Assembly (NCBI GenBank): GCA_002724315.1
Contig: PBOJ01000017.1
Location: 1-64,000 of the forward strand
Reading direction: 5' to 3'
Length of the DNA stretch: 64,000 bases
DNA from: Planctomycetaceae bacterium
GTDB taxonomy: Bacteria > Planctomycetota > Planctomycetia > Planctomycetales > Planctomycetaceae
Part shown: piece by piece, positions 1 to 64,000 of the stretch
How positions within the stretch are numbered: the stretch's first letter is position 1
Layout of the letters: each line of letters starts with the position of its first letter
The notes under the pieces: generated by a model
Told to the model about the DNA's origin: nothing
The model's input: the letters and a program-made list of their open reading frames with translations, nothing else
The model's database searches: none
Translations under genes and position numbers: made by a program

Positions 1-66
1 CGGAATACGACAACGGTGGATCTCGAAATCAACAATCTTCATCGGAACAACTCTCCCGGTTCGATC

Positions 67-1572
67 TCACGGCACGAAGTACTTGTAGATGCTCGTCGCT
101 CCCAAGGCGGTCATCGAGACTCCCGCAACGACAGTCACGATCTTCAGCCGCCGGCTCATCCGCAACGCGTCCGGCATCCGGAAATGATCCACCCAGAGCA
201 TGGCGAAACACCAAAGACCACAGGTGGCAGCCCCGCTGACCAAGCTCCCCAACGTCAGCCGCCCAATGATGTCGCCGGCCACAGACTGAGGCAACCAGGT
301 CAGTGTCATGCCGCCCAGCGTGCAGTAGCCTGTCACCAGCATCTTCATCCCTCGATCCGACAGCCGGCCGGTTGTCGTGGGGGCTAACACCGCACCAGCT
401 TCACGGCAGGTGTGACGGTAGACCTCGAAGGCACCGTACAGCGTGCCAATGAACGCCAGGAACACCCCACCACGGAAAACCCACTTCAATTGCGGATGCA
501 AAGCGGTCAGGAAGTCCTCCTGGTGAATCAGCAGTTCCTTGTCCACCGGGATCGCGTGCTTGGAATGCAACACCATCGCGCCGAGCATCGCAAACAGCAG
601 CGTGACCAGGATGACACACGCAAACGACCCGACCGCGTCGACAAGGGGGACACGGCTCCAGGCCCTGGCCCGTTCCATCGTGTTGTCATCCCGGATGCCG
701 CTCGCCAGTTCCTCTCGCGACACCGCCCCACGTCCGGCCAGGCCCCAGCCTTTCTCTCGAGACATCCCGATGTACCCGATGTAGTCATAAGCACCCCCGC
801 CGACCGCGGTCAGGTACAACGACACTTCCAGCCACGGGCTGCGACCGGCAAACCGCTCCTTCAAATCGGGGGTCTCATTCACCCACTCCGGGTAGTCCCC
901 CACTCGCGGAATCACCAGCCCGACAATGGCCTCGCGGAGATCCGGCCCCAGCACGACCACCGCGATCACCACCAGCCCAACCAGCACGCCCAGGACGACA
1001 ATCGAAGCCTTTTCGACAATGTCGTAGTTGGACGCCACAGCCAGCAGCAGGCAGACGACCAGCACCAGGGTTGCCCAGCCATTGGAACAGAACTCGAACC
1101 AGCCCCACGGCCCTACGTCATCACCCGACGTCGACAAGCCCGACAGGCGATGGATGTATCCGGCCAGAGTCTCCGGGATCGCCGAAAACGCAATTGGCAT
1201 CAGTCCCACTGCAGGCAACACGACCAGCAGTGGAAACCACATCGGCGGCCCCGGCAGCTGCCTCCAGCTCTCCAGCGGATGCTCACCGGTCAACGTGAAA
1301 TGACGGCTGGCCGTATAAACCTGAACCGCCTTGAAGGCCCCGCCGTAAAAGAAACACCACATCATGGCGTAAGAGAAAATCGCGCCGCCTCGTGAGGCGA
1401 TCACAAGCTCACCGCTGCCGATGGTCACCGAGGCGATGATCAGCCCGGGCCCCATCATTCGGAACAGGCGGCCGGGTCCACGGCCCCTCATCCGTTCAGG
1501 CAGTTCGGGATAGATCACCGCACCCGACTCATCCGGGACCGCAGCGGGCAATTCGGCGTGTTCATCGGACAT
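67..1572 (-). CDS. Nramp-related multi-spanning transporter lacking the metal-site motifs
   Basis: Integral membrane protein of about 501 residues with roughly eleven hydrophobic segments, arranged like the Nramp (SLC11) fold of the LeuT superfamily. The first helix reads GPGLIIASVTIGSGELV, where classical Nramp proteins carry DPGN. The sixth helix reads AVGGGAYDYIGYIG, where they carry a Met-Pro-His site. Both metal-coordinating motifs are therefore absent, so manganese or iron transport should not be assumed; substrate and ion coupling are unknown. The start is the ATG giving MSDEHAEL, because the upstream extension of the same frame has no membrane character and runs antisense to the neighbouring gene. 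It is divergent from the PSD1 gene at 1702. Family assignment is fairly sure, substrate is not. Confidence 0.8.
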   Translation of the reverse strand: MSDEHAELPAAVPDESGAVIYPELPERMRGRGPGRLFRMMGPGLIIASVTIGSGELVIASRGGAIFSYAMMWCFFYGGAFKAVQVYTASRHFTLTGEHPLESWRQLPGPPMWFPLLVVLPAVGLMPIAFSAIPETLAGYIHRLSGLSTSGDDVGPWGWFEFCSNGWATLVLVVCLLLAVASNYDIVEKASIVVLGVLVGLVVIAVVVLGPDLREAIVGLVIPRVGDYPEWVNETPDLKERFAGRSPWLEVSLYLTAVGGGAYDYIGYIGMSREKGWGLAGRGAVSREELASGIRDDNTMERARAWSRVPLVDAVGSFACVILVTLLFAMLGAMVLHSKHAIPVDKELLIHQEDFLTALHPQLKWVFRGGVFLAFIGTLYGAFEVYRHTCREAGAVLAPTTTGRLSDRGMKMLVTGYCTLGGMTLTWLPQSVAGDIIGRLTLGSLVSGAATCGLWCFAMLWVDHFRMPDALRMSRRLKIVTVVAGVSMTALGATSIYKYFVP

Positions 1573-1665
1573 CGTGAGACCACTGTGCCAGATGAGCCTT
1601 TGCGCTGCCAGCCGTCGGACCACCGGTCCGCAACGCCGCAACCAAGAACGGCCAGCCAGTCCCCG

Positions 1666-1692
1666 TTGAGCCCCTTGCAGACCTGTTATAAT
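1666..1692 (+). promoter_or_regulatory. Extended -10 promoter for the PSD1 gene
   Basis: A perfect TATAAT at 1687-1692 is preceded by TGT, forming an extended -10, with TTGAGC at 1666-1671 and a 15-base spacer. The expected transcription start is about 1698-1701 and the start codon is at 1702, so the message would be leaderless or nearly so. This is a consensus match only. Confidence 0.5.
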
Positions 1693-1701
1693 ATCCCCCC
1701 A

Positions 1702-4700
1702 ATGCCACGCCCCCTGATCACGTTCTGCATTTTTCTCGTCGCAGCTTTTGTTGCGCTGCCGACGCACTCCAAAGCACAGGCGGCAGCCCCCACGCCGAAG
1801 GATCTCGAGTTCTTCGAGAAGAAGGTCCGCCCGCTGATGGTCACTCACTGCCTGGAGTGCCATTCCGGTGACGAGCCCGAGGGACAACTGAGCATGGAGT
1901 CCCTCGGCGGTCTCCTGACCGGTGGCCTGCGAGGACCGGCACTTGTCCCCGGCAAGCCCGACCAGAGCCTGCTGGTGACAGCGATTCGTCACAACGAAGA
2001 ACTGAAAATGCCACCGAAGCGGAAACTCCCGACAACCGAACGGGCCATCCTGACCAGCTGGGTCAAACGCGGAGCCCCGTGGCCCAACGCCAAAGCCACT
2101 CCAAAACCCTCCAGCAAACCCAAGACTCCGGGCGGGCCGCTGTTCTCTCAGGCTCAAAAGCAGTATTGGGCCTTCCGTCCGCTGGCGACCGCAACGCCGC
2201 CCTCGGTGAAGGCCGAAAACTGGGTCAACAGCCCTATCGACCGGTACATCCTGGCTCGGCTCGAGGCCGCCGGACTCCAGCCAGCACCTCCGGCCTCACC
2301 CCTTGCATGGCTCCGACGAGTCACCTTCGACGTCACAGGCCTGCCCCCGACTCCCGGCGAAATCGAGAGTTTCCTGGGCGACACTTCCACCGAAGCACGC
2401 TCACGAGTCATCGACCGGTTGCTGGCCAGCCCTGCCTACGGCGAGCGGTGGGGCCGACACTGGCTGGACGTCGCCCGCTACGCCGACTCGAACGGGCTCG
2501 ACGAAAATCTCTGCTACGGCAACGCCTACCGCTACCGCGACTATGTCGTCGACGCTTTCAATGCGGACCTGCCCTACGACCAGTTCACCAGGGAACAACT
2601 GGCCGGGGACCTGATGACAGATGACGACAACACCGAAACTCGGCTGAGACGAATCATCGCGACCGGTTTCCTGGTGCTCGGACCCAAGATGCTCGCCGAG
2701 GATGACCCCCGGAAGATGCAAATGGACATCATCGACGAACAGATCGACACCATTGGCAAGACCTTCCTGGGCCTCACGTTTGGCTGTGCACGGTGCCACG
2801 ATCACAAGTTTGACCCGATCCCCACCTCCGATTACTACGCGCTGGCGGGAATCCTCAAGAGCACAAAGACGATGGAAAATTTCCGCGTCGTCGCCAAATG
2901 GAACGAGACCCAACTGGCAGACAGGGACGTCATTGCCAGCCAGGTCCGTCACAAGAAAAAGATCGCAGAATCCAAGAAAAAGATCGCAGACGACATCCGA
3001 CACGCCAAGGAGCGTCTGCTGAAGTCCGCCCGCCGCCGCGCCGGTGACTATCTGCTGGTCGCCACCGCCACGTGGCTCAGATCTCGACTGCTGATCGGAC
3101 AAAAACCGCTCGGTGGGACACCGCAGGCCGACAAGCAGCCCGGCGTCATTCTTCGCGAGGCCGAGTCCTATGACCGGGGCAATGCCGCCCGGCTCACCAC
3201 GGGTTACGGGAAGGGTATCGGAGTCATCGCCAGCAGCTCCGGGCTCAGCACGGCTGAATTCGACGTGACGATCAAGGACGCCGGAACTTTCCGACTGGAG
3301 TTCCGCTTGGCTGCCGTCCAGAGCCGCCCCTGTCGCATCCTTGTCAACGGAGGCGTCGTGGAAGCGGCCGCCCTGGGCCGCACCACGGGCAGCTGGTATC
3401 CGGACACCCAGAAATGGTCTGTCGAAGTCCTTGCCGAATTCAAGACCGGAAAAAACACGATCCGGATCGATCGCCAGGGCCCATTCCCCCACATCGACAA
3501 GTTTCTGATTGTCCCGATGTCCGGGAACGCGTCTGGCCAACTGGCCACACTGTCAGAACTGGCGCGAAAGGTGGACAACCCCAGCGGCCTGTACCCCGCA
3601 GTGCTGCAGCAATGGGTGGCACACCTCAAGGCCACTTCGGCCAACAAGACATCGCCCCTCTCTCTCTGGCACCACGCAGCTTCCGGTGCTGCAACCGCTC
3701 CGCCGACAACCGGCCCTCACCTGGCCAAGTACGCCAAGCAGCCACTTCCTCAACTCGCCGCCGGCTACACGGCACTTTTCAACGAGGTCGACGATCTCTG
3801 GCTGAAACAGACGGCCGACGGCAAAGACAAGCCCCTTGCCGATCCCGAACACGAGGCATTGCGTGGGATTCTTTACGGAGCCACAGGGCCCTACAAGCTC
3901 AGCAAAGAACTGGAGTCCGCCTTCGACAAAGCGACCAAGGAGCAGTTGGCAGCACAACGCAAGTCGCTGAAGTCGCTGGAGTCCACCAAGCCAAAACTGC
4001 CGCTGGCGATGGCCGTTGCCGACGGAGCGGTCGAAGACCTCAAGATCCACATCCGTGGTAGCTACCTGACGCTCGGTGCCCCCGCACCGCGAGGCTTCCC
4101 GAAAATCCTCGCCGGCGAGAACCAGGCTCCACTGCCCAAAAAAACCAGTGGCCGCCTGCACCTGGCCCGCTGGATGACACGTCCCGACAACCCCTTGACC
4201 CCACGCGTCATGGCCAACCGGGTTTGGCGATGGCACTTTGGCCACGGCCTGGTCCGCTCAACCGACAATTTCGGAACTCTCGGAGAACGCCCGACGCACC
4301 CCGGCCTGCTCGACTGGCTCGCTTCCGAACTGATCCGACGCGACTGGTCGATGAAATCGCTCCATCGCGAAATCCTGCTCTCCTCCACATTCGCCATGAG
4401 CACCCATTTCAACCAGCGTGCGGCGACTGCTGATCCGGAGAACCGCCTGCAGTGGCGAATGGACCGTCGCCGTCTGTCGGCTGAAGAAGTCCGTGACGCG
4501 TTGCTGTTCGTCGGCGGAATGATGGACCGACGAATCGGGGGATCGCTAATGACGGTCAACAACCGGGCCTACGTGACCGGCACCGGACACAACATGAAGA
4601 CCGATGTCTACGAGAACACCCGGCGGAGCATTTACCAGCCGGTCGTCCGCAGCGCGCTCTTTGATGTCTTCCAGGCCTTTGATTTTGCCGACCCCAGCCT

Positions 4701-5055
4701 GCCCAACGGTGACCGGGTCACAACCACGATCGCTCCACAGGCCCTGTTCCTGATGAACAGCGCACTGGTGGACAACCAGTCATCGGCCATTGCCGAACGC
4801 GTTCTGGCACTGGAGGGCGACGAAGCATTCCGCCTGAAAACCCTCTACCAGTCCCTGCTGGGAAGGGGCCCCGACACCGTCGAGACCGGGCAGGCCGCAT
4901 CATTCCTATCCGAGTACCGTCGGGCGGCCACCGAGGACGATAAAACCAACAACGATGTGAAGGACAAAGCGAAGCTGGCCTCGCCGACAATTCGTGCGTG
5001 GCGGGCCCTGTGCCGCGTCCTGTTGTCCAGCACCGAGTTCGTCTACGCCGAGTAA
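1702..5055 (+). CDS. PSD1-type secreted cytochrome c / DUF1549 / DUF1553 protein with an inserted CBM-like domain
   Basis: Protein of 1117 residues. The signal peptide (about 1-27) is followed by a planctomycete cytochrome c domain whose haem site CLECH is at 50-54. A DUF1549 domain spans roughly 175-400 and contains a second CxxCH (CARCH). A beta-sandwich segment at about 481-606 resembles CBM6/35 carbohydrate-binding modules, and DUF1553 fills about 780-1117. The biochemical role of this family is unproven; such proteins are thought to act outside the cytoplasmic membrane, perhaps in polymer breakdown or electron transfer. The start is set by the signal peptide and by the -10 box ending only 9 bases upstream. 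A DUF1501 gene follows 26 bases downstream, the usual planctomycete pairing. Confidence 0.93.
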   Translation: MPRPLITFCIFLVAAFVALPTHSKAQAAAPTPKDLEFFEKKVRPLMVTHCLECHSGDEPEGQLSMESLGGLLTGGLRGPALVPGKPDQSLLVTAIRHNEELKMPPKRKLPTTERAILTSWVKRGAPWPNAKATPKPSSKPKTPGGPLFSQAQKQYWAFRPLATATPPSVKAENWVNSPIDRYILARLEAAGLQPAPPASPLAWLRRVTFDVTGLPPTPGEIESFLGDTSTEARSRVIDRLLASPAYGERWGRHWLDVARYADSNGLDENLCYGNAYRYRDYVVDAFNADLPYDQFTREQLAGDLMTDDDNTETRLRRIIATGFLVLGPKMLAEDDPRKMQMDIIDEQIDTIGKTFLGLTFGCARCHDHKFDPIPTSDYYALAGILKSTKTMENFRVVAKWNETQLADRDVIASQVRHKKKIAESKKKIADDIRHAKERLLKSARRRAGDYLLVATATWLRSRLLIGQKPLGGTPQADKQPGVILREAESYDRGNAARLTTGYGKGIGVIASSSGLSTAEFDVTIKDAGTFRLEFRLAAVQSRPCRILVNGGVVEAAALGRTTGSWYPDTQKWSVEVLAEFKTGKNTIRIDRQGPFPHIDKFLIVPMSGNASGQLATLSELARKVDNPSGLYPAVLQQWVAHLKATSANKTSPLSLWHHAASGAATAPPTTGPHLAKYAKQPLPQLAAGYTALFNEVDDLWLKQTADGKDKPLADPEHEALRGILYGATGPYKLSKELESAFDKATKEQLAAQRKSLKSLESTKPKLPLAMAVADGAVEDLKIHIRGSYLTLGAPAPRGFPKILAGENQAPLPKKTSGRLHLARWMTRPDNPLTPRVMANRVWRWHFGHGLVRSTDNFGTLGERPTHPGLLDWLASELIRRDWSMKSLHREILLSSTFAMSTHFNQRAATADPENRLQWRMDRRRLSAEEVRDALLFVGGMMDRRIGGSLMTVNNRAYVTGTGHNMKTDVYENTRRSIYQPVVRSALFDVFQAFDFADPSLPNGDRVTTTIAPQALFLMNSALVDNQSSAIAERVLALEGDEAFRLKTLYQSLLGRGPDTVETGQAASFLSEYRRAATEDDKTNNDVKDKAKLASPTIRAWRALCRVLLSSTEFVYAE

Positions 5056-5081
5056 AGCCACGCCACCTTCAAGAAGTCCCC

Positions 5082-6524
5082 ATGCCCAACAACTCACACT
5101 GTTGCAACCAGTTCACCCCGGTAACCAACCGCCGGGACATGCTGACGTCTTCGGCCACGGGATTCGGCATGCTGGCGCTTGCCGACCTGTTGAGCAAACA
5201 GGCGACCGCCGAGACGCCCTCGCAACAGAACAACCCACTGGCCCCTCGTGACCCCCACTTCACGCCAAAAGCCAAACGCGTGATCTTTCTGTTCATGCAT
5301 GGTGGCCCGTCACACGTCGACACCTTCGATCACAAGCCCCAATTGGACAAGGACCACGGCAAACCTCTGCCATTCCCCAAACCGCGGATCGTATCCGGAG
5401 CCACCGGCAACCTGCTGAAGTCGCCGTGGCCGTTCAAGCAACACGGCGAGAGCGGCGCCTGGGTCAGTTCGGTTTTCCCCAAGATCGCCGAGATCACCGA
5501 CGATCTCTGCTTCATCAAATCGATGTACGGCTCGAACTCACGTCACGGCGGCGCCCTGCTGGAACTGCACACCGGAAGCGACACGTTCATCCGCCCCAGC
5601 ATGGGATCGTGGATCAACTACGGACTGGGAACTGAGAACCAGAACCTGCCCGGCTACATCACGATCTGCCCGAGCCTGACTCATGGCGGCGTCAACAACT
5701 GGAGTTCGGCCTTCCTGCCCGCCGTCTACCAGGGCACCCCCATGGGCGACGCCGCCACTCCGGCCGAACGGGCCCGGTTCCCCTTCATCGGCGGCAAGTC
5801 AAAGGTCCGACGTCGCTCGCTACAACGCATGGAACTCGACCTGCTGAACCGCATCAACCGGCAGCGATTCAAGGAGACCGGACCCGACTCGGACCTCGAA
5901 AGCCGAATCGCATCCTTTGAACTGGCTTTCCGCATGCAGAGCGAAGCACCGCAACTGCAGGACATCAGCGACGAACCCAAGTCTATCCACAAACTCTACG
6001 GGCTCGACAACGACGCCACCAAGGACTTTGGCCGCCAGTGCCTGATGGCAAGACGGTTCTCCGAACGCGGCGTCCGCTTCGTCCAAGTCTCTCACAGCTA
6101 CAAGTGGGACCAGCACGGCGGACTGAAAAAATCGCTCCCGCAGAATGCCCTGGAAGTCGACCAGCCGATTCATGGCCTGATCCGCGACCTCAAGCAACGT
6201 GGTCTTCTGGAAGACACACTGGTGCTGTGGGGCGGCGAATTCGGCCGCACTCCGGTCGCACAGGGCAATGACGGTCGAGACCACAACCCCCACGCCCTGA
6301 CAATGTTCTTGGCTGGAGGTGGTGTCAAACCGGGAATCAGCCACGGCGCCACAGACGAATACGGCTATTATTCGGTGGAGAACAAGGTTCACTTCCACGA
6401 CCTTCACGCCACGATGCTGCATCTGCTCGGACTCGACCACACCCGGCTCACCTATCGTTATTCTGGTCGTGACTTCCGATTGACCGATATTCATGGTGAG
6501 ATCGTTCACGACATCCTTGCCTGA
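5082..6524 (+). CDS. DUF1501 secreted protein (alkaline phosphatase/sulfatase-like fold)
   Basis: Protein of 480 residues. The N-terminus carries NRRDMLTSSATGFGMLALADL, a twin-arginine-type leader followed by a hydrophobic stretch. The body has the DUF1501 landmarks FLFMHGGPSHVDTFD, a WGGEFGRTP segment and RDHNPHA near the C-terminus. This family is distantly related to the alkaline phosphatase/sulfatase superfamily, but no substrate is established. The ATG at 5082 is preferred over an in-frame start inside the previous gene because it begins the leader. It follows the PSD1 gene by 26 bases and precedes a second, divergent DUF1501 paralogue, so the three are probably cotranscribed and exported together. 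Confidence 0.92.
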   Translation: MPNNSHCCNQFTPVTNRRDMLTSSATGFGMLALADLLSKQATAETPSQQNNPLAPRDPHFTPKAKRVIFLFMHGGPSHVDTFDHKPQLDKDHGKPLPFPKPRIVSGATGNLLKSPWPFKQHGESGAWVSSVFPKIAEITDDLCFIKSMYGSNSRHGGALLELHTGSDTFIRPSMGSWINYGLGTENQNLPGYITICPSLTHGGVNNWSSAFLPAVYQGTPMGDAATPAERARFPFIGGKSKVRRRSLQRMELDLLNRINRQRFKETGPDSDLESRIASFELAFRMQSEAPQLQDISDEPKSIHKLYGLDNDATKDFGRQCLMARRFSERGVRFVQVSHSYKWDQHGGLKKSLPQNALEVDQPIHGLIRDLKQRGLLEDTLVLWGGEFGRTPVAQGNDGRDHNPHALTMFLAGGGVKPGISHGATDEYGYYSVENKVHFHDLHATMLHLLGLDHTRLTYRYSGRDFRLTDIHGEIVHDILA

Positions 6525-6569
6525 CCCACACACCGCCCCCACGCTGTCCCCAGCGACAAGGACATTCCC

Positions 6570-7895
6570 ATGTTGACCTTCTCCGGACGCTCAGCACCAT
6601 TTTGTGACGGCATCTCTCGCCGCAACGCAATCCAGATCGGCAGCCTCGGCATGGCCGGTTTTGGCGGCCTGGGTCTTGACCGGGTCCTTCGTGCCCGGAA
6701 CACCCAGCCAATTGCGTCCCGAAAAAACACCTCGGTCATCTTCATCGAACTGGCCGGCGGCCCAACCCAATTCGAGACCTACGACCCCAAACCTCATGCT
6801 CCCAAGGAGTACCGTGGCGCATTCGGAACCGTGCAGACCAGTCTACCGGGCGTGATCTTCAGTGAATGGATGCCGCGGCAAGCCAAGCTGGCTGACAAAT
6901 TGGCGATCGTGCGATCGATTCACCACCCCAGCAACAGCCACGACCCCTCGAGTCACCTGACCCAGACCGGTTACTACAAACGGGGACCCAAGGGAGGCAT
7001 CAACCAGATGCCCGCATTCGGATGCGTGGTGGCCAAGGTTCGAGGCCCCAATGCCCCGACGTTGCCTCCCTACGTCGCCGTCCCTCGTATTATGCGTAAT
7101 GGCGGGCCGGCTCACCTGGGCAAGAGCTTCAACCCGTTCGAAACCGTCACCGACCCCTCCAAGAAGGGCTTCAAGGTCCAGAACCTGGCCCTCAACAAGA
7201 CTCTCAACCGTCAACGCCTCAGCGACCGGAAAAGCCTTCTCGGAGCACTCGATGCCCAGCGGCGGCTCGCCGACCTGCAGGGAGCTTCTGAAGCCGTCGA
7301 CGACTTCACCTACCAGGCGTTCGACCTGATCACCGGAGATGCCGCCCGCGTGGCGTTCGACATTGATGCCGAACCGGACTCCATCCGCGACGCTTACGGC
7401 CGAACATCCAACGGACAGAGCCTGTTGTTGGCCAGGCGATTGGTCGAACACGGAGTCACGTGCGTCACGGTCCGCGTCACTGGTTGGGACGACCACAGCA
7501 AGATCGCCGACCGTCTGAAAACGAAGGCCCCCAGTTACGACCAGGGAGCCGCCGCACTGGTCAGCGACCTCCACGACCGGGGACTCGCCGACGATGTCCT
7601 GGTCGTCTCAATGGGAGAATTCGGCAGAACTCCCCGAGTCAACAAGAACGCGGGGCGCGACCACTGGGGAGCGGTAATGAGCGTCATGCTGTCCGGTGGC
7701 GGCCTGCAGACGGGGGTACTCGGCGCATCGAATTCACGGGGCGAGGTCCCTGCGGCCAACGCTTACCGACCCGAAAACGTCCTGGCGATGATCTATCGGC
7801 ACTTGGGCATCGACCCGGGCATGACCTTCGACGACTTCAGTGGACGGCCACGACACCTGCTGGAACGCCGCGAACTGATCAAGGAACTGGTGTGA
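6570..7895 (+). CDS. DUF1501 secreted protein, second paralogue
   Basis: Protein of 441 residues with an N-terminal SRRNAIQIGSLGMAGFGGLGL leader, again a twin-arginine-like pair followed by a hydrophobic run. DUF1501 landmarks are FIELAGGPTQFETYDPK near residue 55, SMGEFGRTPRVNKNAGRDHW near 350, and a closing segment of the usual HLGIDPG type. It is shorter than, and clearly diverged from, the preceding DUF1501 gene, and belongs to the subfamily with RDHWGAVMS rather than RDHNPHA. The stop codon overlaps the GTG of the following peptidase gene by four bases, so translation of the two is probably coupled. Enzymatic activity is unknown. Confidence 0.92.
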   Translation: MLTFSGRSAPFCDGISRRNAIQIGSLGMAGFGGLGLDRVLRARNTQPIASRKNTSVIFIELAGGPTQFETYDPKPHAPKEYRGAFGTVQTSLPGVIFSEWMPRQAKLADKLAIVRSIHHPSNSHDPSSHLTQTGYYKRGPKGGINQMPAFGCVVAKVRGPNAPTLPPYVAVPRIMRNGGPAHLGKSFNPFETVTDPSKKGFKVQNLALNKTLNRQRLSDRKSLLGALDAQRRLADLQGASEAVDDFTYQAFDLITGDAARVAFDIDAEPDSIRDAYGRTSNGQSLLLARRLVEHGVTCVTVRVTGWDDHSKIADRLKTKAPSYDQGAAALVSDLHDRGLADDVLVVSMGEFGRTPRVNKNAGRDHWGAVMSVMLSGGGLQTGVLGASNSRGEVPAANAYRPENVLAMIYRHLGIDPGMTFDDFSGRPRHLLERRELIKELV

Positions 7896-9049
7896 CCGAT
7901 CGGCCCGACAGCCCGGCAGCTGCCGACCACCTGCAACTGGATCCGGCACTTTGCCGAGAACGTCAACGACGGCTCATCGCCGTGATGGTCCGGCGTGATC
8001 TCGAACGCGTTCTCCTCGTCCAACCCGAACACGTCCAGTACCTGACCGGCTTCCGGACACCACACACCCTGCTCAAGACCGCCGTCGCGCTCGACGCGGA
8101 CGGCCACTGCACCCTCGCCGCCCCCAACGCGGCTCCCGACAACGTGGCGGCTGACACTGTTGTCACCTTCGAGGCCCAGTGGCGCGCCACGCTCAGGCAG
8201 GAACAACCGCGAGAATCCAGTCGCGTCCTCTCCGCCGCGCTTGACGGCCGCCCACCGGTCGAACGCCTGGGCGTCGAGTTCTCCACGTTCGGCCCTCACT
8301 TCCAGGCCGCCATCGGTTCAGCAACATCACAGACTTCCGACGTCGAACCCGACCTCTGGCAACTCCGACGGAACAAGGATCCCGACGAACTGGCCATGAT
8401 TGGCCGAGCCATCGAGTGCACCGAGGCGATGTACCGGCGGGCCCGGGAGATCATCCAGCCGGGTATCACCGAACTGGAGGTGTTCAATCAACTGCACTCG
8501 GCAGCCGTCGAGGTCGCCGGAGAGCCGCTGACCGCTCTCGGCAATGACTACCAGGCCAACTCACCCGGCGGCCCTCCGCGACCTCGGCAAGCTGGGGCAG
8601 GGGAATTGTTCGTCCTCGATCTGGGACCAGCCTACCGGGGCTATTACGCCGACAATTGCCGCACAATATCAGTCGATGGGCAGCCGACTGATGACCAGTT
8701 GAAGGCGTGGCAGGCCATCGTCGACACACTCGACATGGTCGAACAGACAGTGCGGCCGGGCACCAGTTGCCGCCAACTGTTTCAGACGGCCCAGGACATG
8801 CTCGATGAGTACCGCCCCGGAGCCTTCTTTCATCATCTCGGACACGCCTTCGGCCTGTTCCCCCACGAAGGACCTCACCTGAACCCCAACTGGGACGACA
8901 CGTTCGAAGAGGGTGACGTGTTCACCGCCGAACCAGGACTGTACGGTCCGGAACTGAAGGCCGGCATCCGGCTGGAACAGAACTACCGCGTCACCGCCGA
9001 CGGTGTCCAGAGGCTCACATCGCACCCGTTGGAACTCGCTGTCGATTGA
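7892..9049 (+). CDS. M24 family metallopeptidase (Xaa-Pro aminopeptidase-like)
   Basis: Protein of 385 residues with the creatinase-type N-terminal domain (about 1-165) and a C-terminal pita-bread domain. The five metal ligands are recognisable: two Asp in LDLGPAYRGYYADNCRT (about 242 and 253), His in HHLGHAFGLFPHEGPHL, Glu in AEPGLYGP and Glu in RLEQNY. Family members usually remove an N-terminal residue preceding proline; related enzymes cleave creatine-like amides. The GTG at 7892 is chosen because it overlaps the upstream stop in a GTGA pair, whereas the longer open frame only shadows the DUF1501 gene. No signal peptide is seen, so a cytoplasmic location is likely. Its link to the DUF1501 genes is by position only. 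Confidence 0.88.
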   Translation: MTDRPDSPAAADHLQLDPALCRERQRRLIAVMVRRDLERVLLVQPEHVQYLTGFRTPHTLLKTAVALDADGHCTLAAPNAAPDNVAADTVVTFEAQWRATLRQEQPRESSRVLSAALDGRPPVERLGVEFSTFGPHFQAAIGSATSQTSDVEPDLWQLRRNKDPDELAMIGRAIECTEAMYRRAREIIQPGITELEVFNQLHSAAVEVAGEPLTALGNDYQANSPGGPPRPRQAGAGELFVLDLGPAYRGYYADNCRTISVDGQPTDDQLKAWQAIVDTLDMVEQTVRPGTSCRQLFQTAQDMLDEYRPGAFFHHLGHAFGLFPHEGPHLNPNWDDTFEEGDVFTAEPGLYGPELKAGIRLEQNYRVTADGVQRLTSHPLELAVD

Positions 9050-9059
9050 TCCGGCCGGG

Positions 9060-10208
9060 TCATCGCCGTGCAGACACGTCCGGAAGATCGATCGGCACGC
9101 GGATTCGCCGCTTGCCGGGAGCCTGCTCCCACAGCACGAGCTCGTCTTTGTTGTCACCGACGACCAGACGATGCACGCCCGCATAATTCGCAGGCACCTC
9201 GGCCACAAACACCATGTATTCACGAGTGGTCGACTGCCCGGCATCTATAAACGTGTAAAGCGGACGATCAAAGATTTTCCCCTGGGCCACCAGCGTGGAA
9301 AAGGGCTGATGCAGTCCGGTCGTTCCGAATTCAAGCCCTCGGGATTTGACCCGACCACCCTCGCGATGGCGCCAGATGTTCAGCCACGGATAATGACGCG
9401 TTTTCCAGACGTATCCCAACAACAGTTTCGCCTTCGGGTTCGCAGCGGTCACCCAACCGTTCCTCGCCGTGTTTTCGAATACGAACGAAGACACGTCGTG
9501 GATCGTGCCATCCGATTGGGTCGAACGAAAACGCCGCAGATCCACCTGCTGCTTTCCGATCACTATCTGTGGCCACAGGCTCGGCTTCCCGCCACGGGCG
9601 GGCACTTCGCCTTCCTGGGAAAACCCCCGCGTCGCATTCGAATCGACAAGCGTCGAATCGTCCAGGAACGGGGCAGCGATCGACGGATGCTGCACCATGT
9701 TGTAGATCCGGCCCAGTTTACGGTCGTTCACGACGGTTTCGCTGATCAGTGCCACGCCAGAGTTCCGCGCCAAAGTAATCTTTCGGACGACCGACAGGCC
9801 TGCCAAAGGCAATCGACACTCCATTGTCAACCACTGGTACTTGTCTGCGGCTTCTGGCGCCCGGCTCAGTTTCCAGTTCACCCTTGGAGCCTCACCGTGG
9901 AACGGAACCCCTCGCTTAGCCTCGGCATCCGATGGTGCCCCCCAACGGTCCAGGCACAGAAAATGGCCTCGCAAGTACGGTTTCCCGGGCTCAACCGGTT
10001 CCAGTCCGTGAATCGTCCAGTTCAGCGGATTGACCGAATTCCCTTTCAGGCGAATCTCGACAATCCCCCCTCCTGCCGTCGTCACGGCCAATACGGATTG
10101 TGGATTGTTCAGTGTGACCAAGCCCGGCCCGGCAGCTGGCAACTCAAAGCCACTCCCAAACACCAGCACGCCCACAAGGCCAGCCAGCGCGTGGCACCGC
10201 CTGTTCAT
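9060..10208 (-). CDS. Secreted protein with galactose mutarotase-like beta-sandwich
   Basis: Protein of 382 residues beginning with a signal peptide (MNRRCHALAGLVGVLVFGSG). The remainder is predominantly beta-strand, with many short aromatic and glycine-bounded segments resembling the aldose-1-epimerase/galactose mutarotase-like fold. No catalytic His/Glu pair could be placed with confidence, so enzymatic activity is not claimed. Typical relatives in Planctomycetota are uncharacterised secreted carbohydrate-associated proteins. It ends 10 bases from the convergent M24 peptidase gene and is divergent from the SDR gene, with about 100 bases between the start codons. The fold call is tentative; the gene itself is secure. 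Confidence 0.7.
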   Translation of the reverse strand: MNRRCHALAGLVGVLVFGSGFELPAAGPGLVTLNNPQSVLAVTTAGGGIVEIRLKGNSVNPLNWTIHGLEPVEPGKPYLRGHFLCLDRWGAPSDAEAKRGVPFHGEAPRVNWKLSRAPEAADKYQWLTMECRLPLAGLSVVRKITLARNSGVALISETVVNDRKLGRIYNMVQHPSIAAPFLDDSTLVDSNATRGFSQEGEVPARGGKPSLWPQIVIGKQQVDLRRFRSTQSDGTIHDVSSFVFENTARNGWVTAANPKAKLLLGYVWKTRHYPWLNIWRHREGGRVKSRGLEFGTTGLHQPFSTLVAQGKIFDRPLYTFIDAGQSTTREYMVFVAEVPANYAGVHRLVVGDNKDELVLWEQAPGKRRIRVPIDLPDVSARR

Positions 10209-10309
10209 CGCAACATCTCCGGGGTCTCGTTGATCGATCCCAACGACACTGCATTGTAAGCTGTACCACCTTCAACGGCGATCACTGACTCATGAAGGGA
10301 GACCGGACA

Positions 10310-11086
10310 ATGGACCTCAGCGGAAAATGGGCCCTGGTGACGGGAGCTGGACGTGGAATCGGCAAAGGGTGCGCTCTGCAGTTGGCCGGTCGCGGGGCCG
10401 ACCTGGTCCTCAACGATCGTCCCGGCAGCCCGGACCTCGCCAACACTGTCGAAGAAATCGAAGCAATGGGACGCCAGTGTGTGGGGATCGAAGCTGATGT
10501 GTTCGAGCGTGACGGTTGCGAACAACTGGTCTCGTCGGCTGTCGATGGAGCCGGCCAACTCGACATCCTGGTCAGCAACCCAGCCTACAGCGAACGGTGT
10601 TCGTTTCTGGAATATCCTCCAGAGCTGTTCGAACAGACCCTGCGGGGCACGTTGCTGGCAGGGTTTCATATCAGCCAACTGACGGCCCGCCACATGGTGG
10701 AACGGGGTGGCGGTGGAAAGATCGTGTTCATTTCCAGCGTGCAAGCCTACCTGCCGATCTCACACTGCGTGGCGTATGGAGCAGCCAAGAACGGACTCAA
10801 CCACATGATGCGAACCATCGCAGTCGAATTGTTCAATCACCGAATCAATGTCAATGCGATCGAACCGGGTTGGATTGACACGCCCGGTGAACACGAAACG
10901 TTCGGTGCCGAACGCATCGAAGCCGAGGCCGCAGGCTTGCCATGGGGCCGGCTGGGAACTCCCGAGGACATCGGCAAAGCAGCGGCCTTCCTTTGTTCGG
11001 ACGAATCCGACTACGTGACGGGAACGATCCTGCGGGTCGATGGCGGCTTCGTGTATCGAGAATGCCGTCGTCCCGAGGTGGAATAA
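10310..11086 (+). CDS. SDR-family oxidoreductase
   Basis: Protein of 258 residues with the classical short-chain dehydrogenase layout. The dinucleotide-binding TGAGRGIG is near residue 12, the usual NNAG is replaced by SNPA around 92, the catalytic Ser lies in FISSVQAY, Tyr and Lys lie in YGAAK, and the closing GTILRVDGG is typical. It would reduce or oxidise a small carbonyl/alcohol with NAD(P); the substrate cannot be read from the sequence. The ATG at 10310 is favoured over 10292 because AAGGGAG stands eight bases upstream as a ribosome-binding site. It is probably monocistronic, divergent from the mutarotase-like gene and facing a T-tract hairpin of the opposite strand. Confidence 0.9.
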   Translation: MDLSGKWALVTGAGRGIGKGCALQLAGRGADLVLNDRPGSPDLANTVEEIEAMGRQCVGIEADVFERDGCEQLVSSAVDGAGQLDILVSNPAYSERCSFLEYPPELFEQTLRGTLLAGFHISQLTARHMVERGGGGKIVFISSVQAYLPISHCVAYGAAKNGLNHMMRTIAVELFNHRINVNAIEPGWIDTPGEHETFGAERIEAEAAGLPWGRLGTPEDIGKAAAFLCSDESDYVTGTILRVDGGFVYRECRRPEVE

Positions 11087-11434
11087 CCGTCAAAAAAAAA
11101 GACACACCACCGGCCGGGACCCTCTCTCCAGAGCACTCAAGGGATAGATTCCGTCAAGCTTGTCTCTAGCAAGAGGACCCGAACCGGTGGTGCGGCTGCG
11201 GTGTCCGAGCATCCTTGTTCCCGGTTCCCGATGACCTCCCGCATCATGCCCGAAGATCACCAGCCCACCGCTCGCCCCGGTCGCCTCTCTTTCCCCCCTC
11301 CAGTTGTTGATGTGACTCCAGGCACCACCGACGCCCGTCTCCCGGGGCAGGGGAGGCACGGAGGCCGGTCACAGGACACGGACGCCGGCGATGCCATGGT
11401 CTGTCGGAGACTGATCAAAACGTCACCGGAACTG
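11087..11434. other. Non-coding tail-to-tail spacer
   Basis: No coding frame with protein-like composition is seen. The left part (11091-11194) holds a long imperfect hairpin with a T9 tail on the minus strand, listed separately. I see nothing recognisable in the remaining 240 bases. Confidence 0.5.
11091..11194 (-). terminator. Long branched hairpin with T9 tail (terminator or small structured RNA)
   Basis: Read on the minus strand, CACCACCGG (11105-11113 paired with 11184-11192) closes a stem that continues inward through GGG/CCC, CCTCT/AGAGG, AGAG/CTCT and CAAG/CTTG with small bulges. It is followed by TGTC and nine T. The shape fits an intrinsic terminator for the gene at 11435-12148, but it is much longer than needed and lies about 240 bases past that stop. 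An independent small RNA of about 100 nt is therefore possible. No SRP, 6S or tmRNA signature was found. Confidence 0.5.
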
Positions 11435-12148
11435 TCAACGAATCCCAGCCCCTCCCGGCTTCGGTGTCGCCGGAGACTTCGGTGAGGACGGGCGTTGTTT
11501 CCGTGCCCGCAACCTCGCCTTTCGAGACAACTCGGCCTCCCGAATCAACTCGGACAATCGCTGCTTCTGCGGCGGGGTGAGTGCTTCGAGAATCTCCTTC
11601 CGCTCCTGAGATCGCAGATCCTCAAGCTGCCGGTTCAACGCCTCGATCCGTTTCCGGTACATCGCCTGGATCGAATAGATACGCTGTTTCTGAATCGCGC
11701 TCACTCCGACCTTGCCGAAGTACCTCGGCAATCGCCCGCGCGGCCTCGCTTTCGCCTGAGGCTTCCCAACCGCCTCGCCCCGGTTTTTGCCCGGGCGCTT
11801 CTGCTGGAGAGCCAACGGTTCGCTCGGCAATATCGTCACCGGCATCGCGATTTTCGTGTGTTGACCAAAACCCGCCGAGTCCGGCAGGACGGGTGCAACC
11901 GAAGTCTCCGTCGACACCAAAGTCGGAGACGATGTCGGCCTCGGGTGTTTGCCCGGGCTGTACGCTTCCCTGGCCGTCGCTGACTCCGACCACATCACCG
12001 CAACTCCCAGCGTTGCCAATCCCAGGCTGGCCAACAGGACTCCCGGCAGTCGATTGCCCGGGTAACGCCTCCTCGATCCCGTCCCCGGCCGGATCCGGTC
12101 GCCGAGAGTTTCTCTTGATTGTCCCTGTCCGAATGTGTTGTGGTTCAT
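11435..12148 (-). CDS. Membrane-anchored protein with Spy-like coiled coil
   Basis: Protein of 237 residues. A basic N-terminus is followed by one hydrophobic segment (about 35-55), then a Pro/Ser/Thr-rich linker. A helical region at about 145-215 begins YFGKVGVSAIQKQRIYSIQ and contains EALTPPQKQRLSELI. That helical pattern resembles periplasmic Spy/CpxP-type proteins and similar planctomycete proteins with paired 'pQ..ki..iq' and 'LTp.Qr' signatures. The C-terminus is a basic Ser/Pro/Lys tail. Probably an extracytoplasmic anchored protein of unknown role. AGGAAAGGA precedes the ATG. Transcription would run into the T9 hairpin at 11091. Confidence 0.7.
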   Translation of the reverse strand: MNHNTFGQGQSRETLGDRIRPGTGSRRRYPGNRLPGVLLASLGLATLGVAVMWSESATAREAYSPGKHPRPTSSPTLVSTETSVAPVLPDSAGFGQHTKIAMPVTILPSEPLALQQKRPGKNRGEAVGKPQAKARPRGRLPRYFGKVGVSAIQKQRIYSIQAMYRKRIEALNRQLEDLRSQERKEILEALTPPQKQRLSELIREAELSRKARLRARKQRPSSPKSPATPKPGGAGIR

Positions 12149-12304
12149 GCGTCATTCCTTTCCTCGCAAAGAACCTTCACTTCGTCTCACCACACACCGT
12201 GCTGCCTCCGGCAGCATCAACGGGCGAGACGGTGTACACCACAGCCGGTTTCGCCAATGTGCTGTTTGTCGTTGTCGGGTGGCCTTTACCAATCACCCCA
12301 GTAA

Positions 12305-12330
12305 TGTAAACAGTTGTATTCTACTTTACA
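12305..12330. repeat. Inverted repeat TGTAAA-N14-TTTACA (possible operator)
   Basis: Two perfectly inverted hexamers, 12305-12310 and 12325-12330, lie in an AT-richer patch upstream of the coiled-coil gene. A TAGAAT hexamer on the minus strand lies inside the spacer and could be a -10 box. This could bind a dimeric regulator; the functional claim is inference. Confidence 0.3.
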
Positions 12331-12371
12331 CACCCGGACAGCAGAATCAAGAACCAAATCACACAAATCTC

Positions 12372-12413
12372 AAAAAAGAAACCAGCCCCGAATTCCCGCC
12401 AAGAACTCGGGGC
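12372..12413 (-). terminator. Intrinsic terminator of cysC
   Basis: On the minus strand GCCCCGA (12407-12413) pairs with TCGGGGC (12385-12391) around a 15-base loop, followed by TGGTTTC and six T. It starts about 22 bases after the APS kinase stop codon and is a good match to a rho-independent terminator. Confidence 0.7.
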
Positions 12414-12435
12414 CGGCCGTTGAGTCAAACCACGT

Positions 12436-13047
12436 CTAGAGCGACAAGTATCCGTTGAGTTCGAGGAACTCCACGACTTCAGCCGCCAGTTCCTCAATCC
12501 CCTTCTCATCGGCGTCCAGGACCAATTCGGCGGCCTCGGGAGCCTCGTACGGATCATCTATCCCGGTAAACCCCTTGATCTCCCCAGCTCGTGCCTTGGC
12601 GTAGAGTCCCTTCGGGTCACGGGATTCGCACGTCTCCAGAGAGGCATTGACGTACACCTCGACGAATTCCCCCTCGCCCATCAATTCCCGAGCCTGTTGA
12701 CGGTCAGCGGCGTAGGGCGAAATGAATGCAGTCAATGCAAAAGTGCCCGAATCGACAAACAACTTCGCGACTTCGCCGATTCGCCGAATGTTCTCGGCGC
12801 GATCCTCAGCACTGAATCCGAGATTCTTGTTCAGCCCATGTCGGACGTTGTCCCCGTCCAGCACATAGGTCTTTTTGCCTTGGGCATGCAACAGGTGATC
12901 CACTTCGTTGGCCACGGTGCTCTTACCCGACGCACTCAATCCGGTGAACCAAATCACCGCCCCGCGGTGGCCGGAGAGTTCTTCGCGCGACGCGCGATCG
13001 ACACGAGCTTCGTGCCAAGTGATGTTGTCCGCTTTCTGTTCGTTCAT
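12436..13047 (-). CDS. cysC: Adenylylsulfate kinase
   Basis: Protein of 203 residues that phosphorylates adenosine 5'-phosphosulfate with ATP to PAPS, for sulfate assimilation or as sulfo-donor. The Walker A loop GLSASGKST is at about 36-44. Family signatures VLDGDNVRHGLNKNLGFS, RAENIRRIGEVAKL and FISPY follow, then DPKGLYAKAR. Length matches stand-alone CysC. The ATG giving MNEQKADN is chosen over one four codons upstream because homologues start there. No sulfurylase subunit gene is adjacent. It is divergent from hisI with a 242-base gap and is closed by the terminator at 12372. Confidence 0.96.
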   Translation of the reverse strand: MNEQKADNITWHEARVDRASREELSGHRGAVIWFTGLSASGKSTVANEVDHLLHAQGKKTYVLDGDNVRHGLNKNLGFSAEDRAENIRRIGEVAKLFVDSGTFALTAFISPYAADRQQARELMGEGEFVEVYVNASLETCESRDPKGLYAKARAGEIKGFTGIDDPYEAPEAAELVLDADEKGIEELAAEVVEFLELNGYLSL

Positions 13048-13289
13048 CGCTTCAACCACTCCCGTCTACTTCACAGTTTTCTCACCGTGTCACACCCACC
13101 AACCTTGAACAGAACTGATACTAGAGCACGCTCCCCGCGCTGAAAAGCCGACCGCCCAAGCCAAAACACTCCACTGGTGAACACTCCACCAAGCTGCTAG
13201 TTTGGAACGTTCCCACGACCGAGGTCTCCGCCCCCATTTCGGAGGTCACGCGGCGGCCCCAACCCCTTCATCCTGGAGACACGTGTCTC

Positions 13290-13676
13290 GTGAGCGGTCC
13301 CGACTTCACCAAGTCCGAACTGATCCCCGTCATCGCACAGGATGCCGACGACGGCGCGGTCCTGATGTTGGCCTACATGAACCAGGAGGCCTGGCAGGAG
13401 ACCTGCAAGACAGGACGGGTCTGCTACTACAGCCGCAGCCGCAACAAGCTGTGGCGAAAGGGCGAGGAGAGCGGGAATTTCCAGGAGGTCAAGGCCATCT
13501 TCTACGACTGCGACGCCGACACGTTGCTGGTGACAGTAACCCAGCACGGAGGCGCGGCCTGCCACGAAGGCTATCGCAGCTGCTTCTTTCGCAAGGTCGA
13601 CCCCCAAAGCGGTGACGTGACCGTCGTTGGCGAACGGGTATTCGATCCGGCCGAGGTCTACAAGACGAATAGCTGA
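13290..13676 (+). CDS. hisI: Phosphoribosyl-AMP cyclohydrolase
   Basis: Protein of 128 residues catalysing hydrolysis of phosphoribosyl-AMP, the third step of histidine biosynthesis. The stand-alone HisI form is seen, with no HisE pyrophosphohydrolase domain attached. Metal-binding landmarks are present: YDCDADTLL in the middle and [17 protein letters not shown] for the zinc-binding cysteines. The start is a GTG at 13290 with GGAG about 14 bases upstream; no better ATG exists. hisG follows after four bases, so the two are cotranscribed. The other his genes are not in the window. Confidence 0.96.
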
Positions 13677-13680
13677 AACC

Positions 13681-14583
13681 ATGACCGATTCCACTACCAA
13701 CGACGCCCCCTCCCAGGTCCTCAAGCTCGGCATCCCCGCAGGAAGCCTGCAGGAATCTACCGCCGCGCTATTCAGCAAGGCCGGCTACAACATCCGCTTC
13801 TCGTCGCGATCGTATTACCCGACGATCGACGACCCCGAGATCGAATGCCTGCTGATCCGGGCCCAGGAAATGGCCCGCTACGTTGAGCAGGGCATTCTCG
13901 ACGCCGGCATCACCGGGCACGACTGGGTGCTGGAAACCCAGGCCAACGTGGCTGAGATCTGTGAGATGGTATTCTCGAAGGTCAGCCGCCGCAAAGTCCG
14001 CTGGGTGCTCGCCGTCCCGGAAGACTCCGACATCCAGTCGGTACAAGACCTGGCCGGAAAGCGGATCGCCACCGAGGCCGTCGGCCTGACACGCAATTAC
14101 CTGGCCGAGCATGGCGTCGAAGCGACTGTTGAGTTTTCCTGGGGAGCCACGGAGGTCAAGCCACCCCAGCTCGCAGATGCGATCGTCGAGGTCACCGAAA
14201 CCGGCAGCTCGTTGCGAGCCAACAACCTCCGTATTCTCGACACGGTCATAGAGAGTTCCACCAGGCTGATTGCCAACAACGACGCCGTCGCTGACGAGTG
14301 GAAAAAGACCAAGCTCGACAACATCGCGTTGATGCTGCAATCCTGCCTGGACGCCGAGGGCAAAGCCGGGCTGATGATGAACGTTCGTCGTGCCGACCTG
14401 CCGACGATCCTCGACCAACTCCCGGCCCTTCAGCAGCCCACCGTCTCGTCCCTTTCGGACCCGGACTGGGTGGCCGTCAACACAATCCTCGACGGCCCCA
14501 CCGTACGGATGATCATCCCGGTGCTGAAGGCCGCTGGAGCCAGAGGCATCGTCGAATACCCGATCAACAAGATCATCGACTGA
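13681..14583 (+). CDS. hisG: ATP phosphoribosyltransferase, long form
   Basis: Protein of 300 residues joining ATP and PRPP in the first, feedback-controlled step of histidine biosynthesis. The N-terminal two-lobed catalytic domain (about 1-220) includes [12 protein letters not shown] and the [10 protein letters not shown] loop. The C-terminal ACT-like regulatory domain (about 225-300) marks the long form, which works without HisZ and is inhibited by histidine. The last residues EYPINKIID are typical. It begins four bases after hisI and is followed 18 bases later by the mfnE-like kinase gene, an unusual operon partner. Confidence 0.96.
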
Positions 14584-14601
14584 GCCGATCGCGAGGCGTC
14601 G

Positions 14602-15237
14602 ATGCCACCAGACGCGACACCGGTGCACATCGTCAAGCTGGGCGGCAGCCTGCTGGACTGGACCGAGATGCCGTCCCGTTTGACACGGCTGCTCACAACC
14701 TCTCCCGGTCAACACCCCCTGCTGATTGTCGGCGGAGGTGCTGCCGTTGACATCGTCCGCGACTGGCAACAAACACACGCTCTCGACGACAACGTTGCTC
14801 ACGCCCTGGCGATTGACGCCATGTCGTTGAACTCACGACTGCTGGTCACCTTGTTGCCTCGCACCAGAATCGTCACCGATCACCTCCAGGCCAAAGAGGC
14901 GTGGGCGACTGACTGCTGGCCCATCCTCGACTGCGGCACGTTTCTCGCCGCCCAGGAGTCGCGACAGGCCCTCAAGCTCCCTCATTCCTGGCAAGCCACC
15001 AGTGACACCATCGCCGGATGGGTCGCCCGCACCTGGCCCGCCTCACGATTGACGCTGGTCAAGTCGGTCGACCTGCCATCCGACCCCAGCCCCACCACAG
15101 TGTCTGATGCCGGACTTGTCGACGAGCACCTGACCACCTGGATCGACCAGTTGCCTGCCACCGAATGGGTCAACCTGCGTTCCGCCACGCCACAGCCGGT
15201 CCGCTGGCACCCTCAAGACAAGCAACCAGCTCCCTGA
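14602..15237 (+). CDS. Amino acid kinase family protein, MfnE-like
   Basis: Protein of 211 residues with the amino acid kinase fold: VKLGGSLLDW at the N-terminus, LLIVGGGAAVDIVRDW for nucleotide binding and NVAHALAIDAMSLNSRLL. Length and motif spacing match MfnE, which phosphorylates the furan alcohol phosphate intermediate in methanofuran biosynthesis in methanogens. Homologues occur in bacteria with tetrahydromethanopterin-linked C1 metabolism. The gene beside it on the other strand is mfnB, which supports the cofactor role. Its 3' end overlaps mfnB by 68 bases on the opposite strand. Function is inferred from family and context; other small-molecule kinases remain possible. Confidence 0.75.
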   Translation: MPPDATPVHIVKLGGSLLDWTEMPSRLTRLLTTSPGQHPLLIVGGGAAVDIVRDWQQTHALDDNVAHALAIDAMSLNSRLLVTLLPRTRIVTDHLQAKEAWATDCWPILDCGTFLAAQESRQALKLPHSWQATSDTIAGWVARTWPASRLTLVKSVDLPSDPSPTTVSDAGLVDEHLTTWIDQLPATEWVNLRSATPQPVRWHPQDKQPAP

Positions 15238-15913
15238 CCCGATCCGCCTCCACGGCCAGTTCACGTCGCCCGTCGCTGCACGCCGCTGAACGGACAGCGA
15301 CCAGGTCGGGCCCGATGGCCGCCACATCGGGCAGATCTGCCATCGACACCCGTCCGGCCAGCGCCAGCAACAGTCCCGCATCACGTGTCGAAGAGCGGAT
15401 CGATTCCAGTTGTTTCGTCGACATGTGATCGGCCAGTCGCCCACAAGACTTGTCCCAGGTGTCGACGAGCACCCCGGCACACCCGGACCCGATCGCCGCA
15501 GCGACCACGTCCTCGACACCGGGAGCACCACATCGCGTCGCATCCGCATACGCCACCGCGATCCAATCTCGCACGCCTCGCAATCGGCCCCGCACCTCCT
15601 GCCAGCGGACCGTCCAGTCCACGTGCTGCCTCATGGCAGACAGGCCCAGCTTGGCGAAGTCGACCGACGGGCCATCCCAGTTCGCTGCCGCCCCGTTCGT
15701 CCAATCCACCACTTCACCCAACGCCATGCTCGTGGCCACCCCCGCAGCCCGGCCACATTCGACAGCTTCACGGATAACGGACGGGCCAGCCATCCCCAGC
15801 GGTCCGTGCGCAGGCTCCTTGACGTCGAGAACCGCGCATCCCCCTTCGATGGCCGCCCGCGCCTCCTGAGCTGACCGAACGCTCACCAGCAACCCCACGG
15901 CCTCACCGCTCAC
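15170..15913 (-). CDS. mfnB: (5-formylfuran-3-yl)methyl phosphate synthase
   Basis: Protein of 247 residues of the DUF556/MfnB family, a TIM barrel that condenses two glyceraldehyde-3-phosphate molecules to the furan core of methanofuran. LLVSVRSAQEA opens the protein. LDVKEPAHGPLG contains Lys32, FAKLGLSAM contains Lys88, and VDTWDKS contains Asp151 and Lys155, in the positions of catalytic residues of the methanogen enzyme. The GTG start overlaps the stop of the amidohydrolase gene by four bases (GTGA). Planctomycetes are known to carry H4MPT-type C1 enzymes, which would need a methanofuran analogue. Presence of the rest of the pathway cannot be seen here. Confidence 0.85.
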   Translation of the reverse strand: MSGEAVGLLVSVRSAQEARAAIEGGCAVLDVKEPAHGPLGMAGPSVIREAVECGRAAGVATSMALGEVVDWTNGAAANWDGPSVDFAKLGLSAMRQHVDWTVRWQEVRGRLRGVRDWIAVAYADATRCGAPGVEDVVAAAIGSGCAGVLVDTWDKSCGRLADHMSTKQLESIRSSTRDAGLLLALAGRVSMADLPDVAAIGPDLVAVRSAACSDGRRELAVEADRVRELVACLEGASGPAVAWRNAG

Positions 15914-17493
15914 TTCACCCCCTCCTGTTCATGTACGACGGCCCGGCCGGCCAGGGCTCCGGTGGGCTTCCCTCGGAACACGGCCGGGCGGCCATTGACG
16001 AACACGTAACGGAACCCCTCGGAGTACTGGTGAGGATCCTCGAACGTGGCCGCATCGCGAATGGCCTTGGGATCGAACACCGCGATATCCGCCACCGAGT
16101 CCACTCGTAGCACACCGCGGTCTTTCAAGCCAAGAATCTTGGCGGGCAACCCCGTCATGCTGCGTACCGCAGCCGGGAGGCCCAGGACCTTTTCCCGGAT
16201 GGCGTAGTGTCCCAGTTTCCGGGCGAACGTGCCGTAACTGCGGGGATGCGGGCGGTCCGCACCGGGTAAATAGGCGCGTCCATCCGACGCCGTCGCCACC
16301 CATTTCACCTGCATAATGTGCCGAACGTCCTCCTCGCTCATACTGAAGTTCACGATGGCCGCTCCGCCATTCCTGGCAACCTGCACGGCCACCTCGACGG
16401 TCGTCAGCTTCTCACCCTCGGCGATCTCAGCCACGCTTTTCCCGACCCAGTCTGACCGAGGCGAATAGCGAGCGATCTTCAGCACCCGGCCGTTCTCTTT
16501 TCGGCTCAGATTCTCGGCAATGGCCGTACGAATTCGCTGGCCGACCTCCTTGTCGTCCAGTCGTCGGATCAATTCCTTGCGGCCTCCTGCCCGGGCCCAG
16601 GTCGGAATGACAGTGGCGTCCAGAGAAGTGCTGGAGGCGACATACGGATACTGGTCAGCGGTGACCACCTGGCCGGCCTTCCGTGCGGCGGCAATCCGCT
16701 CTGCCGCACGGCGCACCAGCCCCCAGGACTCGCGGCCACTCGACTTGAAATGCGACACGTGCACCGGCAACTTCGCCCGTCTACCGATCTCCATCGCCTC
16801 GTCGACTGCCTTGAGCAAGCGGACATTTTCGTTACGAATGTGGCTGGCATAAATCCCGTTGTGACGGGCGACCACCTTGGCCAGAGCCACCAGCTCATCC
16901 GTGTCAGCGTACGTTCCGGGGACATAAATCAGTCCAGTCGACATCCCCCAGGCCCCATCGGCCATCGCCTTCTCGGCCAGGCGAACCATTTCCTGAAGTT
17001 CCTCACTCGTCGCGGCTCGCCGGTCGGTACCAACCACCTGACGCCGCAACGACCCCTGTGGCAACAGGTGGACCACGTTGGCTCCAGCGCCGGCCTGATT
17101 GATCTTCCCATAGTACTCACCGACATTGACCGGCCCCGACCCACAATTGCCGGTGACCATCGTCGTACAACCCTGCATCAGGTAATTGATGCAGGCCCGA
17201 GTCTTCGCATCGACCACCTGCCGATCGCTGTGGTTATGAAGGTCGATGGCACCAGGCATTACCACCAGGCCGCGACAATCCAGTCTCCATTCGACCGACT
17301 GAGTCTTGAACGTTCCTACCGCGACAATCTTCCCGCCGCGAATCGCGACGTCACCGATCACCCCGGGACGCCCCGTCCCGTCATGAATCTCACCTCCCTC
17401 CAGCACAACATCCGCAGTGACGGGTTCGGCCGACCCGACCGAACCATTGCACCACGCGATGAGAACGATCGCCACAAACCCCAACCGTTGCAT
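15910..17493 (-). CDS. Secreted N-acyl-D-amino-acid deacylase-type amidohydrolase
   Basis: Protein of 527 residues. A signal peptide (MQRLGFVAIVLIAWCNGSVG) precedes an amidohydrolase-superfamily enzyme with DLHNHSD (metal-binding HxH), GNCGSGP, SHIRNE and HVSHFKSSG, and the closing SVADIAVFDP typical of the D-aminoacylase branch. Members remove acyl groups from D-amino acids or cleave related imides, often with zinc. The ATG at 17493 is chosen because the signal peptide begins there; the longer open frame runs through the divergent promoter region. mfnB follows with a four-base overlap, probably for expression rather than pathway reasons. Confidence 0.87.
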   Translation of the reverse strand: MQRLGFVAIVLIAWCNGSVGSAEPVTADVVLEGGEIHDGTGRPGVIGDVAIRGGKIVAVGTFKTQSVEWRLDCRGLVVMPGAIDLHNHSDRQVVDAKTRACINYLMQGCTTMVTGNCGSGPVNVGEYYGKINQAGAGANVVHLLPQGSLRRQVVGTDRRAATSEELQEMVRLAEKAMADGAWGMSTGLIYVPGTYADTDELVALAKVVARHNGIYASHIRNENVRLLKAVDEAMEIGRRAKLPVHVSHFKSSGRESWGLVRRAAERIAAARKAGQVVTADQYPYVASSTSLDATVIPTWARAGGRKELIRRLDDKEVGQRIRTAIAENLSRKENGRVLKIARYSPRSDWVGKSVAEIAEGEKLTTVEVAVQVARNGGAAIVNFSMSEEDVRHIMQVKWVATASDGRAYLPGADRPHPRSYGTFARKLGHYAIREKVLGLPAAVRSMTGLPAKILGLKDRGVLRVDSVADIAVFDPKAIRDAATFEDPHQYSEGFRYVFVNGRPAVFRGKPTGALAGRAVVHEQEGVK

Positions 17494-17659
17494 CTGTTGT
17501 CTCCCTGCTGCTTCCGGCCACCGCACCCAGCCGCACTTGACCTCGACCCCACGGCGGGCTGCAATGCGAATGGACGTCGCCATTGTATCGACGACTTCCA
17601 CCGGCAACAGTGTGCCCAGAGTCCTCACCACCACCAACCCGCTTCTCGACAACACGTTC

Positions 17660-18679
17660 ATGCCAATCCCCCCTGACGCCCGTCGCGACCTCGGTGACGG
17701 CTTTTCCATCTGCCCACTCCCGGTCGGCCTGTGGCAGATCTCCGGGGGCCATGGTGCCATCGACCACGAAGCCGCCACCGAATCGCTTTTCGACTATTTC
17801 GGCGACGGCTACACCACGCTGGACATGGCCGACCACTACGGGCCCGCCGAAGACATCTACGGAGAATTTCGCCGCCGGCTACGAGAACGCCAGGGAGACC
17901 AGGCGGTGGATGCAGTCCAGGCCATGACCAAGTGGTGCCCCTCGCCCGGACCAATGAACCGAGAGGTGGTCGAGCAGGCGGTTGGAGTATCACTGAAACG
18001 CATGGACGTCGACTGCCTGGACGTCCTGCAGTTTCACTGGTGGGACTACGACGACCCTCGTTACCTCGACGCCCTGGGTCACATGGCCGACCTGCAGGCC
18101 GAGGGCCGCATCGGCCACCTGGCCCTGACCAATTTCGACTCACCCCACCTGGCCCGGATTGCCGAAGCCGGGATCCGGGTCATCTCCAACCAGGTCCAGT
18201 ACAGCCTTGTTGATCGGCGCCCCGAACTGGAGCAACTGGCGGTGTGCCAGGAGCACGACATCCGCTTCCTCACCTACGGCACCCTGTGTGGCGGACTGCT
18301 CTCCGAAAAATACCTCGACAGCGACGAACCGAGGCCCGGTGATCTCGAAACAAACTCGAAGAAAAAATACAAACGGATGATCGACGCCTGGGGCGGCTGG
18401 GACCTATTCCAACGATTGCTGACCGGCCTGTCGACGATCGCCCGGCGACACGAGGTCGACTTGGCCAACGTGGCCACCCGCGCAATCCTCGACCAGGACC
18501 GTGTCGCCGGCGTGATCGTGGGCTGCCGACTGGGCCTCGCCGAGCACCGGGCCGCAAATGCCCGCGTGTTCGACTTCTCGCTCGACGACCAGGACTGGGC
18601 AGTGATCGACGCGGCCACCGAGGGTCACCGCGACCTGATGGCCAGCATTGGCGACTGCGGAGACGAGTACCGAGAGTAA
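17660..18679 (+). CDS. Aldo/keto reductase family protein
   Basis: Protein of 339 residues with the (beta/alpha)8 aldo/keto reductase plan. The catalytic tetrad is visible as Asp and Tyr in TLDMADHYG, Lys in AMTKW and His in LQFHWWD. SNQVQYSLVDRRP, GTLCGGLLSEKY and VIVGCRLGLAEH follow, as in NADPH-binding members. The substrate is not predictable. The ATG at 17660 gives MPIPPDARR; earlier in-frame starts would extend into the divergent amidohydrolase region and lack a ribosome-binding site too. It is convergent with the CxxCH toroid gene, with six bases between the stops. Confidence 0.87.
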   Translation: MPIPPDARRDLGDGFSICPLPVGLWQISGGHGAIDHEAATESLFDYFGDGYTTLDMADHYGPAEDIYGEFRRRLRERQGDQAVDAVQAMTKWCPSPGPMNREVVEQAVGVSLKRMDVDCLDVLQFHWWDYDDPRYLDALGHMADLQAEGRIGHLALTNFDSPHLARIAEAGIRVISNQVQYSLVDRRPELEQLAVCQEHDIRFLTYGTLCGGLLSEKYLDSDEPRPGDLETNSKKKYKRMIDAWGGWDLFQRLLTGLSTIARRHEVDLANVATRAILDQDRVAGVIVGCRLGLAEHRAANARVFDFSLDDQDWAVIDAATEGHRDLMASIGDCGDEYRE

Positions 18680-18685
18680 CCGCGG

Positions 18686-19714
18686 TCACCTGGTCGACGG
18701 CAGCAATTCCAGCAGCGCGAGGGTCGCCCAGCACGTACCGCAGATCGAAATGAACTGCGACTTCTCGTGTGGAAAACCCGAATCGAAGAACTTCTGGATC
18801 GCCTTGCTGCGAGTCGTGACCAGCCACGACCCATCGGACTTCACCGTCTTCAACAGGTACCGGCACCCCTTCTGGTAGGATTCGTCGCCGACCTTCATCC
18901 CGGCAGCCTTCAGAGCAAACAACGCCTGGCCGGTGGCATACGAGTCGCCCTTTCGCTCGGGCAACTGCGACCACCCCCCGTCGGGTCGCTGCTTCCCCTT
19001 CAACTCACTGGCCAGTCGTTGAACATCCGTCTTCCCGGCCCCGGCCCACACCAGCCCCAGAAGTCGAAACACGCGGTCCTCGTTCGTCTTCGCCTCGGCC
19101 TTCAGCAGCCACTTCCTCGTCCGCGGGATCCGCTCGGCCAGGTCCTTGGCGCCATCCTTACCGGCATAAAACTGGAGCCCTCGCAAAGACAGTGCCGTGG
19201 CGGTGAAATGACTGTCTTCCAGTGGAGGACGATGTGTGCGGATCCGCCAACTGCCATCGCGTCGGTGCTTTGTCCTGAGGTAAGCCACCAGGTCGTTTGT
19301 GACCGAATCCGGTTTCCGGCCATCGGCATGCAGTCCCCACAGTGCATAGCCGGCGTTGTAGGGACCACCTGGCACCCCTTCTCCAACCCGAACCCGCTTA
19401 CTGCGACCGTTGAAATACTCGTACGTGAAATCCGACTGTTCGGCCGTCATTTCAGCATCGACGGCAAACCCGGCCCGACGGGCACCGGCAATGGCCACCG
19501 AAGCCAGCCCCTGATGATGACAGCTGAAGCAGTCCCGTTTCTCGACATACGTTGCCGCACTCTTCTGCAACAGCGCCACACTGCGATTCAACACATCGCG
19601 AACCGCTTCGGGAGCGAGCGGACCGTCGGCCGCCATCAGCATGCCGGCCCCGGACAACACCAGCACCGCCCCGGCAAACAACATCCTGAGAACACGCACA
19701 CCTAATCCCGTCAT
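18686..19714 (-). CDS. Secreted alpha-toroid (squalene cyclase/prenyltransferase-repeat) protein with CxxCH
   Basis: Protein of 342 residues. After a signal sequence (MTGLGVRVLRMLFAGAVLVL) come helical repeats with DGSWRIRTHR, DGGWSQLPERKGDSYATGQALFALKAAG and SDGSWLVTTRS, the QW-like repeats of terpenoid-cyclase toroids. The DxDD acid motif of cyclases is absent. RDCFSCHHQG near residue 67 offers a CxxCH haem-binding site, so an electron-transfer or binding role is more likely than cyclisation. The ATG overlaps the stop of the PSP1 gene by four bases (ATGA), ending a long minus-strand run that begins near 28848. Confidence 0.8.
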   Translation of the reverse strand: MTGLGVRVLRMLFAGAVLVLSGAGMLMAADGPLAPEAVRDVLNRSVALLQKSAATYVEKRDCFSCHHQGLASVAIAGARRAGFAVDAEMTAEQSDFTYEYFNGRSKRVRVGEGVPGGPYNAGYALWGLHADGRKPDSVTNDLVAYLRTKHRRDGSWRIRTHRPPLEDSHFTATALSLRGLQFYAGKDGAKDLAERIPRTRKWLLKAEAKTNEDRVFRLLGLVWAGAGKTDVQRLASELKGKQRPDGGWSQLPERKGDSYATGQALFALKAAGMKVGDESYQKGCRYLLKTVKSDGSWLVTTRSKAIQKFFDSGFPHEKSQFISICGTCWATLALLELLPSTR

Positions 19715-20247
19715 GCCTGTTCGTCCCCGTGGCTGCTGCCGCAACCACCGCTGCCACAACCACCACCGCCACTTCCACATCCACCTGGCTCGGGATCAAA
19801 CATCGGCGAGAGCCGAATATCTCGACCAGTCCGTTTTGACTGGAACACAGCAATCCGCTCGGACTCCTGCCCGACTTCGCCCAGGCAATACACGACCACA
19901 GTACGACCGTCGATCAGCAATTCGGCATCGACCGGCTCGAGTTCGGCCGCCTGGTGACGAATCGTCTCAATCAACTCATCCAGATCGACGGCATCGGTGC
20001 CATCGACCTCCAGATCCTCTCGACCGGCCAATCGCAACACATCCCCCGCGGGACTGACATCGCCGACATGGTGCTCCGCCACATTTGACAGCAACTCCCC
20101 CAGTTCCAGTCCCCGCTCCGTCTGAATCACCACGCTGTCGCCGTGCTCTGCATTCAACTCGTCGGTGGCACTGAACAACGCCACCCAGCCCAGCCGGCCG
20201 TAGCGGACCAGGCACGCGGTTCGCGTCAGCACCTCACCATTTCCCAT
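19711..20247 (-). CDS. PSP1 domain protein with Gly/Cys-rich tail
   Basis: Protein of 178 residues. ACLVRYGRLGWVALFSA and VVIQTERGLELGELL are the signature of the PSP1 C-terminal domain, known from yeast Psp1 and Bacillus YaaT/RicT-like proteins that act in regulatory complexes, some with Fe-S clusters. The C-terminus is a low-complexity GCGSGGGGCGSGGCGSS run with three cysteines, a possible metal-binding tail. It lies between an ATP-grasp gene (36 bases upstream) and the overlapping toroid gene. Function in planctomycetes is unknown. Confidence 0.75.
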   Translation of the reverse strand: MGNGEVLTRTACLVRYGRLGWVALFSATDELNAEHGDSVVIQTERGLELGELLSNVAEHHVGDVSPAGDVLRLAGREDLEVDGTDAVDLDELIETIRHQAAELEPVDAELLIDGRTVVVYCLGEVGQESERIAVFQSKRTGRDIRLSPMFDPEPGGCGSGGGGCGSGGCGSSHGDEQA

Positions 20248-20283
20248 TAGCCGGGCCCCCGAGTTTTCGCGTTTCGGACCGAT

Positions 20284-21510
20284 TCAGCCGTCCTTGAACA
20301 CCAGTGTCAACTCCCGGTGTGCGGTGTGCAATGCCCGTTCCACCTCATCGGCGGTTTCCCCCCTGGCAAACACGAACCCGGGGTAGGGCCCCCCCTCGGG
20401 CCAAGGCAACAACTGCTGACCGGGATGAGCCGTAATTGCCACTCGCTCGACCCCCGCCACCTCCTCGGCCATCTCCACTCCGTCAACACGCAACAGGGTT
20501 CCACCTTTCTCGACCGGCAGCATCATCACTCCCGCCGCCGACTCGACCCGTTCCGGAAGTGGAGCTCGATCGCCGAGCGCATGATGCAACAGAATGTCTT
20601 CAAGCCTCAGACCGGTCCCGAACCGCAACACATCCGAACACAACCCGCCGATCGCCCGCGGATTGATCTCGATGACCACCGGCCCCGACTCAGTGACCCG
20701 CAATTCGGCATGTACCGCCCCTTCGGTCAACCCCAGCGATGCACAGGCCTCTCGGCACATCTCGCCCACCTCCTCCTGGCACTCCGCCGACAATCGTGAC
20801 GGAGTCAGGTAGATCGTTTCCTCGAAGTATGGTCCCTCCAGGGGCTCGGGTTTATCGAAGACGGCCAACACCTCCAGTTGGCCGTCTCTCAACAGCCCCT
20901 CGATCGCCACCTCGGGACCAGACACAAACGACTCCACCAGGAACCCTTCCTCGATCGAACTTCCTGATTCGCCGGCAACGATCGACTCGAGTCTCGACAC
21001 AGCTTCCATCATTTCCGCAGGGTCATCGACACGAATCACGCCCCGACTCGCCGACAAGGACAATGGCTTGACCACGGCTGGGAACCCGAACACCGGTGTT
21101 GTAGCCCGTTCTGGACCTTCAAACCGACGCCATTCAAATCCGGGGCAGGCCACCCCGTCGGCGGACAGTTGTTCACGAGCCCGTCGCTTGTCGCCGGCCA
21201 CGGCCACCGCCGCGGGATTGTTGTGCGGCAGACCCAACTCACGGGCCACAACGGCCGTCGCCTCAACCACGGTGTCGTCGATTCCGACCACCGCGTCGAT
21301 CGGGTAATCCTCATGGAACTCCCGCACCGGCCCAGCACAGGCGTCAGGAGACGAGAAGGGCAGAGTGAGAAACCCTGCGGGATTGAGATGAGCGACCGAA
21401 CTGTCTTCTTCGGACGCCACCGTCAATTCGACTCCGCAACGTGCAGCAGCAGCCAGCAACGCCGGGGTGCGATATGTCCGCGTCGGCAGCATCAACAGCA
21501 ACCGGGGCAT
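20284..21510 (-). CDS. ATP-grasp domain ligase
   Basis: Protein of 408 residues with the ATP-grasp plan. A Rossmann-like preATP domain occupies about 1-110. The ATP-binding segment has GFPAVVKPLSLSASRGV and EEGFLVESFVSGPEVAIEG, and the Mg-binding end is AELRVTESGPVVIEINPR. Such enzymes join a carboxylate to an amine or thiol by an acyl phosphate. The C-terminal 100 residues resemble those of biotin-carboxylase/carnosine-synthase-like ligases. The substrate is unknown; involvement in a cofactor side chain (for example glutamylation) is only a suggestion from the cofactor genes nearby. The nfuA-like stop is 20 bases upstream. Confidence 0.85.
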   Translation of the reverse strand: MPRLLLMLPTRTYRTPALLAAAARCGVELTVASEEDSSVAHLNPAGFLTLPFSSPDACAGPVREFHEDYPIDAVVGIDDTVVEATAVVARELGLPHNNPAAVAVAGDKRRAREQLSADGVACPGFEWRRFEGPERATTPVFGFPAVVKPLSLSASRGVIRVDDPAEMMEAVSRLESIVAGESGSSIEEGFLVESFVSGPEVAIEGLLRDGQLEVLAVFDKPEPLEGPYFEETIYLTPSRLSAECQEEVGEMCREACASLGLTEGAVHAELRVTESGPVVIEINPRAIGGLCSDVLRFGTGLRLEDILLHHALGDRAPLPERVESAAGVMMLPVEKGGTLLRVDGVEMAEEVAGVERVAITAHPGQQLLPWPEGGPYPGFVFARGETADEVERALHTAHRELTLVFKDG

Positions 21511-21530
21511 GCGAGGTCGGCCGTCCCGGT

Positions 21531-22130
21531 CTACTTCTTCGACGGGGCGTAGTAGGGATTGTTTCCGGACGCGTGATCGGTCGTATCCATGATCTCACCG
21601 ACCTGGGGGATTTCCGACCGAATCGCAATCTCCACGCCCTGCTTCAGCGTCACGTCGGCCATCCCACACCCCTGACAGCCCCCACCCATCTGGACGTAAA
21701 CCATGTTCTCCTGGACGTCGAGCAACCGCACGACACCGCCATGGCTGGCCACCGACGGATTGACCTCGCGGTCGAGAATCCCCTGAACCCGGTCGCGCAA
21801 CACGTCGACCGGCGGAATCGTCTCACGCAGACTCGCCTCAACGGCGGGTTCCCCGGTAGCCAGGTGCTCACGGATCGCCGCCCCCACCTGCTGGCCGACC
21901 TCCGGCCACGGTGTCGGGCCGTGCTTGGTGACGGTGAGTCGATTGTCGGTGATCAACACCGCGGCAACGCCTTCGATCGCAAACAGACGCTTGGCCAACG
22001 GCGACATCTCAGCCGCCTCGGAACTGCCGAAGTGAAACGACTGGTCCGGATACAACGGCCGATCGACGGTGAAACGGCACATGGTGGGAACATTCATCGG
22101 TTCGCCGCTGATCTTGACATCATCCGTCAT
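21531..22130 (-). CDS. NfuA-like Fe-S cluster carrier
   Basis: Protein of 199 residues. The N-terminal Nfu_N-type domain (about 10-95) has TVDRPLYPDQSFHFGSSEAAEMSPLAKRLFAIEGV. The C-terminal NifU domain carries VNPSVASHGGVVRLLDV and the cluster-binding pair in GGGCQGCGMADVTLK. Proteins of this type hold and pass on [4Fe-4S] clusters. AAAGGA precedes the ATG at good spacing. A possible promoter lies just upstream, so it may be expressed separately from the DUF169 gene. It sits two genes away from a radical SAM enzyme that needs such a cluster. Confidence 0.88.
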   Translation of the reverse strand: MTDDVKISGEPMNVPTMCRFTVDRPLYPDQSFHFGSSEAAEMSPLAKRLFAIEGVAAVLITDNRLTVTKHGPTPWPEVGQQVGAAIREHLATGEPAVEASLRETIPPVDVLRDRVQGILDREVNPSVASHGGVVRLLDVQENMVYVQMGGGCQGCGMADVTLKQGVEIAIRSEIPQVGEIMDTTDHASGNNPYYAPSKK

Positions 22131-22183
22131 CGTGGGTTTTCCTTTCGAGGGCCTCGGTGCGGGCCGCCGCTGGGTGTCTCCCT

Positions 22184-22212
22184 AGAATATCCGACTTCCC
22201 CAGCCGGCTCAA
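22184..22212 (-). promoter_or_regulatory. Possible sigma-70 promoter before nfuA-like gene
   Basis: On the minus strand, TTGAGC (22207-22212) and TATTCT (22184-22189) are separated by 17 bases in the 89-base gap between the DUF169 and nfuA-like genes. Each hexamer matches consensus at four of six positions. Confidence 0.35.
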
Positions 22213-22219
22213 TCTGTAG

Positions 22220-22912
22220 TTAGCCGACCTGCTCTCCGGATACGCGACCACCGTGGAACGTCTCGAGCGCATGATTGGCCGACACGATCGCTTCCAGCTT
22301 TTCCTGGACAGCCTCAACCTGATCACCCGGGAGGACCACGTAGAGTTCATTGTCATCGATGCCGGTGTAGACACGATTGCCGACACAGCCAAGATTCGTC
22401 ACAAACTGCGTTCTCTGCATCACTTCAGGGATTGCTGCACAGGTCGGACGCCCCATCGTCGGCCCGCCCGGCACACCGGCTGACGTCGCCGCCTCGGCCA
22501 ACACCATCATCTGCCGAGGGGTTCCCTGGACGATAACCGCATCCACTCCGCAGGGGGCCAACTCCAACGGCGAATACACGACTGCTCCGAACGACTCGGT
22601 GCGGTGAGGAATTTCGGGAACTTCCTCCATCCGCACGTACTCGAGTTCGACCATCATTCCGATCATCTGCTGCTGCCCCTCAGCCTCGGCCTCCGGCAGT
22701 TCCACCCCATGAGTGAATGCTCCGATCGGACACGAGAAATGGTCCTCCGGAACCGTCGCAACCACCTGGCCGCCTGCGGCCTGCTGCCAGTAACTGCACC
22801 CCGACAGGGCGGATTCTTCCACACGCTCGACTCCATCAGGCACTTCATCGACAAACGCGACAGCCACCGCCGATTCGGACAGACCCAACAACTCCTGCAA
22901 CCTCGAACCCAT
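22220..22912 (-). CDS. DUF169 family protein
   Basis: Protein of 230 residues of the DUF169 family, widespread in anaerobes and archaea and functionally uncharacterised. Recognisable elements are SGCSYWQQAAGG near the N-terminus, HFSCPIGAFTHGVELP, the middle APCGVDAVIVQGTP, and RPTCAAIPEVMQRTQFVTNLGCVGNRVYTGI, with several conserved cysteines that could bind a cluster or metal. GAGGAG stands five bases before the ATG at 22912, which is therefore preferred to a GTG two codons earlier that overlaps it. The gene begins 21 bases after the TAG of the selenoprotein gene and is almost certainly cotranscribed with it. Confidence 0.87.
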   Translation of the reverse strand: MGSRLQELLGLSESAVAVAFVDEVPDGVERVEESALSGCSYWQQAAGGQVVATVPEDHFSCPIGAFTHGVELPEAEAEGQQQMIGMMVELEYVRMEEVPEIPHRTESFGAVVYSPLELAPCGVDAVIVQGTPRQMMVLAEAATSAGVPGGPTMGRPTCAAIPEVMQRTQFVTNLGCVGNRVYTGIDDNELYVVLPGDQVEAVQEKLEAIVSANHALETFHGGRVSGEQVG

Positions 22913-22933
22913 TTCCACTCCTCAACCAGATCA

Positions 22934-24400
22934 CTATTCAATCACGAGAGACTCAAACTGAGTCTCGGTTGGCTCGGCTCAGCAAAACCAGTCCTCGGTC
23001 AATCGCGGAACCGGCCGGCGATCGATCGTTGCAGCCGACTGTTCCGGTGTCAACGTGAGTCCGGCCAGCCCGGCAATCCGAGAAAACGTCTCCCCCACCT
23101 TCTGGTCGCCACAGGCTGCCGCCTCAACGACCTCCGTAACCTGGCCGTGCAACGCATCCATCTCCGGGTCCGGATGCTTCCATCGCCACGACCACGCCCC
23201 CGCATCCAACTCACCGCGATGAGGAACGAAGTCGGGATGCTCCTCCAGCAACGAACCTGGCGGGACCAGCAACCGGATGGCAAACTGTACAGGATCGACA
23301 TGGCCGACCAGCCTCTGGTCGACGACGAACTCCAGAATCTCGCGGTAATCGTCCCGGGTCGTCCAGGGCGTGAACGGAACCCATGTCGGCCGCACCGGCA
23401 ACCCCACCTCACGGCACCGTTCCAGGGCCACCAGGACGTCATCTCGGGTGTGTCCCTTTTCCAGAATCTCAAGGACGGGATCGGCCAGAGCCTCAACCGC
23501 CGAAATCACGAACGCCGCTCCACACTCGACCAAGTCCGGCAACACGTCACCACGTTCAACCAGGTGCTCGACTTTCGCGGTGAAGTCAAACGTCACGCCA
23601 GGAAACCGATCCGCCAGGCCGCGGGAGACACGCACAGCGTGAGCCGGACCGTTGAGGAAATCGGGATCGGCAAACGTGATGTGACCGGCGCCGGCGGCGA
23701 CCTGCTGTTCGATGTCGGCCAGAACGACCTCCGTCGGCACCGCCACGAACCGGCCGCCATAAACCGGGGGAATCGGGCAGTGCGTGCAAAGGTGCCGGCA
23801 CCCCCGGCTGGCCTCAACCGTCCCGGTGGTCACGACCTTCACGTGCCCGTCGTCGTCGACCGATTCGAATCCCGCGTACTTGTCCAGGCCGGGCAACGTC
23901 GACCGATCGGGCACGGGAAACTCCTGCCGCGCCCGCCGGACCTTTGGATCGATGGCCACCGGCTCTTCGCCTCGTTCCCAACTCTCCAGCAATGCGACCA
24001 GTTCGCCCTCGCTCTCTCCCCCCAGGCAGGACACCGCGCCGGCCTCCAGCAGGGCAGGGGCGTTGAGCACCGCATAGAGACCCGAAAACACCACTCTTGC
24101 ACCCGGGTTCTCTTCTCGAACCGAACGAGCCACTCGAACACCCAATTGCAGTGCGGTGTGCATTGGCACGGCGACCACCACAACCGCCGCTCGGCGAAGA
24201 TCGCTTCGTGACAGTGGTCCCACCGACACGTCGCAGCAAATCGGGTCAAATCCCGCCCGCCTGAGAAATGCCGACGGCCAGGCGACCCCCAGTGGCTGGT
24301 GCCCCAGTTCGTAGCACGACACCAGCAACACCCCGCCGTGACTCCTCAGCGCATCGCCTGGAGCCCACCTCTCCACGGGCATCACCGACCTCTCTGACAT
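22934..24400 (-). CDS. B12-binding/radical SAM selenoprotein with Cys-Sec-Ala-Glu-Pro tail
   Basis: Protein of 488 residues if the TGA at 22979-22981 is read as selenocysteine (Sec474), with the true stop a TAG at 22934-22936. The N-terminal cobalamin-binding-like domain (about 20-140) includes VLLVSCYELGHQPLGVAWP. The radical SAM cluster motif CRHLCTHC is at 201-208, followed by FADPDFLNGPAHAVRV as in B12-dependent radical SAM enzymes. The end reads TEDWFC-U-AEP plus eleven residues. A radical SAM family with this CUAEP or CCAEP tail is known to me, without assigned function. A SECIS-like hairpin follows the TGA. If read as a stop, the protein would lose its conserved tail. It lies two bases after the DUF1501 gene upstream of it. 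Confidence 0.88.
22948..22966 (-). promoter_or_regulatory. Bacterial SECIS element
   Basis: The minus-strand RNA folds as GAGACUC-AGUUU-GAGUCUC: a perfect seven-pair stem with a five-base loop whose second base is G. The loop begins 19 bases after the UGA at 22981-22979. These features meet the published bacterial SECIS rules (hairpin just after the UGA, G in the first two loop positions). No T-tract follows, so it is not a terminator. It lies within the coding frame of the Sec-containing tail. Confidence 0.82.
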
Positions 24401-24401
24401 A

Positions 24402-25871
24402 TCAGGAACAAATCTCGTCGATGACCCTGGCCGGAAACACCGACGTCAAGCGTTCCTTCAAACCGTTCCGGCGATGGAACAGTTCCTCGTGATGCATTCC
24501 CAACTGGTCCAGCACCGTCGCGTGCCAATCGTGAACAGTGACCTTTTGGTCAGCCGCCTTCAAACCGATCTCGTCGGTAGTTCCATGAATGTGTCCGCGT
24601 TTGATGCCGGCACCGGCCAGCCAGGTCACCATCGCATTCTGATTGTGATCGCGACCGGCCTTCAACACGTTCTTGTCACCGGGCAACTGGGCAATCGGCA
24701 ACCGGCCGAATTCCCCACCCCAGGCCAGCAGCGTGCTGTCGAGCAATCCTCGCTCGTCAAGATCCTCAAGCAACGCGGCTATCGGCTGATCTGTCTTGCG
24801 ACAGGCCGCGGGCAAGCTCGTGCCGATGTTGGTGTGGTTGTCCCAGATCTGGAAATTGATGAACAACTGAACAAACCGGACGCCCCGTTCGACCAGCCGG
24901 CGGGCGATCAGGCAACGGCGACCATACGAATCTGTCCCCTTGCCTCCCACTCCGTACCGCTTCTGGGTACCAGCGGTTTCCTGGGAAATGTCCAACGCAT
25001 CCGAGGCAGCCAACTGCATCCTTGCGGCAAGCTCATAGCTGGCGATCCGTGCATCCAACTGGGGCTGTCCGGTACGGCGGCGACGATGGATACGATCGAG
25101 TGTGCCGATCAGGTCCCGTTCCAGCTTCACGACGGACTCGGCCTCCTCGTACTCGCGGTCCAGATTCAGAACGGGCTTGCCGGTGGAACGAAAACGGGTG
25201 CCCTGGTAGACGGGCGGCAGGAACCCGGCCTGCCAGTTCTGCACCCCGTTGACCGGCAACCCGGCCGGATCGTCGAGCACGATGTAGGCCGGCAGATTCT
25301 GGTTCTCGCTGCCGAGACCATAAGTGACCCACGACCCGAGGCTCGGCAAACCCGGAGTCATCCGTCCGCAGTGGGCGATGAACAACGCGGGTTCATGAGT
25401 CAGGTTGGTCGTGTACATCGACCGGACGAGACTGATCCGATCCACCTGGGTGGCGAGGTGCGGCAGCAGCTCCGACACGTCCATTCCGCATTCACCGTAC
25501 TTGGCAAACCGAAACGGACTCCTCATCAATGCCCCGGCCGCCCCGGGATTCTCGACCTCACCGGCAATCTTGTCGAAATACGACTTGCCGTGATTTCGAG
25601 TCAGTTCCTCCTTGGGATCGAACAGGTCCATCTGGCTGGGACCACCGTTCATGAACAAGTGGATCACCGACTTGGCCTTCGGCTCAAAATGCGGCTGCTT
25701 AGGCGTTTGGTCCGGAAATGCCGACTCCGCAGCCAGGAGCCCGTTCGTGCCATAAAGGTCGCTCGACAGCAACCCGGCCAGTGCCGCGGTGCCCAACCCC
25801 CCGGACATTGACGCGAAGAAGTCTCGCCGGGTCACGGCCGGCCTCAACGGGTCGGTAATTTGCGACAGCAT
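24402..25871 (-). CDS. DUF1501 secreted protein
   Basis: Protein of 489 residues with leader VTRRDFFASMSGGLGTAAL, a twin-arginine-type signal. Landmarks are LFMNGGPSQMDLFDPKEEL, LAWGGEFGRLPIAQ, AGRDHNQNAM and the closing VHDWHATVLDQLGMHHEELF. It is close in type to the DUF1501 protein at 5082 (both have a GSENQNLP/GTENQNLP segment and RDHN). It follows the PSD1 gene at 25906 by 34 bases, as is usual, and its stop lies one base from the radical SAM start codon. The ATG at 25871 is preferred to the TTG one codon before it, with AAGGAT upstream. Confidence 0.92.
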   Translation of the reverse strand: MLSQITDPLRPAVTRRDFFASMSGGLGTAALAGLLSSDLYGTNGLLAAESAFPDQTPKQPHFEPKAKSVIHLFMNGGPSQMDLFDPKEELTRNHGKSYFDKIAGEVENPGAAGALMRSPFRFAKYGECGMDVSELLPHLATQVDRISLVRSMYTTNLTHEPALFIAHCGRMTPGLPSLGSWVTYGLGSENQNLPAYIVLDDPAGLPVNGVQNWQAGFLPPVYQGTRFRSTGKPVLNLDREYEEAESVVKLERDLIGTLDRIHRRRRTGQPQLDARIASYELAARMQLAASDALDISQETAGTQKRYGVGGKGTDSYGRRCLIARRLVERGVRFVQLFINFQIWDNHTNIGTSLPAACRKTDQPIAALLEDLDERGLLDSTLLAWGGEFGRLPIAQLPGDKNVLKAGRDHNQNAMVTWLAGAGIKRGHIHGTTDEIGLKAADQKVTVHDWHATVLDQLGMHHEELFHRRNGLKERLTSVFPARVIDEICS

Positions 25872-25905
25872 CAACGCGATCCTTTTGGAGTGCTCAACAC
25901 ACCCA

Positions 25906-28848
25906 TCAGTCCAGGTACATGAACGCCGCAGAATTCATCACGGCATGGCACAGGTTGCCCAGCGCACGTCGTCTCGCAGCGGCCTGATCATTCTTCAACT
26001 CCGCCGCCCACTCGCGTCGCAGCTTCTCGAGAACAGGGACCGTGGCCGCCAGTTCCTCATCGCCGGGAGTTCGCCCCAGCGCAATCCGGTAGACACGAGC
26101 CGTCTGCCGTCTCGCATCGTCACCCACCTGCTTCTCAACTCTCTCGGCAAATCGATCCGCCAACTCGCGGATCGCCTTGTTGTTGAGCAGGTGCAGGGCC
26201 TGCGGTGCAACGTTGGAAATCGGACGCTGAACACAGTTGGGATTCATCCGCGGCAGATCGAAGTTTTGCAGCAGAGTGGAAATCTGTGTGCGCCGCTGCA
26301 GCAGAAAGATACTGCGGCGCCATCCACGTGGACCACGTACAGCGGTCACAAGTCCGTCGGCCCGAGCACTCACCGCGTCACCCGGACCAAACTGGCGACT
26401 GTCCAATTCTCCGGCGACCGACAGCAGGCTGTCTCGCAGGCTCTCGGCATCCAACCGCTTCAACGGCATTCGCCCCAGCAGACGGTTTTCGGGATCCACC
26501 TGTCGCTGACGGTCGGTCACCGCCGATGACTGGCGGTAGGCGCTCGAGGTGAGAATCAGGCGATGAATCGACTTCAGCCGCCAGCCGTTGCGAACCAATT
26601 CCACTGCGAGCCAGTCAAGCAGCTCGGGATGTGTGGGCCGGTCGCCGGTCTCGCCGAAGTTGTCCAGCGTGCCGACAATCCCGCGACCGAAGTAGTGTTT
26701 CCAGATCCGGTTGACGATGATCCGGGCCGTCAGCGGATGTTCGTCGGCGGTCAACCACCGCCCAAACGCCAGCCTTCGCCCGGTCGAGTCGGCCCCCGGG
26801 AAAGGTGGCTTCACGTCCAGTTCAAAACCCGACGGAGCCAACACCTCAGGAACACCCGGCTCAACCATCCGGCCGGGGGTCAGATAGTTGCCGCGAATCA
26901 ACACGTAGGTGGGCGACGGGGACCCGCGATCCCACAACGCCCGCACGAACGGTTGTTCCTTCTTCTGCCCACCCAACTGCTTGACCCGCTTGTCTGTCTC
27001 GCCAATCGCCTTGGCGTACCCGGGATCGAGATTTTTCAGTTCCGCGTCATCAATGGTCAGCAGTGGCGCAAATTTCTCGGCCAGGTACCGCTGCACCTCA
27101 GTCCGTTTGGCTTTTTCAGCGGCGACCGCCTTCCGCACGTCTTCGCGAATCGCGACCGGCAGTTTGGCCAATCTGGCGGCGACGTGTTTCTTGCGTGCCA
27201 CCCCGGCCATCTCCGACAAGTCCCGGCCTGCCGCGGCGATTTGGGCATCGACCCTCGAATTGTGAGCGTCGTGCGCCGACTGCTCCTCGGTGCTGACCAC
27301 CGTAAAATGACGGAACCCGATCGGCCCGCTGCTGAACTGCTTCGTCCCGAACGGCTTCAACCAGTCGTTCTCGTCCAGCGCCCCCTTGAAGACGGCCGCC
27401 AGCCGATAGTAGTCACGCTGCGGCAGCGGGTCGAATTTGTGATAATGACACTTGGCACATTTCAGAGTCAGGCCCATCACCGAAGATGTCAGCACTTCCA
27501 GTTCGGCATCGATCACGTCACGGCGGTCCGGAACAAACCCGGTGATGTTGGCGTACGTCGCATCCGGCACAAACCTGAGAAATCCCGTGGCAACCAGGTT
27601 GTCAGCCATCTCGGACGTCACGATTTTCGCCCGCTTGTAATCGGCCAACTCGTCACCGGCAATCTGTTCCAGCAGGAAGCGGTTGTAGGGCTTGTCGTCG
27701 TTGAGCGACCGAATCACGTAATCGCGAAAGCGGTAGGCGGACCGGCGGATCGGGTCCGCATTCTGAATGCCGTCCGAGTCCGAGTAGCCGGCCAGGTCGA
27801 GCCAGAACCGGGCCCACCGAACCCCAAAGTGAGGCGACGCCAGCAGGCGGTCGACCTGCGCGTCCCAGCCTGCGCCAGCCAGGGACCTTCCTGAGTCAGC
27901 ACGATCGAGATCGTCAAGGCGAGGTGGCAGGCCGGTCACATCCAGCGTCGCCCGCCTCAACAACGCCACGGGGTCAGCGTCGGCAGAAAACGACAGTCCT
28001 TTGCCCGCGAGCCGTTCCAGGAGAAAGGCATCAACCGGATTCCGGACGCGGCCCATCGCTTCAACAACCGGCACGGCCGCCGCCACGGGTCTGCGAAAGG
28101 CCCAGAACCGACGCTGCTCGTCGTCGACCACCGGGACCTGTCCCGACGACGGGGGATCGGGAACCAATGGCATCCCGTCGGCGATCCACCGCGTCACCTT
28201 GGCAATCTCACCGGGTTCGATGACCTTGATACTGGCCGCCACCAGGTCGCGCCGCGGCGGCATAGTCCCGTCATGAATCTTCTTCAGCAGACGACTTTCC
28301 GTGGGCTTGCCCAATACCGCCGCTGGCCCCGACTTGCCTCCCTTGAGAATGGAAGCCCGGGACCTCAGGTCGAGCTGGGCCTTCTTCACCCGCCCGCCGT
28401 GGCAGACCACGCATCGCAGTTGAAGAATCGGATACACGTCGTGCTGCGTGACCACAATCGGCAAACGCCCCTTAGGTCCGAAGGGCGCACCAGCAGCAAT
28501 CCAGTTCCTGATGTCCTCGACATCGCCCTTGGGCAGACGCTTGTCTTCGCCCGGAGGCATTGAACCGTCCTGCACATGCTGAAACAGCAGGCTTTCCAAC
28601 GGCTTGCCCGGCGTGATCGCTCGCCCGGATTCGCCACCACGGATCAACGCTTCGCGGCTGTCCAGTCCGAACAGCCCCTTGGGCTTCTCACCGGAATGAC
28701 ACTCCAGGCACCTCGACTTGAAGATCGCCCTGACACGGACCTCTGGTTTCCCAACAGGCTCCGCCTTTGGTTCGGCCCCCAGGCCATCGACAAACGGCAC
28801 GGCAACGGCTGCGGCGACGACCGCCAACCGGGTACGGATCGAACTCAT
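25906..28848 (-). CDS. PSD1-type secreted cytochrome c / DUF1549 / DUF1553 protein
   Basis: Protein of about 980 residues. The signal peptide is MSSIRTRLAVVAAAVAVPF. Two planctomycete cytochrome c segments follow, with haem sites CLECH (about 47) and CVVCH (about 147). DUF1549 then contains a third CxxCH, CAKCH (about 465), before KFDPLPQRDYYRLAAV. DUF1553 covers about 650-980, with RWLTADEHPLTARIIVNRIWKHYFG. Three CxxCH sites distinguish it from the paralogue at 1702, which has two and a CBM-like insert instead. A start nine codons upstream (28875) is possible; the inner ATG better fits the signal peptide. It heads a minus-strand run with DUF1501 and the selenoprotein. Confidence 0.92.
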   Translation of the reverse strand: MSSIRTRLAVVAAAVAVPFVDGLGAEPKAEPVGKPEVRVRAIFKSRCLECHSGEKPKGLFGLDSREALIRGGESGRAITPGKPLESLLFQHVQDGSMPPGEDKRLPKGDVEDIRNWIAAGAPFGPKGRLPIVVTQHDVYPILQLRCVVCHGGRVKKAQLDLRSRASILKGGKSGPAAVLGKPTESRLLKKIHDGTMPPRRDLVAASIKVIEPGEIAKVTRWIADGMPLVPDPPSSGQVPVVDDEQRRFWAFRRPVAAAVPVVEAMGRVRNPVDAFLLERLAGKGLSFSADADPVALLRRATLDVTGLPPRLDDLDRADSGRSLAGAGWDAQVDRLLASPHFGVRWARFWLDLAGYSDSDGIQNADPIRRSAYRFRDYVIRSLNDDKPYNRFLLEQIAGDELADYKRAKIVTSEMADNLVATGFLRFVPDATYANITGFVPDRRDVIDAELEVLTSSVMGLTLKCAKCHYHKFDPLPQRDYYRLAAVFKGALDENDWLKPFGTKQFSSGPIGFRHFTVVSTEEQSAHDAHNSRVDAQIAAAGRDLSEMAGVARKKHVAARLAKLPVAIREDVRKAVAAEKAKRTEVQRYLAEKFAPLLTIDDAELKNLDPGYAKAIGETDKRVKQLGGQKKEQPFVRALWDRGSPSPTYVLIRGNYLTPGRMVEPGVPEVLAPSGFELDVKPPFPGADSTGRRLAFGRWLTADEHPLTARIIVNRIWKHYFGRGIVGTLDNFGETGDRPTHPELLDWLAVELVRNGWRLKSIHRLILTSSAYRQSSAVTDRQRQVDPENRLLGRMPLKRLDAESLRDSLLSVAGELDSRQFGPGDAVSARADGLVTAVRGPRGWRRSIFLLQRRTQISTLLQNFDLPRMNPNCVQRPISNVAPQALHLLNNKAIRELADRFAERVEKQVGDDARRQTARVYRIALGRTPGDEELAATVPVLEKLRREWAAELKNDQAAARRRALGNLCHAVMNSAAFMYLD

Positions 28849-29029
28849 TTCGGACAACCGTCTAACATGGCTCATCCGGCCATCTTACCAGTTGAGGCCA
28901 TCCGGCCGAAATCCCGAGTGTTTGCCACCGTGTCACCGGCCATTCCGCGAGAGGACAAGCCAGCAACTCATCGGTCACCCCAATCCCGGTTTTCACCCCG
29001 CGTCGTCCGTCAGCCGGGATGGCCGGATG

Positions 29030-30307
29030 TCACTGGGCCAGCAATTCGTCGAACGCGTCCCCGTCTGGCCATTCCGTCACCGCGTCCACCGCGCCGTGCA
29101 CCAGCGGATCGATCGCCGATGCGGGATTCTTGCCCGCACAGGACCTGCGACTGTTGAACATCACCGCCCAAGCCATACCGTCGTGGCGGCGGACCAACAA
29201 AGTCGACGTCCCCGGCAGTGACCCGGTGTGCCACTGGTTCATACGACCATCACCCAGACGCCGTACCGAGAAACCCAATCCGTAGAACACATCCTCAACC
29301 GATCCGTCGGACTTCCGTGAGACCGGAGCGGCGGGCGGCTCGAACATTTCATCGAGTGACTCCACCTTGAGGAACGGTTTCCGGCCGGGTGACTCCAACG
29401 CCGAGGCAAACCGCACCATGTCAACAGCCGAAGCGATCCAGGCACCGTGAGAATCCATGGCTTCCAGGTTCCACGCCCCATATGCCCGAGACACCCTCTT
29501 GCCCAAGTCTTCCTCGAAGACACTCAACCCAACCTTCTCCCCATCGACGTGATATCGCACCTCGCCTTTGGCCCGCCCCTCGATGCGTGTCCTGCCGACC
29601 CTCATCCGCGTCACGCCCATCGGCTTCAGGACACGAGCCTGGACGTACCGTTCGTACGACTGGCCCGAAATCTTCTCGATCACCCGTCCCAGCAGGCAGT
29701 AACCGTAATTCGAGTACGCGTACCTCGTGCCGGGATCGAAGTCCAACGGCCACTTCTGCATAAACCGAATCACCTCCGCCGGGCCCGCCGGGGCCTTCGT
29801 CCCCAGGACCCGCGAAATCCGGATCGACTGAAACATGGGGTCAAACGAGGCGCTGCGGTCCCACCCTCCGGTGTGTTGCAAGCACTGCCGAACCGTCACA
29901 CGGCGACTCCGCTTGGCGTCCACTTCCGGCTCAAGGCCCAGAATCTCAGCAACCGGATCATCCAGTTTCAACCGCCCTGCTTCGACCAGTTGCAGGATGG
30001 CCACCGAAGTCACGGGTTTCGAGAGACTCGCGATGCGAAACCGGCTGGTGGGCAACACCGGATCACCGCTCTGCCGATCGGCCAGACCGAAACCCCGTGC
30101 GTAAACCAGCCGTCCATTCCTGGTCACCGCCAAGGATGCGCCAGGCAACTGATGCCGAGACACAAAATCGGTCATCAACCGATCCAGGGGTTCCAGTCGC
30201 TTGTCCCCTCGGCCGGTCACACCCACCGACTCGACCTCCGCGGTGGCGGCCAGGCCCGGAGCAGCCAGCAACAGCATGTTGCCCAGGAACACGGTTCTCA
30301 GGTGCAT
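29030..30307 (-). CDS. Secreted serine beta-lactamase-like hydrolase (class C / EstB type)
   Basis: Protein of 425 residues with a signal peptide (LRTVFLGNMLLLAAPGLAA). The penicillin-binding/class C fold is marked by FRIASLSKPVTS (Ser-x-x-Lys nucleophile), YAYSNYGYCLLG (Tyr-x-Asn) and NQWHTGSLPGTS (His-Thr-Gly in place of Lys-Thr-Gly), the last form being common in esterases and D-aminopeptidases. It probably hydrolyses an ester or D-amino acid amide outside the cytoplasm rather than antibiotics. GAGGAGAGG stands five bases before the ATG at 30307. It lies downstream of an enolase-superfamily gene on the same strand (42 bases). Confidence 0.88.
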   Translation of the reverse strand: MHLRTVFLGNMLLLAAPGLAATAEVESVGVTGRGDKRLEPLDRLMTDFVSRHQLPGASLAVTRNGRLVYARGFGLADRQSGDPVLPTSRFRIASLSKPVTSVAILQLVEAGRLKLDDPVAEILGLEPEVDAKRSRRVTVRQCLQHTGGWDRSASFDPMFQSIRISRVLGTKAPAGPAEVIRFMQKWPLDFDPGTRYAYSNYGYCLLGRVIEKISGQSYERYVQARVLKPMGVTRMRVGRTRIEGRAKGEVRYHVDGEKVGLSVFEEDLGKRVSRAYGAWNLEAMDSHGAWIASAVDMVRFASALESPGRKPFLKVESLDEMFEPPAAPVSRKSDGSVEDVFYGLGFSVRRLGDGRMNQWHTGSLPGTSTLLVRRHDGMAWAVMFNSRRSCAGKNPASAIDPLVHGAVDAVTEWPDGDAFDELLAQ

Positions 30308-30349
30308 CACAGCCTCTCCTCACTAAGCTCCGGCCCGGTGTTGCACTGT

Positions 30350-31432
30350 TCAACACTCGACTCGATACCGCACGAGCTTCTCGGGATCGACATCGCAGCC
30401 CAACCCCGGCACTTCGGGCACGGCGATTTTCCCGTGGTTGATCACAAACGGCGAGCATGTCACATCGTCTTCAAGGCCGAAATAGGTCGAATCATTTCCA
30501 AGAGAATATGCCGGGCAGGCCCCGGCGACATGCACCATCGCTGCGGTTTTGGGCCCGAGATCGTGGCCACAATGCATGATGCAGGGAACGCCAGCGGCAT
30601 GTCCAAGGTGTCCAATCTGGACGCACGGCCAGATGCCCCCGGCGATGTGCGTGTCCGGCAAAATGTATTGCGCAGCTCCCGCCTCGAGAATCTCCCATAC
30701 GCTCGCCGGGTCAATCACGCTTTCATTCAACGCGATGGGCGTCTGTGTCTCGGCACGCAACCGTGCCGCGTTGGCCAGCGGCTCGGCCGGAATCGGTTGC
30801 TCCAGGTATTCCAGTTCGTATTGTTCCAGTTGCTTGCCCAGTTCAATCGCCTCGTCCAGCGAATACGCCCGGTTGGGATCGATCCGCAATTTCAGCCGAT
30901 CACCGACCGCGTCACGGACGCCACGGACCATCTCCAGGTCCTCCTGCATGTCGCTGCCGGCCTTCGTCTTCAGGCTCTTGAAACCCTGCTCGACGTAAAA
31001 ACTGGCGATCTCCCCGGCCCGCTCGTAGGTCTGAATACCCATGCACGCAGCCACCTCGACCTCGTCGCGGATTTTTCCGCCAAGCAATTCGACCACCGGG
31101 ACCCCCAGGGCCTTCCCTTTGAGGTCCCACAAGGCCAACTCGACGCCCGACTTCAGCCGCGTCTCCAACCGACAATCACGATGGAAGGACTGCAGGTTGA
31201 GGGGGTCCCGCCCCACCAGCCACGCGCGGGCATCCGCCTGCATGCGTGAGCCACTGATCTCGGGAAGAAAATTGACGTTGTGCTCACCCCATCCCTCCAG
31301 GCCTTCGTCGGTCTCGACCTTGACGATCGCACTCATCGTCGTCGAACTCGTACGAACGTGCGATCGGTAGGGGGCAATAGGAGCGATCTGCGGCACCTCA
31401 ACCACGGTCACGTCCACGTTGGTCACTCGCAT
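30350..31432 (-). CDS. Mandelate racemase / muconate lactonizing enzyme family protein
   Basis: Protein of 360 residues of the enolase superfamily. The N-terminal capping domain (about 1-125) is followed by a barrel with the Lys-x-Lys pair in LKTKAGSDM, the first metal ligand in LRIDPNRAYS, the second in EYLEQPIP and the third in IALNESVID. HCGHDLGPKTAAMVH near 290 supplies the His region. The motif set suits acid-sugar dehydratases or epimerases and lactonising enzymes; the substrate cannot be decided. The ATG at 31432 has MRVTNVDV, a standard family start. No signal peptide is present. It probably forms an operon with the serine hydrolase downstream. Confidence 0.88.
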   Translation of the reverse strand: MRVTNVDVTVVEVPQIAPIAPYRSHVRTSSTTMSAIVKVETDEGLEGWGEHNVNFLPEISGSRMQADARAWLVGRDPLNLQSFHRDCRLETRLKSGVELALWDLKGKALGVPVVELLGGKIRDEVEVAACMGIQTYERAGEIASFYVEQGFKSLKTKAGSDMQEDLEMVRGVRDAVGDRLKLRIDPNRAYSLDEAIELGKQLEQYELEYLEQPIPAEPLANAARLRAETQTPIALNESVIDPASVWEILEAGAAQYILPDTHIAGGIWPCVQIGHLGHAAGVPCIMHCGHDLGPKTAAMVHVAGACPAYSLGNDSTYFGLEDDVTCSPFVINHGKIAVPEVPGLGCDVDPEKLVRYRVEC

Positions 31433-31602
31433 CGCAGTTCTCTCCCTGGGTGAGGTCGTCGGCCCGGACTGGTCCCGCCTGGCAGTCGACGGGCTGGCGA
31501 TGTTCTACCACGCCTCGCCAATGCCAGCCACCAAAGGCTCTCGGCAGCCTCCGGGGATTCGTCTACAATCGGTGTGCCCGACATCCCCTGCAGGCACACG
31601 GT

Positions 31603-32712
31603 GTGAACGACCGCCCTCCCGACCACCTCTCCAACCGTGACGAGGACCACTTCGGGCAGGCCATAGGTGGCGGCATGGCCTCCGTTCCCTCCACACCACT
31701 GGATGCTGGCAGCCCCTTCGCGATCTCGCACGGTGGCGGCCCGGCCCAACCGGTGCGGCGACCTCCCGCCCGACGACTCAACACCCGCCCCAAGCTGGTC
31801 GCGTTCCTGTTCGTGGCCACCTGTCTGAGCACCACCCACGCTGGCAGCCACCTGGCTGAACTTGATGCACAGATGACTGCTTCGGAGATCAACCGGGCAA
31901 TGCTCTGGTCGGGGCTGCAGTTCACCACCGCCGTAATGGGCATCCTGCTTGCCCACGAAATGGGCCACTACCTTCAGGCCATTCGCTACGGTGTGCCCGC
32001 CACGCTGCCGTTCTTCATCCCGATGCCCATTTCCCCTTTCGGCACAATGGGAGCCGTCATCCTTCAACAGGCGGGCTCGGCCAATCGCCGGGCCTTATTC
32101 GACATCGCCATCACCGGGCCGCTGGCCGGACTGGTCGTCACGATTCCGATCACGTTGTGGGGGCTGCAATCGGTTGAAGTCATTGATCTACCAGAAAACC
32201 CTGCGTACCCGATCCTGGTCTACGGCGACCCGCCGCTACTGCGGTGGATGATGGCGTGGGTTCACGGGCCACTAAGTGAGAACCAGACGGTGCTCCTCAA
32301 CCCGCTGGTGTTTGCCGGCTGGGTGGGAATCTTCATCACGGCCCTGAACCTGCTGCCCATCGGGCAACTCGACGGCGGCCACATCCTCTACTCACTGATC
32401 GGCAAGTCGGCTCACGTCGTTGCCATCGGCCTGCTGTTCGCGGCGGCCGGCTACATGCTGTATTCGCGTGACCCGTCGTTCATCGTGCTGTTGCTGTTGC
32501 TGGTGCTGATGGGTCCAAAACACCCTCCGACCGCCGACGACACAATGCCTCTGGGAGCAGGCCGCCACGTGCTGGGCTGGCTCACGCTCGCCTTTCTGTC
32601 CGTCGGCCTGACGCTGAATCCCATCGATGTCATCGAGCCGGCCAACGACGCATCATCGCCGGCGACCACACCCGACGGGACATCGCCTAAGCCTCCCAGC
32701 GACTCTTCATGA
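31603..32712 (+). CDS. M50 site-2 protease-like membrane metalloprotease
   Basis: Protein of about 369 residues with several membrane segments. The zinc motif LLAHEMGHYLQA (HExxH) lies at about 115-126. NLLPIGQLDGGHILYSLIG near 250 supplies the third ligand (LDG motif), placing it in the S2P/rhomboid-distant M50 group that cleaves substrates within the membrane. PFFIPMPISPFGTMGAVI is a re-entrant-loop-like segment shared with plant EGY proteins. The start is uncertain: GTG at 31603 (26 bases past a TACAAT box at 31565) or ATG at 31675. Its 3' end overlaps the convergent epimerase gene by 26 bases. Confidence 0.85.
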   Translation: MNDRPPDHLSNRDEDHFGQAIGGGMASVPSTPLDAGSPFAISHGGGPAQPVRRPPARRLNTRPKLVAFLFVATCLSTTHAGSHLAELDAQMTASEINRAMLWSGLQFTTAVMGILLAHEMGHYLQAIRYGVPATLPFFIPMPISPFGTMGAVILQQAGSANRRALFDIAITGPLAGLVVTIPITLWGLQSVEVIDLPENPAYPILVYGDPPLLRWMMAWVHGPLSENQTVLLNPLVFAGWVGIFITALNLLPIGQLDGGHILYSLIGKSAHVVAIGLLFAAAGYMLYSRDPSFIVLLLLLVLMGPKHPPTADDTMPLGAGRHVLGWLTLAFLSVGLTLNPIDVIEPANDASSPATTPDGTSPKPPSDSS

Positions 32713-33529
32713 ACGCCAGGGCATCGGTAGCCAGTTGCTGCTCTGACTCGTACATCCGCCGCCAGATCTTCGTCGCGGCAGCCAGGTCGGGCAATGCCAG
32801 TCCGAAGGCCTCGACCACCATCCAGCCCTCGTAACCCACCTCCTTGAGGGCGGCAAACGAGGTGTCCCAGTCGACTCCACCCGAACCGGGCGTCGACCGA
32901 TCGTTCTCGGAAATGTGCACGTGAGCACAGACGTCGATACAGGACTTGACGGCCTCGGTGATGTCCTTCTCCTCGATGTTCGCATGAAATGTGTCGTACA
33001 TCATCCGCAGATTCGGATGGTCGACCTCGCGAACAAATCTCGCACAATCGGCAGCACAGTTGAGAAAGTAGAGTTCGAACCGGTTCAGGTACTCCAGCAC
33101 CAGGGTCACCCCCTTCTCACCGGCGTAATCGGCCACCTCCCGAAGTGTCGCCTTGCCGTTGGCCCATTCCTCCTCGCTGGGCATAGCCCCGGAAAACTCA
33201 CCGAGTGCCGAATGGTAAGGGCCGCACAGCATCGGGGCACCCACCAGTTCGCACATATCCACGGCCCCTTTGAGCCGGGTGACGGCCTCGGCCCGAACCG
33301 AGGAGTCCGGAGAAATCGGGTTGGCGTCGCCTGTCGAAACCGTCACCGCCGTCCGCTCGAGCCCCAACTCGTCCAGCTTCCCACCGAGCCTCTGGAAGGC
33401 CGCCGCGTCGTGCTCGAAGATCGGCACCTCGACACCGTCGTACCCGATCTCTTTGATCTGTTCCAGGATCCCGTCGTGAGATTCGTCGACAGCTGTGGCC
33501 CACAACAACAGATTCATGCCGTATTTCAT
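32687..33529 (-). CDS. D-tagatose/D-psicose 3-epimerase-like enzyme
   Basis: Protein of 280 residues with the AP-endonuclease-2 type TIM barrel. The metal ligands of ketose 3-epimerases are all in place: Glu146 in LEYLNRFE, Asp179 in YDTFHANIEE, His205 in HVHISENDRSTPGSG and Glu240 in VVEAFG. The SENDR and YDTFHANIEE stretches are more specific to the tagatose/psicose/ribulose 3-epimerase branch than to xylose isomerases. It would interconvert ketohexoses or ketopentoses at C3. The ATG overlaps the stop of the AcpH-like gene by four bases. Confidence 0.86.
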   Translation of the reverse strand: MKYGMNLLLWATAVDESHDGILEQIKEIGYDGVEVPIFEHDAAAFQRLGGKLDELGLERTAVTVSTGDANPISPDSSVRAEAVTRLKGAVDMCELVGAPMLCGPYHSALGEFSGAMPSEEEWANGKATLREVADYAGEKGVTLVLEYLNRFELYFLNCAADCARFVREVDHPNLRMMYDTFHANIEEKDITEAVKSCIDVCAHVHISENDRSTPGSGGVDWDTSFAALKEVGYEGWMVVEAFGLALPDLAAATKIWRRMYESEQQLATDALAFMKSRWEA

Positions 33530-34263
33530 TGCGACTCGGTCCTTTCCTCGGGTGATTCAACCGTCCGCCCGAAGATCTCGTCCGGTTCGGGAGGAGTCCA
33601 GCCCAGCAATTCGCTGACTCGTGGCTCGACCAATTCACGCCCCCGCTCGATCACCGGCAGCACCTCATCGGGGAGCGATGCCAGTTTGATTCGCCGCATG
33701 ACCTGATTCAAGCGATAAAGCAAACGCTCGGGATCAACGTAGTCGCCCAGGAAGCGTCGTTGGCAGAACTGCGAGACCATCTCGACCAGCCCCTCCGTCG
33801 TGCCCCCTCGCGCCATCCCGTTGACAGCCTCCTGCACCGCAAAGGCATCCACCCCGGCCATCGCCTCGTAGTACTGCTCGAGACGCCCCGGGTCCCGCTC
33901 GATCAACACGCCATCGAGCAGCAATTCGCTGGTGATGTGCCCGAGTACGCCCGGGCGGTAATCGCTCGTTCCCGGCAGCCGATCGCGAAACGCAACAGCC
34001 AGCGTCCCCGAGATTTCCACGAACGCACGGCAGCGATGAAAGTACTGGTCATCGTCCAGATGTTGCAGCACCCCAGCCGCCACCTCAGCCGCCGGCGACC
34101 CACTGCTGTCGGCAACCGGGGCCACCAGCCGGTGCCGCATCCTCATCCGACGATCGACAACGCTCAGCCAGTCGGGCACCGCCGTTCCAGCCAGGAACAG
34201 CGGCCTGTCGATGAATCGCAGCCCGTGTGCAAAGTAGTTCACCGCTGCTCCCGTTGGCGGCAT
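33526..34263 (-). CDS. Uncharacterised protein resembling ACP phosphodiesterase (AcpH)
   Basis: Protein of 245 residues beginning MPPTGAAVNYFAHGLRF. The helical body with FLAGTAVPDWLSVVDRR near the start and GVLGHITSELLLDGVLI near the middle recalls the His/Asp metal site of AcpH-like (DUF479) proteins of the HD-related type, which remove phosphopantetheine from acyl carrier protein. Similarity is in pattern only, so the function is tentative. The start is the ATG at 34263, close to the divergent NAD kinase (76 bases). It overlaps the epimerase start by four bases, so the two are cotranscribed. Confidence 0.6.
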   Translation of the reverse strand: MPPTGAAVNYFAHGLRFIDRPLFLAGTAVPDWLSVVDRRMRMRHRLVAPVADSSGSPAAEVAAGVLQHLDDDQYFHRCRAFVEISGTLAVAFRDRLPGTSDYRPGVLGHITSELLLDGVLIERDPGRLEQYYEAMAGVDAFAVQEAVNGMARGGTTEGLVEMVSQFCQRRFLGDYVDPERLLYRLNQVMRRIKLASLPDEVLPVIERGRELVEPRVSELLGWTPPEPDEIFGRTVESPEERTESQ

Positions 34264-34267
34264 GACG

Positions 34268-34296
34268 TTGCCGTCACCGGGAGCATTGTGGACAAT
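34268..34296 (+). promoter_or_regulatory. Possible promoter of NAD kinase
   Basis: TTGCCG at 34268 and GACAAT at 34291 are separated by 17 bases in the short divergent gap. Each matches consensus at four of six positions; weak support. Confidence 0.25.
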
Positions 34297-34339
34297 TTGC
34301 CTTCGGTTTCCCAACGACGCCGAGGCCCCGACCCTGCTC

Positions 34340-35200
34340 ATGCCAGACAACTCTCTGAAACTGATTGTCCTCGCCCGGGACCAGGGCCCCCGTGTCCAGG
34401 ACGCCTGGGCGGAGCTTTCGGCGTTCCTCGACGATGCGGAGGGAGTCGAAGTGGTTGCCGCGGCGGTGACCGAGGACCTGGCTGACCCTCCACCGGAAGC
34501 CGACCTCGTCGTGGTCCTGGGGGGAGATGGAGCAATCCTGCGAGCCTGCCGGCAACTGGCCGCCACGCAACGCCCGATCCTCGGCGTCAACCTCGGACGA
34601 CTCGGCTTCCTGGCGGAGCTCTCGTTGGATGAGTTCCGAGACAACCTGCCGGCCATCTGTGACAGGCAGTACCGGGTCATCGAACACCTGATGTTCGAGT
34701 GCCAGCACGAGTCTTCAAGTGGCCAGACCGAGACAATCATCGGTCTCAACGAGGTCGCACTGTCTGCCGGTGCCAGCCTCACCATGCTCGACGTGCAACT
34801 GCAGATTGATGGCGAAGACGTGACCACCTTCAGCGGTGACGGCGTGATTATCAGCTCGCCCGTCGGCTCCACGGCCCACAGCCTTTCAGCCGGAGGCCCC
34901 ATTCTGCGTCAGGACCTGCAAGCGTTTGTCGTCACTCCGATGAACCCTCACACGCTCAGCAATCGCCCGCTGGTGGACCGTGCCGACAGGCGATACACCC
35001 TGACAATGGACGAGGCGCCCGAGGGCGTAACCCTGGTCGTCGACGGCCAGGTCCGCCGCCCATTCGCCGCCGGGGACGCAATCCACGTAGCCCGTTCCGA
35101 ACTGACATTTCAGCTGGCCAGGATCCCCGGCCACAGCTATTACTCGGCCCTGAGAAACAAACTGGGCTGGAGCGGCCAGGTCCGCGGACGCGGACGCTGA
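34340..35200 (+). CDS. nadK: NAD kinase
   Basis: Protein of 286 residues that phosphorylates NAD to NADP. The diacylglycerol-kinase-like fold is marked by VVVLGGDGAILRAC (GGDG), ILGVNLGRLGFLAEL, the GLNEVAL segment and GVIISSPVGSTAHSLSAGGPIL for substrate binding. The total length is usual. The ATG at 34340 gives MPDNSLKLIVLARD, matching family starts; an earlier in-frame ATG at 34262 lies in the promoter region. It stands alone, divergent from the AcpH-like gene and followed 80 bases later by a secreted unknown. Confidence 0.95.
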   Translation: MPDNSLKLIVLARDQGPRVQDAWAELSAFLDDAEGVEVVAAAVTEDLADPPPEADLVVVLGGDGAILRACRQLAATQRPILGVNLGRLGFLAELSLDEFRDNLPAICDRQYRVIEHLMFECQHESSSGQTETIIGLNEVALSAGASLTMLDVQLQIDGEDVTTFSGDGVIISSPVGSTAHSLSAGGPILRQDLQAFVVTPMNPHTLSNRPLVDRADRRYTLTMDEAPEGVTLVVDGQVRRPFAAGDAIHVARSELTFQLARIPGHSYYSALRNKLGWSGQVRGRGR

Positions 35201-35280
35201 CCCCCATCCATTTTCGTCTCCCCCCAATGTCGCCGATCTGCTAGCCTTCCGCGCCCTCGCCCTCGCGGAGCTCGCACGGC

Positions 35281-36192
35281 ATGTTCTCTCTGCAACCACG
35301 AACACTCCTGACACTGGTCGCCATCCTGGGATCGTCAACACCCGGCCTGTTGGCTGCAGACGCGCCCCAGCCTGACGAAGCCCCCACGTGGCAGTTGGCG
35401 TTCAAGTTCACCCCCGAACAGGTGGTGCGTTACGAGGACCGCTTTCACAGCACGATCCGCCTGCAGAAGGCCAACCAGACGGTTCGGATCCTCAACAATC
35501 GCAAGAGCCGCAAGCACTACCGGGTGCTGTCTGTTGACAAGAAAGGGCAGGGGCTGGTCGAGACGGTCATTGACCACATCAAAATCCGCGCCCAGCAGGG
35601 CGATGAACCGGCCATCAACATTGACAGTTCCGACGGCCCCGACTCGTGCCCGGTCAATTTCCGGACGCTGCTGGCCACCATCGGTCGTCCAATCGCTCGC
35701 AGCCGCTGTGACAGTTCCGGGAAACTGCTCAACGTGCTCTCGATCAGCAAGGCATGGCTGAAAGCCCACCCCGGCGCCTCCAACCAGTCCCTGGCCACGT
35801 CACTGCAAAAACAGGGATTCCTCGTCCCGTTGCCCGAAGAACCGATCTCCATCGGCGGCACCTGGGAGGAAACGCACGAGGCGACAACTTCTGACCGGGT
35901 CGGCAAACGTCACCGGATCACGCTGAAGAAGATCTATTCGCTGCAGAAAGTCGACAAGGACCTCGCGACCATCACCTGGAAAACCATCCGGCTGACCCCG
36001 GTCACCGACCCGCGACTGCTCGCACAGCTCATCCAGCTCGTCGACACCGGCAAGGTCGTCCTGGACATCGACCGTGGAGTGGTGATCTCCAAGACCAGCA
36101 ACATCGACCGCACGCTGGTCGGTCCATTCGGAGCCGACACTCTGATGATCGCCCGCACCAAACACGAGCTGCTGCTATCCGAAGGTGATTGA
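35281..36192 (+). CDS. Secreted protein of unknown function
   Basis: Protein of 303 residues. The N-terminal MFSLQPRTLLTLVAILGSSTPGLLAA is a signal peptide with a likely cleavage after AA. The rest is mainly beta-strand, with WQLAFKFTPEQVVRYEDRFHSTIRL, a central Lys-rich KRHRITLKKIYSLQKV and a C-terminal VVLDIDRGVVISKTSNI, a pattern common to planctomycete proteins of roughly this size with no known role. I recognise no catalytic residues. GGAG lies 10 bases before the ATG. A strong promoter for the next gene overlaps its stop codon. Confidence 0.75.
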   Translation: MFSLQPRTLLTLVAILGSSTPGLLAADAPQPDEAPTWQLAFKFTPEQVVRYEDRFHSTIRLQKANQTVRILNNRKSRKHYRVLSVDKKGQGLVETVIDHIKIRAQQGDEPAINIDSSDGPDSCPVNFRTLLATIGRPIARSRCDSSGKLLNVLSISKAWLKAHPGASNQSLATSLQKQGFLVPLPEEPISIGGTWEETHEATTSDRVGKRHRITLKKIYSLQKVDKDLATITWKTIRLTPVTDPRLLAQLIQLVDTGKVVLDIDRGVVISKTSNIDRTLVGPFGADTLMIARTKHELLLSEGD

Positions 36193-36216
36193 CCGGGCGA
36201 CGGTTTCTCCTAAAAT
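36189..36216 (+). promoter_or_regulatory. Promoter of the diadenylate cyclase gene
   Basis: TTGACC at 36189-36194 and TAAAAT at 36211-36216 are separated by 16 bases, each with five of six consensus bases. The -35 box overlaps the stop of the preceding gene. The start codon is at 36260, giving a leader of about 36 bases. Confidence 0.55.
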
Positions 36217-36259
36217 TGAAGCTGACGTGAGCCTCTGACGATCGGAACCCGACAGCTTC

Positions 36260-37192
36260 ATGCAACGAAAGTCGCTCTCACCCACCGTTGCCGGGCTCCT
36301 GGTCGCATCCAAGCGACTGGCCAAAGAGACCGAGGCCGCGGCGGTCGTAATGCTGTCCGACTCGCCCTACAAGTTCGCCGAGATCCGCAAGAAGCTCCAG
36401 CCGTCCCAATTACTGGTTGCCAGCAACAACCCCGACGTGCAGCGGGCCGCTACCGCAGACGACGTCGATCTCGTGCCGCTCGACTCGTCCTCCGAAACCC
36501 GTCAGGTTCAGCTCAGCCAGGCCCTGCTCGAAGCCATCGCCGACGAACACCTCGAAAGTGGCGACACGATTGTGGCTCTCTATTCCGGGTACGAACGCGA
36601 CACCATCGACTCGCTCTCGATCATCAATCTCGGCGACCACCTGGCCAAACTGACCTCTCGCGACCTGCAGCGACTCGAAACCAAGGTCCCACTGGAGACA
36701 CTTCGCTCGGTCGTCGACCTCGCAGTGGAAATCGGCCGAGAGGGCCGCGAGGGAAAACCCGTGGGCACGATGTTCGTCGTCGGCAGCCACCGCAAGGTCC
36801 TCCCGCTCTCCGAGGAGGGTGTTCACGACCCGTTCAAGGGATACCCTCAACGGGAACGCGAGATTCATATGCGGCGGGTTCGTGAGAGTGTGAAGGAGAT
36901 CGCCCAGCTCGACGGCGCCTTCATCGTGTCCTCCGACGGTGTAGTCCAGTCGGCCGGCCGGATCCTCAGGGCCGCAGCGAGCGGCCTGACACTCTCCAAG
37001 GGCCTGGGCGCACGACACTGGGCCGCCGCCGCCATCACCAAGACCACTCCGGCCGTGGCAATCGCCGTGTCAGAATCCAATGGCACCGTGCGGATCTTCC
37101 AGGACGGCACGGTCATGCTGCGAATCGAACCCATGGACAGGGCGATGACCTGGCACGACGTGGAAACCGAACCGCCAACTCCCGGCGACTGA
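36260..37192 (+). CDS. Diadenylate cyclase, CdaZ-like
   Basis: Protein of 310 residues. The C-terminal DAC domain (about 165-300) makes cyclic di-AMP from two ATP. It shows the DGA site in QLDGAFIVSSDGVVQSAGRIL, GLGARHWAAAAITK at the place of the RHR site (third residue Trp), and AVSESNGTVRIFQDG. The N-terminal half (about 10-125) resembles the pyruvate-kinase C-terminal-like domain found in CdaZ-type cyclases rather than the membrane helices of CdaA or the DNA-binding part of DisA. It is therefore probably soluble. It has its own promoter. Effector proteins are not seen nearby. Confidence 0.82.
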   Translation: MQRKSLSPTVAGLLVASKRLAKETEAAAVVMLSDSPYKFAEIRKKLQPSQLLVASNNPDVQRAATADDVDLVPLDSSSETRQVQLSQALLEAIADEHLESGDTIVALYSGYERDTIDSLSIINLGDHLAKLTSRDLQRLETKVPLETLRSVVDLAVEIGREGREGKPVGTMFVVGSHRKVLPLSEEGVHDPFKGYPQREREIHMRRVRESVKEIAQLDGAFIVSSDGVVQSAGRILRAAASGLTLSKGLGARHWAAAAITKTTPAVAIAVSESNGTVRIFQDGTVMLRIEPMDRAMTWHDVETEPPTPGD

Positions 37193-37235
37193 CCCCCGGC
37201 AATGCCTGGAAACAAAAAGTCGCAGACGAGCCAAA

Positions 37236-37263
37236 TTGGACCAAGTCGTCTAGGAGATAAACT
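37236..37263 (+). promoter_or_regulatory. Possible promoter of the DUF11 gene
   Basis: TTGGAC at 37236 and TAAACT at 37258 with a 16-base spacer lie in the 179-base gap before the DUF11 gene. Modest consensus match; the leader would be about 100 bases. Confidence 0.3.
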
Positions 37264-37371
37264 GGCCATCTGTTACCGTTCTCGCGTTGTGAAGGATTCG
37301 ATTGAATAGCAACCAGCGACGCACCTCCTCGGCAGGCGATGCGTCCCTGGCAGTTTCGGGAAAGGACTCCC

Positions 37372-39759
37372 ATGCTCCGTGGCCTCACGATTTTCACCAG
37401 TCTCCTCGCTGTCGTGTCCCTGAGCGCCCTGGTGGCGATCCAGGTACAACGAAGCCTTGACGACAACCCGGCAGTGAATGCCGCCGGCGAAGCCGAATTC
37501 GCTGACAACGACGAACTCGACCTCGGCGAACCGGCTTCACTTGCTGAACCCGACCAGGGTTTCGAACCCGGCCAAGGGGTGGCGGCGCTGCAGAGCGAAC
37601 CAGCCGTGACGCCGGCTGCCGCAACCCTGCCCGCGACTGCCCCGGCCTTCGATGCCCCGCCCTCGTCCCCGCCCCCCACTTCTCCAGCTCCGCTGACGCC
37701 TGACCCGGCAGCATTCCCCACTTCGCGACCGACGGTGCCCACGCCTCCGCCAACCACGCCTCCGGCAACCACGCCTCCGGCAACCACGCCTCCGGCAACT
37801 ACGCCTCCGGCAACCACGGCGGCCCCGACCGCCCCCTCTCCGACCATCGCGTCCGATGCCTTTCCGCCGCCCCCTGTCCTCGAGCCCCCGGCGGCCTTCC
37901 CGACGCCGCCGCAGTCCACAGAGATACCGGCCGAGCCAACCAGCCCCCCACCGACCACATCCCCGTCGGCCCGAACCATTCTGCCGGCTTCCTCGGACAA
38001 CGCTCCCTCCGCACCACCGCCTGCAGCGGCCGCCAAGGACCAGCCCAGGACCATCGACCTTGCCGAGCCTTCGACCGGCCGACCTCTCGCCGATCCGTCC
38101 CCGGCCGCACTCAATGCTCCGACAGGACGGGAACTGCCCGAGGCTCCGAAAAACATTTCACCCGACGCGGCCCAACCGGCCGCCGCCAAATCCAACCCAC
38201 TGGTTGGCATTGCCACCGTCGATCCACAGGCGCCACGAGGTCGCCAGCAGCCGCAACTGGAAATCACCAAGACAATCCCGGCCAATGGAGTGATCGGTGA
38301 GCCATTGGTTTACTCCATCAAGATCCGCAACACGGGCACCACTGCGGCCCACGCCGTGATTCTCGAAGACCCCATTCCCAACGGAGCGAAGCTGACCGGT
38401 ACGGTTCCGCAGGCCGAACTTACTGACGGCCAGCTGACCTGGTCGCTGGGAACCATGCCGCCCGGGGGCGAACACAAGATCATGGTCCGCGTAATCCCAA
38501 CGGTCGCCGGCGACCTGGGCAGCACCGCCACGATCCGGTTCGCCGCACATGCCGCCGCAGTCAGCCGCATTGCCAGCGCCGCGCCAGCTCAGCCGACGGA
38601 CCCGGTCACCACGTTGAAGCCGTCACCGCGGGCCACTCCGGCTATCCCGCCAAAGTCGGCCATTGACACGATTCCCGCTCCGGCCTCGCCACAACCCGCC
38701 GTCAACCAGCAGACCGGTCTGACCCTGGACATCGCAGCACCACCACAGGCCGCCGTCGGCGAAACCGTCACATTGCAGTTCACCCTGACCAACAATACAC
38801 GGACCCCCCAAAGCGGCGTGATCCTCCGTAACGTGATCCCCAAGGAACTGGACCACCCGGCCGGAACCGATCTCGAGTACCCTTTGCCCTCGCTGGCGGC
38901 TGGCCAGAGCAAGGTGATCAAACTTCAGGTGAAAGCCAAGCTCAACGGCGAGGCTGTCAGTCGCGCCACCCTGGCATCCGGACAGACCGTCCTGGCCAGC
39001 AACCAGAAAATCATCCGTATCGGGGCCACACCAACGCTTGCGATCGAGCAGTCCGTGCCGGACCGTGTCAGCATCGGTACAGCTGCCGCGCTGAAAACGA
39101 CCATCTCGAACAACACCCGCGTCCCGTCGCCGGCCGCTACGCTCACGCAGACCCTGGCTCCCGGGCTGGATTTCATCGCCGCCAGCAACCAGGGACGATT
39201 CGATCCGGTCAACGGCCGGATCAGCTGGCCGGTATCGCCCATCAATCCCGGCGACTCGGTGACATTCACCACCACGGCCCGGCCTCGACAGGCCGGCAAG
39301 ACCTTGGCCAGCCTGGTCCGTCTGTCCGAGGGAACCCGGACCCTGGCCACGTCGTCGAAAACGATGCGGACCACCGGTTTCCCCGCCCCGAACCTGAACA
39401 TTTCCGGAATCCAGGCTCCGGCGACCGTGGGTCGGAATTTCGACATCACTTTCAACCTGTCAAACGGGGGCAGCAGCCCGGTCACCCACAGTCGGCTGAA
39501 CATCAACCTGCCCGAGTCGCTTCAGATCATCAATATCACCGGCGGAAAACGCGCGGTGGACGGCAAGACGGGCAGCCTGAGCATCATTCCCTCACAGGAC
39601 GCAATCGCCGGAGGCCAGGCTCGAAAGATCGTCGTCACTGTCCGGTCGACGGTTCCCGGCCAGCAGTTGCTACAGACTCAATTCGCCTGTGACCAACTGG
39701 CACAGCCGCTGGCTCGCACCGACGCGGTTACGACACTGCCTCGCTCGATTACGCCATGA
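37372..39759 (+). CDS. Large secreted DUF11-repeat surface protein
   Basis: Protein of 795 residues. A signal anchor ([25 protein letters not shown]) leads into about 250 residues of Pro/Ala/Thr/Ser-rich linker. At least three DUF11-type Ig-like domains follow, around 300-400, 440-550 and 560-660, each with patterns like [19 protein letters not shown] and [22 protein letters not shown]. Such proteins are surface or cell-wall components, often linked to crateriform surface layers in planctomycetes. GGAAAGGA precedes the ATG at 37372. A 15-base tandem repeat lies in the linker (37741-37815). The stop overlaps the queF start (ATGA). Confidence 0.88.
37741..37815 (+). repeat. Tandem 15-bp repeat, five copies, in coding linker
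   Basis: Five consecutive copies of ACGCCTCCGGCAACC with single-base variants encode TPPATT-type units in the Pro/Thr-rich linker of the DUF11 protein. The copy number may vary between strains because slippage is likely. Confidence 0.9.
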
Positions 39760-40142
39760 TCGAGCCCACTGGTGACATCCTCGAGACCTTCGAGAACCCG
39801 TATCCCGACCGGGATTACGTCATCGAGACGGTGTGTCCCGAGTTCACCTCGATGTGCCCAAAGACCGGCCAGCCCGACTTCGGCACGCTGACGATTTCGT
39901 ACATCGCCGAGGCGACCTGTTACGAACTGAAGTCTCTGAAACTGTACTTGCAGCAGTTCCGCAACCACGGCGCGTTCTACGAAGCTGTCACCAACCGAAT
40001 CCTCGATGACCTCGTTGCGGCCACCTCGCCGCGCTGGATGGCGATCGTGGGGGAATTCACACCCCGTGGCGGGATTTCGACCACCGTCACCGTCGAGTAC
40101 GACGGATCGGAATCCGTGAGCGATACAACGGCACCCGAGTAG
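39756..40142 (+). CDS. queF: NADPH-dependent 7-cyano-7-deazaguanine reductase
   Basis: Protein of 128 residues, the short unimodular QueF that reduces preQ0 to preQ1 in queuosine biosynthesis. The catalytic Cys34 is in [10 protein letters not shown], the partner Asp41 in the same segment, and [20 protein letters not shown] and the closing [10 protein letters not shown] match the family. Start and upstream stop overlap in ATGA, so translation may be coupled to the large DUF11 gene, an unusual partner. tRNA-Glu lies 82 bases downstream with its own promoter. Confidence 0.95.
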
Positions 40143-40169
40143 TGGTTTTCGAGCCTCTCGCCGGGCGGG

Positions 40170-40199
40170 TTGACAGATCCGCGGCCACTCGATTACAAC
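40170..40199 (+). promoter_or_regulatory. Promoter of tRNA-Glu
   Basis: A perfect TTGACA at 40170-40175 and TACAAC at 40194-40199 are separated by 18 bases, with 25 bases between the -10 box and the mature tRNA 5' end. Confidence 0.55.
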
Positions 40200-40224
40200 G
40201 GCTTCGTCCTCATGGACACCCTTC

Positions 40225-40297
40225 GCCCCCTTCGTCTAGTGGCCTAGGATTCTGGATTCTCAGTCCAGCGACACGGGTTCAAATCCCGTAGGGGGTA
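40225..40297 (+). tRNA. tRNA-Glu (anticodon CTC)
   Basis: The cloverleaf has acceptor GCCCCCT/AGGGGGT (a G1-T72 wobble closes it), D-stem GTC/GAT, anticodon stem CTGGA/TCCAG with loop TTCTCAG (anticodon CTC, Glu), and T-stem ACGGG/CCCGT with loop TTCAAAT. The discriminator base is A, whereas bacterial tRNA-Glu usually has G, and the first pair is wobble. CCA is not encoded. A terminator follows 13 bases later. Confidence 0.9.
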
Positions 40298-40308
40298 CTC
40301 GACAAACA

Positions 40309-40350
40309 AAGCCAGCCAATCCGCTTTTGCAGCGGGTTGGCTGGCTTTTT
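40309..40350 (+). terminator. Intrinsic terminator after tRNA-Glu
   Basis: GCCAGCCAATCCGC (40311-40324) pairs with GCGGGTTGGCTGGC (40332-40345), with one wobble, around a seven-base loop, followed by five T. A-rich sequence before it could also let it act on the minus strand. Confidence 0.88.
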
Positions 40351-40508
40351 GCGCTGCCCTGGCGAATCAGGGGTCACCCTTTGCGGTGTATATTTGGGTC
40401 TGCCTCTAAGTTCAGAGATCTTGACAGAACCGGCTCGGTTGGGAAGGAAAGCACTTCGCACAATAGAGTCGCCGATCAAGCGACCCGACTCACCGACGGG
40501 GACTGCGT

Positions 40509-40530
40509 ACTGGTCACCCCCCTGACCAGT
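40509..40530. repeat. Perfect 8-bp inverted repeat with C6 loop
   Basis: ACTGGTCA and TGACCAGT flank six C, just beyond the 3' end of the GH123-like gene. No T-tract follows on either strand, so it is not a standard terminator. Role unknown. The rest of the spacer between the tRNA terminator and 40562 shows no coding pattern. Confidence 0.45.
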
Positions 40531-40562
40531 CTGAGAGAACTGGCCCCTGATAAGCACCCCAG

Positions 40563-42269
40563 TTATTTCTCCAGCGTCCGGAGCAGTTTGGCCTTCGCTT
40601 GCCGTACGGTGTCCGGGGTGGGCGACCGGAAGCCATAAAAGACGTAGGCACCGTACGCCAGCTTTTCCAGCGGCAGGAGCACGCCTCCGCCCTTCGCGAC
40701 CAAGCCGTGGCTGTACTTGCCAGGCGCCCACTGTCTCTTGTCGGCCCTGGGAAGGAGTTTGCGATTGAGCATCGCATAAAGCTGGGCATCCTCTATGGCG
40801 TCCCGCAAACCTTCCAGGGCGGGTGTGGAGTAGACAACACCGTCTTTCAGAACAGCGATCGTCTCGTTCTTATGCCAGTCGCAATAAACGTACCATGCGA
40901 AACCGTCCGTATCGTAGTAGCCGGCAAGCCAGCCATAGAGACGCACATAGAGGTAGCTGAAACGATAGACACCGTTACCGCCGCCGTAGAACCATACCTC
41001 GTCCGTCCTATCAATGAGCGTCGGCTGCTTCGCGACCAGATTACGGAAGATGTCCAGGGAGAGGAACTGCATCTGCCATTGTTCGGCGTTCTTGTTGACC
41101 TTGCGGATGAGGCCAGGGCTCCTGGGGATCGTCCCGGTCCAGGTGGTGTAAGTCCTCCAGCCCCCCTCCTTGAAGATGTCGCAGATCTTGTTGTAGCTGG
41201 GGATCTCGTCCGGCTTGATCTCGTCATTCTCCTTGGCCCAGATGGCTTTGAAGCCCTGCTTCTGGAGGTACTTTCGCCATTCGCCGGCCAGCCAGACAGC
41301 ACACCGGCGTCCTTCCGGGGTATCCACCGTGACCTCCTTGCCCAGGCAAGCAAGGGGACCGATGAAAAGAGATTGCGGGCCCATAAAGGATATGGACTTA
41401 AACCCGTATTTCATGGCGATGGCAAAAAAGGAGTCGTAGTAGGAGAAGTCCACCCGGGGGAGCGTGTCGCCTTTGAGGAGTGACGGATCGCTTCTCAACA
41501 CAGCCTGCAGCGGCTTGCCATTGATCTTCACCGGATCGTAGATCGAGAACTTGTTGATGGAGATCGCCAGTGAGTCCAGCCGCGTCTCGGCCATATTCGC
41601 AAGGTACGCATGCAGGCGTTTCTTGTATGCCTCATCCTTGTCAGGGTTGCCCGAAAGCCCGTTTATGAATCCGATTCCGCTGCTATAGCCGGTGCAGTGG
41701 ACGATGTTCCTGGGAGGCATGACGACCTTCCAGACCTTGAGCATTACAGGAAGACTCCCCAAGGATTTCCCGCTCTGTGAATGCTTGAATTCAATCGCGC
41801 CCTTGTAGACGCCAGGTTCCACCTTATGGGAGGAGAAACGCATCCAGAGCTCTTCAGTCTTTCCCTTCTTGAGCTTGAGGGGGCCCTTGAGGGGGACAAG
41901 CATGTTGACTTGGCGAGAGCGGGTGAAGAGGACCGTTTTCGCGAAGATGTCCGGGCCGGTGATGGCGACCGTGACTTCTGCGTTCTGGAGCCCGCTCACG
42001 AGGAAGCAGGCACTTTCCTTTTCGTTACGGGCAAGGTCCAGGTGAAGCGATTTCACTTCTTGCCCGGGCTGGGGTGAGAGGTCATCCAGGCTGGGCGTCA
42101 CTTGCCCGGGGCCGATGAACCACTTCTCTGTCGGTTTATCCGGAAGCTGCCAGGCCACGAACGGGGGGACTTCGGGACCGGTGCCCGGTTCAGATGCGAT
42201 CCCGGGACCGGGCATGAGCAGGCATGCTCCGACGCAAACAATAATGGTCAGGCCCAACTGTTCCCGCAT
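40563..42269 (-). CDS. Secreted GH123-like (DUF4091) glycoside hydrolase
   Basis: Protein of 568 residues. The signal peptide (MREQLGLTIIVCVGACLLM) precedes a beta-rich N-terminal domain (about 40-190) and a TIM-barrel region (about 210-530) with the DUF4091 pattern, for example AIWAKENDEIKPDEIP and LYVRLYGWLAGYYDTDGFAWYVYCDW. GH123 enzymes cleave N-acetylgalactosamine glycosides, with an Asp/Glu pair near 'ENDE'; the substrate here is unproven. AGGAGG stands six bases before the ATG at 42269, which decides the start. It has a visibly higher share of AAG/GGG codons and lower GC than genes before 40200, suggesting a different origin. Confidence 0.75.
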   Translation of the reverse strand: MREQLGLTIIVCVGACLLMPGPGIASEPGTGPEVPPFVAWQLPDKPTEKWFIGPGQVTPSLDDLSPQPGQEVKSLHLDLARNEKESACFLVSGLQNAEVTVAITGPDIFAKTVLFTRSRQVNMLVPLKGPLKLKKGKTEELWMRFSSHKVEPGVYKGAIEFKHSQSGKSLGSLPVMLKVWKVVMPPRNIVHCTGYSSGIGFINGLSGNPDKDEAYKKRLHAYLANMAETRLDSLAISINKFSIYDPVKINGKPLQAVLRSDPSLLKGDTLPRVDFSYYDSFFAIAMKYGFKSISFMGPQSLFIGPLACLGKEVTVDTPEGRRCAVWLAGEWRKYLQKQGFKAIWAKENDEIKPDEIPSYNKICDIFKEGGWRTYTTWTGTIPRSPGLIRKVNKNAEQWQMQFLSLDIFRNLVAKQPTLIDRTDEVWFYGGGNGVYRFSYLYVRLYGWLAGYYDTDGFAWYVYCDWHKNETIAVLKDGVVYSTPALEGLRDAIEDAQLYAMLNRKLLPRADKRQWAPGKYSHGLVAKGGGVLLPLEKLAYGAYVFYGFRSPTPDTVRQAKAKLLRTLEK

Positions 42270-42475
42270 GGCCATCCTCCTGTCTCGAGCCCAACCGCCA
42301 CACATACGAATGAGCTGTTTCGGGTCATTTTATTGCGGCGTCACCGGTAGACAACTTCAACTCCAAGACCGGCCGCCCAGGATCATGGTCACGGGTACAA
42401 GTGCTGATTCAATCGGCAGAGCGTTAATATCGACGACTTTGTTGACATCCGGTCGGAAGGGGTTCCTGGCACGCA

Positions 42476-43345
42476 TTATGAGCCAGCCCGTTCTCGGGAC
42501 CGGGTTTCGGAGGTCACACCCAACGTGACAAAAAGACCAAAGTGGCCACTGGCCCAAACCCCACCTCGAGGCTGATCGAGAACAATCTCCGATTCCTGCA
42601 CCCGGGCAAATCCCTTGTACAGCAAGGGGGAGCCCATAAGCACATAGTCGATGCGTCGTCGGACTTCGCTGCCCCCAAACAGGCGGTCGGCCAGTCCACG
42701 TGTGAAGTCGTTGTCGCTCGACCAGGTGTATCCCGGTTCCGTGTTTCCACTGGCGATCCAGGTATCAACGAAACACGTGCTTCGTCCCTGCAGGGACTTC
42801 AGCCCAGTCAGAAACCGAATGCTGGAAGCATCGGGCGTGGCATCCAGGTCGCCGGCGATCAGCGGAGGAAAGCCTTCGGGATCCGCATTGCGGTCTACGT
42901 AATCAGCGACGGCGACAGCCTGCATCTCGCGCTCCAGTTCCATGTGGGGTTCGAAGTGCGGCTTGGGATTCACCAGCAGCACTCGCCCCACGGGATCCGG
43001 AACTTGAATCTCGGCTGCCTGGATGGCCCGTGGAAACTCCCGCCCACGACTCGTGCTGGGCAGCTTGACCAGATCCGAGCGAACGACAGGGAAGCGACTG
43101 GCAATGGCCGTTCCGTATGGGCGATCGGGTTCCTGCAGATCAAATTGATGAACAACTTCGTAGGAGAGGCCCTCCAGAATCCGCCTCGCCTGGTCTGCCG
43201 CTTCTTCGTGCCACAGAGCTTCCTGGAACGAGACGAGATCCGGTTGCAAACGCTGGATTTCGTCACGAACCAGCCGATCCCCTGACGGGTCCGGGCGGTC
43301 GATGTTGAGGTTCAACGTGAAAACACTCAGAGGTCCTGCAAACAT
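42476..43345 (-). CDS. Endonuclease/exonuclease/phosphatase (EEP) family protein with altered SDH motif
   Basis: Protein of 289 residues of the EEP superfamily (DNase I/sphingomyelinase fold). Landmarks are FTLNLNIDRPDPSGD, DLVSFQEALW with the metal-binding Glu, PLIAGDLDATPDASS and RRIDYVLMG. The last motif should be Ser-Asp-His but reads SGHFGLFV; one base (GAC to GGC) would explain it. Without that Asp, activity may be lost, or the family branch may differ. The ATG at 43345 is favoured over a TTG ten codons earlier. Its neighbours are sugar-related genes. Confidence 0.8.
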   Translation of the reverse strand: MFAGPLSVFTLNLNIDRPDPSGDRLVRDEIQRLQPDLVSFQEALWHEEAADQARRILEGLSYEVVHQFDLQEPDRPYGTAIASRFPVVRSDLVKLPSTSRGREFPRAIQAAEIQVPDPVGRVLLVNPKPHFEPHMELEREMQAVAVADYVDRNADPEGFPPLIAGDLDATPDASSIRFLTGLKSLQGRSTCFVDTWIASGNTEPGYTWSSDNDFTRGLADRLFGGSEVRRRIDYVLMGSPLLYKGFARVQESEIVLDQPRGGVWASGHFGLFVTLGVTSETRSRERAGS

Positions 43346-43624
43346 GACGGCCGTTGTCGATGAGGTGGGGGACAAGCCTCGGGTAATACGAGAATGCGTG
43401 AACTCTCAGCATTGTGGCAATGTCTCATCGAGATCCTCAACCGACCCTGGTGCCCATACTGTGATTTCACCCAGGGCTCCCCGCGGCCGTGACAGTTGGT
43501 GTTCAGTTCCCCAGCCCCGGTGAGCAACTCTTGGCACCCCACTGCAATTGCTCCAGCACTCGTCCGGTCATTCGCAATGTCCCGATCGTCTCGGGCGACG
43601 TCGGCCTGGAGAGTTGGCCTCGCC
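43346..43624. other. Non-coding gap, possibly decayed
   Basis: No intact gene. One minus-strand frame reads RPRGALGEITVWAPGSVEDL, faintly recalling the end of a LamG-type lectin domain, but it is too short and interrupted to call a relic. Nothing else is seen. Confidence 0.3.
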
Positions 43625-45130
43625 TTACGGCCGAAACTGGAACGCATACAACTTGCAGTCACGCATGCGAAAACGGATCTTGACCGGGCGGGAAGCCAAA
43701 CGGCTAACGTCTCCGTTTTGCCCCCAGGTCACTGTCTTTCGCACCGAATTGCAGCACAGTGGCGTGGCCTCTTTCACGGTGAAGCCGGGAATCGGATGGC
43801 CCTGTTCGTCGAGCAGTTCCACCATGACCACACCCCCGCCGCCGCTATCGACGTTCAATTCCAACCGCTTTCCCTGGAATCTCATAAGTGGTGTGACGAT
43901 TTCGCCACCGTTGAAGCCGGCATCCACCGAGAGAAAACCGTCCAGCCGCAACACCGCCCGGCCGATTCCTGTACGGAACTTGTCTGATCCCGGGATCAGA
44001 TTGCCGTCATGATCCGCGTTGGATCCCTGGAAGTAGAACCACAGTTCATCTCCCATGCGGACGGGAGCAGGAAGCGCCCAGACCGATCCGGAATAGAAGG
44101 ACCCTTCCGGGCCGGGGCGGAGAAAAACGCTTCGGTCTGCCACCCGACGGAACTGCCGGCCATCGCGGCTCACGCACAACCGAACGTCGTACAGGTTCGG
44201 GCCCACCCTCTGCTGATTGCCCCTCGCATACCAATGCCAAAAGGCCTGTGGCAGCATCACGAACAGGCCGTGTTCATCGGGGTATTTGAATACGCAAGCG
44301 CCATAGTAATCGACCGGTTTGACACGGGATGCGGATCTGAATTTCGCGATGTCCGTTCCGTCGGCCTGCATGACAACGACTTCGTTCTTCCAGTGCACCA
44401 GGTCTTTGGAATCCAACCGGCGATGCACGCGAAAATTCCCGGGCCACTTCCGTGTGAAAAGCAGATATCGCTTCACGGTCGCGTCCCAGAAAGCGATGTT
44501 TTGTGTGTCGTTGTGACCGACCACGGCAGTGTGCGTCTTCATCCAGCGGATCCCGTCCGGAGAACCATAAAACGCCAACTTCCCGGCACCTCCATAGGTC
44601 TGGAATCGGTAGCGATGTTCTCCCCTCGCTCGCGGATCGATCCACACATGTCCGCCTTCCACTCCCGGGATGACGATGTTGTTGGCCCGCCCTCCCTGGT
44701 ATTCGTTCAACTCCAGCTTGGGCTTAGTGAAGTGAATCCCGTCCTTTGATTCGGCGTACGCCAACCACTTGTCAGTGATGATGAATCCAACTGGCTGCGG
44801 CCGGAATTTCAACTTGTTCACGTGGTACCAGAGCCGTGTCTTGCCGTCGACTCGCATCACAGAAGAGTAGCTCCAGACAAACGTATCCTCGGGATTCTCC
44901 CAAGGTTGATCGGCGACCAGCACCGGGTCCCGCATCGCGTGTGGAACGTTCATTTCCAGCCGCACGCCCCGGCTGGACGCGATCAGCCGTTCGTCGAGGA
45001 AGAGTTGCTTTCGCGAGCCGACATCGATGGCAACGTGGCTTTGCTCGCCCGCGTTGGATCGAGCGGAGAGCAGGCAGTTGAAGAGGATCACCGCGAGTGG
45101 AAAGGTGCGACACAACTGAAGGCAGGACAT
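43625..45130 (-). CDS. Secreted five-bladed propeller-like protein (GH32/43-like fold)
   Basis: Protein of 501 residues with a signal peptide (LAVILFNCLLSARSNAG). Repeated segments such as TRLWYHVNK, AYAESKDGIHFTKPKL, AFYGSPDGIRWMKTH, FRVHRRLDSKDLVHWKN and CVSRDGRQFRRV follow the 'S.DG..W' blade pattern of glycosidase propellers related to GH32 and GH43. The C-terminal sandwich (about 390-501) ends with VSRLASRPVKIRFRMRDCKLYAFQFRP. The gene at 53096 encodes a paralogue with the same architecture and ending. Catalytic acids could not be assigned, so hydrolase activity is uncertain. Confidence 0.75.
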   Translation of the reverse strand: MSCLQLCRTFPLAVILFNCLLSARSNAGEQSHVAIDVGSRKQLFLDERLIASSRGVRLEMNVPHAMRDPVLVADQPWENPEDTFVWSYSSVMRVDGKTRLWYHVNKLKFRPQPVGFIITDKWLAYAESKDGIHFTKPKLELNEYQGGRANNIVIPGVEGGHVWIDPRARGEHRYRFQTYGGAGKLAFYGSPDGIRWMKTHTAVVGHNDTQNIAFWDATVKRYLLFTRKWPGNFRVHRRLDSKDLVHWKNEVVVMQADGTDIAKFRSASRVKPVDYYGACVFKYPDEHGLFVMLPQAFWHWYARGNQQRVGPNLYDVRLCVSRDGRQFRRVADRSVFLRPGPEGSFYSGSVWALPAPVRMGDELWFYFQGSNADHDGNLIPGSDKFRTGIGRAVLRLDGFLSVDAGFNGGEIVTPLMRFQGKRLELNVDSGGGGVVMVELLDEQGHPIPGFTVKEATPLCCNSVRKTVTWGQNGDVSRLASRPVKIRFRMRDCKLYAFQFRP

Positions 45131-45187
45131 GAGGCGCCTTTCGAACCGAATCTCGGAATGACGTGAGATCCCGCGAGGGCCGGCCGG

Positions 45188-46561
45188 TCAGATCAGCTCG
45201 GAAATCACGTCGCGATGTTCGACCAGGTACTGTGGTCGTCCGTTGAAATCCGGCACCTTGATGTGCTGCACGTCGAGCCCAAGCTGTCGATACAGCGTGG
45301 CAAAGACCTGCTGATAGTGAACCGGGCGATCCTGGGCCACCTCGGCAAACCTGTTGGTGGAACCGATCACCTGGCCCGTCTGCATTCCGCCTCCGGCCAG
45401 GATGCATCCGGCAACCTGCGGCCAGTGATCACGGCCGCCGTTGGAATTGATCCGCGGCGTCCTCCCCATTTCGCCCCAGACGACCACCGACACATCCTGT
45501 TCCAGCCCACGTTCCCGTAGGTCATCCATCAGCGCCAGCAGGCAACGCTCCAGGCGTGGAAGATAGTCACGGAGCTGAGCGAAGTTGTTCTTGTAGGCCA
45601 GGTCGCCGGCCTTGCGGCAGGAGTGGGTGTCCCAGCGACCAAAGGAGATGGTCACGCACCGGGCACCAGCCTCCACCAGCCGACGCGCTGTCAGGAAGTC
45701 CTCGTTGTTCAGCGGCGCCCCGTCATCGACAGCGTCAAGTGAACCCTGCCCATAACGTCGACGCACACGAGGTTCTTCCCGTTCAACATCCAGGGCTTCG
45801 AGCAGTCGCCCGGATGTGAGCACATCCAGCGCCTGCTGCGAATAGCGGTCAACACTGTCCATCACACCGGACGCGTCAAGACCGCGACGGAAGCGATCAA
45901 ACGTATCGCGAAGTTGTTTCCGGCTCTGCAGCCTGGTGAGCGTCAGACCGTTGAGTGCCATGTTCTGGCGGTCTTCGCCAGCCGGCAGAAACGGCCGATG
46001 AGCAGAGCCGAGAAATCCGGAACGACCGGGATCCTTCCAGCGGTTCGGCGTCGTGTGGCACAGGCTCACAAACGGGGGGATCGCAGGGTCAACCGGCCCC
46101 AGGAGTTTCGATGCCGCGGCTCCGAGTGAAGGCTGATTCCTCTCCTGCGAGTCCTTGTAACCAAATCCGCTGAAACACATTTCCGAGGCGTGTTCGTTCT
46201 TCGCACCGACCAGTGAACGAATGACGGCAAACCGATCCATCTGACTGGCCAGTCCCGGCAGATGTTCACACAGGTGGAACCCCGGGATCGAGGTCTGGAT
46301 GGGTTGGAATTCGCCGCGTATCTCTTTGGGAGCATCCGGTTTCAAGTCCCAGATGTCCTGGTGTGACGGGCCACCCGGCAAAAAGACCATGATCACCGAC
46401 TTGTGACGTCGGGGCGTGCTGGAGGCCGCTTCGGCGCGGAGAAGTGTGGGAAGATTCAGGCCACCCAGTGCCAATCCACCAACCCGCAGAAACGAACGTC
46501 GCGTAACGCCGTCGCAGTACACCTGGGATTTTCCGGTGATGGTGATCATGGTATCGGCCAT
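45188..46561 (-). CDS. DUF1501 secreted protein
   Basis: Protein of 457 residues with leader VTRRSFLRVGGLALGGLNLPTLL (twin-arginine-type). Landmarks are VFLPGGPSHQDIWDLKPDAPKEIRGEF, VWGEMGRTPRINSNGGRDHWPQVAG and a close GLDVQHIKVPDFNGRPQYLVEH. It belongs to the RDHWP subfamily like the gene at 6570. The ATG at 46561 is used; the longer open frame runs into the divergent amidase region. The propeller protein gene follows 57 bases downstream, and the amidase gene is divergent, so the neighbourhood appears to be one catabolic locus. Confidence 0.92.
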   Translation of the reverse strand: MADTMITITGKSQVYCDGVTRRSFLRVGGLALGGLNLPTLLRAEAASSTPRRHKSVIMVFLPGGPSHQDIWDLKPDAPKEIRGEFQPIQTSIPGFHLCEHLPGLASQMDRFAVIRSLVGAKNEHASEMCFSGFGYKDSQERNQPSLGAAASKLLGPVDPAIPPFVSLCHTTPNRWKDPGRSGFLGSAHRPFLPAGEDRQNMALNGLTLTRLQSRKQLRDTFDRFRRGLDASGVMDSVDRYSQQALDVLTSGRLLEALDVEREEPRVRRRYGQGSLDAVDDGAPLNNEDFLTARRLVEAGARCVTISFGRWDTHSCRKAGDLAYKNNFAQLRDYLPRLERCLLALMDDLRERGLEQDVSVVVWGEMGRTPRINSNGGRDHWPQVAGCILAGGGMQTGQVIGSTNRFAEVAQDRPVHYQQVFATLYRQLGLDVQHIKVPDFNGRPQYLVEHRDVISELI

Positions 46562-46865
46562 TCTAGCCGCTTCCGCATCTCCGGAAACCCAGAAACAAAG
46601 TCCCACACGTCTCTCCTCTACGTGACAGCCAATTGTACAAGACCAGGATCCCGGCTGATGTCTGCTGAGTCTCAGGAGAGATCGTCGGCTGTGGCGGACG
46701 AGTTGACCGGACCAGGATGAACAGAAAGGGGGGAGGGGATCTGGGATCCTGCAATCGGTGGCGGTTTTCGCGGGATGGATGATGTCTTGTGTGTCCGTGA
46801 TGGATATGGCACTCTGCGGCCACCCAGTCCATCTGGCCACCGAGCCCGGATCCGGAAGGAACACC
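46562..46865. other. Divergent intergenic region, DUF1501 / amidase
   Basis: No coding capacity is seen. It must hold both promoters; a TACAAT hexamer lies on the minus strand near 46633, but no good -35 box accompanies it. GGAAGGA just before 46866 is the amidase ribosome-binding site. Confidence 0.4.
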
Positions 46866-48416
46866 ATGAACAACACAGATCGAAGAACATTCCTGCACAC
46901 GACAGCCGGCCTGGCCGCGACGACCGCTTGTGGATCGTTTGGCAACAAACAAGCAACGGCCGCCCATGCTGTTTCGGAGAGTGAGATCCCATTCCAGACG
47001 CTGACCGGTGTCGCCGCTCTCCTCCGGACACGGAAACTCTCGTCATCCGAACTCACGGCGATCATGCTTAAACGCATCGCCGCACTGGATGACACCTGGA
47101 ACGCCTACGCGACAGTCATGACCGAATCTGCGCAGGCATCGGCGAAGGCGGCCGACCAGGAACTGGCAACCGGAAAGTACCGTGGGCCACTGCATGGTGT
47201 TCCGATCGGCGTGAAAGACCTGTGTTATACGCGGGGCGTCCGCACCATGGGCGGCTGTTCGGTACTGCGGGACTTCGTGCCAAAATATGACGCGACTGTC
47301 GTCAAGCGTCTCCGCACTGCGGGAGCCGTGGTCCTCGGCAAGCTGAACCTCACCGAGGGGGCCATGGCAGGATACAACCGGGCACTTGAGGTCCCCGTGA
47401 ATCCGTGGAACGCTGGAGCCTGGCCGGGAGGATCTTCGAGCGGTTCCGGAGTCGCCACGTCGGCCGGCCTCGCATTCGGTACGTTGGGAAGTGACACCGG
47501 CGGATCCATCCGGTTTCCGTCTGCCGCATGCGGAGTCGTTGGGCTCAAGCCGACCTGGGGCAGGGTGAGCCGCTACGGGGTGTTGGCCCTGGCAGATTCC
47601 CTGGATCATGTCGGCCCGATGACACGGTCGGTTTCCGACGCTGCAGTCATGCTCAAAGTGATTGCCGGACACGACACCAATGACCCAACCAGCCTTCCGG
47701 ACAAGGTGCCCGACTACATGCCGACAACCGGCCGACTGAAGGGAGTCCGGGTCGGCGTGGACGAGAAGTTCATCACGCAGGGTGTTGACCCCGAAACAGC
47801 ATCGGCCGTCCTTGCATCCATTGATGTGCTGGCCGATTGCGGAGCAACCATCCGAAAGGTCACCGTCCCCGACCTCTCCGAACACGTCGGACACTGGAAC
47901 ACCCTTTGCCAGATCGAAGCCAGGCTGGCTCACCGCGAGTTCTACCCGACACGACGCAAAGAGTACGGCATCTGGTTCCGGAATTTCCTCGACGGTGGAG
48001 CCACTCCCGGAACGCAGGCGAACGAGAATGTTCGAGCCGAAGATTATGCTCGTTCGCATCAGCACCGGCTGATCTGTAACGGCAAAGTCCGCGGAGTATT
48101 CCGCAGCATTGACGTTCTGGCCTGCCCCTCGCAGCCGTTCCTACCATTCCCCGTGACGCCGGAGTCGCAGTACGGGCCCGACGCCGTCGCAGCCGTGGGA
48201 GACAACTGGGGGAAGTTCACCGTTCCCTTTGACTACAACGGCGCCCCCACTCTGTCGCTCCCGTGCGGGTTCAGCGCATCCGGACTCCCATTGTCTCTGC
48301 AACTGGTAGGACGGCACCTCGACGAACGCACCATTTGCCAAGTCGGCTTTTGCTTCGAACAGAAGACCCAATGGCACACCCGGCGTCCGCCAATGAAATC
48401 AGGGGGCGCATCGTGA
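46866..48416 (+). CDS. Amidase signature enzyme, exported by a Tat-type leader
   Basis: Protein of 516 residues. TDRRTFLHTTAGLAATTACG is a twin-arginine-type leader. The amidase signature domain shows the Ser-cisSer-Lys triad: Lys in PIGVKDLCYTRG, and the serines in WPGGSSSGSGVATSAG and GSDTGGSIRFPSAACG. Members hydrolyse amides such as peptide amides, aminoacyl-tRNA amides or indoleacetamide; export here favours an extracellular or periplasmic substrate. GGAAGGA precedes the ATG at 46866, so upstream in-frame ATGs are dismissed. A relic of a DUF1501 gene lies downstream. Confidence 0.9.
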   Translation: MNNTDRRTFLHTTAGLAATTACGSFGNKQATAAHAVSESEIPFQTLTGVAALLRTRKLSSSELTAIMLKRIAALDDTWNAYATVMTESAQASAKAADQELATGKYRGPLHGVPIGVKDLCYTRGVRTMGGCSVLRDFVPKYDATVVKRLRTAGAVVLGKLNLTEGAMAGYNRALEVPVNPWNAGAWPGGSSSGSGVATSAGLAFGTLGSDTGGSIRFPSAACGVVGLKPTWGRVSRYGVLALADSLDHVGPMTRSVSDAAVMLKVIAGHDTNDPTSLPDKVPDYMPTTGRLKGVRVGVDEKFITQGVDPETASAVLASIDVLADCGATIRKVTVPDLSEHVGHWNTLCQIEARLAHREFYPTRRKEYGIWFRNFLDGGATPGTQANENVRAEDYARSHQHRLICNGKVRGVFRSIDVLACPSQPFLPFPVTPESQYGPDAVAAVGDNWGKFTVPFDYNGAPTLSLPCGFSASGLPLSLQLVGRHLDERTICQVGFCFEQKTQWHTRRPPMKSGGAS

Positions 48417-48449
48417 GTCCCGGCGCGGGAGACAACAGTACTCCGGACG

Positions 48450-48612
48450 ATGATGAGTCATCTTTCGGCCCCGCGGGTTGCTGGACGACGCCGTCATAAT
48501 GGATGGGAGGCGAGTTCGAACGAACCCCTCGAATCGGTGACATCACTCCCGACGGGCGAGGCCATTGGCCGGAAGCGGGGTTCTTGTGGATGGCCGCCAC
48601 TGAAGACAGGCC
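48450..48612 (+). pseudogene. Relic of a DUF1501 gene, frameshifted
   Basis: Between amidase and the next gene, one frame reads RGLLDDAVIM (about 48474-48503). A second frame then continues GGEFERTPRIGD (from 48510) and GRGHWPEAGFLWMA, ending in TGA at 48617-48619. This is the conserved 'GLLDD..V...GEFGRTP.I......GR.HWP' block of DUF1501 proteins with a frameshift in the middle. Everything before and after is missing. It is therefore the residue of a deleted paralogue. Confidence 0.6.
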
Positions 48613-48694
48613 CTGAAACCGGTGTTGCTGATTGTTCGTTGGGGTAAGCTGTCAGTGGTCTTCCACCGGACGTCTTCCATTGGGAATCGTGACA

Positions 48695-50110
48695 ATGACA
48701 TCGTGTCTCATTTTCCAGACCCCTGATGTGTGGCGACGTGTCATCGGGCTTGTCGTCGCGGCCCTGGTTGTGACTCTCGGCTATCCCCCGCCACAAGCCG
48801 TCGCAGCTGCACCACGGCCGTTCATCTGCATGTACGGACACAGTGACAACGCCGGTGTGACTGACGCCTTTCGAAAACTCGTCCCGAGAATCAACGTGAT
48901 CGAGGGCACCAGTCGAAACGCCATGTTCATCAAGGAACTCAGGCGACGGAAGTGCATCTACGCGGCCCACGTCAACAGCCCTCCAGGGGCCAGTCTCGAC
49001 GAGCTCGTCAAGCGGTGGAGAGCGCCGTTTGAGGATGACCTGGGGGGCAAACTGCCGGGCGGATACGACGCGATCGCGATTGACGAACTGAGAGCCGACA
49101 AGGATGGCAGCCCGCAATCGGCCATTGTCTGTGAAGCGTTGAAGAGGATTCGCAAGGCCTATCCCGACAAGCAGATTTACGCCGCGGCGACCTGGCAGTT
49201 GGGAAGGAATTCCCGTAGCCACACCGAGCAACTCAAGGCAGTCGACCGGTACGTCGACGTGCTGATGCTCGAGGTGTACCTGAGGGAGTCTCGGCCAGCT
49301 TACGGATATATCGCGAACTGGGCCGGTCAGATCCAGGCGATTTCTCCCGGCCTGCTTTCCAAGACGGTCTACGGCCTGGGTATCGCGCAGCGCGGCTACC
49401 TGTTTGACGATTCCACATCTCTGAGCTTCCTGGCGCACCTCGACCGCCAGTTCCACGTGATTCGCCAGGACCGCAGGTCTCGCCTCATGCCGGGCGTGAT
49501 GTTCTGGGCCTATTACCGCAGCCAGACCGAGGTGCTGCCCGAATACCTTGCCCGACTGAGCCAGCACTACTTCCATAAGGGGCAGATGACTCGCTACGGA
49601 GATGGAAAGGCAAAACAGCTGGTGGGCAATCCACAGCTGGAAGATGTGAGCGGCTGGAAGTTGACCTCCGGAGGAGGCCACATTGGGCTGTTTGAGTACA
49701 AGAGCGTGTCTTCGATTGAGCCGGACCACGACAGCAACGGGTGGGCCCGGCACGGTGACCGCGGCCTCAGGATGACCCGCGGAGAGCGTCCCAGCCGAGC
49801 CAGCACGACCTTGTCCGGTCTGGATCCCGGTCGTGTCCACGTCGCTTCGGCGTGGGTCCATTCGGACTCAGCTCGCAACGGTGCCGGGCTACGGATACTG
49901 GGCCGGGAAGGCCGCGTCCTGGCCGAACAGAGTACGCAGAGAGCCGGCACAGGCTCTCAATGGGACAAGTGGACGCGACTGCTTGTGACATTTGTCCCGG
50001 ATGGCCCATCAGTGACGCTGGAACTGCACGACACCGCAGCGCGTCCCAGATCCACCCTCTATTGGGATTATGTCGAGGCCGAGTCCGCGTGGCCAGCTGA
50101 GCAACGCTAG
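48695..50110 (+). CDS. Secreted protein with TIM-barrel-like domain and C-terminal beta-sandwich
   Basis: Protein of 471 residues. The signal sequence is about 1-38 (VIGLVVAALVVTLGYPPPQAVA). The next 270 residues look like a glycosidase-type barrel with PFICMYGHSDNAG, YDAIAIDELRADK, IYAAATWQLGR, VLMLEVYLRES and GVMFWAYYRSQTEVL; acidic residues at strand ends (AIDE, LEVY) could be catalytic. The last 150 residues resemble a CBM4/9-type sandwich with SGLDPGRVHVASAWVHSDS. I do not recognise a named family. It lies convergent with the sulfatase gene and may act on the same polymer. Confidence 0.65.
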   Translation: MTSCLIFQTPDVWRRVIGLVVAALVVTLGYPPPQAVAAAPRPFICMYGHSDNAGVTDAFRKLVPRINVIEGTSRNAMFIKELRRRKCIYAAHVNSPPGASLDELVKRWRAPFEDDLGGKLPGGYDAIAIDELRADKDGSPQSAIVCEALKRIRKAYPDKQIYAAATWQLGRNSRSHTEQLKAVDRYVDVLMLEVYLRESRPAYGYIANWAGQIQAISPGLLSKTVYGLGIAQRGYLFDDSTSLSFLAHLDRQFHVIRQDRRSRLMPGVMFWAYYRSQTEVLPEYLARLSQHYFHKGQMTRYGDGKAKQLVGNPQLEDVSGWKLTSGGGHIGLFEYKSVSSIEPDHDSNGWARHGDRGLRMTRGERPSRASTTLSGLDPGRVHVASAWVHSDSARNGAGLRILGREGRVLAEQSTQRAGTGSQWDKWTRLLVTFVPDGPSVTLELHDTAARPRSTLYWDYVEAESAWPAEQR

Positions 50111-50165
50111 CTGAACGGCCGCTTGCGATGCCCACCGGAAGTCGGATTCTGCCAGCCGACGACGC

Positions 50166-52814
50166 TCAGGGCTTGCCGTCTTCGGCCACACGTCGCTGGG
50201 CTGCGGCCAACTGCTTGTCGTTCGCAAACAGGTACGCCTGCTGTGCTCGCCAGGCAGCCGCACGCTGGTCGACACGTTGCTTGAACATCGCATCCTTCTG
50301 CAGCGCCCGACGCCGGGTGCGGCGAAACTCGGTGATCTCCCGGTTGGTCACAAACAGTTTCGGGTAGGACTGCTCAAGCTTCTGTTGAGCGGCATCGCGA
50401 CGGGCCACGAGTTCCAGCAAGCCTTTGTCCGCCCGCAACTGCTGCTTCAACTGCTCGATGACGCGTAACCGTCGACTGTCCGGAAGATCGGCAACCCCAG
50501 GCTTGCTGGCCACTACGAATTCTTCGATCGCGCGACGCGCACGGAACATCGCAAACAGCAGTTCCTTGTACCGGGGATCCTCTGCATGCAGTCGCTTACG
50601 CAAAACGGTGATCTCTTTCCGGAATTCCTTGTGAGACCGAAAGACGTCCGGATATCTCCGCTTGTTCTCCGCATCGAGAGCATCCACTTGTTTGACGAGA
50701 CGACGGTATTCCGCCTCGCCGCGGTAAAGACGCTCGTGGGCATTCCTCTTCTGGATCTCCAGTTCTTCCTGAGGAGACTTCCTGACCGGAAACTTGCCCG
50801 ACACCTTCCGGACGTGTTCCAGATTTTTCGCCTGGTCACGGTGTTTCGATGCCGACAAAACCTGAAAGTTGTCGAAGGCAGCCGCAAACTGGTCCACCTG
50901 CAGGGCCAGGTACCCCCGCTTTTTGTCCAGAATCGGGTGACGGGCGTACACCAGGTGATCTTGGTCGATGTGGGCCACCAGTTGGTCCCCGATGAACTCG
51001 ACGGTCATCGTGTACCACCGGCCTGGTTGGAACGCGTACGCGCACTCGCCGTGCCGATACGGAAAGTACGGCCCGCTTTTGTCCAAGGCCGTCTGCAGGA
51101 AGAAGTGATCGCGTCGAACGTGAACCACAGCGTTGTAGGACCCGTTGCCACCGGTGACGAGACGGATGTCCCTCGCCTTTCGGAACTGGAAGTCAAACCG
51201 GATCACCACATCGCGGTACTCAGCCCGCTTCAGGAAAATCCGTGTGGTCGACTTCGCGGTTTCACCTCGTTCCAGAACTCCATCCCTGGCCGACCAGTCT
51301 CCCGAGAAGGCCCAGCGAGAGCTAACCTGCCCAGCAGAAAAGTGATCGGAGAAATAGAGCCGGCGAGGTTCAGCCAGCAGGGGAGGGGAGGGGACGCGGG
51401 CTCCCACGGAGTCGCGCCACGCAACCAGCTTCGATACCAGACCGTCGACAACCTCGGGATGCTCAGCCGACCGATCATGCCGTTCGGAGGGATCGGCCGA
51501 GAGCGAAAACAACTCACGCTTCCCCGTGTCGAAGAACTCAATCAGCTTCCAGTCCCCATCACGAATGGCGCCAGCTGATCGACCACCCAGAAAGTGCGGA
51601 CGGTCCAGCGGGTAATGCCAGTAGAGATCTCGATCTTTCGCCTTACTGCCGTGCCCCTTCCACGTGGCCAGTGTCGATTGTCCGTCGACGACGTGCTCTG
51701 GATCGCGCTGGACATCTGCCGCCTCGAGCAACGTCGGATAGAAATCCACGTTGACGGTTGGGTTCTCGGAAACGCCGCCTGCTGGCACCTGCCCGGGCCA
51801 GTGTACGATCAACGGCACCCGCAGACCGCCCTCGTACAACTCGCTTTTCCCACCACGCAACGGCGAGTTGGAGGTGACGTTGGTTTCTCCTCCGTTGTCG
51901 CTGGTAAAAACGAAGATCGTCTTCTCGGAAAGCCCCAGTCTGTTCAGCTTATCGCGGATCATCCCGATGCCGTCATCTATGCTCTCCAGCATTGCCGCCA
52001 AGTGCGGGTTGTGGTCACCGGCCCAGTGATGCAGCGCATCACCGGGATGACCGTGATCCTGGCAAAGGTAACACCTCTCGCGAGTGCTCGGACCTGGCGG
52101 ATGTTTCTGGCGATACTTCGCCACCAGCTTGGGCTTGCCATTGAGAATCGAATGGGGGGCGTAATGGCTCAGGTAGAGAAAAAACGGACGGTCCTTGTTT
52201 CTCTCGATGAAGTCAACCGCCTCGAGATTCATCCGGTCGACCAGGTATTCGGCCTTCCCCAACCGGTTTTCGTGGATGTCGACCCAGCGGATCGGCTGTT
52301 TCCGGAAAACGTACGGCCAGAAATTCGCCCCGTTGCCGACGCCTTTCACCTCTCGGGCAAAGTCCCAACCAAAGCCGTGGACTCCAGGCACGATCTCGTG
52401 TTCAGCCCCGTGAAACTTGTATCCGGTCAGGTGCCACTTGCCGATCATGCCCGTGGCATAGCCATTCCGCCCCAACACCTCGGGCAACGTGACATGACGC
52501 GTGGAAAGGGCGTTAGCGGAATTGGGCCGCAAGTAGTCGAGGATGCCGATCCTCGCCGGATATTGGCCAGTGAGAAAAGCCGCCCGGTAGGGGGAACAGA
52601 CCGGCGCCGCAGCGTAGGCCTGGGTAAAACGCATCCCGTCTCGTGCCAACCGATCCAGGTGTGGAGTCTGGTTGAACCGGTTGCCGTAACAGCCCAGCTC
52701 AGTCCAGCCGAGGTCGTCGGCCAAAACAAAAACGACATTCGGCCGATCCGCAGCGGCCACCGCCCGAGCCGACAGAACAAGAGCCAGAATCAGACAACAG
52801 ACTCGCATGAACAT
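50166..52814 (-). CDS. Secreted sulfatase fused to a lectin-like domain and a long coiled coil
   Basis: Protein of 882 residues. A signal peptide (about 1-22) leads into a type I sulfatase domain (about 24-475). The formylglycine site is Cys73 in CSPYRAAFLTGQYPAR, and metal ligands are in NVVFVLADDLGW and VFTSDNGGE. A concanavalin-like domain (about 485-665) with HFSAGQVSSRWAFSGDW resembles DUF1080-type lectin folds. The last 200 residues form charged coiled coil (KHRDQAKNLEHVRK and later), which is unusual for sulfatases. It would hydrolyse a sulfate ester of an algal or host polysaccharide outside the cytoplasm. It is divergent from the propeller paralogue gene. Confidence 0.9.
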   Translation of the reverse strand: MFMRVCCLILALVLSARAVAAADRPNVVFVLADDLGWTELGCYGNRFNQTPHLDRLARDGMRFTQAYAAAPVCSPYRAAFLTGQYPARIGILDYLRPNSANALSTRHVTLPEVLGRNGYATGMIGKWHLTGYKFHGAEHEIVPGVHGFGWDFAREVKGVGNGANFWPYVFRKQPIRWVDIHENRLGKAEYLVDRMNLEAVDFIERNKDRPFFLYLSHYAPHSILNGKPKLVAKYRQKHPPGPSTRERCYLCQDHGHPGDALHHWAGDHNPHLAAMLESIDDGIGMIRDKLNRLGLSEKTIFVFTSDNGGETNVTSNSPLRGGKSELYEGGLRVPLIVHWPGQVPAGGVSENPTVNVDFYPTLLEAADVQRDPEHVVDGQSTLATWKGHGSKAKDRDLYWHYPLDRPHFLGGRSAGAIRDGDWKLIEFFDTGKRELFSLSADPSERHDRSAEHPEVVDGLVSKLVAWRDSVGARVPSPPLLAEPRRLYFSDHFSAGQVSSRWAFSGDWSARDGVLERGETAKSTTRIFLKRAEYRDVVIRFDFQFRKARDIRLVTGGNGSYNAVVHVRRDHFFLQTALDKSGPYFPYRHGECAYAFQPGRWYTMTVEFIGDQLVAHIDQDHLVYARHPILDKKRGYLALQVDQFAAAFDNFQVLSASKHRDQAKNLEHVRKVSGKFPVRKSPQEELEIQKRNAHERLYRGEAEYRRLVKQVDALDAENKRRYPDVFRSHKEFRKEITVLRKRLHAEDPRYKELLFAMFRARRAIEEFVVASKPGVADLPDSRRLRVIEQLKQQLRADKGLLELVARRDAAQQKLEQSYPKLFVTNREITEFRRTRRRALQKDAMFKQRVDQRAAAWRAQQAYLFANDKQLAAAQRRVAEDGKP

Positions 52815-52998
52815 TCACTTGGCTGGAGGAACATGAACTCATACCGTAGCAGATGCTCATCCTGGCCTGTGTCACTCTCGCCCAAAACCCATCCCAGTCA
52901 TTTCTCACCCGCAGGAATGTAGCCCACGGCAGAAGAGACCACGAACGACTGTTCGGCAGTGGCGGATGTCGTGAATCTCACCAACCAGAGCCTGTGGG

Positions 52999-53034
52999 TA
53001 TAATGGGCAGCGATGCCCGCAGCAGGCCTGCGGG
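52999..53034 (+). promoter_or_regulatory. TATAAT box and leader hairpin before the propeller gene
   Basis: A perfect TATAAT at 52999-53004, without a clear -35 box, is followed by CCCGCAG (53016-53022), five bases, and CTGCGGG (53028-53034), a perfect hairpin at the start of the presumed leader. The GTG start at 53096 has AGAGGA at 53081. The other 200 bases of this divergent gap show nothing more. Confidence 0.4.
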
Positions 53035-53095
53035 ATGGCGGTCGTCGAAGTGAACGTTGACGACCGGCCAGCACACCACAAGAGGACCAACCACC

Positions 53096-54700
53096 GTGGC
53101 AGTCGCATCGACAAAACCCCTTCTCCTGGCCGCCGGACTACTGGCCATCGCCCACTCCGTAGTGGCCCAGGAGCCCATCAACATCGGCTCACGGCTCGAA
53201 CCGTTGATCGATGAACACCTGATTGCCGAAAAGACCGGAACACTGCGACTACGGCTGCATCATCCAATTCGACAGGACGACGCGATCACCCTGGACAAGC
53301 CCTGGGAAGGGAACAACAGCGCTTACGCTACCGTGTTGCAACACAAGGGCCAGTTTTTCTTCTATTACCGGGGCACGGCCCTGATCCTCGACACCAAGGT
53401 CCAGGGTGCCCACTACGCCACCACATGCGTGATGACGAGCCGCGACGGCATCCACTGGAAACGGCCGGACCTCGGATTCGTGAAACGTGCCGGATGGGAA
53501 CACAACAACATCATCCTCACCTTCGATCCCGACTGCAAAATCAATTTCGGCGCCGGCGAAACGCTCGACGACGGAAACGACCTGCTCAGCGGCAAGAAAG
53601 TCCCGTTCACCGGGGCGTCCCACAACTTCACACCAATGATCGACACAAATCCCCGGTGCAAGCCCGATGAGAGATTCAAGGCCCTGGGCGGCCACGACCA
53701 CCGTGCGCTCTACGCCTTCAAGTCTCCCGATGGTCTTCACTGGACGATGATGCGGAAAGAGGCCGTGATCGTTGACGGGATGATGGACTCGCAGAACCTG
53801 TCTTTCTGGGACCCCGTTCGCAAGAAGTACTTCGCCTACTACCGCGATTTCAAGAACAAGAAAGGCGACACCCGCAAATACACCAGACAGGAGTTCTACC
53901 TCAGAGACCGTGATGTCCGAGTCGCCACCTCCACGGATTTCATCAATTGGACGAAAGGGCAGTGGGTCGACTGGCGTCCGGATCGACTGACTCAGCTCTA
54001 CACGAGCCAGGCCCAGGTGTACCCCGGGGCCGATCATCTGCGCATTGGGTTCCCCATGCGATATGTCCCGGGCCGCGGCCGCTTCTCCGCACTCAATCGA
54101 CGCATCGCCAAGGCCTCTGCATATTACGCCTCCGTCTACACCGACACGGGGTTCATCAGCAGTCGCGACGGACGCACATTCCACATCTGGCCCGAAGCTC
54201 TCGTGCGACCAGGGCCGACCGACCAACAGTGGTTCTACGGATTCGGCGGAACCGCACTGAACCTGTTTGAATCGCGTTCCCGCCTTCCGGGCGGCGGTCC
54301 CGAATGGTCATTTTATGTCCAGGACCATGGTTCGTGGTTCGGTGACGGCGTGACGTACCACCGGTATGCGATCCGAAAGGACGGGTTCGTCTCCGCATCG
54401 GCGTCCACCGCCGGTGGATCATTCACAACTCAGCCCATCCAGTTCACGGGCGCCCAGCTGTCCTTAAATTACGCGACATCCGCAATCGGCGGCATCCGTG
54501 TCGAGATCCAGGGCGAAGACGGAAAGCCACTGCCGGGCTTTTCCCTGGAGGAGTGCGTCGAGATGTTTGGAGATTCGTCGAAACGCCCTGTCACCTGGAC
54601 ATCCGGGGCCAGTCTCGGGACCTTCGCGGAGAAACCGATTCGACTCCGGTTTGTCCTCAAAGACGCGGACCTGTTCTCGCTGCGGTTTGGCCCTCGCTGA
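53096..54700 (+). CDS. Secreted five-bladed propeller-like protein, paralogue
   Basis: Protein of 534 residues with a signal peptide (STKPLLLAAGLLAIAHSVVAQ). Blade segments include TSRDGIHWKRPDLG, AFKSPDGLHWTMM, VATSTDFINWTKGQW and ISSRDGRTFHIWPEA. The C-terminal sandwich ends KPIRLRFVLKDADLFSLRFGP, matching the end of the protein at 43625-45130 in plan. GH32/GH43-like hydrolase or binding function is possible, but catalytic acids are not placed. A GTG start is assigned because AGAGGA lies nine bases upstream. It ends 9 bases from the convergent membrane protein gene. Confidence 0.78.
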   Translation: MAVASTKPLLLAAGLLAIAHSVVAQEPINIGSRLEPLIDEHLIAEKTGTLRLRLHHPIRQDDAITLDKPWEGNNSAYATVLQHKGQFFFYYRGTALILDTKVQGAHYATTCVMTSRDGIHWKRPDLGFVKRAGWEHNNIILTFDPDCKINFGAGETLDDGNDLLSGKKVPFTGASHNFTPMIDTNPRCKPDERFKALGGHDHRALYAFKSPDGLHWTMMRKEAVIVDGMMDSQNLSFWDPVRKKYFAYYRDFKNKKGDTRKYTRQEFYLRDRDVRVATSTDFINWTKGQWVDWRPDRLTQLYTSQAQVYPGADHLRIGFPMRYVPGRGRFSALNRRIAKASAYYASVYTDTGFISSRDGRTFHIWPEALVRPGPTDQQWFYGFGGTALNLFESRSRLPGGGPEWSFYVQDHGSWFGDGVTYHRYAIRKDGFVSASASTAGGSFTTQPIQFTGAQLSLNYATSAIGGIRVEIQGEDGKPLPGFSLEECVEMFGDSSKRPVTWTSGASLGTFAEKPIRLRFVLKDADLFSLRFGPR

Positions 54701-54709
54701 GCCTGACTG

Positions 54710-55063
54710 TCAGGAGCCTCCTGGAGGCGTCTTTCCGCCAACGCGTCCTTTCTTTTTCTTGACCTCGAAGAGAACCCAAAACACGGCTGCTATCCCTGCG
54801 ACGACATACCGTTCTCCAAACGGATTCAGGAACAGGGCATAAAAGGCTGTCGCCATGCCCAGAACCGAAAATGCTGCGTGCAGACGAGGGTGTTTCAGTT
54901 CCCCCCGTTGGTATTTTGCTTTCACTCCGAAGACCAGTTCCTGGAGGAAAGCGGCTGAAACCGACGCGAAGACCAGCGCGTGGCTGAAGATTCTCAACGA
55001 ATCGTCCACGACCACGTTGTCCAGCAAGCCGAACGAGACCTCCTCCATCAGGATCTCACCCAA
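54710..55063 (-). CDS. Small membrane protein of unknown function
   Basis: Protein of 117 residues. Two hydrophobic segments are predicted (about 25-45, and 62-100 in two parts), with basic KAKYQRGELKHPRLHAA between them. It ends in a Lys/Gly-rich tail. The start overlaps the end of the DUF1501 gene by eight bases, and ATG at 55048 is an alternative. Composition and position support a real gene, but no family is recognised. Confidence 0.55.
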   Translation of the reverse strand: MGEILMEEVSFGLLDNVVVDDSLRIFSHALVFASVSAAFLQELVFGVKAKYQRGELKHPRLHAAFSVLGMATAFYALFLNPFGERYVVAGIAAVFWVLFEVKKKKGRVGGKTPPGGS

Positions 55064-56552
55064 AAAGGAGTTCTGGCCGCAGCCGACCGGTCCCAGTCAT
55101 CGGCATCGGCTGGCCAACCGCGTTCGGAATTGTCGTCTCGGGATCAATCCCCAACAGGTGAAACGCTGTTGCCAGGATGTCCTTGGGGGAAATCGGATTT
55201 GCGGCCACGTCGCCGCCTTGCCGGTCGCTGCGACCGACAACCTGCCCTCGGCCCATGCCGCCACCGGCATAGACCTGTGAATACACTCGTGACCAGTGAT
55301 GCCGTCCCGCCCCTGCAGGCTTCGAATCGATTTTGGGCGTCCGACCGTGCTCACTGATCACCAGAACCAGTGTCTCGTCGAGCATCCCACGCTCTTCGAG
55401 GTCCAGCAGCAGAGCGGTGAACGCCTGGTCAAACACCGGGAGCAGGAAATTCCTCAAGCGACCGTAGTGGTTGTGGTGCGTGTCCCAACCGCCGGCGTTC
55501 AGACCAAAGGCGTCCCAGATAACTGTGACAAACCGCCCACCCGCCTGGATCAACCGTCTTGCAGCCAGGCACGACTGGCCGAACAACGACATCCCATAAC
55601 GGTCGCGGACGGCCCCGGGCTCTTGTGTGTAGTCCAGGGCCCGGTGAAGTGCGCCGGACGCCAGCAGCGAATAGGCCATGCGTTGCTGCCCGGAATAGGT
55701 GCTCACTCGCTCGGAATCGTCGAGCCATCGCCGCGCCTCATCGAACTGAGAGAGCAGGCTGCGACGAAGATCGAAACGGCGAGGGGACACATCCGAGTGC
55801 CGTGTCCCCGTACCGGCCAGTTGCAATCTGTCCCCGGGACGAACACTGAGCTGCGGATCGTGAAACGACTTTCCCGGCCGAACGGCCGGAGCCACCCGCG
55901 TCCCCTTCGCCAGGAAGTCGGTATAAACCGGATCATATCGCGTCCCCAGGAACGCCCCGTAAGGGCCGGCCAACGGAGGATACTCGTTTTTGGATCCCAT
56001 CATGAACGGCATCGCGATATTGCGAGGCATCACCGGAGACGAATTGCCGGTGCGACGTTCATCGAGGTAATCGACAATCGAACCGATGAACGGCCATTGC
56101 CGCTTGTCGCGAGGTTTGGCCTCGATCTTCGTGTCGACGTTTGGGATGCCGGTCGTCGCGTAGACCGTTCCATGCAATGGGAAGGGGTGTGTCAGCGAAC
56201 GAACAAACGTCAGACGATCAGAAATCGATGCGATCTTCGGGAGCCCCTCGCCAACCGCGATACCAGGGACATTCGTCGGGATCGCCCCCATCTCACCCTG
56301 GATCGCAGACGGAGCATCAGGCTTCGGATCGTACGTCTCGTGCTGCGGCGGCGAACCGTACTTGTAGATCAGAATGCAGGATTTCGCCTGTCCGAAACGA
56401 GCCACGTCAGACGACTCAGCAGCCTCTGCCCGACCATGTTCCAGAACGTCAGACAGCCCGACCCCGAAAGCACCAAGACCGCCGATATGCAGCAGATCAC
56501 GCCGCGACAGGCCCGTGCACAGTGTCTTCGGGTTCCCGAGCAGACCGATCAC
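55056..56552 (-). CDS. DUF1501 secreted protein
   Basis: Protein of 498 residues. LSRRDLLHIGGLGAFGVGLSDVL is a twin-arginine-type leader. IYKYGSPPQHETYDPKPDAPSAIQGEM, ISEHGRTPKIDSKPAGAGRHHWS and HLLGIDPETTIP are the DUF1501 landmarks; the usual GGPS is replaced by GSPP and GEFGRTP by SEHGRTP. The GTG at 56552 is chosen because AAGGAG stands eight bases upstream, which lies inside the longer ATG-started frame. The downstream membrane protein overlaps its end by eight bases. Confidence 0.9.
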   Translation of the reverse strand: MIGLLGNPKTLCTGLSRRDLLHIGGLGAFGVGLSDVLEHGRAEAAESSDVARFGQAKSCILIYKYGSPPQHETYDPKPDAPSAIQGEMGAIPTNVPGIAVGEGLPKIASISDRLTFVRSLTHPFPLHGTVYATTGIPNVDTKIEAKPRDKRQWPFIGSIVDYLDERRTGNSSPVMPRNIAMPFMMGSKNEYPPLAGPYGAFLGTRYDPVYTDFLAKGTRVAPAVRPGKSFHDPQLSVRPGDRLQLAGTGTRHSDVSPRRFDLRRSLLSQFDEARRWLDDSERVSTYSGQQRMAYSLLASGALHRALDYTQEPGAVRDRYGMSLFGQSCLAARRLIQAGGRFVTVIWDAFGLNAGGWDTHHNHYGRLRNFLLPVFDQAFTALLLDLEERGMLDETLVLVISEHGRTPKIDSKPAGAGRHHWSRVYSQVYAGGGMGRGQVVGRSDRQGGDVAANPISPKDILATAFHLLGIDPETTIPNAVGQPMPMTGTGRLRPELLFG

Positions 56553-56652
56553 AGAGAGGTCTCCTTTCCACATAGCTTCGTGGGCGGATTATCGGCCATT
56601 GGGGGCGGTGAATCAATTCCTTGTCGAGCGGCACGCACAACAAAGAACCCAC

Positions 56653-57723
56653 TCACTCCGCGCCGCCCCAGTCACGCCGAATCTTCTGGGCGGTCAGCGG
56701 GTCGACCATCGCAGCTGTCGCGATGTGGACCGATTCGGCACCGGCCTCGAGATAGTCGGCAACGTCAGCAGCCGTCGATGCACCACCGACCCCAATCAAC
56801 GACACTCCCAACCGCTCCTCTCGGACCAGGTCGGAAAACAAACGGGTCTGTTCCAGCGACGCCTCACGAGTGGCTTTCCCACAGATTCCGCGTCGGCCAC
56901 CGTCGAAGAGCATCTCTCCACCAGGCATTCGCACCGTCGTCGCCACACTGTTGGTCATGGCGATGCCATCGATGTGAGGGGCGACAGCCTTCAGCAATTC
57001 CCGAGCACGATCCGACTCGGGCATGTGACCGATCTTGATGACATAAGGCGTCTTGCCGACCGCGTCTCGGACCCGTTGAGCCACAACCGCCGCCTGGTCG
57101 GGCACCTGGTACAACTGGCCGTCCGCGGTGCTGACATTCGGACAGCTGAAATTCGTCTCGACGCAATCTGCCCCGCTCTCCGCCGCCCAACGGGCACACT
57201 GGGCATAATCCTCGGCGGTGTCGTCGATCGTCCATCCCGGCTGGATCGTCGCCACCACCGACACGCTCAACAGCTTTCCAGATGGAAGCTGTTCACGAGT
57301 CCACTCGATATCACGTCGCCACGCCCCTGGCTCCTGCGACGGCATTCCGAACGACACCGCCCAGCTCCCGTCCATCGAGTCCGAACCCGGCACCTCGGTC
57401 TCGTGCCCCTGCAACGGGCCGGTCTCGACCGGCTGCAGGTTCGGCAGGTCATAACACGGTCGTTGGCTGCTGCGGACGGTCTTGTAGGTCAGGACGTCAA
57501 ATCCCAGCCCGGCGTAATACAGAATCCATCGCCCGTTGAGCAGGGGACCCGCCGGCATTCCCAGGGGCGAACCCACCGGCCGGCCACAGAATGTCCATTG
57601 CCCGCTCATCGGCTCCAGCGGAACTTCCACCACATCCGGAGGATGATCGTAATTCCACTGGTAGCTCTGAAGTCGGTCGTAGATGCCCGTCGCGTCAGGG
57701 GTCGGGGAAGGCGAAGTCGTCAT
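56653..57723 (-). CDS. Dihydroorotate dehydrogenase-like flavoprotein
   Basis: Protein of 356 residues with the FMN-binding barrel of class 1 dihydroorotate dehydrogenases and the related C-terminal domain of dihydropyrimidine dehydrogenase. Landmarks are GSPLGMPAGPLLNGRW, LTYKTVRSS, VETNFSCPNVST, YVIKIGHMPESD, IAMTNSVATTV, LIGVGGASTAADVADYLEAGA and HIATAAMVD. The active-site base is not certain, so oxidation of dihydroorotate is plausible but not proved. The N-terminal 50 residues are an unusual extension. Start: ATG giving MTTSPSPTPDA. Confidence 0.8.
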   Translation of the reverse strand: MTTSPSPTPDATGIYDRLQSYQWNYDHPPDVVEVPLEPMSGQWTFCGRPVGSPLGMPAGPLLNGRWILYYAGLGFDVLTYKTVRSSQRPCYDLPNLQPVETGPLQGHETEVPGSDSMDGSWAVSFGMPSQEPGAWRRDIEWTREQLPSGKLLSVSVVATIQPGWTIDDTAEDYAQCARWAAESGADCVETNFSCPNVSTADGQLYQVPDQAAVVAQRVRDAVGKTPYVIKIGHMPESDRARELLKAVAPHIDGIAMTNSVATTVRMPGGEMLFDGGRRGICGKATREASLEQTRLFSDLVREERLGVSLIGVGGASTAADVADYLEAGAESVHIATAAMVDPLTAQKIRRDWGGAE

Positions 57724-57770
57724 GGGGAGGGCTCACCGGAAAATGGAGCGCGAACTTTCGCCCTCGCATC

Positions 57771-58847
57771 CTAGCGAATCCTCGTTGGCCCCGCCTTCTC
57801 CTTTGTCGACGACTTCGTCCCCGATCCGGCCGGCAGAAAGTAGACGTGCTCGACCACCGACCGTGCGATCTCCGGACGGGCGTAGTAGGCAGGCCAACTG
57901 TGATTGGACCCCACAACGCCACTGACATCGAATTCGTGTACTCGCTTGGCTCGCTGCCCCATCATGACGCGGTCTTGCACAGTGAATCCAACGTTCGCCA
58001 AAGCCTTGTTCGATAGCGGATGCCGTAGTGGATAAATCTTCAACACCGTATCACGGTGGTTTCGGAGATTGACGACAGTCTCGGCCACGTCGATGGCACG
58101 ACCGTATCGCTGGTCAGGGTTCAACCAGTGGTGGTCCATCGCGGCAGCCGCAAAGATCGCTCGTATCCGCCGGGTGTGCTTCGGGCGGTCTGCGAGAACG
58201 TATCCCTGGACCTGTCCACCACCCAACACGTGCAATGCCGACGACACGGTCCGACAACCGTGGCTGTGCCCGATCAATGTCACCGGGTGGCCCACCGGCA
58301 GATCGGCCACCAGGCGTCCCAAGTACAACCCGATGAAAGCACTGCGCCGCCCCAAGAGTTCGGCATCAACCTGGGGCAGGGCCGAAAACAACAACGGCGC
58401 GGTGGACAACGTGAATGGGCCCGTACTTTTCCACGAAAACACGACCACGTTGAGTGGACGTCCCGGCGAAGCGTCACGAAGCCATTTGGCCGTCCGCACG
58501 CCGTCTGTCGCCACATCGCCCCAATCGACAAAACTTCCATGTACCGACACGCAGACCGGAGCCCCCTTGCTCAACGACGCGTGAAACTGTTTCTCGTCGC
58601 CCCACGACGGAGTGCCATCGTGGTCATACCGCAGGTAATCAAATCCTGCACCATTGACGACCTTGGTTCCCAGCGGGCAACTGCGAGAACTGATGACCCA
58701 GAAATTGACAGCGTTCTTCTTTGCCGACTTCTCGGCGGCCACGGTCGCAGTCCCCTGGAATGACAGGGCCGACAAAACAGCGAACAGGGCTCCAGCGCAC
58801 GACACGGCCCAACGCCGTGCCCGTCCCGAACGGGCTCCGCACATCAT
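57771..58847 (-). CDS. Secreted alpha/beta hydrolase
   Basis: Protein of 358 residues. After a basic start and hydrophobic signal (RRWAVSCAGALFAVLSALSF) comes a hydrolase core with VCVSVHGSFVDWGDV (oxyanion region) and TLIGHSHGCRTVSSAL (nucleophile in GHSHG). LNVVVFSWKSTGPF and the closing HSWPAYYARPEIARSVVEH, with a likely catalytic His, resemble the DUF900-like esterase group. The substrate is unknown. The start is the first of two adjacent ATG codons at 58847. About 218 bases separate it from nadA upstream. Confidence 0.8.
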   Translation of the reverse strand: MMCGARSGRARRWAVSCAGALFAVLSALSFQGTATVAAEKSAKKNAVNFWVISSRSCPLGTKVVNGAGFDYLRYDHDGTPSWGDEKQFHASLSKGAPVCVSVHGSFVDWGDVATDGVRTAKWLRDASPGRPLNVVVFSWKSTGPFTLSTAPLLFSALPQVDAELLGRRSAFIGLYLGRLVADLPVGHPVTLIGHSHGCRTVSSALHVLGGGQVQGYVLADRPKHTRRIRAIFAAAAMDHHWLNPDQRYGRAIDVAETVVNLRNHRDTVLKIYPLRHPLSNKALANVGFTVQDRVMMGQRAKRVHEFDVSGVVGSNHSWPAYYARPEIARSVVEHVYFLPAGSGTKSSTKEKAGPTRIR

Positions 58848-59065
58848 GTTGTCTATCCTCAACTCGCGACTCGGCGACGCCGTTCGACCTGCACCTGCGA
58901 GCGGGCGCCACCGTGTTCGAGTATCGGCCTGCCTGGCCGAGGTCCCCGCAAGATTTCTCCAGGCAACCAGTCGTACCACCGTCGCGGGCGCAGAGGATTG
59001 GGCAATCCCGGTCGGTCGCGACAGGTACACCACGTCCGGCCCGCACGTGGTAGCGGTTGTGACGG

Positions 59066-60058
59066 TCAGTTGAGCAGGCTGCGAGCCACCACGTCACGAG
59101 CCGATTCGAAATACGGCTGCCAGATGATCTCCGGCGTACCGTCTCGCAGACAATCCCGAACCGCCGCCAGAGTGTTCAATGCCATGTGGGGACAGCGGTT
59201 GCAGGCACAGGTCTCACCCGTCGAGGCCAGGATCCCCGGGACGGGCACAAACGTGTGATGCGGTGCCGTCTGCTCGAGGGCGTAAATCATGTTCGCCTCT
59301 GTGGCCACCAGAAACGTCGTTGGTGTCTCGACTGAAACCACTTCCCGCCGCATCGCCTCGGTCCCGCCGATGAAGTCACTGACCTCCAGGATGTTGTGCG
59401 GGCACTCGGGGTGAGAGATCACCACCGCATCCGGGTTGTTTCGACGGGCCCGGTTCAGGTCCTGCAGGCTGAACACTTCGTGCACCATGCACGACCCCGG
59501 CCACAGAATCATCTCACGGCCGGTCACCTCCTGCAGGTACCGACCGAGATGTTGATCGGGAACGAACAGGATCTCTTTACCCGATGGCACCCGATCTTCG
59601 ATCACCTCACGGGCATTGCCGCTGGTGACAATCCAGTCACAAAGCGATTTGACGGCCGCAGAGGTGTTGATGTAGGCCACGGTCTGAAAATCGTGGCCAG
59701 CGGACCGCAATTCCTGCTGCCGTGCTTCGAGTGCCTGAGCGGTACAACTCTCGGCAAGCGAACATCCCGCCTGCATGTCGGGAAGCAGAACGGTCTTCTC
59801 GGGGTTGAGCATCTTGGCCGTCTCGGCCATGAAATGAACGCCGCTGAAGAGGATCGACGACGTCTCGACCCGCGTCGCATCCCGTGCCAGTTTCAGGCTG
59901 TCGCCGGTAAAATCCGCGACGTCCTGAATCTCACCATCGACGTAGTAATGCGCCAGGATCGTGACGTCTCGGTCCCGTTTCAGCGCATCGATCTCGTCCA
60001 TCAGATCCAGCGGATCCTCATAGACGTCAACCGCATCAACCATCGCTCCTTGCGACAT
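59066..60058 (-). CDS. nadA: Quinolinate synthase
   Basis: Protein of 330 residues that condenses iminoaspartate with dihydroxyacetone phosphate for NAD biosynthesis, using a [4Fe-4S] cluster. [80 protein letters not shown] and [13 protein letters not shown] cover the family signatures and the cluster-binding cysteines. The ATG giving MSQGAMVD is chosen; the longer open frame has no support. It is divergent from the PIG-L deacetylase gene (153 bases). A fully intact enzyme by every residue I can check. Confidence 0.96.
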
Positions 60059-60211
60059 GGTCTTCCTGTTCCGGTGAATTTTCTGTCTCTGGCCGTCGTA
60101 CTGACAATTATAGGCACGGTGACAGCCCCCAGAAACCGAACTAGTTTGAGAAAGCCCGTCGGCGGCGGTAAAAGGGAAGTCCCTTCTCGACCCAACTGCG
60201 ATCACCTCACC

Positions 60212-61051
60212 ATGAGCACCCCTTTGAAGATCTTGGTCATCGGAGCCCATCCCGATGACTGCGACCTCTCGGCCGGTGGTTCAGCAGCCCTCTGGCGATC
60301 ACTGGGTCACTCGGTCACCTTCGTGAGCATGACCGATGGACGCTCCGGACACCACGAGATTCCGGGGGAACAACTGGCCCAGGTCCGACGAAAAGAGGCC
60401 TTGGCAGCCGGCGCCACCATGGGCATCCCTTACCTGGTGCTGGATCACCCCGACGGCGGCCTGGAGGCGACTCTTGACAACCGCACCGACCTGATCCGGT
60501 TGATCCGTCGCGAGTCCCCCGACCTGGTGCTGACCCACCGACCCAACGACTACCACCCTGATCACCGATACACCGGAACCCTGGTCTGTGACGCCGCCTA
60601 CATGGTCACCGTCCCCGCGGTTGCTTCCGACACCCCCGCATTGTCCCACAACCCGGTGATCGCCTATCTGCCAGACAGCTTCACACGTCCCTATCCGTTC
60701 TCGCCCACTGTCGCCGTGGATGTTGAACCGGTGATCGACCGGATCGTCGAGATGCTCAGCTGCCACATCAGTCAGTTCTTCGAATGGCTTCCCCACAACA
60801 TGTGGCCTGGCGACACCGTGCCCGAAGACGAGGCCGGCCGCCATGCCTATGCCACCGAGAAATACCAACAGTGGATCGGCGACCGCGCCGACCGTCACCG
60901 GGACCTGCTCGTCCGGCAGTACGGCGAGGAGCGAGGCAACCAGATGAAATGGATCGAAGCATTCGAAGGCTGCGAATACGGATCGCCCCTTGACGAGGAG
61001 GCCATCGCCCGACTGTTTCCATTTCTTGCCACCGGTGGAGGAACCGCCTGA
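60212..61051 (+). CDS. PIG-L (LmbE) family deacetylase
   Basis: Protein of 279 residues with the zinc-binding [13 protein letters not shown] motif at the start, [27 protein letters not shown] (third ligand His) and a C-terminal helical region. The family deacetylates N-acetylglucosamine conjugates such as GlcNAc-malate (BshB) or GlcNAc-inositol. The size exceeds bacillithiol enzymes, so a different glycoside is likely. No signal peptide is present. Its stop shares one base with the start of the dehydratase gene (TGATG), so translation is coupled. Confidence 0.88.
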
Positions 61052-63009
61052 TGGCCTCGCCCCTCGCCGATTTGCTCGAAGCCGACCAGCACGATCTCTT
61101 CGAGATTCACACATCCGCAACCGGCCCGTCGGGATCACTCCCCCTGACTCCCGAGATGCTTCGGGACCGGCCCAGCGGTGACATCTTCGGCATGACCCAG
61201 AATGCCGGAATGGGCTGGACCCCCGAACAGCTGACCCGCCCGCAGTACCTCGTCCTGAGCACCCAAGGCGGAATCCGTGCCGAGGATGGCCAGCCCATCG
61301 CGCTGGGTTATCACACCGGGCACTGGGAAGTCGGCCTGCTGATGCAAGCGGCCGCTCGCGAATTCGACCGACACGAATCCATCCCGTTCGCTGCGTTCGT
61401 CAGCGACCCCTGCGACGGCCGCTCCCAGGGGACCACGGCCATGATGGACAGCCTGGCCTACCGCAACGACGCCGCCATGGTGCTCAACCGTCTGATCCGT
61501 TCCCTGCCGACCCGTCGCGGTGTCCTGGGAGTAGCCACCTGCGACAAAGGACTGCCGGCGATGATGATCGCCTTGGCCTCTCACCACCAATTGCCGACGA
61601 TCATCGTCCCCGGAGGAGTCACCCTTCCAGTCGACGACGGCGAGGACGCCGGAAAGGTGCAATCGATCGGAGCCCGATTCGCTCACGACGAGATCACCCT
61701 GGAATACGCGGCCGATGTCGGTTGCCGTGCGTGTGCCTCTCCGGGTGGCGGCTGTCAGTTCCTGGGCACAGCCGGCACGTCACAGGTCGTCGCCGAAGCC
61801 CTCGGATTGTGCCTTCCCCACTCCGCACTGGCGCCTTCCGGCCAACCCATCTGGCTCGACAACGCTGTCCGCAGCGCCCGGGCACTGGTCGAACTGGCCG
61901 CGGCCCGTATCAGTGTCGCCGACATTCTCACCGACCAGGCCATTGAAAACGCCATGGTGTTGCATGCAGCCTGTGGCGGCTCGACCAACCTGCTTCTTCA
62001 CCTGCCGGCTGTCGCATTTGCCGCCGGACGAACACGGCCGACCGTCGACGATTGGAACCGAATCAACCGGCAGGTGCCCCGGTTGGTCGACGTGTTGCCC
62101 AATGGGCCTGTCGGACACCCCACCGTCCAGTTCTTCCTGGCCGGTGGCGTCCCCGAACTGATGCTTCACCTCAGAGAACTCGGACTGTTGCACCTGGACG
62201 CGTTGACGGTCACCGGCCACCCGCTGTCAGAATCGCTCGAATGGTGGGAACAATCTGAACGCCGCCGCCGGCTTCGAGAACTGCTGGCCAACCGTGACGG
62301 CATCAACCCCGACGACGTGATCCTGGACCCCGACACCGCTCGGCAACGAGGATTGACCAGCACGGTGACATTCCCGGTCGGCAACCTGGCCCCGGAAGGA
62401 TCGGTGATCAAGAGTACTGCCATCGACCCTGACGTGGTCGACGACGACGGCGTCTTTCGCATGACCGGGCCGGCCCGGGTCTTCACAACCGAACGTGATG
62501 CGATTGCCGCCATCAAGGGGCAAACTGACCAGCCGATCCAGGCCGGTGACATCGTGGTCTTGATCTGCCGCGGCCCACTCGGCGCCGGAATGGAAGAAAC
62601 CTACCAGATCACCTCAGCCCTGAGATATCTCGACTTCGGCAAACACGTGGCTGTCATCACCGACGCTCGCTTTTCCGGTGTCTCCACCGGAGCCTGTATC
62701 GGACACGTCGGTCCCGAGGCATTGGCGGGAGGGCCGATCGGCAAACTTGTTGACGGAGATACGCTGCAGATCACCGTTGACACCATTCATCTCGAAGGCC
62801 AGATCGACCTGGTCGGGGAAGGCCAGGAGCGGTTCGACACACAAGAGGGAGCCGACCGACTCGCAACGCGGGATCCTCGCCCCGACCTCTCCGCAGATGC
62901 TGACCTCCCGCCGGAAACCCGAATTTGGGCGTTATTGCAACAGCTCAGCGGCGGTACATGGGGTGGATGTGTCTACGATCCCGATGCGTTGGCTGACGCA
63001 CTGAAGTGA
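61051..63009 (+). CDS. YjhG/YagF-type aldonate dehydratase (IlvD/Edd family)
   Basis: Protein of 652 residues of the IlvD/Edd superfamily, YjhG/YagF branch, which dehydrates D-xylonate or related sugar acids. [55 protein letters not shown] and [15 protein letters not shown] carry the cysteines and acidic residues expected for the Fe-S cluster and Mg. [16 protein letters not shown] and [20 protein letters not shown] close the domain. The length (652 residues) is close to E. coli YjhG. It follows the PIG-L deacetylase with a one-base overlap and precedes the cytochrome by two bases, suggesting a sugar-acid oxidation operon. Confidence 0.9.
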
Positions 63010-63011
63010 CC

Positions 63012-64000
63012 ATGTCCCGCAACCACCTTGTCATCATCTGTCTGGCGATCCTCTCCACAGCTTCGCCGGCACCGGCCGAAGACCCAGCCACCCGCGGCTA
63101 TCGCTGGCTACGAACCCGGCCGTACCTGCCGGCCGACTTCGACCAGGCCGTCTTCGACAGGTTGTGGACCAATTGGCCCGCACCTGACCGCAAGAAAGCC
63201 TCGGCTGCTGACCAGGCCACGCGACGACGGATGACACTGGATCATTACGGACTGATGCCCGACCCCGACGCCAAAGACCCCACGGCAGGCCCCGCACTGG
63301 GCCACGTACCCGTTGCCTCCGGTGGATGGGCGATGAACTGCCTGACCTGCCACGCCGGCCGGGTCGACGGACGGGTCATCCCGGGGTTGCCCAACACGCA
63401 CCTCGACCTCCAGACACTGGTCGAAGACGTGCGCCGAACCAAGATCAAGATGCTCAAACCGCTGTCCCACCTGGATATCGTTTCAGTCACCCTCCCGCTC
63501 TCCACCACCCGCGGCACGACCAATTCGGTCGTCTTCGGCATCGTTCTGGGCAACTACCGTGACAAGGACATGGTCGTCCACCTCGATCGCCGACCTCCAA
63601 AACTGATCCACCACGACATGGACGCTCCGCCGCTCTGGAACGTGCGTCATAAGACAGCCCTCTACTGCGACGCATTCGCGCCCAAGAACCACCGCGTGCT
63701 GATGCAGTTCATGCTGCTACCGTCCACCAGCCCCCAGCGACTGACATCCTGGGAACCGGCTTTCCGGGACATCCTGGCGTGGATCGAATCACTGCGACCA
63801 CCAAAATACTCGGGCGCCGTCGACCTCGGCCTGGCTGAGAAAGGACGAAAGATCTTCAGCAAGGCCTGTGCAACCTGTCACGGCACCTACGGCCCAACAC
63901 GCAGCTATCCCCAGAGGGTCGTAGCCATCGAGACCATCGGAACCGATCCTGTCCGTCTGAACGCCTTGACCTCCGACCATCGCACCTGGATGAAAACCGG
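63012..64000 (+). CDS. Secreted dihaem cytochrome c, partial at window end
   Basis: At least 329 residues are visible; the frame is open at the right edge. A signal peptide (HLVIICLAILSTASPAPA) precedes two haem sites, NCLTCHAG near 111 and ACATCHGT near 292, with a c-type cytochrome/peroxidase-like spacing. Segments like APPLWNVRHKTALYCDAF between them fit the di-haem cytochrome families related to MauG or to DUF1924-type proteins. It starts two bases after the dehydratase stop, so the three genes from 60212 are likely one operon, and it may accept electrons from sugar oxidation. The remainder is outside the window. Confidence 0.8.
   Translation, partial: MSRNHLVIICLAILSTASPAPAEDPATRGYRWLRTRPYLPADFDQAVFDRLWTNWPAPDRKKASAADQATRRRMTLDHYGLMPDPDAKDPTAGPALGHVPVASGGWAMNCLTCHAGRVDGRVIPGLPNTHLDLQTLVEDVRRTKIKMLKPLSHLDIVSVTLPLSTTRGTTNSVVFGIVLGNYRDKDMVVHLDRRPPKLIHHDMDAPPLWNVRHKTALYCDAFAPKNHRVLMQFMLLPSTSPQRLTSWEPAFRDILAWIESLRPPKYSGAVDLGLAEKGRKIFSKACATCHGTYGPTRSYPQRVVAIETIGTDPVRLNALTSDHRTWMKT

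Follow-up and report, generated by a model that had tools for sequence, protein, structure and literature searches.

A predicted CUAEP-tail radical SAM selenoprotein and its co-travelling ATP-grasp amino-acid ligase in a Planctomycetaceae genome

Closest described systems and the CUAEP-tail gene

Radical SAM proteins that end in Cys-Sec-Ala-Glu-Pro or Cys-Cys-Ala-Glu-Pro are already known to NCBI as a database family, NF040546 ("CUAEP/CCAEP-tail radical SAM (seleno)protein"; curated cut-off 500), whose name gives no function. The family is missing from a prokaryotic selenoprotein inventory of 2026 that covers 119 families and subfamilies, and a full-text literature search, outside whose reach two Haft selenoprotein papers lay, found the term CUAEP in no paper. 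Two other families, TIGR04167 (rSAM_SeCys) and TrsS (NF045646), both of them in that inventory, likewise have a radical SAM domain with one selenocysteine. Among named relatives, the one closest to the CUAEP-tail protein is ArsL (NF040542) of arsinothricin biosynthesis, which transfers the aminocarboxypropyl (ACP) group from SAM to As(III) (PMC8552651; also cited in PMC12159101) and is thought by its authors to have one cluster (PMC8552651).

The window analyzed here, a stretch of 64,000 nucleotides from a Planctomycetaceae bacterium (contig PBOJ01000017.1), carries a gene whose product very probably belongs, as a selenoprotein, to the CUAEP-tail radical SAM family, judging from its sequence and that of its relatives, with an in-frame TGA as the selenocysteine codon. 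The features of the gene are as follows.

22934..24400, minus strand: gene for a predicted CUAEP-tail radical SAM selenoprotein, 488 aa if UGA is taken as Sec (NF040546 600.8 bits; Radical_SAM PF04055 48.6 bits)
23777..23800, minus strand: radical SAM CX3CX2C cluster motif, Cys201/Cys205/Cys208, kept in 76-77 of 77 relatives
22979..22981, minus strand: TGA, predicted selenocysteine 474, right behind Cys473 (TGA in 65/79 relatives, TGC/TGT in 14/79)
22948..22966, minus strand: SECIS-like hairpin with a 7-bp stem, an AGUUU loop with G second, and 19 nt from UGA to loop

The frame starts at ATG 24400, with a second ATG at 24382, and standard gene calling stops it at the TGA, so that automated annotation cuts the protein short, as the original prediction had said. 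Read through, the 3' end (TGG TTT TGC TGA GCC GAG CCA ACC GAG ACT CAG TTT GAG TCT CTC GTG ATT GAA TAG, with the TAG terminator at 22936-22934) gives the peptide ...WFC-U-AEP-TETQFESLVIE, that is, Cys-UGA-Ala-Glu-Pro plus 11 further residues. Direct reading of the sequence found the coordinates and residue count previously given for this tail to be exact. The radical SAM family with a CUAEP or CCAEP ending to which the original prediction referred is NF040546, which the protein matches over residues 24-483 and profile positions 1-467 of 468. It is a full member, with an identical tail and Sec/Cys position.

The second-best NCBIfam model is ArsL, at 274 bits over residues 24-425. The two proteins share their domain order, but the curated ArsL cut-off of 450 is not reached, and where the ArsL family name implies a Cys-rich end (RCCLKC), the CUAEP protein ends in Cys-Sec-AEP instead. 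Neither TIGR04167 nor TrsS is among the NCBIfam matches. A sequence search for close solved structures of the radical SAM protein found none. Its AlphaFold model (mean pLDDT 92.4) has AprD4 (6FD2) as the closest solved fold, with TM 0.65-0.69 across the whole model and 19% identity; MiaB is also among the fold matches. AprD4 is a diol dehydratase, and we know of no Cys-Sec tail in it.

Probable selenocysteine at the in-frame TGA

Across 84,980 species genomes scanned, more than 580 places encode relatives; the best 80 of these were retained, and 79, from about 15 phyla, have a readable tail. The codon at the Sec site is TGA in 65, TGC in nine and TGT in five, with nothing else observed, and all 79 run on beyond it with AEP or near variants. 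The expectation that homologues would keep the tail past the TGA, some with a Cys codon in its place, was thus borne out, 14 of the 79 having such a codon. All 77 members compared match NF040546, and in their tails Cys, Sec/Cys, Glu and Pro are invariant (77/77) and Ala nearly so (75/77). Besides the three cysteines of the radical SAM motif, those conserved are Cys29 (74/77, with Thr or Ser in the remaining three), Cys473 and Sec/Cys474. Within the phylum, the family scores above its cut-off in six of 392 genomes, with exactly one TGA in each, and the tails of these six all read W[FY]C-U-[AS]EPT. On a tree built without the tail, where Planctomycetaceae are the nearest kin, the Sec/Cys label needs four changes versus 13 in shuffles. 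Cys forms are found in Nitrospirota, Ignavibacteriota/Bacteroidota, one Acidobacteriota and marine Euryarchaeota, and Sec is retained in about eleven phyla.

The source genome (5.69 Mb, 175 contigs, 92% complete, 3% contaminated) holds the whole machinery for which a search had been proposed, with selA, selB, selD and tRNA-Sec all found. The tRNA-Sec scores 75.5 bits and is confirmed by ARAGORN as SeC with anticodon TCA, and selA adjoins selB on the same contig. The selD gene (C25:21123-22043) has its own in-frame TGA near the N-terminus, within WASCAG-U-AGKLPQ; SelD is therefore probably a second selenoprotein of this genome, missed or cut by standard annotation. With 175 contigs and 3% contamination, it is possible that the sel genes, being on other contigs, were binned wrongly, but the relatives show the same link of Sec genes with the UGA form. 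SelA was detected above cut-off in 32/36 genomes with the UGA form versus 1/14 with the Cys form (Fisher p 8e-8), and SelA or a strong tRNA-Sec in 35/36 versus 2/14 (p 9e-9). In the one UGA genome left over, a fragment of SelA sits at the edge of a contig.

A SECIS-like hairpin lies 12 nt after the TGA, just where it had been described, with arms GAGACTC (22966-22960) and GAGTCTC (22954-22948) around the loop AGTTT. Published bSECIS criteria (PMC13188914) call for a 3-9 nt loop, a 4-16 bp stem, G in the first two loop positions, a distance of 16-37 nt from the UGA and an MFE of at most -7.5, and the hairpin agrees with all four published measures (5-nt loop, 7 bp, 19 nt, -12.3 kcal/mol). By itself the single-sequence fold at this energy is not significant (z -1.76, 11/200 shuffles as good). 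Together with the conserved tail of the 79 relatives, the restriction of the codon to TGA or Cys and the covariation described below, it nevertheless amounts to more than chance.

Mean tail folding energy is -15.9 kcal/mol in UGA members versus -8.5 in Cys members (p 1e-6), and the best stem falls in one register in 64/65 UGA members, with loops of 3-5 nt, while Cys members have no common stem register. In the class with 5-nt loops, 256/294 cells are paired, and none of 2000 shuffles of the arms gives more than 221. The count is somewhat inflated, as the class was picked by its stem, and the shuffling ignores relatedness; the Cys-member control in the same register has 44/98 cells paired. The second stem pair of this class occurs as UA, CG, GC, UG and GU. 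The class with 4-nt loops is too uniform for covariation (150/161 cells, 76/2000 shuffles as high). The peptide behind the tail tracks the hairpin class, with QLDPL/QFGPL accompanying 5-nt loops and QLAL accompanying 4-nt loops.

UGA recoding occurs in some bacteria, and the codon could in principle be decoded as Trp or Gly in a recoded genome, yet the replacement in relatives is always Cys, the upstream gene in the window itself terminates in TGA, a tRNA-Sec with TCA anticodon is present and SelA tracks the UGA form, which leaves this reading a negligible chance. Equally negligible is the view that translation ends normally at the TGA, with the conserved tail arising by chance or from a separate reading: it agrees with standard gene calling and with the non-significant single-sequence fold, but all 79 readable relatives continue with the tail, 14 of them through a Cys codon, the hairpin covaries and the NF040546 protein model reaches beyond the TGA. 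The selenocysteine reading of the original prediction is thereby supported, through the Sec machinery and the tail conserved beyond the TGA in homologues. In this reading, UGA would be decoded as Sec by the genome's own SelA, SelB, SelD and tRNA-Sec, directed by the hairpin that starts 12 nt downstream.

Neighbouring genes and a candidate partner ligase

Downstream of the radical SAM gene, four genes lie on the same strand.

22220..22912, minus strand: DUF169 (PF02596) protein, the next gene downstream (Pfam match)
21531..22130, minus strand: Fe-S carrier protein with Nfu_N and NifU domains (Pfam match)
20284..21510, minus strand: putative L-amino-acid-ligase-type ATP-grasp ligase (BL00235 as the nearest relative of solved structure, E 2.5e-43)
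19711..20247, minus strand: small protein with a Gly/Cys-rich C-terminal tail (3/80 loci including the window)

Within 5 kb and on the same strand as the CUAEP gene, among the best 80 of more than 580 loci, an Nfu protein is found at 35, the ATP-grasp ligase at 29 and a DUF169 protein at 17, and these neighbours are spread over several phyla. The small protein, which has no Pfam match and which may resemble PSP1, is kept beside the module only in the nearest Planctomycetaceae. A Pfam neighbour scan of the loci, whose tiling of ORFs was biased towards antisense frames where the DNA is GC-rich, gave no strongly recurrent additional partner, and no arsenic genes were seen beside the CUAEP gene among the first 25 of 67 neighbour families listed.

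The distribution of these genes across genomes identifies the ATP-grasp ligase as the best-supported candidate partner. A ligase match is present in 46/50 CUAEP genomes, nearly always as a single copy, and within the phylum the ligase occurs in 5/392 genomes, each of which is one of the six CUAEP carriers (chance ~8e-11); one of the six (90% complete) has no ligase match, and the ligase is not always adjacent to the CUAEP gene. DUF169 proteins of this kind occur in 3/392 phylum genomes, all with CUAEP (2e-6); the literature that mentions DUF169 gives no function for it. Nfu proteins occur in 65/392, five of the six CUAEP genomes among them, and Nfu was rejected as a specific partner by profile, being too common.

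No NCBIfam model matches the ligase above its own cut-off. Its nearest solved relative, BL00235 (3VOT), is also an ATP-grasp amino-acid ligase and aligns over residues 15-406 of the partner ligase, although distantly (152 bits); BL00235 has been reported to make Met-Ala (PMC4302092). The association of the CUAEP gene with this unannotated ligase, an Nfu protein and a DUF169 protein is new here.

Some individual loci are recorded as separate observations. In marine Euryarchaeota (L070:1518-2909, L082:7995-9392), the Cys form has an Nfu gene directly downstream, and SelA was not found in these genomes. The complete genome of Anaeromyxobacter oryzae Red232 (L073:7989-9413) has the UGA form together with SelA and tRNA-Sec, which would make this named strain convenient for tests. 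A gene for a PF04362 bacterial Fe(2+)-trafficking protein (L087:7651-7983) lies just upstream of a CUAEP gene, and a cluster of seven loci holds such a gene.

Possible chemistry of the module

The likeness to ArsL and the company of the ligase suggest a short pathway to a methionine-like amino acid or dipeptide. The enzyme would hold one radical SAM [4Fe-4S] cluster, and its B12-like Rossmann domain would probably be without cobalamin. The C-terminal Cys-Sec pair, perhaps with the near-invariant Cys29, may reach the active site and hold a soft atom, which could be a metalloid, for instance As(III), or else some form of sulfur or selenium; Cys29, Cys473 and Sec/Cys474 would make three soft ligands and so would suit As(III) or a cluster. 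SAM would be cleaved to a 3-amino-3-carboxypropyl group that is joined to the held atom, giving a methionine-like amino acid, which the ATP-grasp ligase would couple to another amino acid, while the Nfu protein may supply or repair the Fe-S cluster. ArsL-like chemistry would yield 2-amino-4-X-butyrates, a product class akin to methionine, and the partner ligase is similar to an enzyme that uses methionine, an agreement that is suggestive only.

By analogy, aminocarboxypropyl transfer of the ArsL kind is a tentative proposal that we hold at well below even chances. Against it stand the missed ArsL cut-off, a family without a described product, the lack of arsenic genes among the first 25 of 67 neighbour families and a ligase that is not always adjacent. 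The dipeptide step, likewise argued from a related enzyme, is possible but doubtful. The full proposal, that a widespread module of a selenium-dependent ArsL-like enzyme, a dedicated ligase, Nfu and DUF169, spread over bacteria and marine archaea in about 15 phyla, produces a methionine-like amino acid that bears a metalloid or chalcogen, and a dipeptide from it, with Cys-Sec holding the transferred atom, is in our estimate rather unlikely.

The alternative that survives best gives the Cys-Sec pair a redox or cluster-binding role, in which it would help to hold a sacrificial auxiliary Fe-S cluster that serves as sulfur donor and is rebuilt by Nfu. Lipoyl synthase uses up an auxiliary Fe-S cluster as sulfur donor in this manner. 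Several papers deal with the connection of NfuA/NFU1 to renewal of the lipoyl synthase cluster, and the frequency of nearby Nfu genes, the predicted fold's match to MiaB and the three potential ligands Cys29, Cys473 and Sec474 all fit such a role. However, Cys29 is Thr or Ser in 3/77 members, the Nfu neighbours would equally suit plain cluster delivery, and the closest family, ArsL, has one cluster in its authors' view. We regard an auxiliary cluster as possible, though with the odds clearly against it.

Quite improbable is a cobalamin-dependent methyltransferase of the B12-binding radical SAM class, to which a weak B12-binding match (31.4 bits) and the weak matches to the HpnR, methyl-coenzyme M reductase glutamine methyltransferase and PhpK models would point. 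The B12-binding match falls just under its cut-off of 32.1, and no methyltransferase model comes near the ArsL score (about 40 versus 274 bits). The best fold match is to AprD4, which is not known to need cobalamin.

In total, reading the TGA as selenocysteine mends a truncated annotation in a family that is curated by NCBI yet missing from the 2026 inventory. The family is wide. About eleven phyla keep its Sec form, and the Cys form occurs for the most part in genomes that lack the Sec system; such a family would give those lineages one more reason to retain selenium. The gene's close association with an amino-acid ligase that carries no annotation offers a concrete handle on the product, and this co-travelling peptide-bond-forming enzyme hints at an unexplored selenium-dependent biosynthetic pathway.
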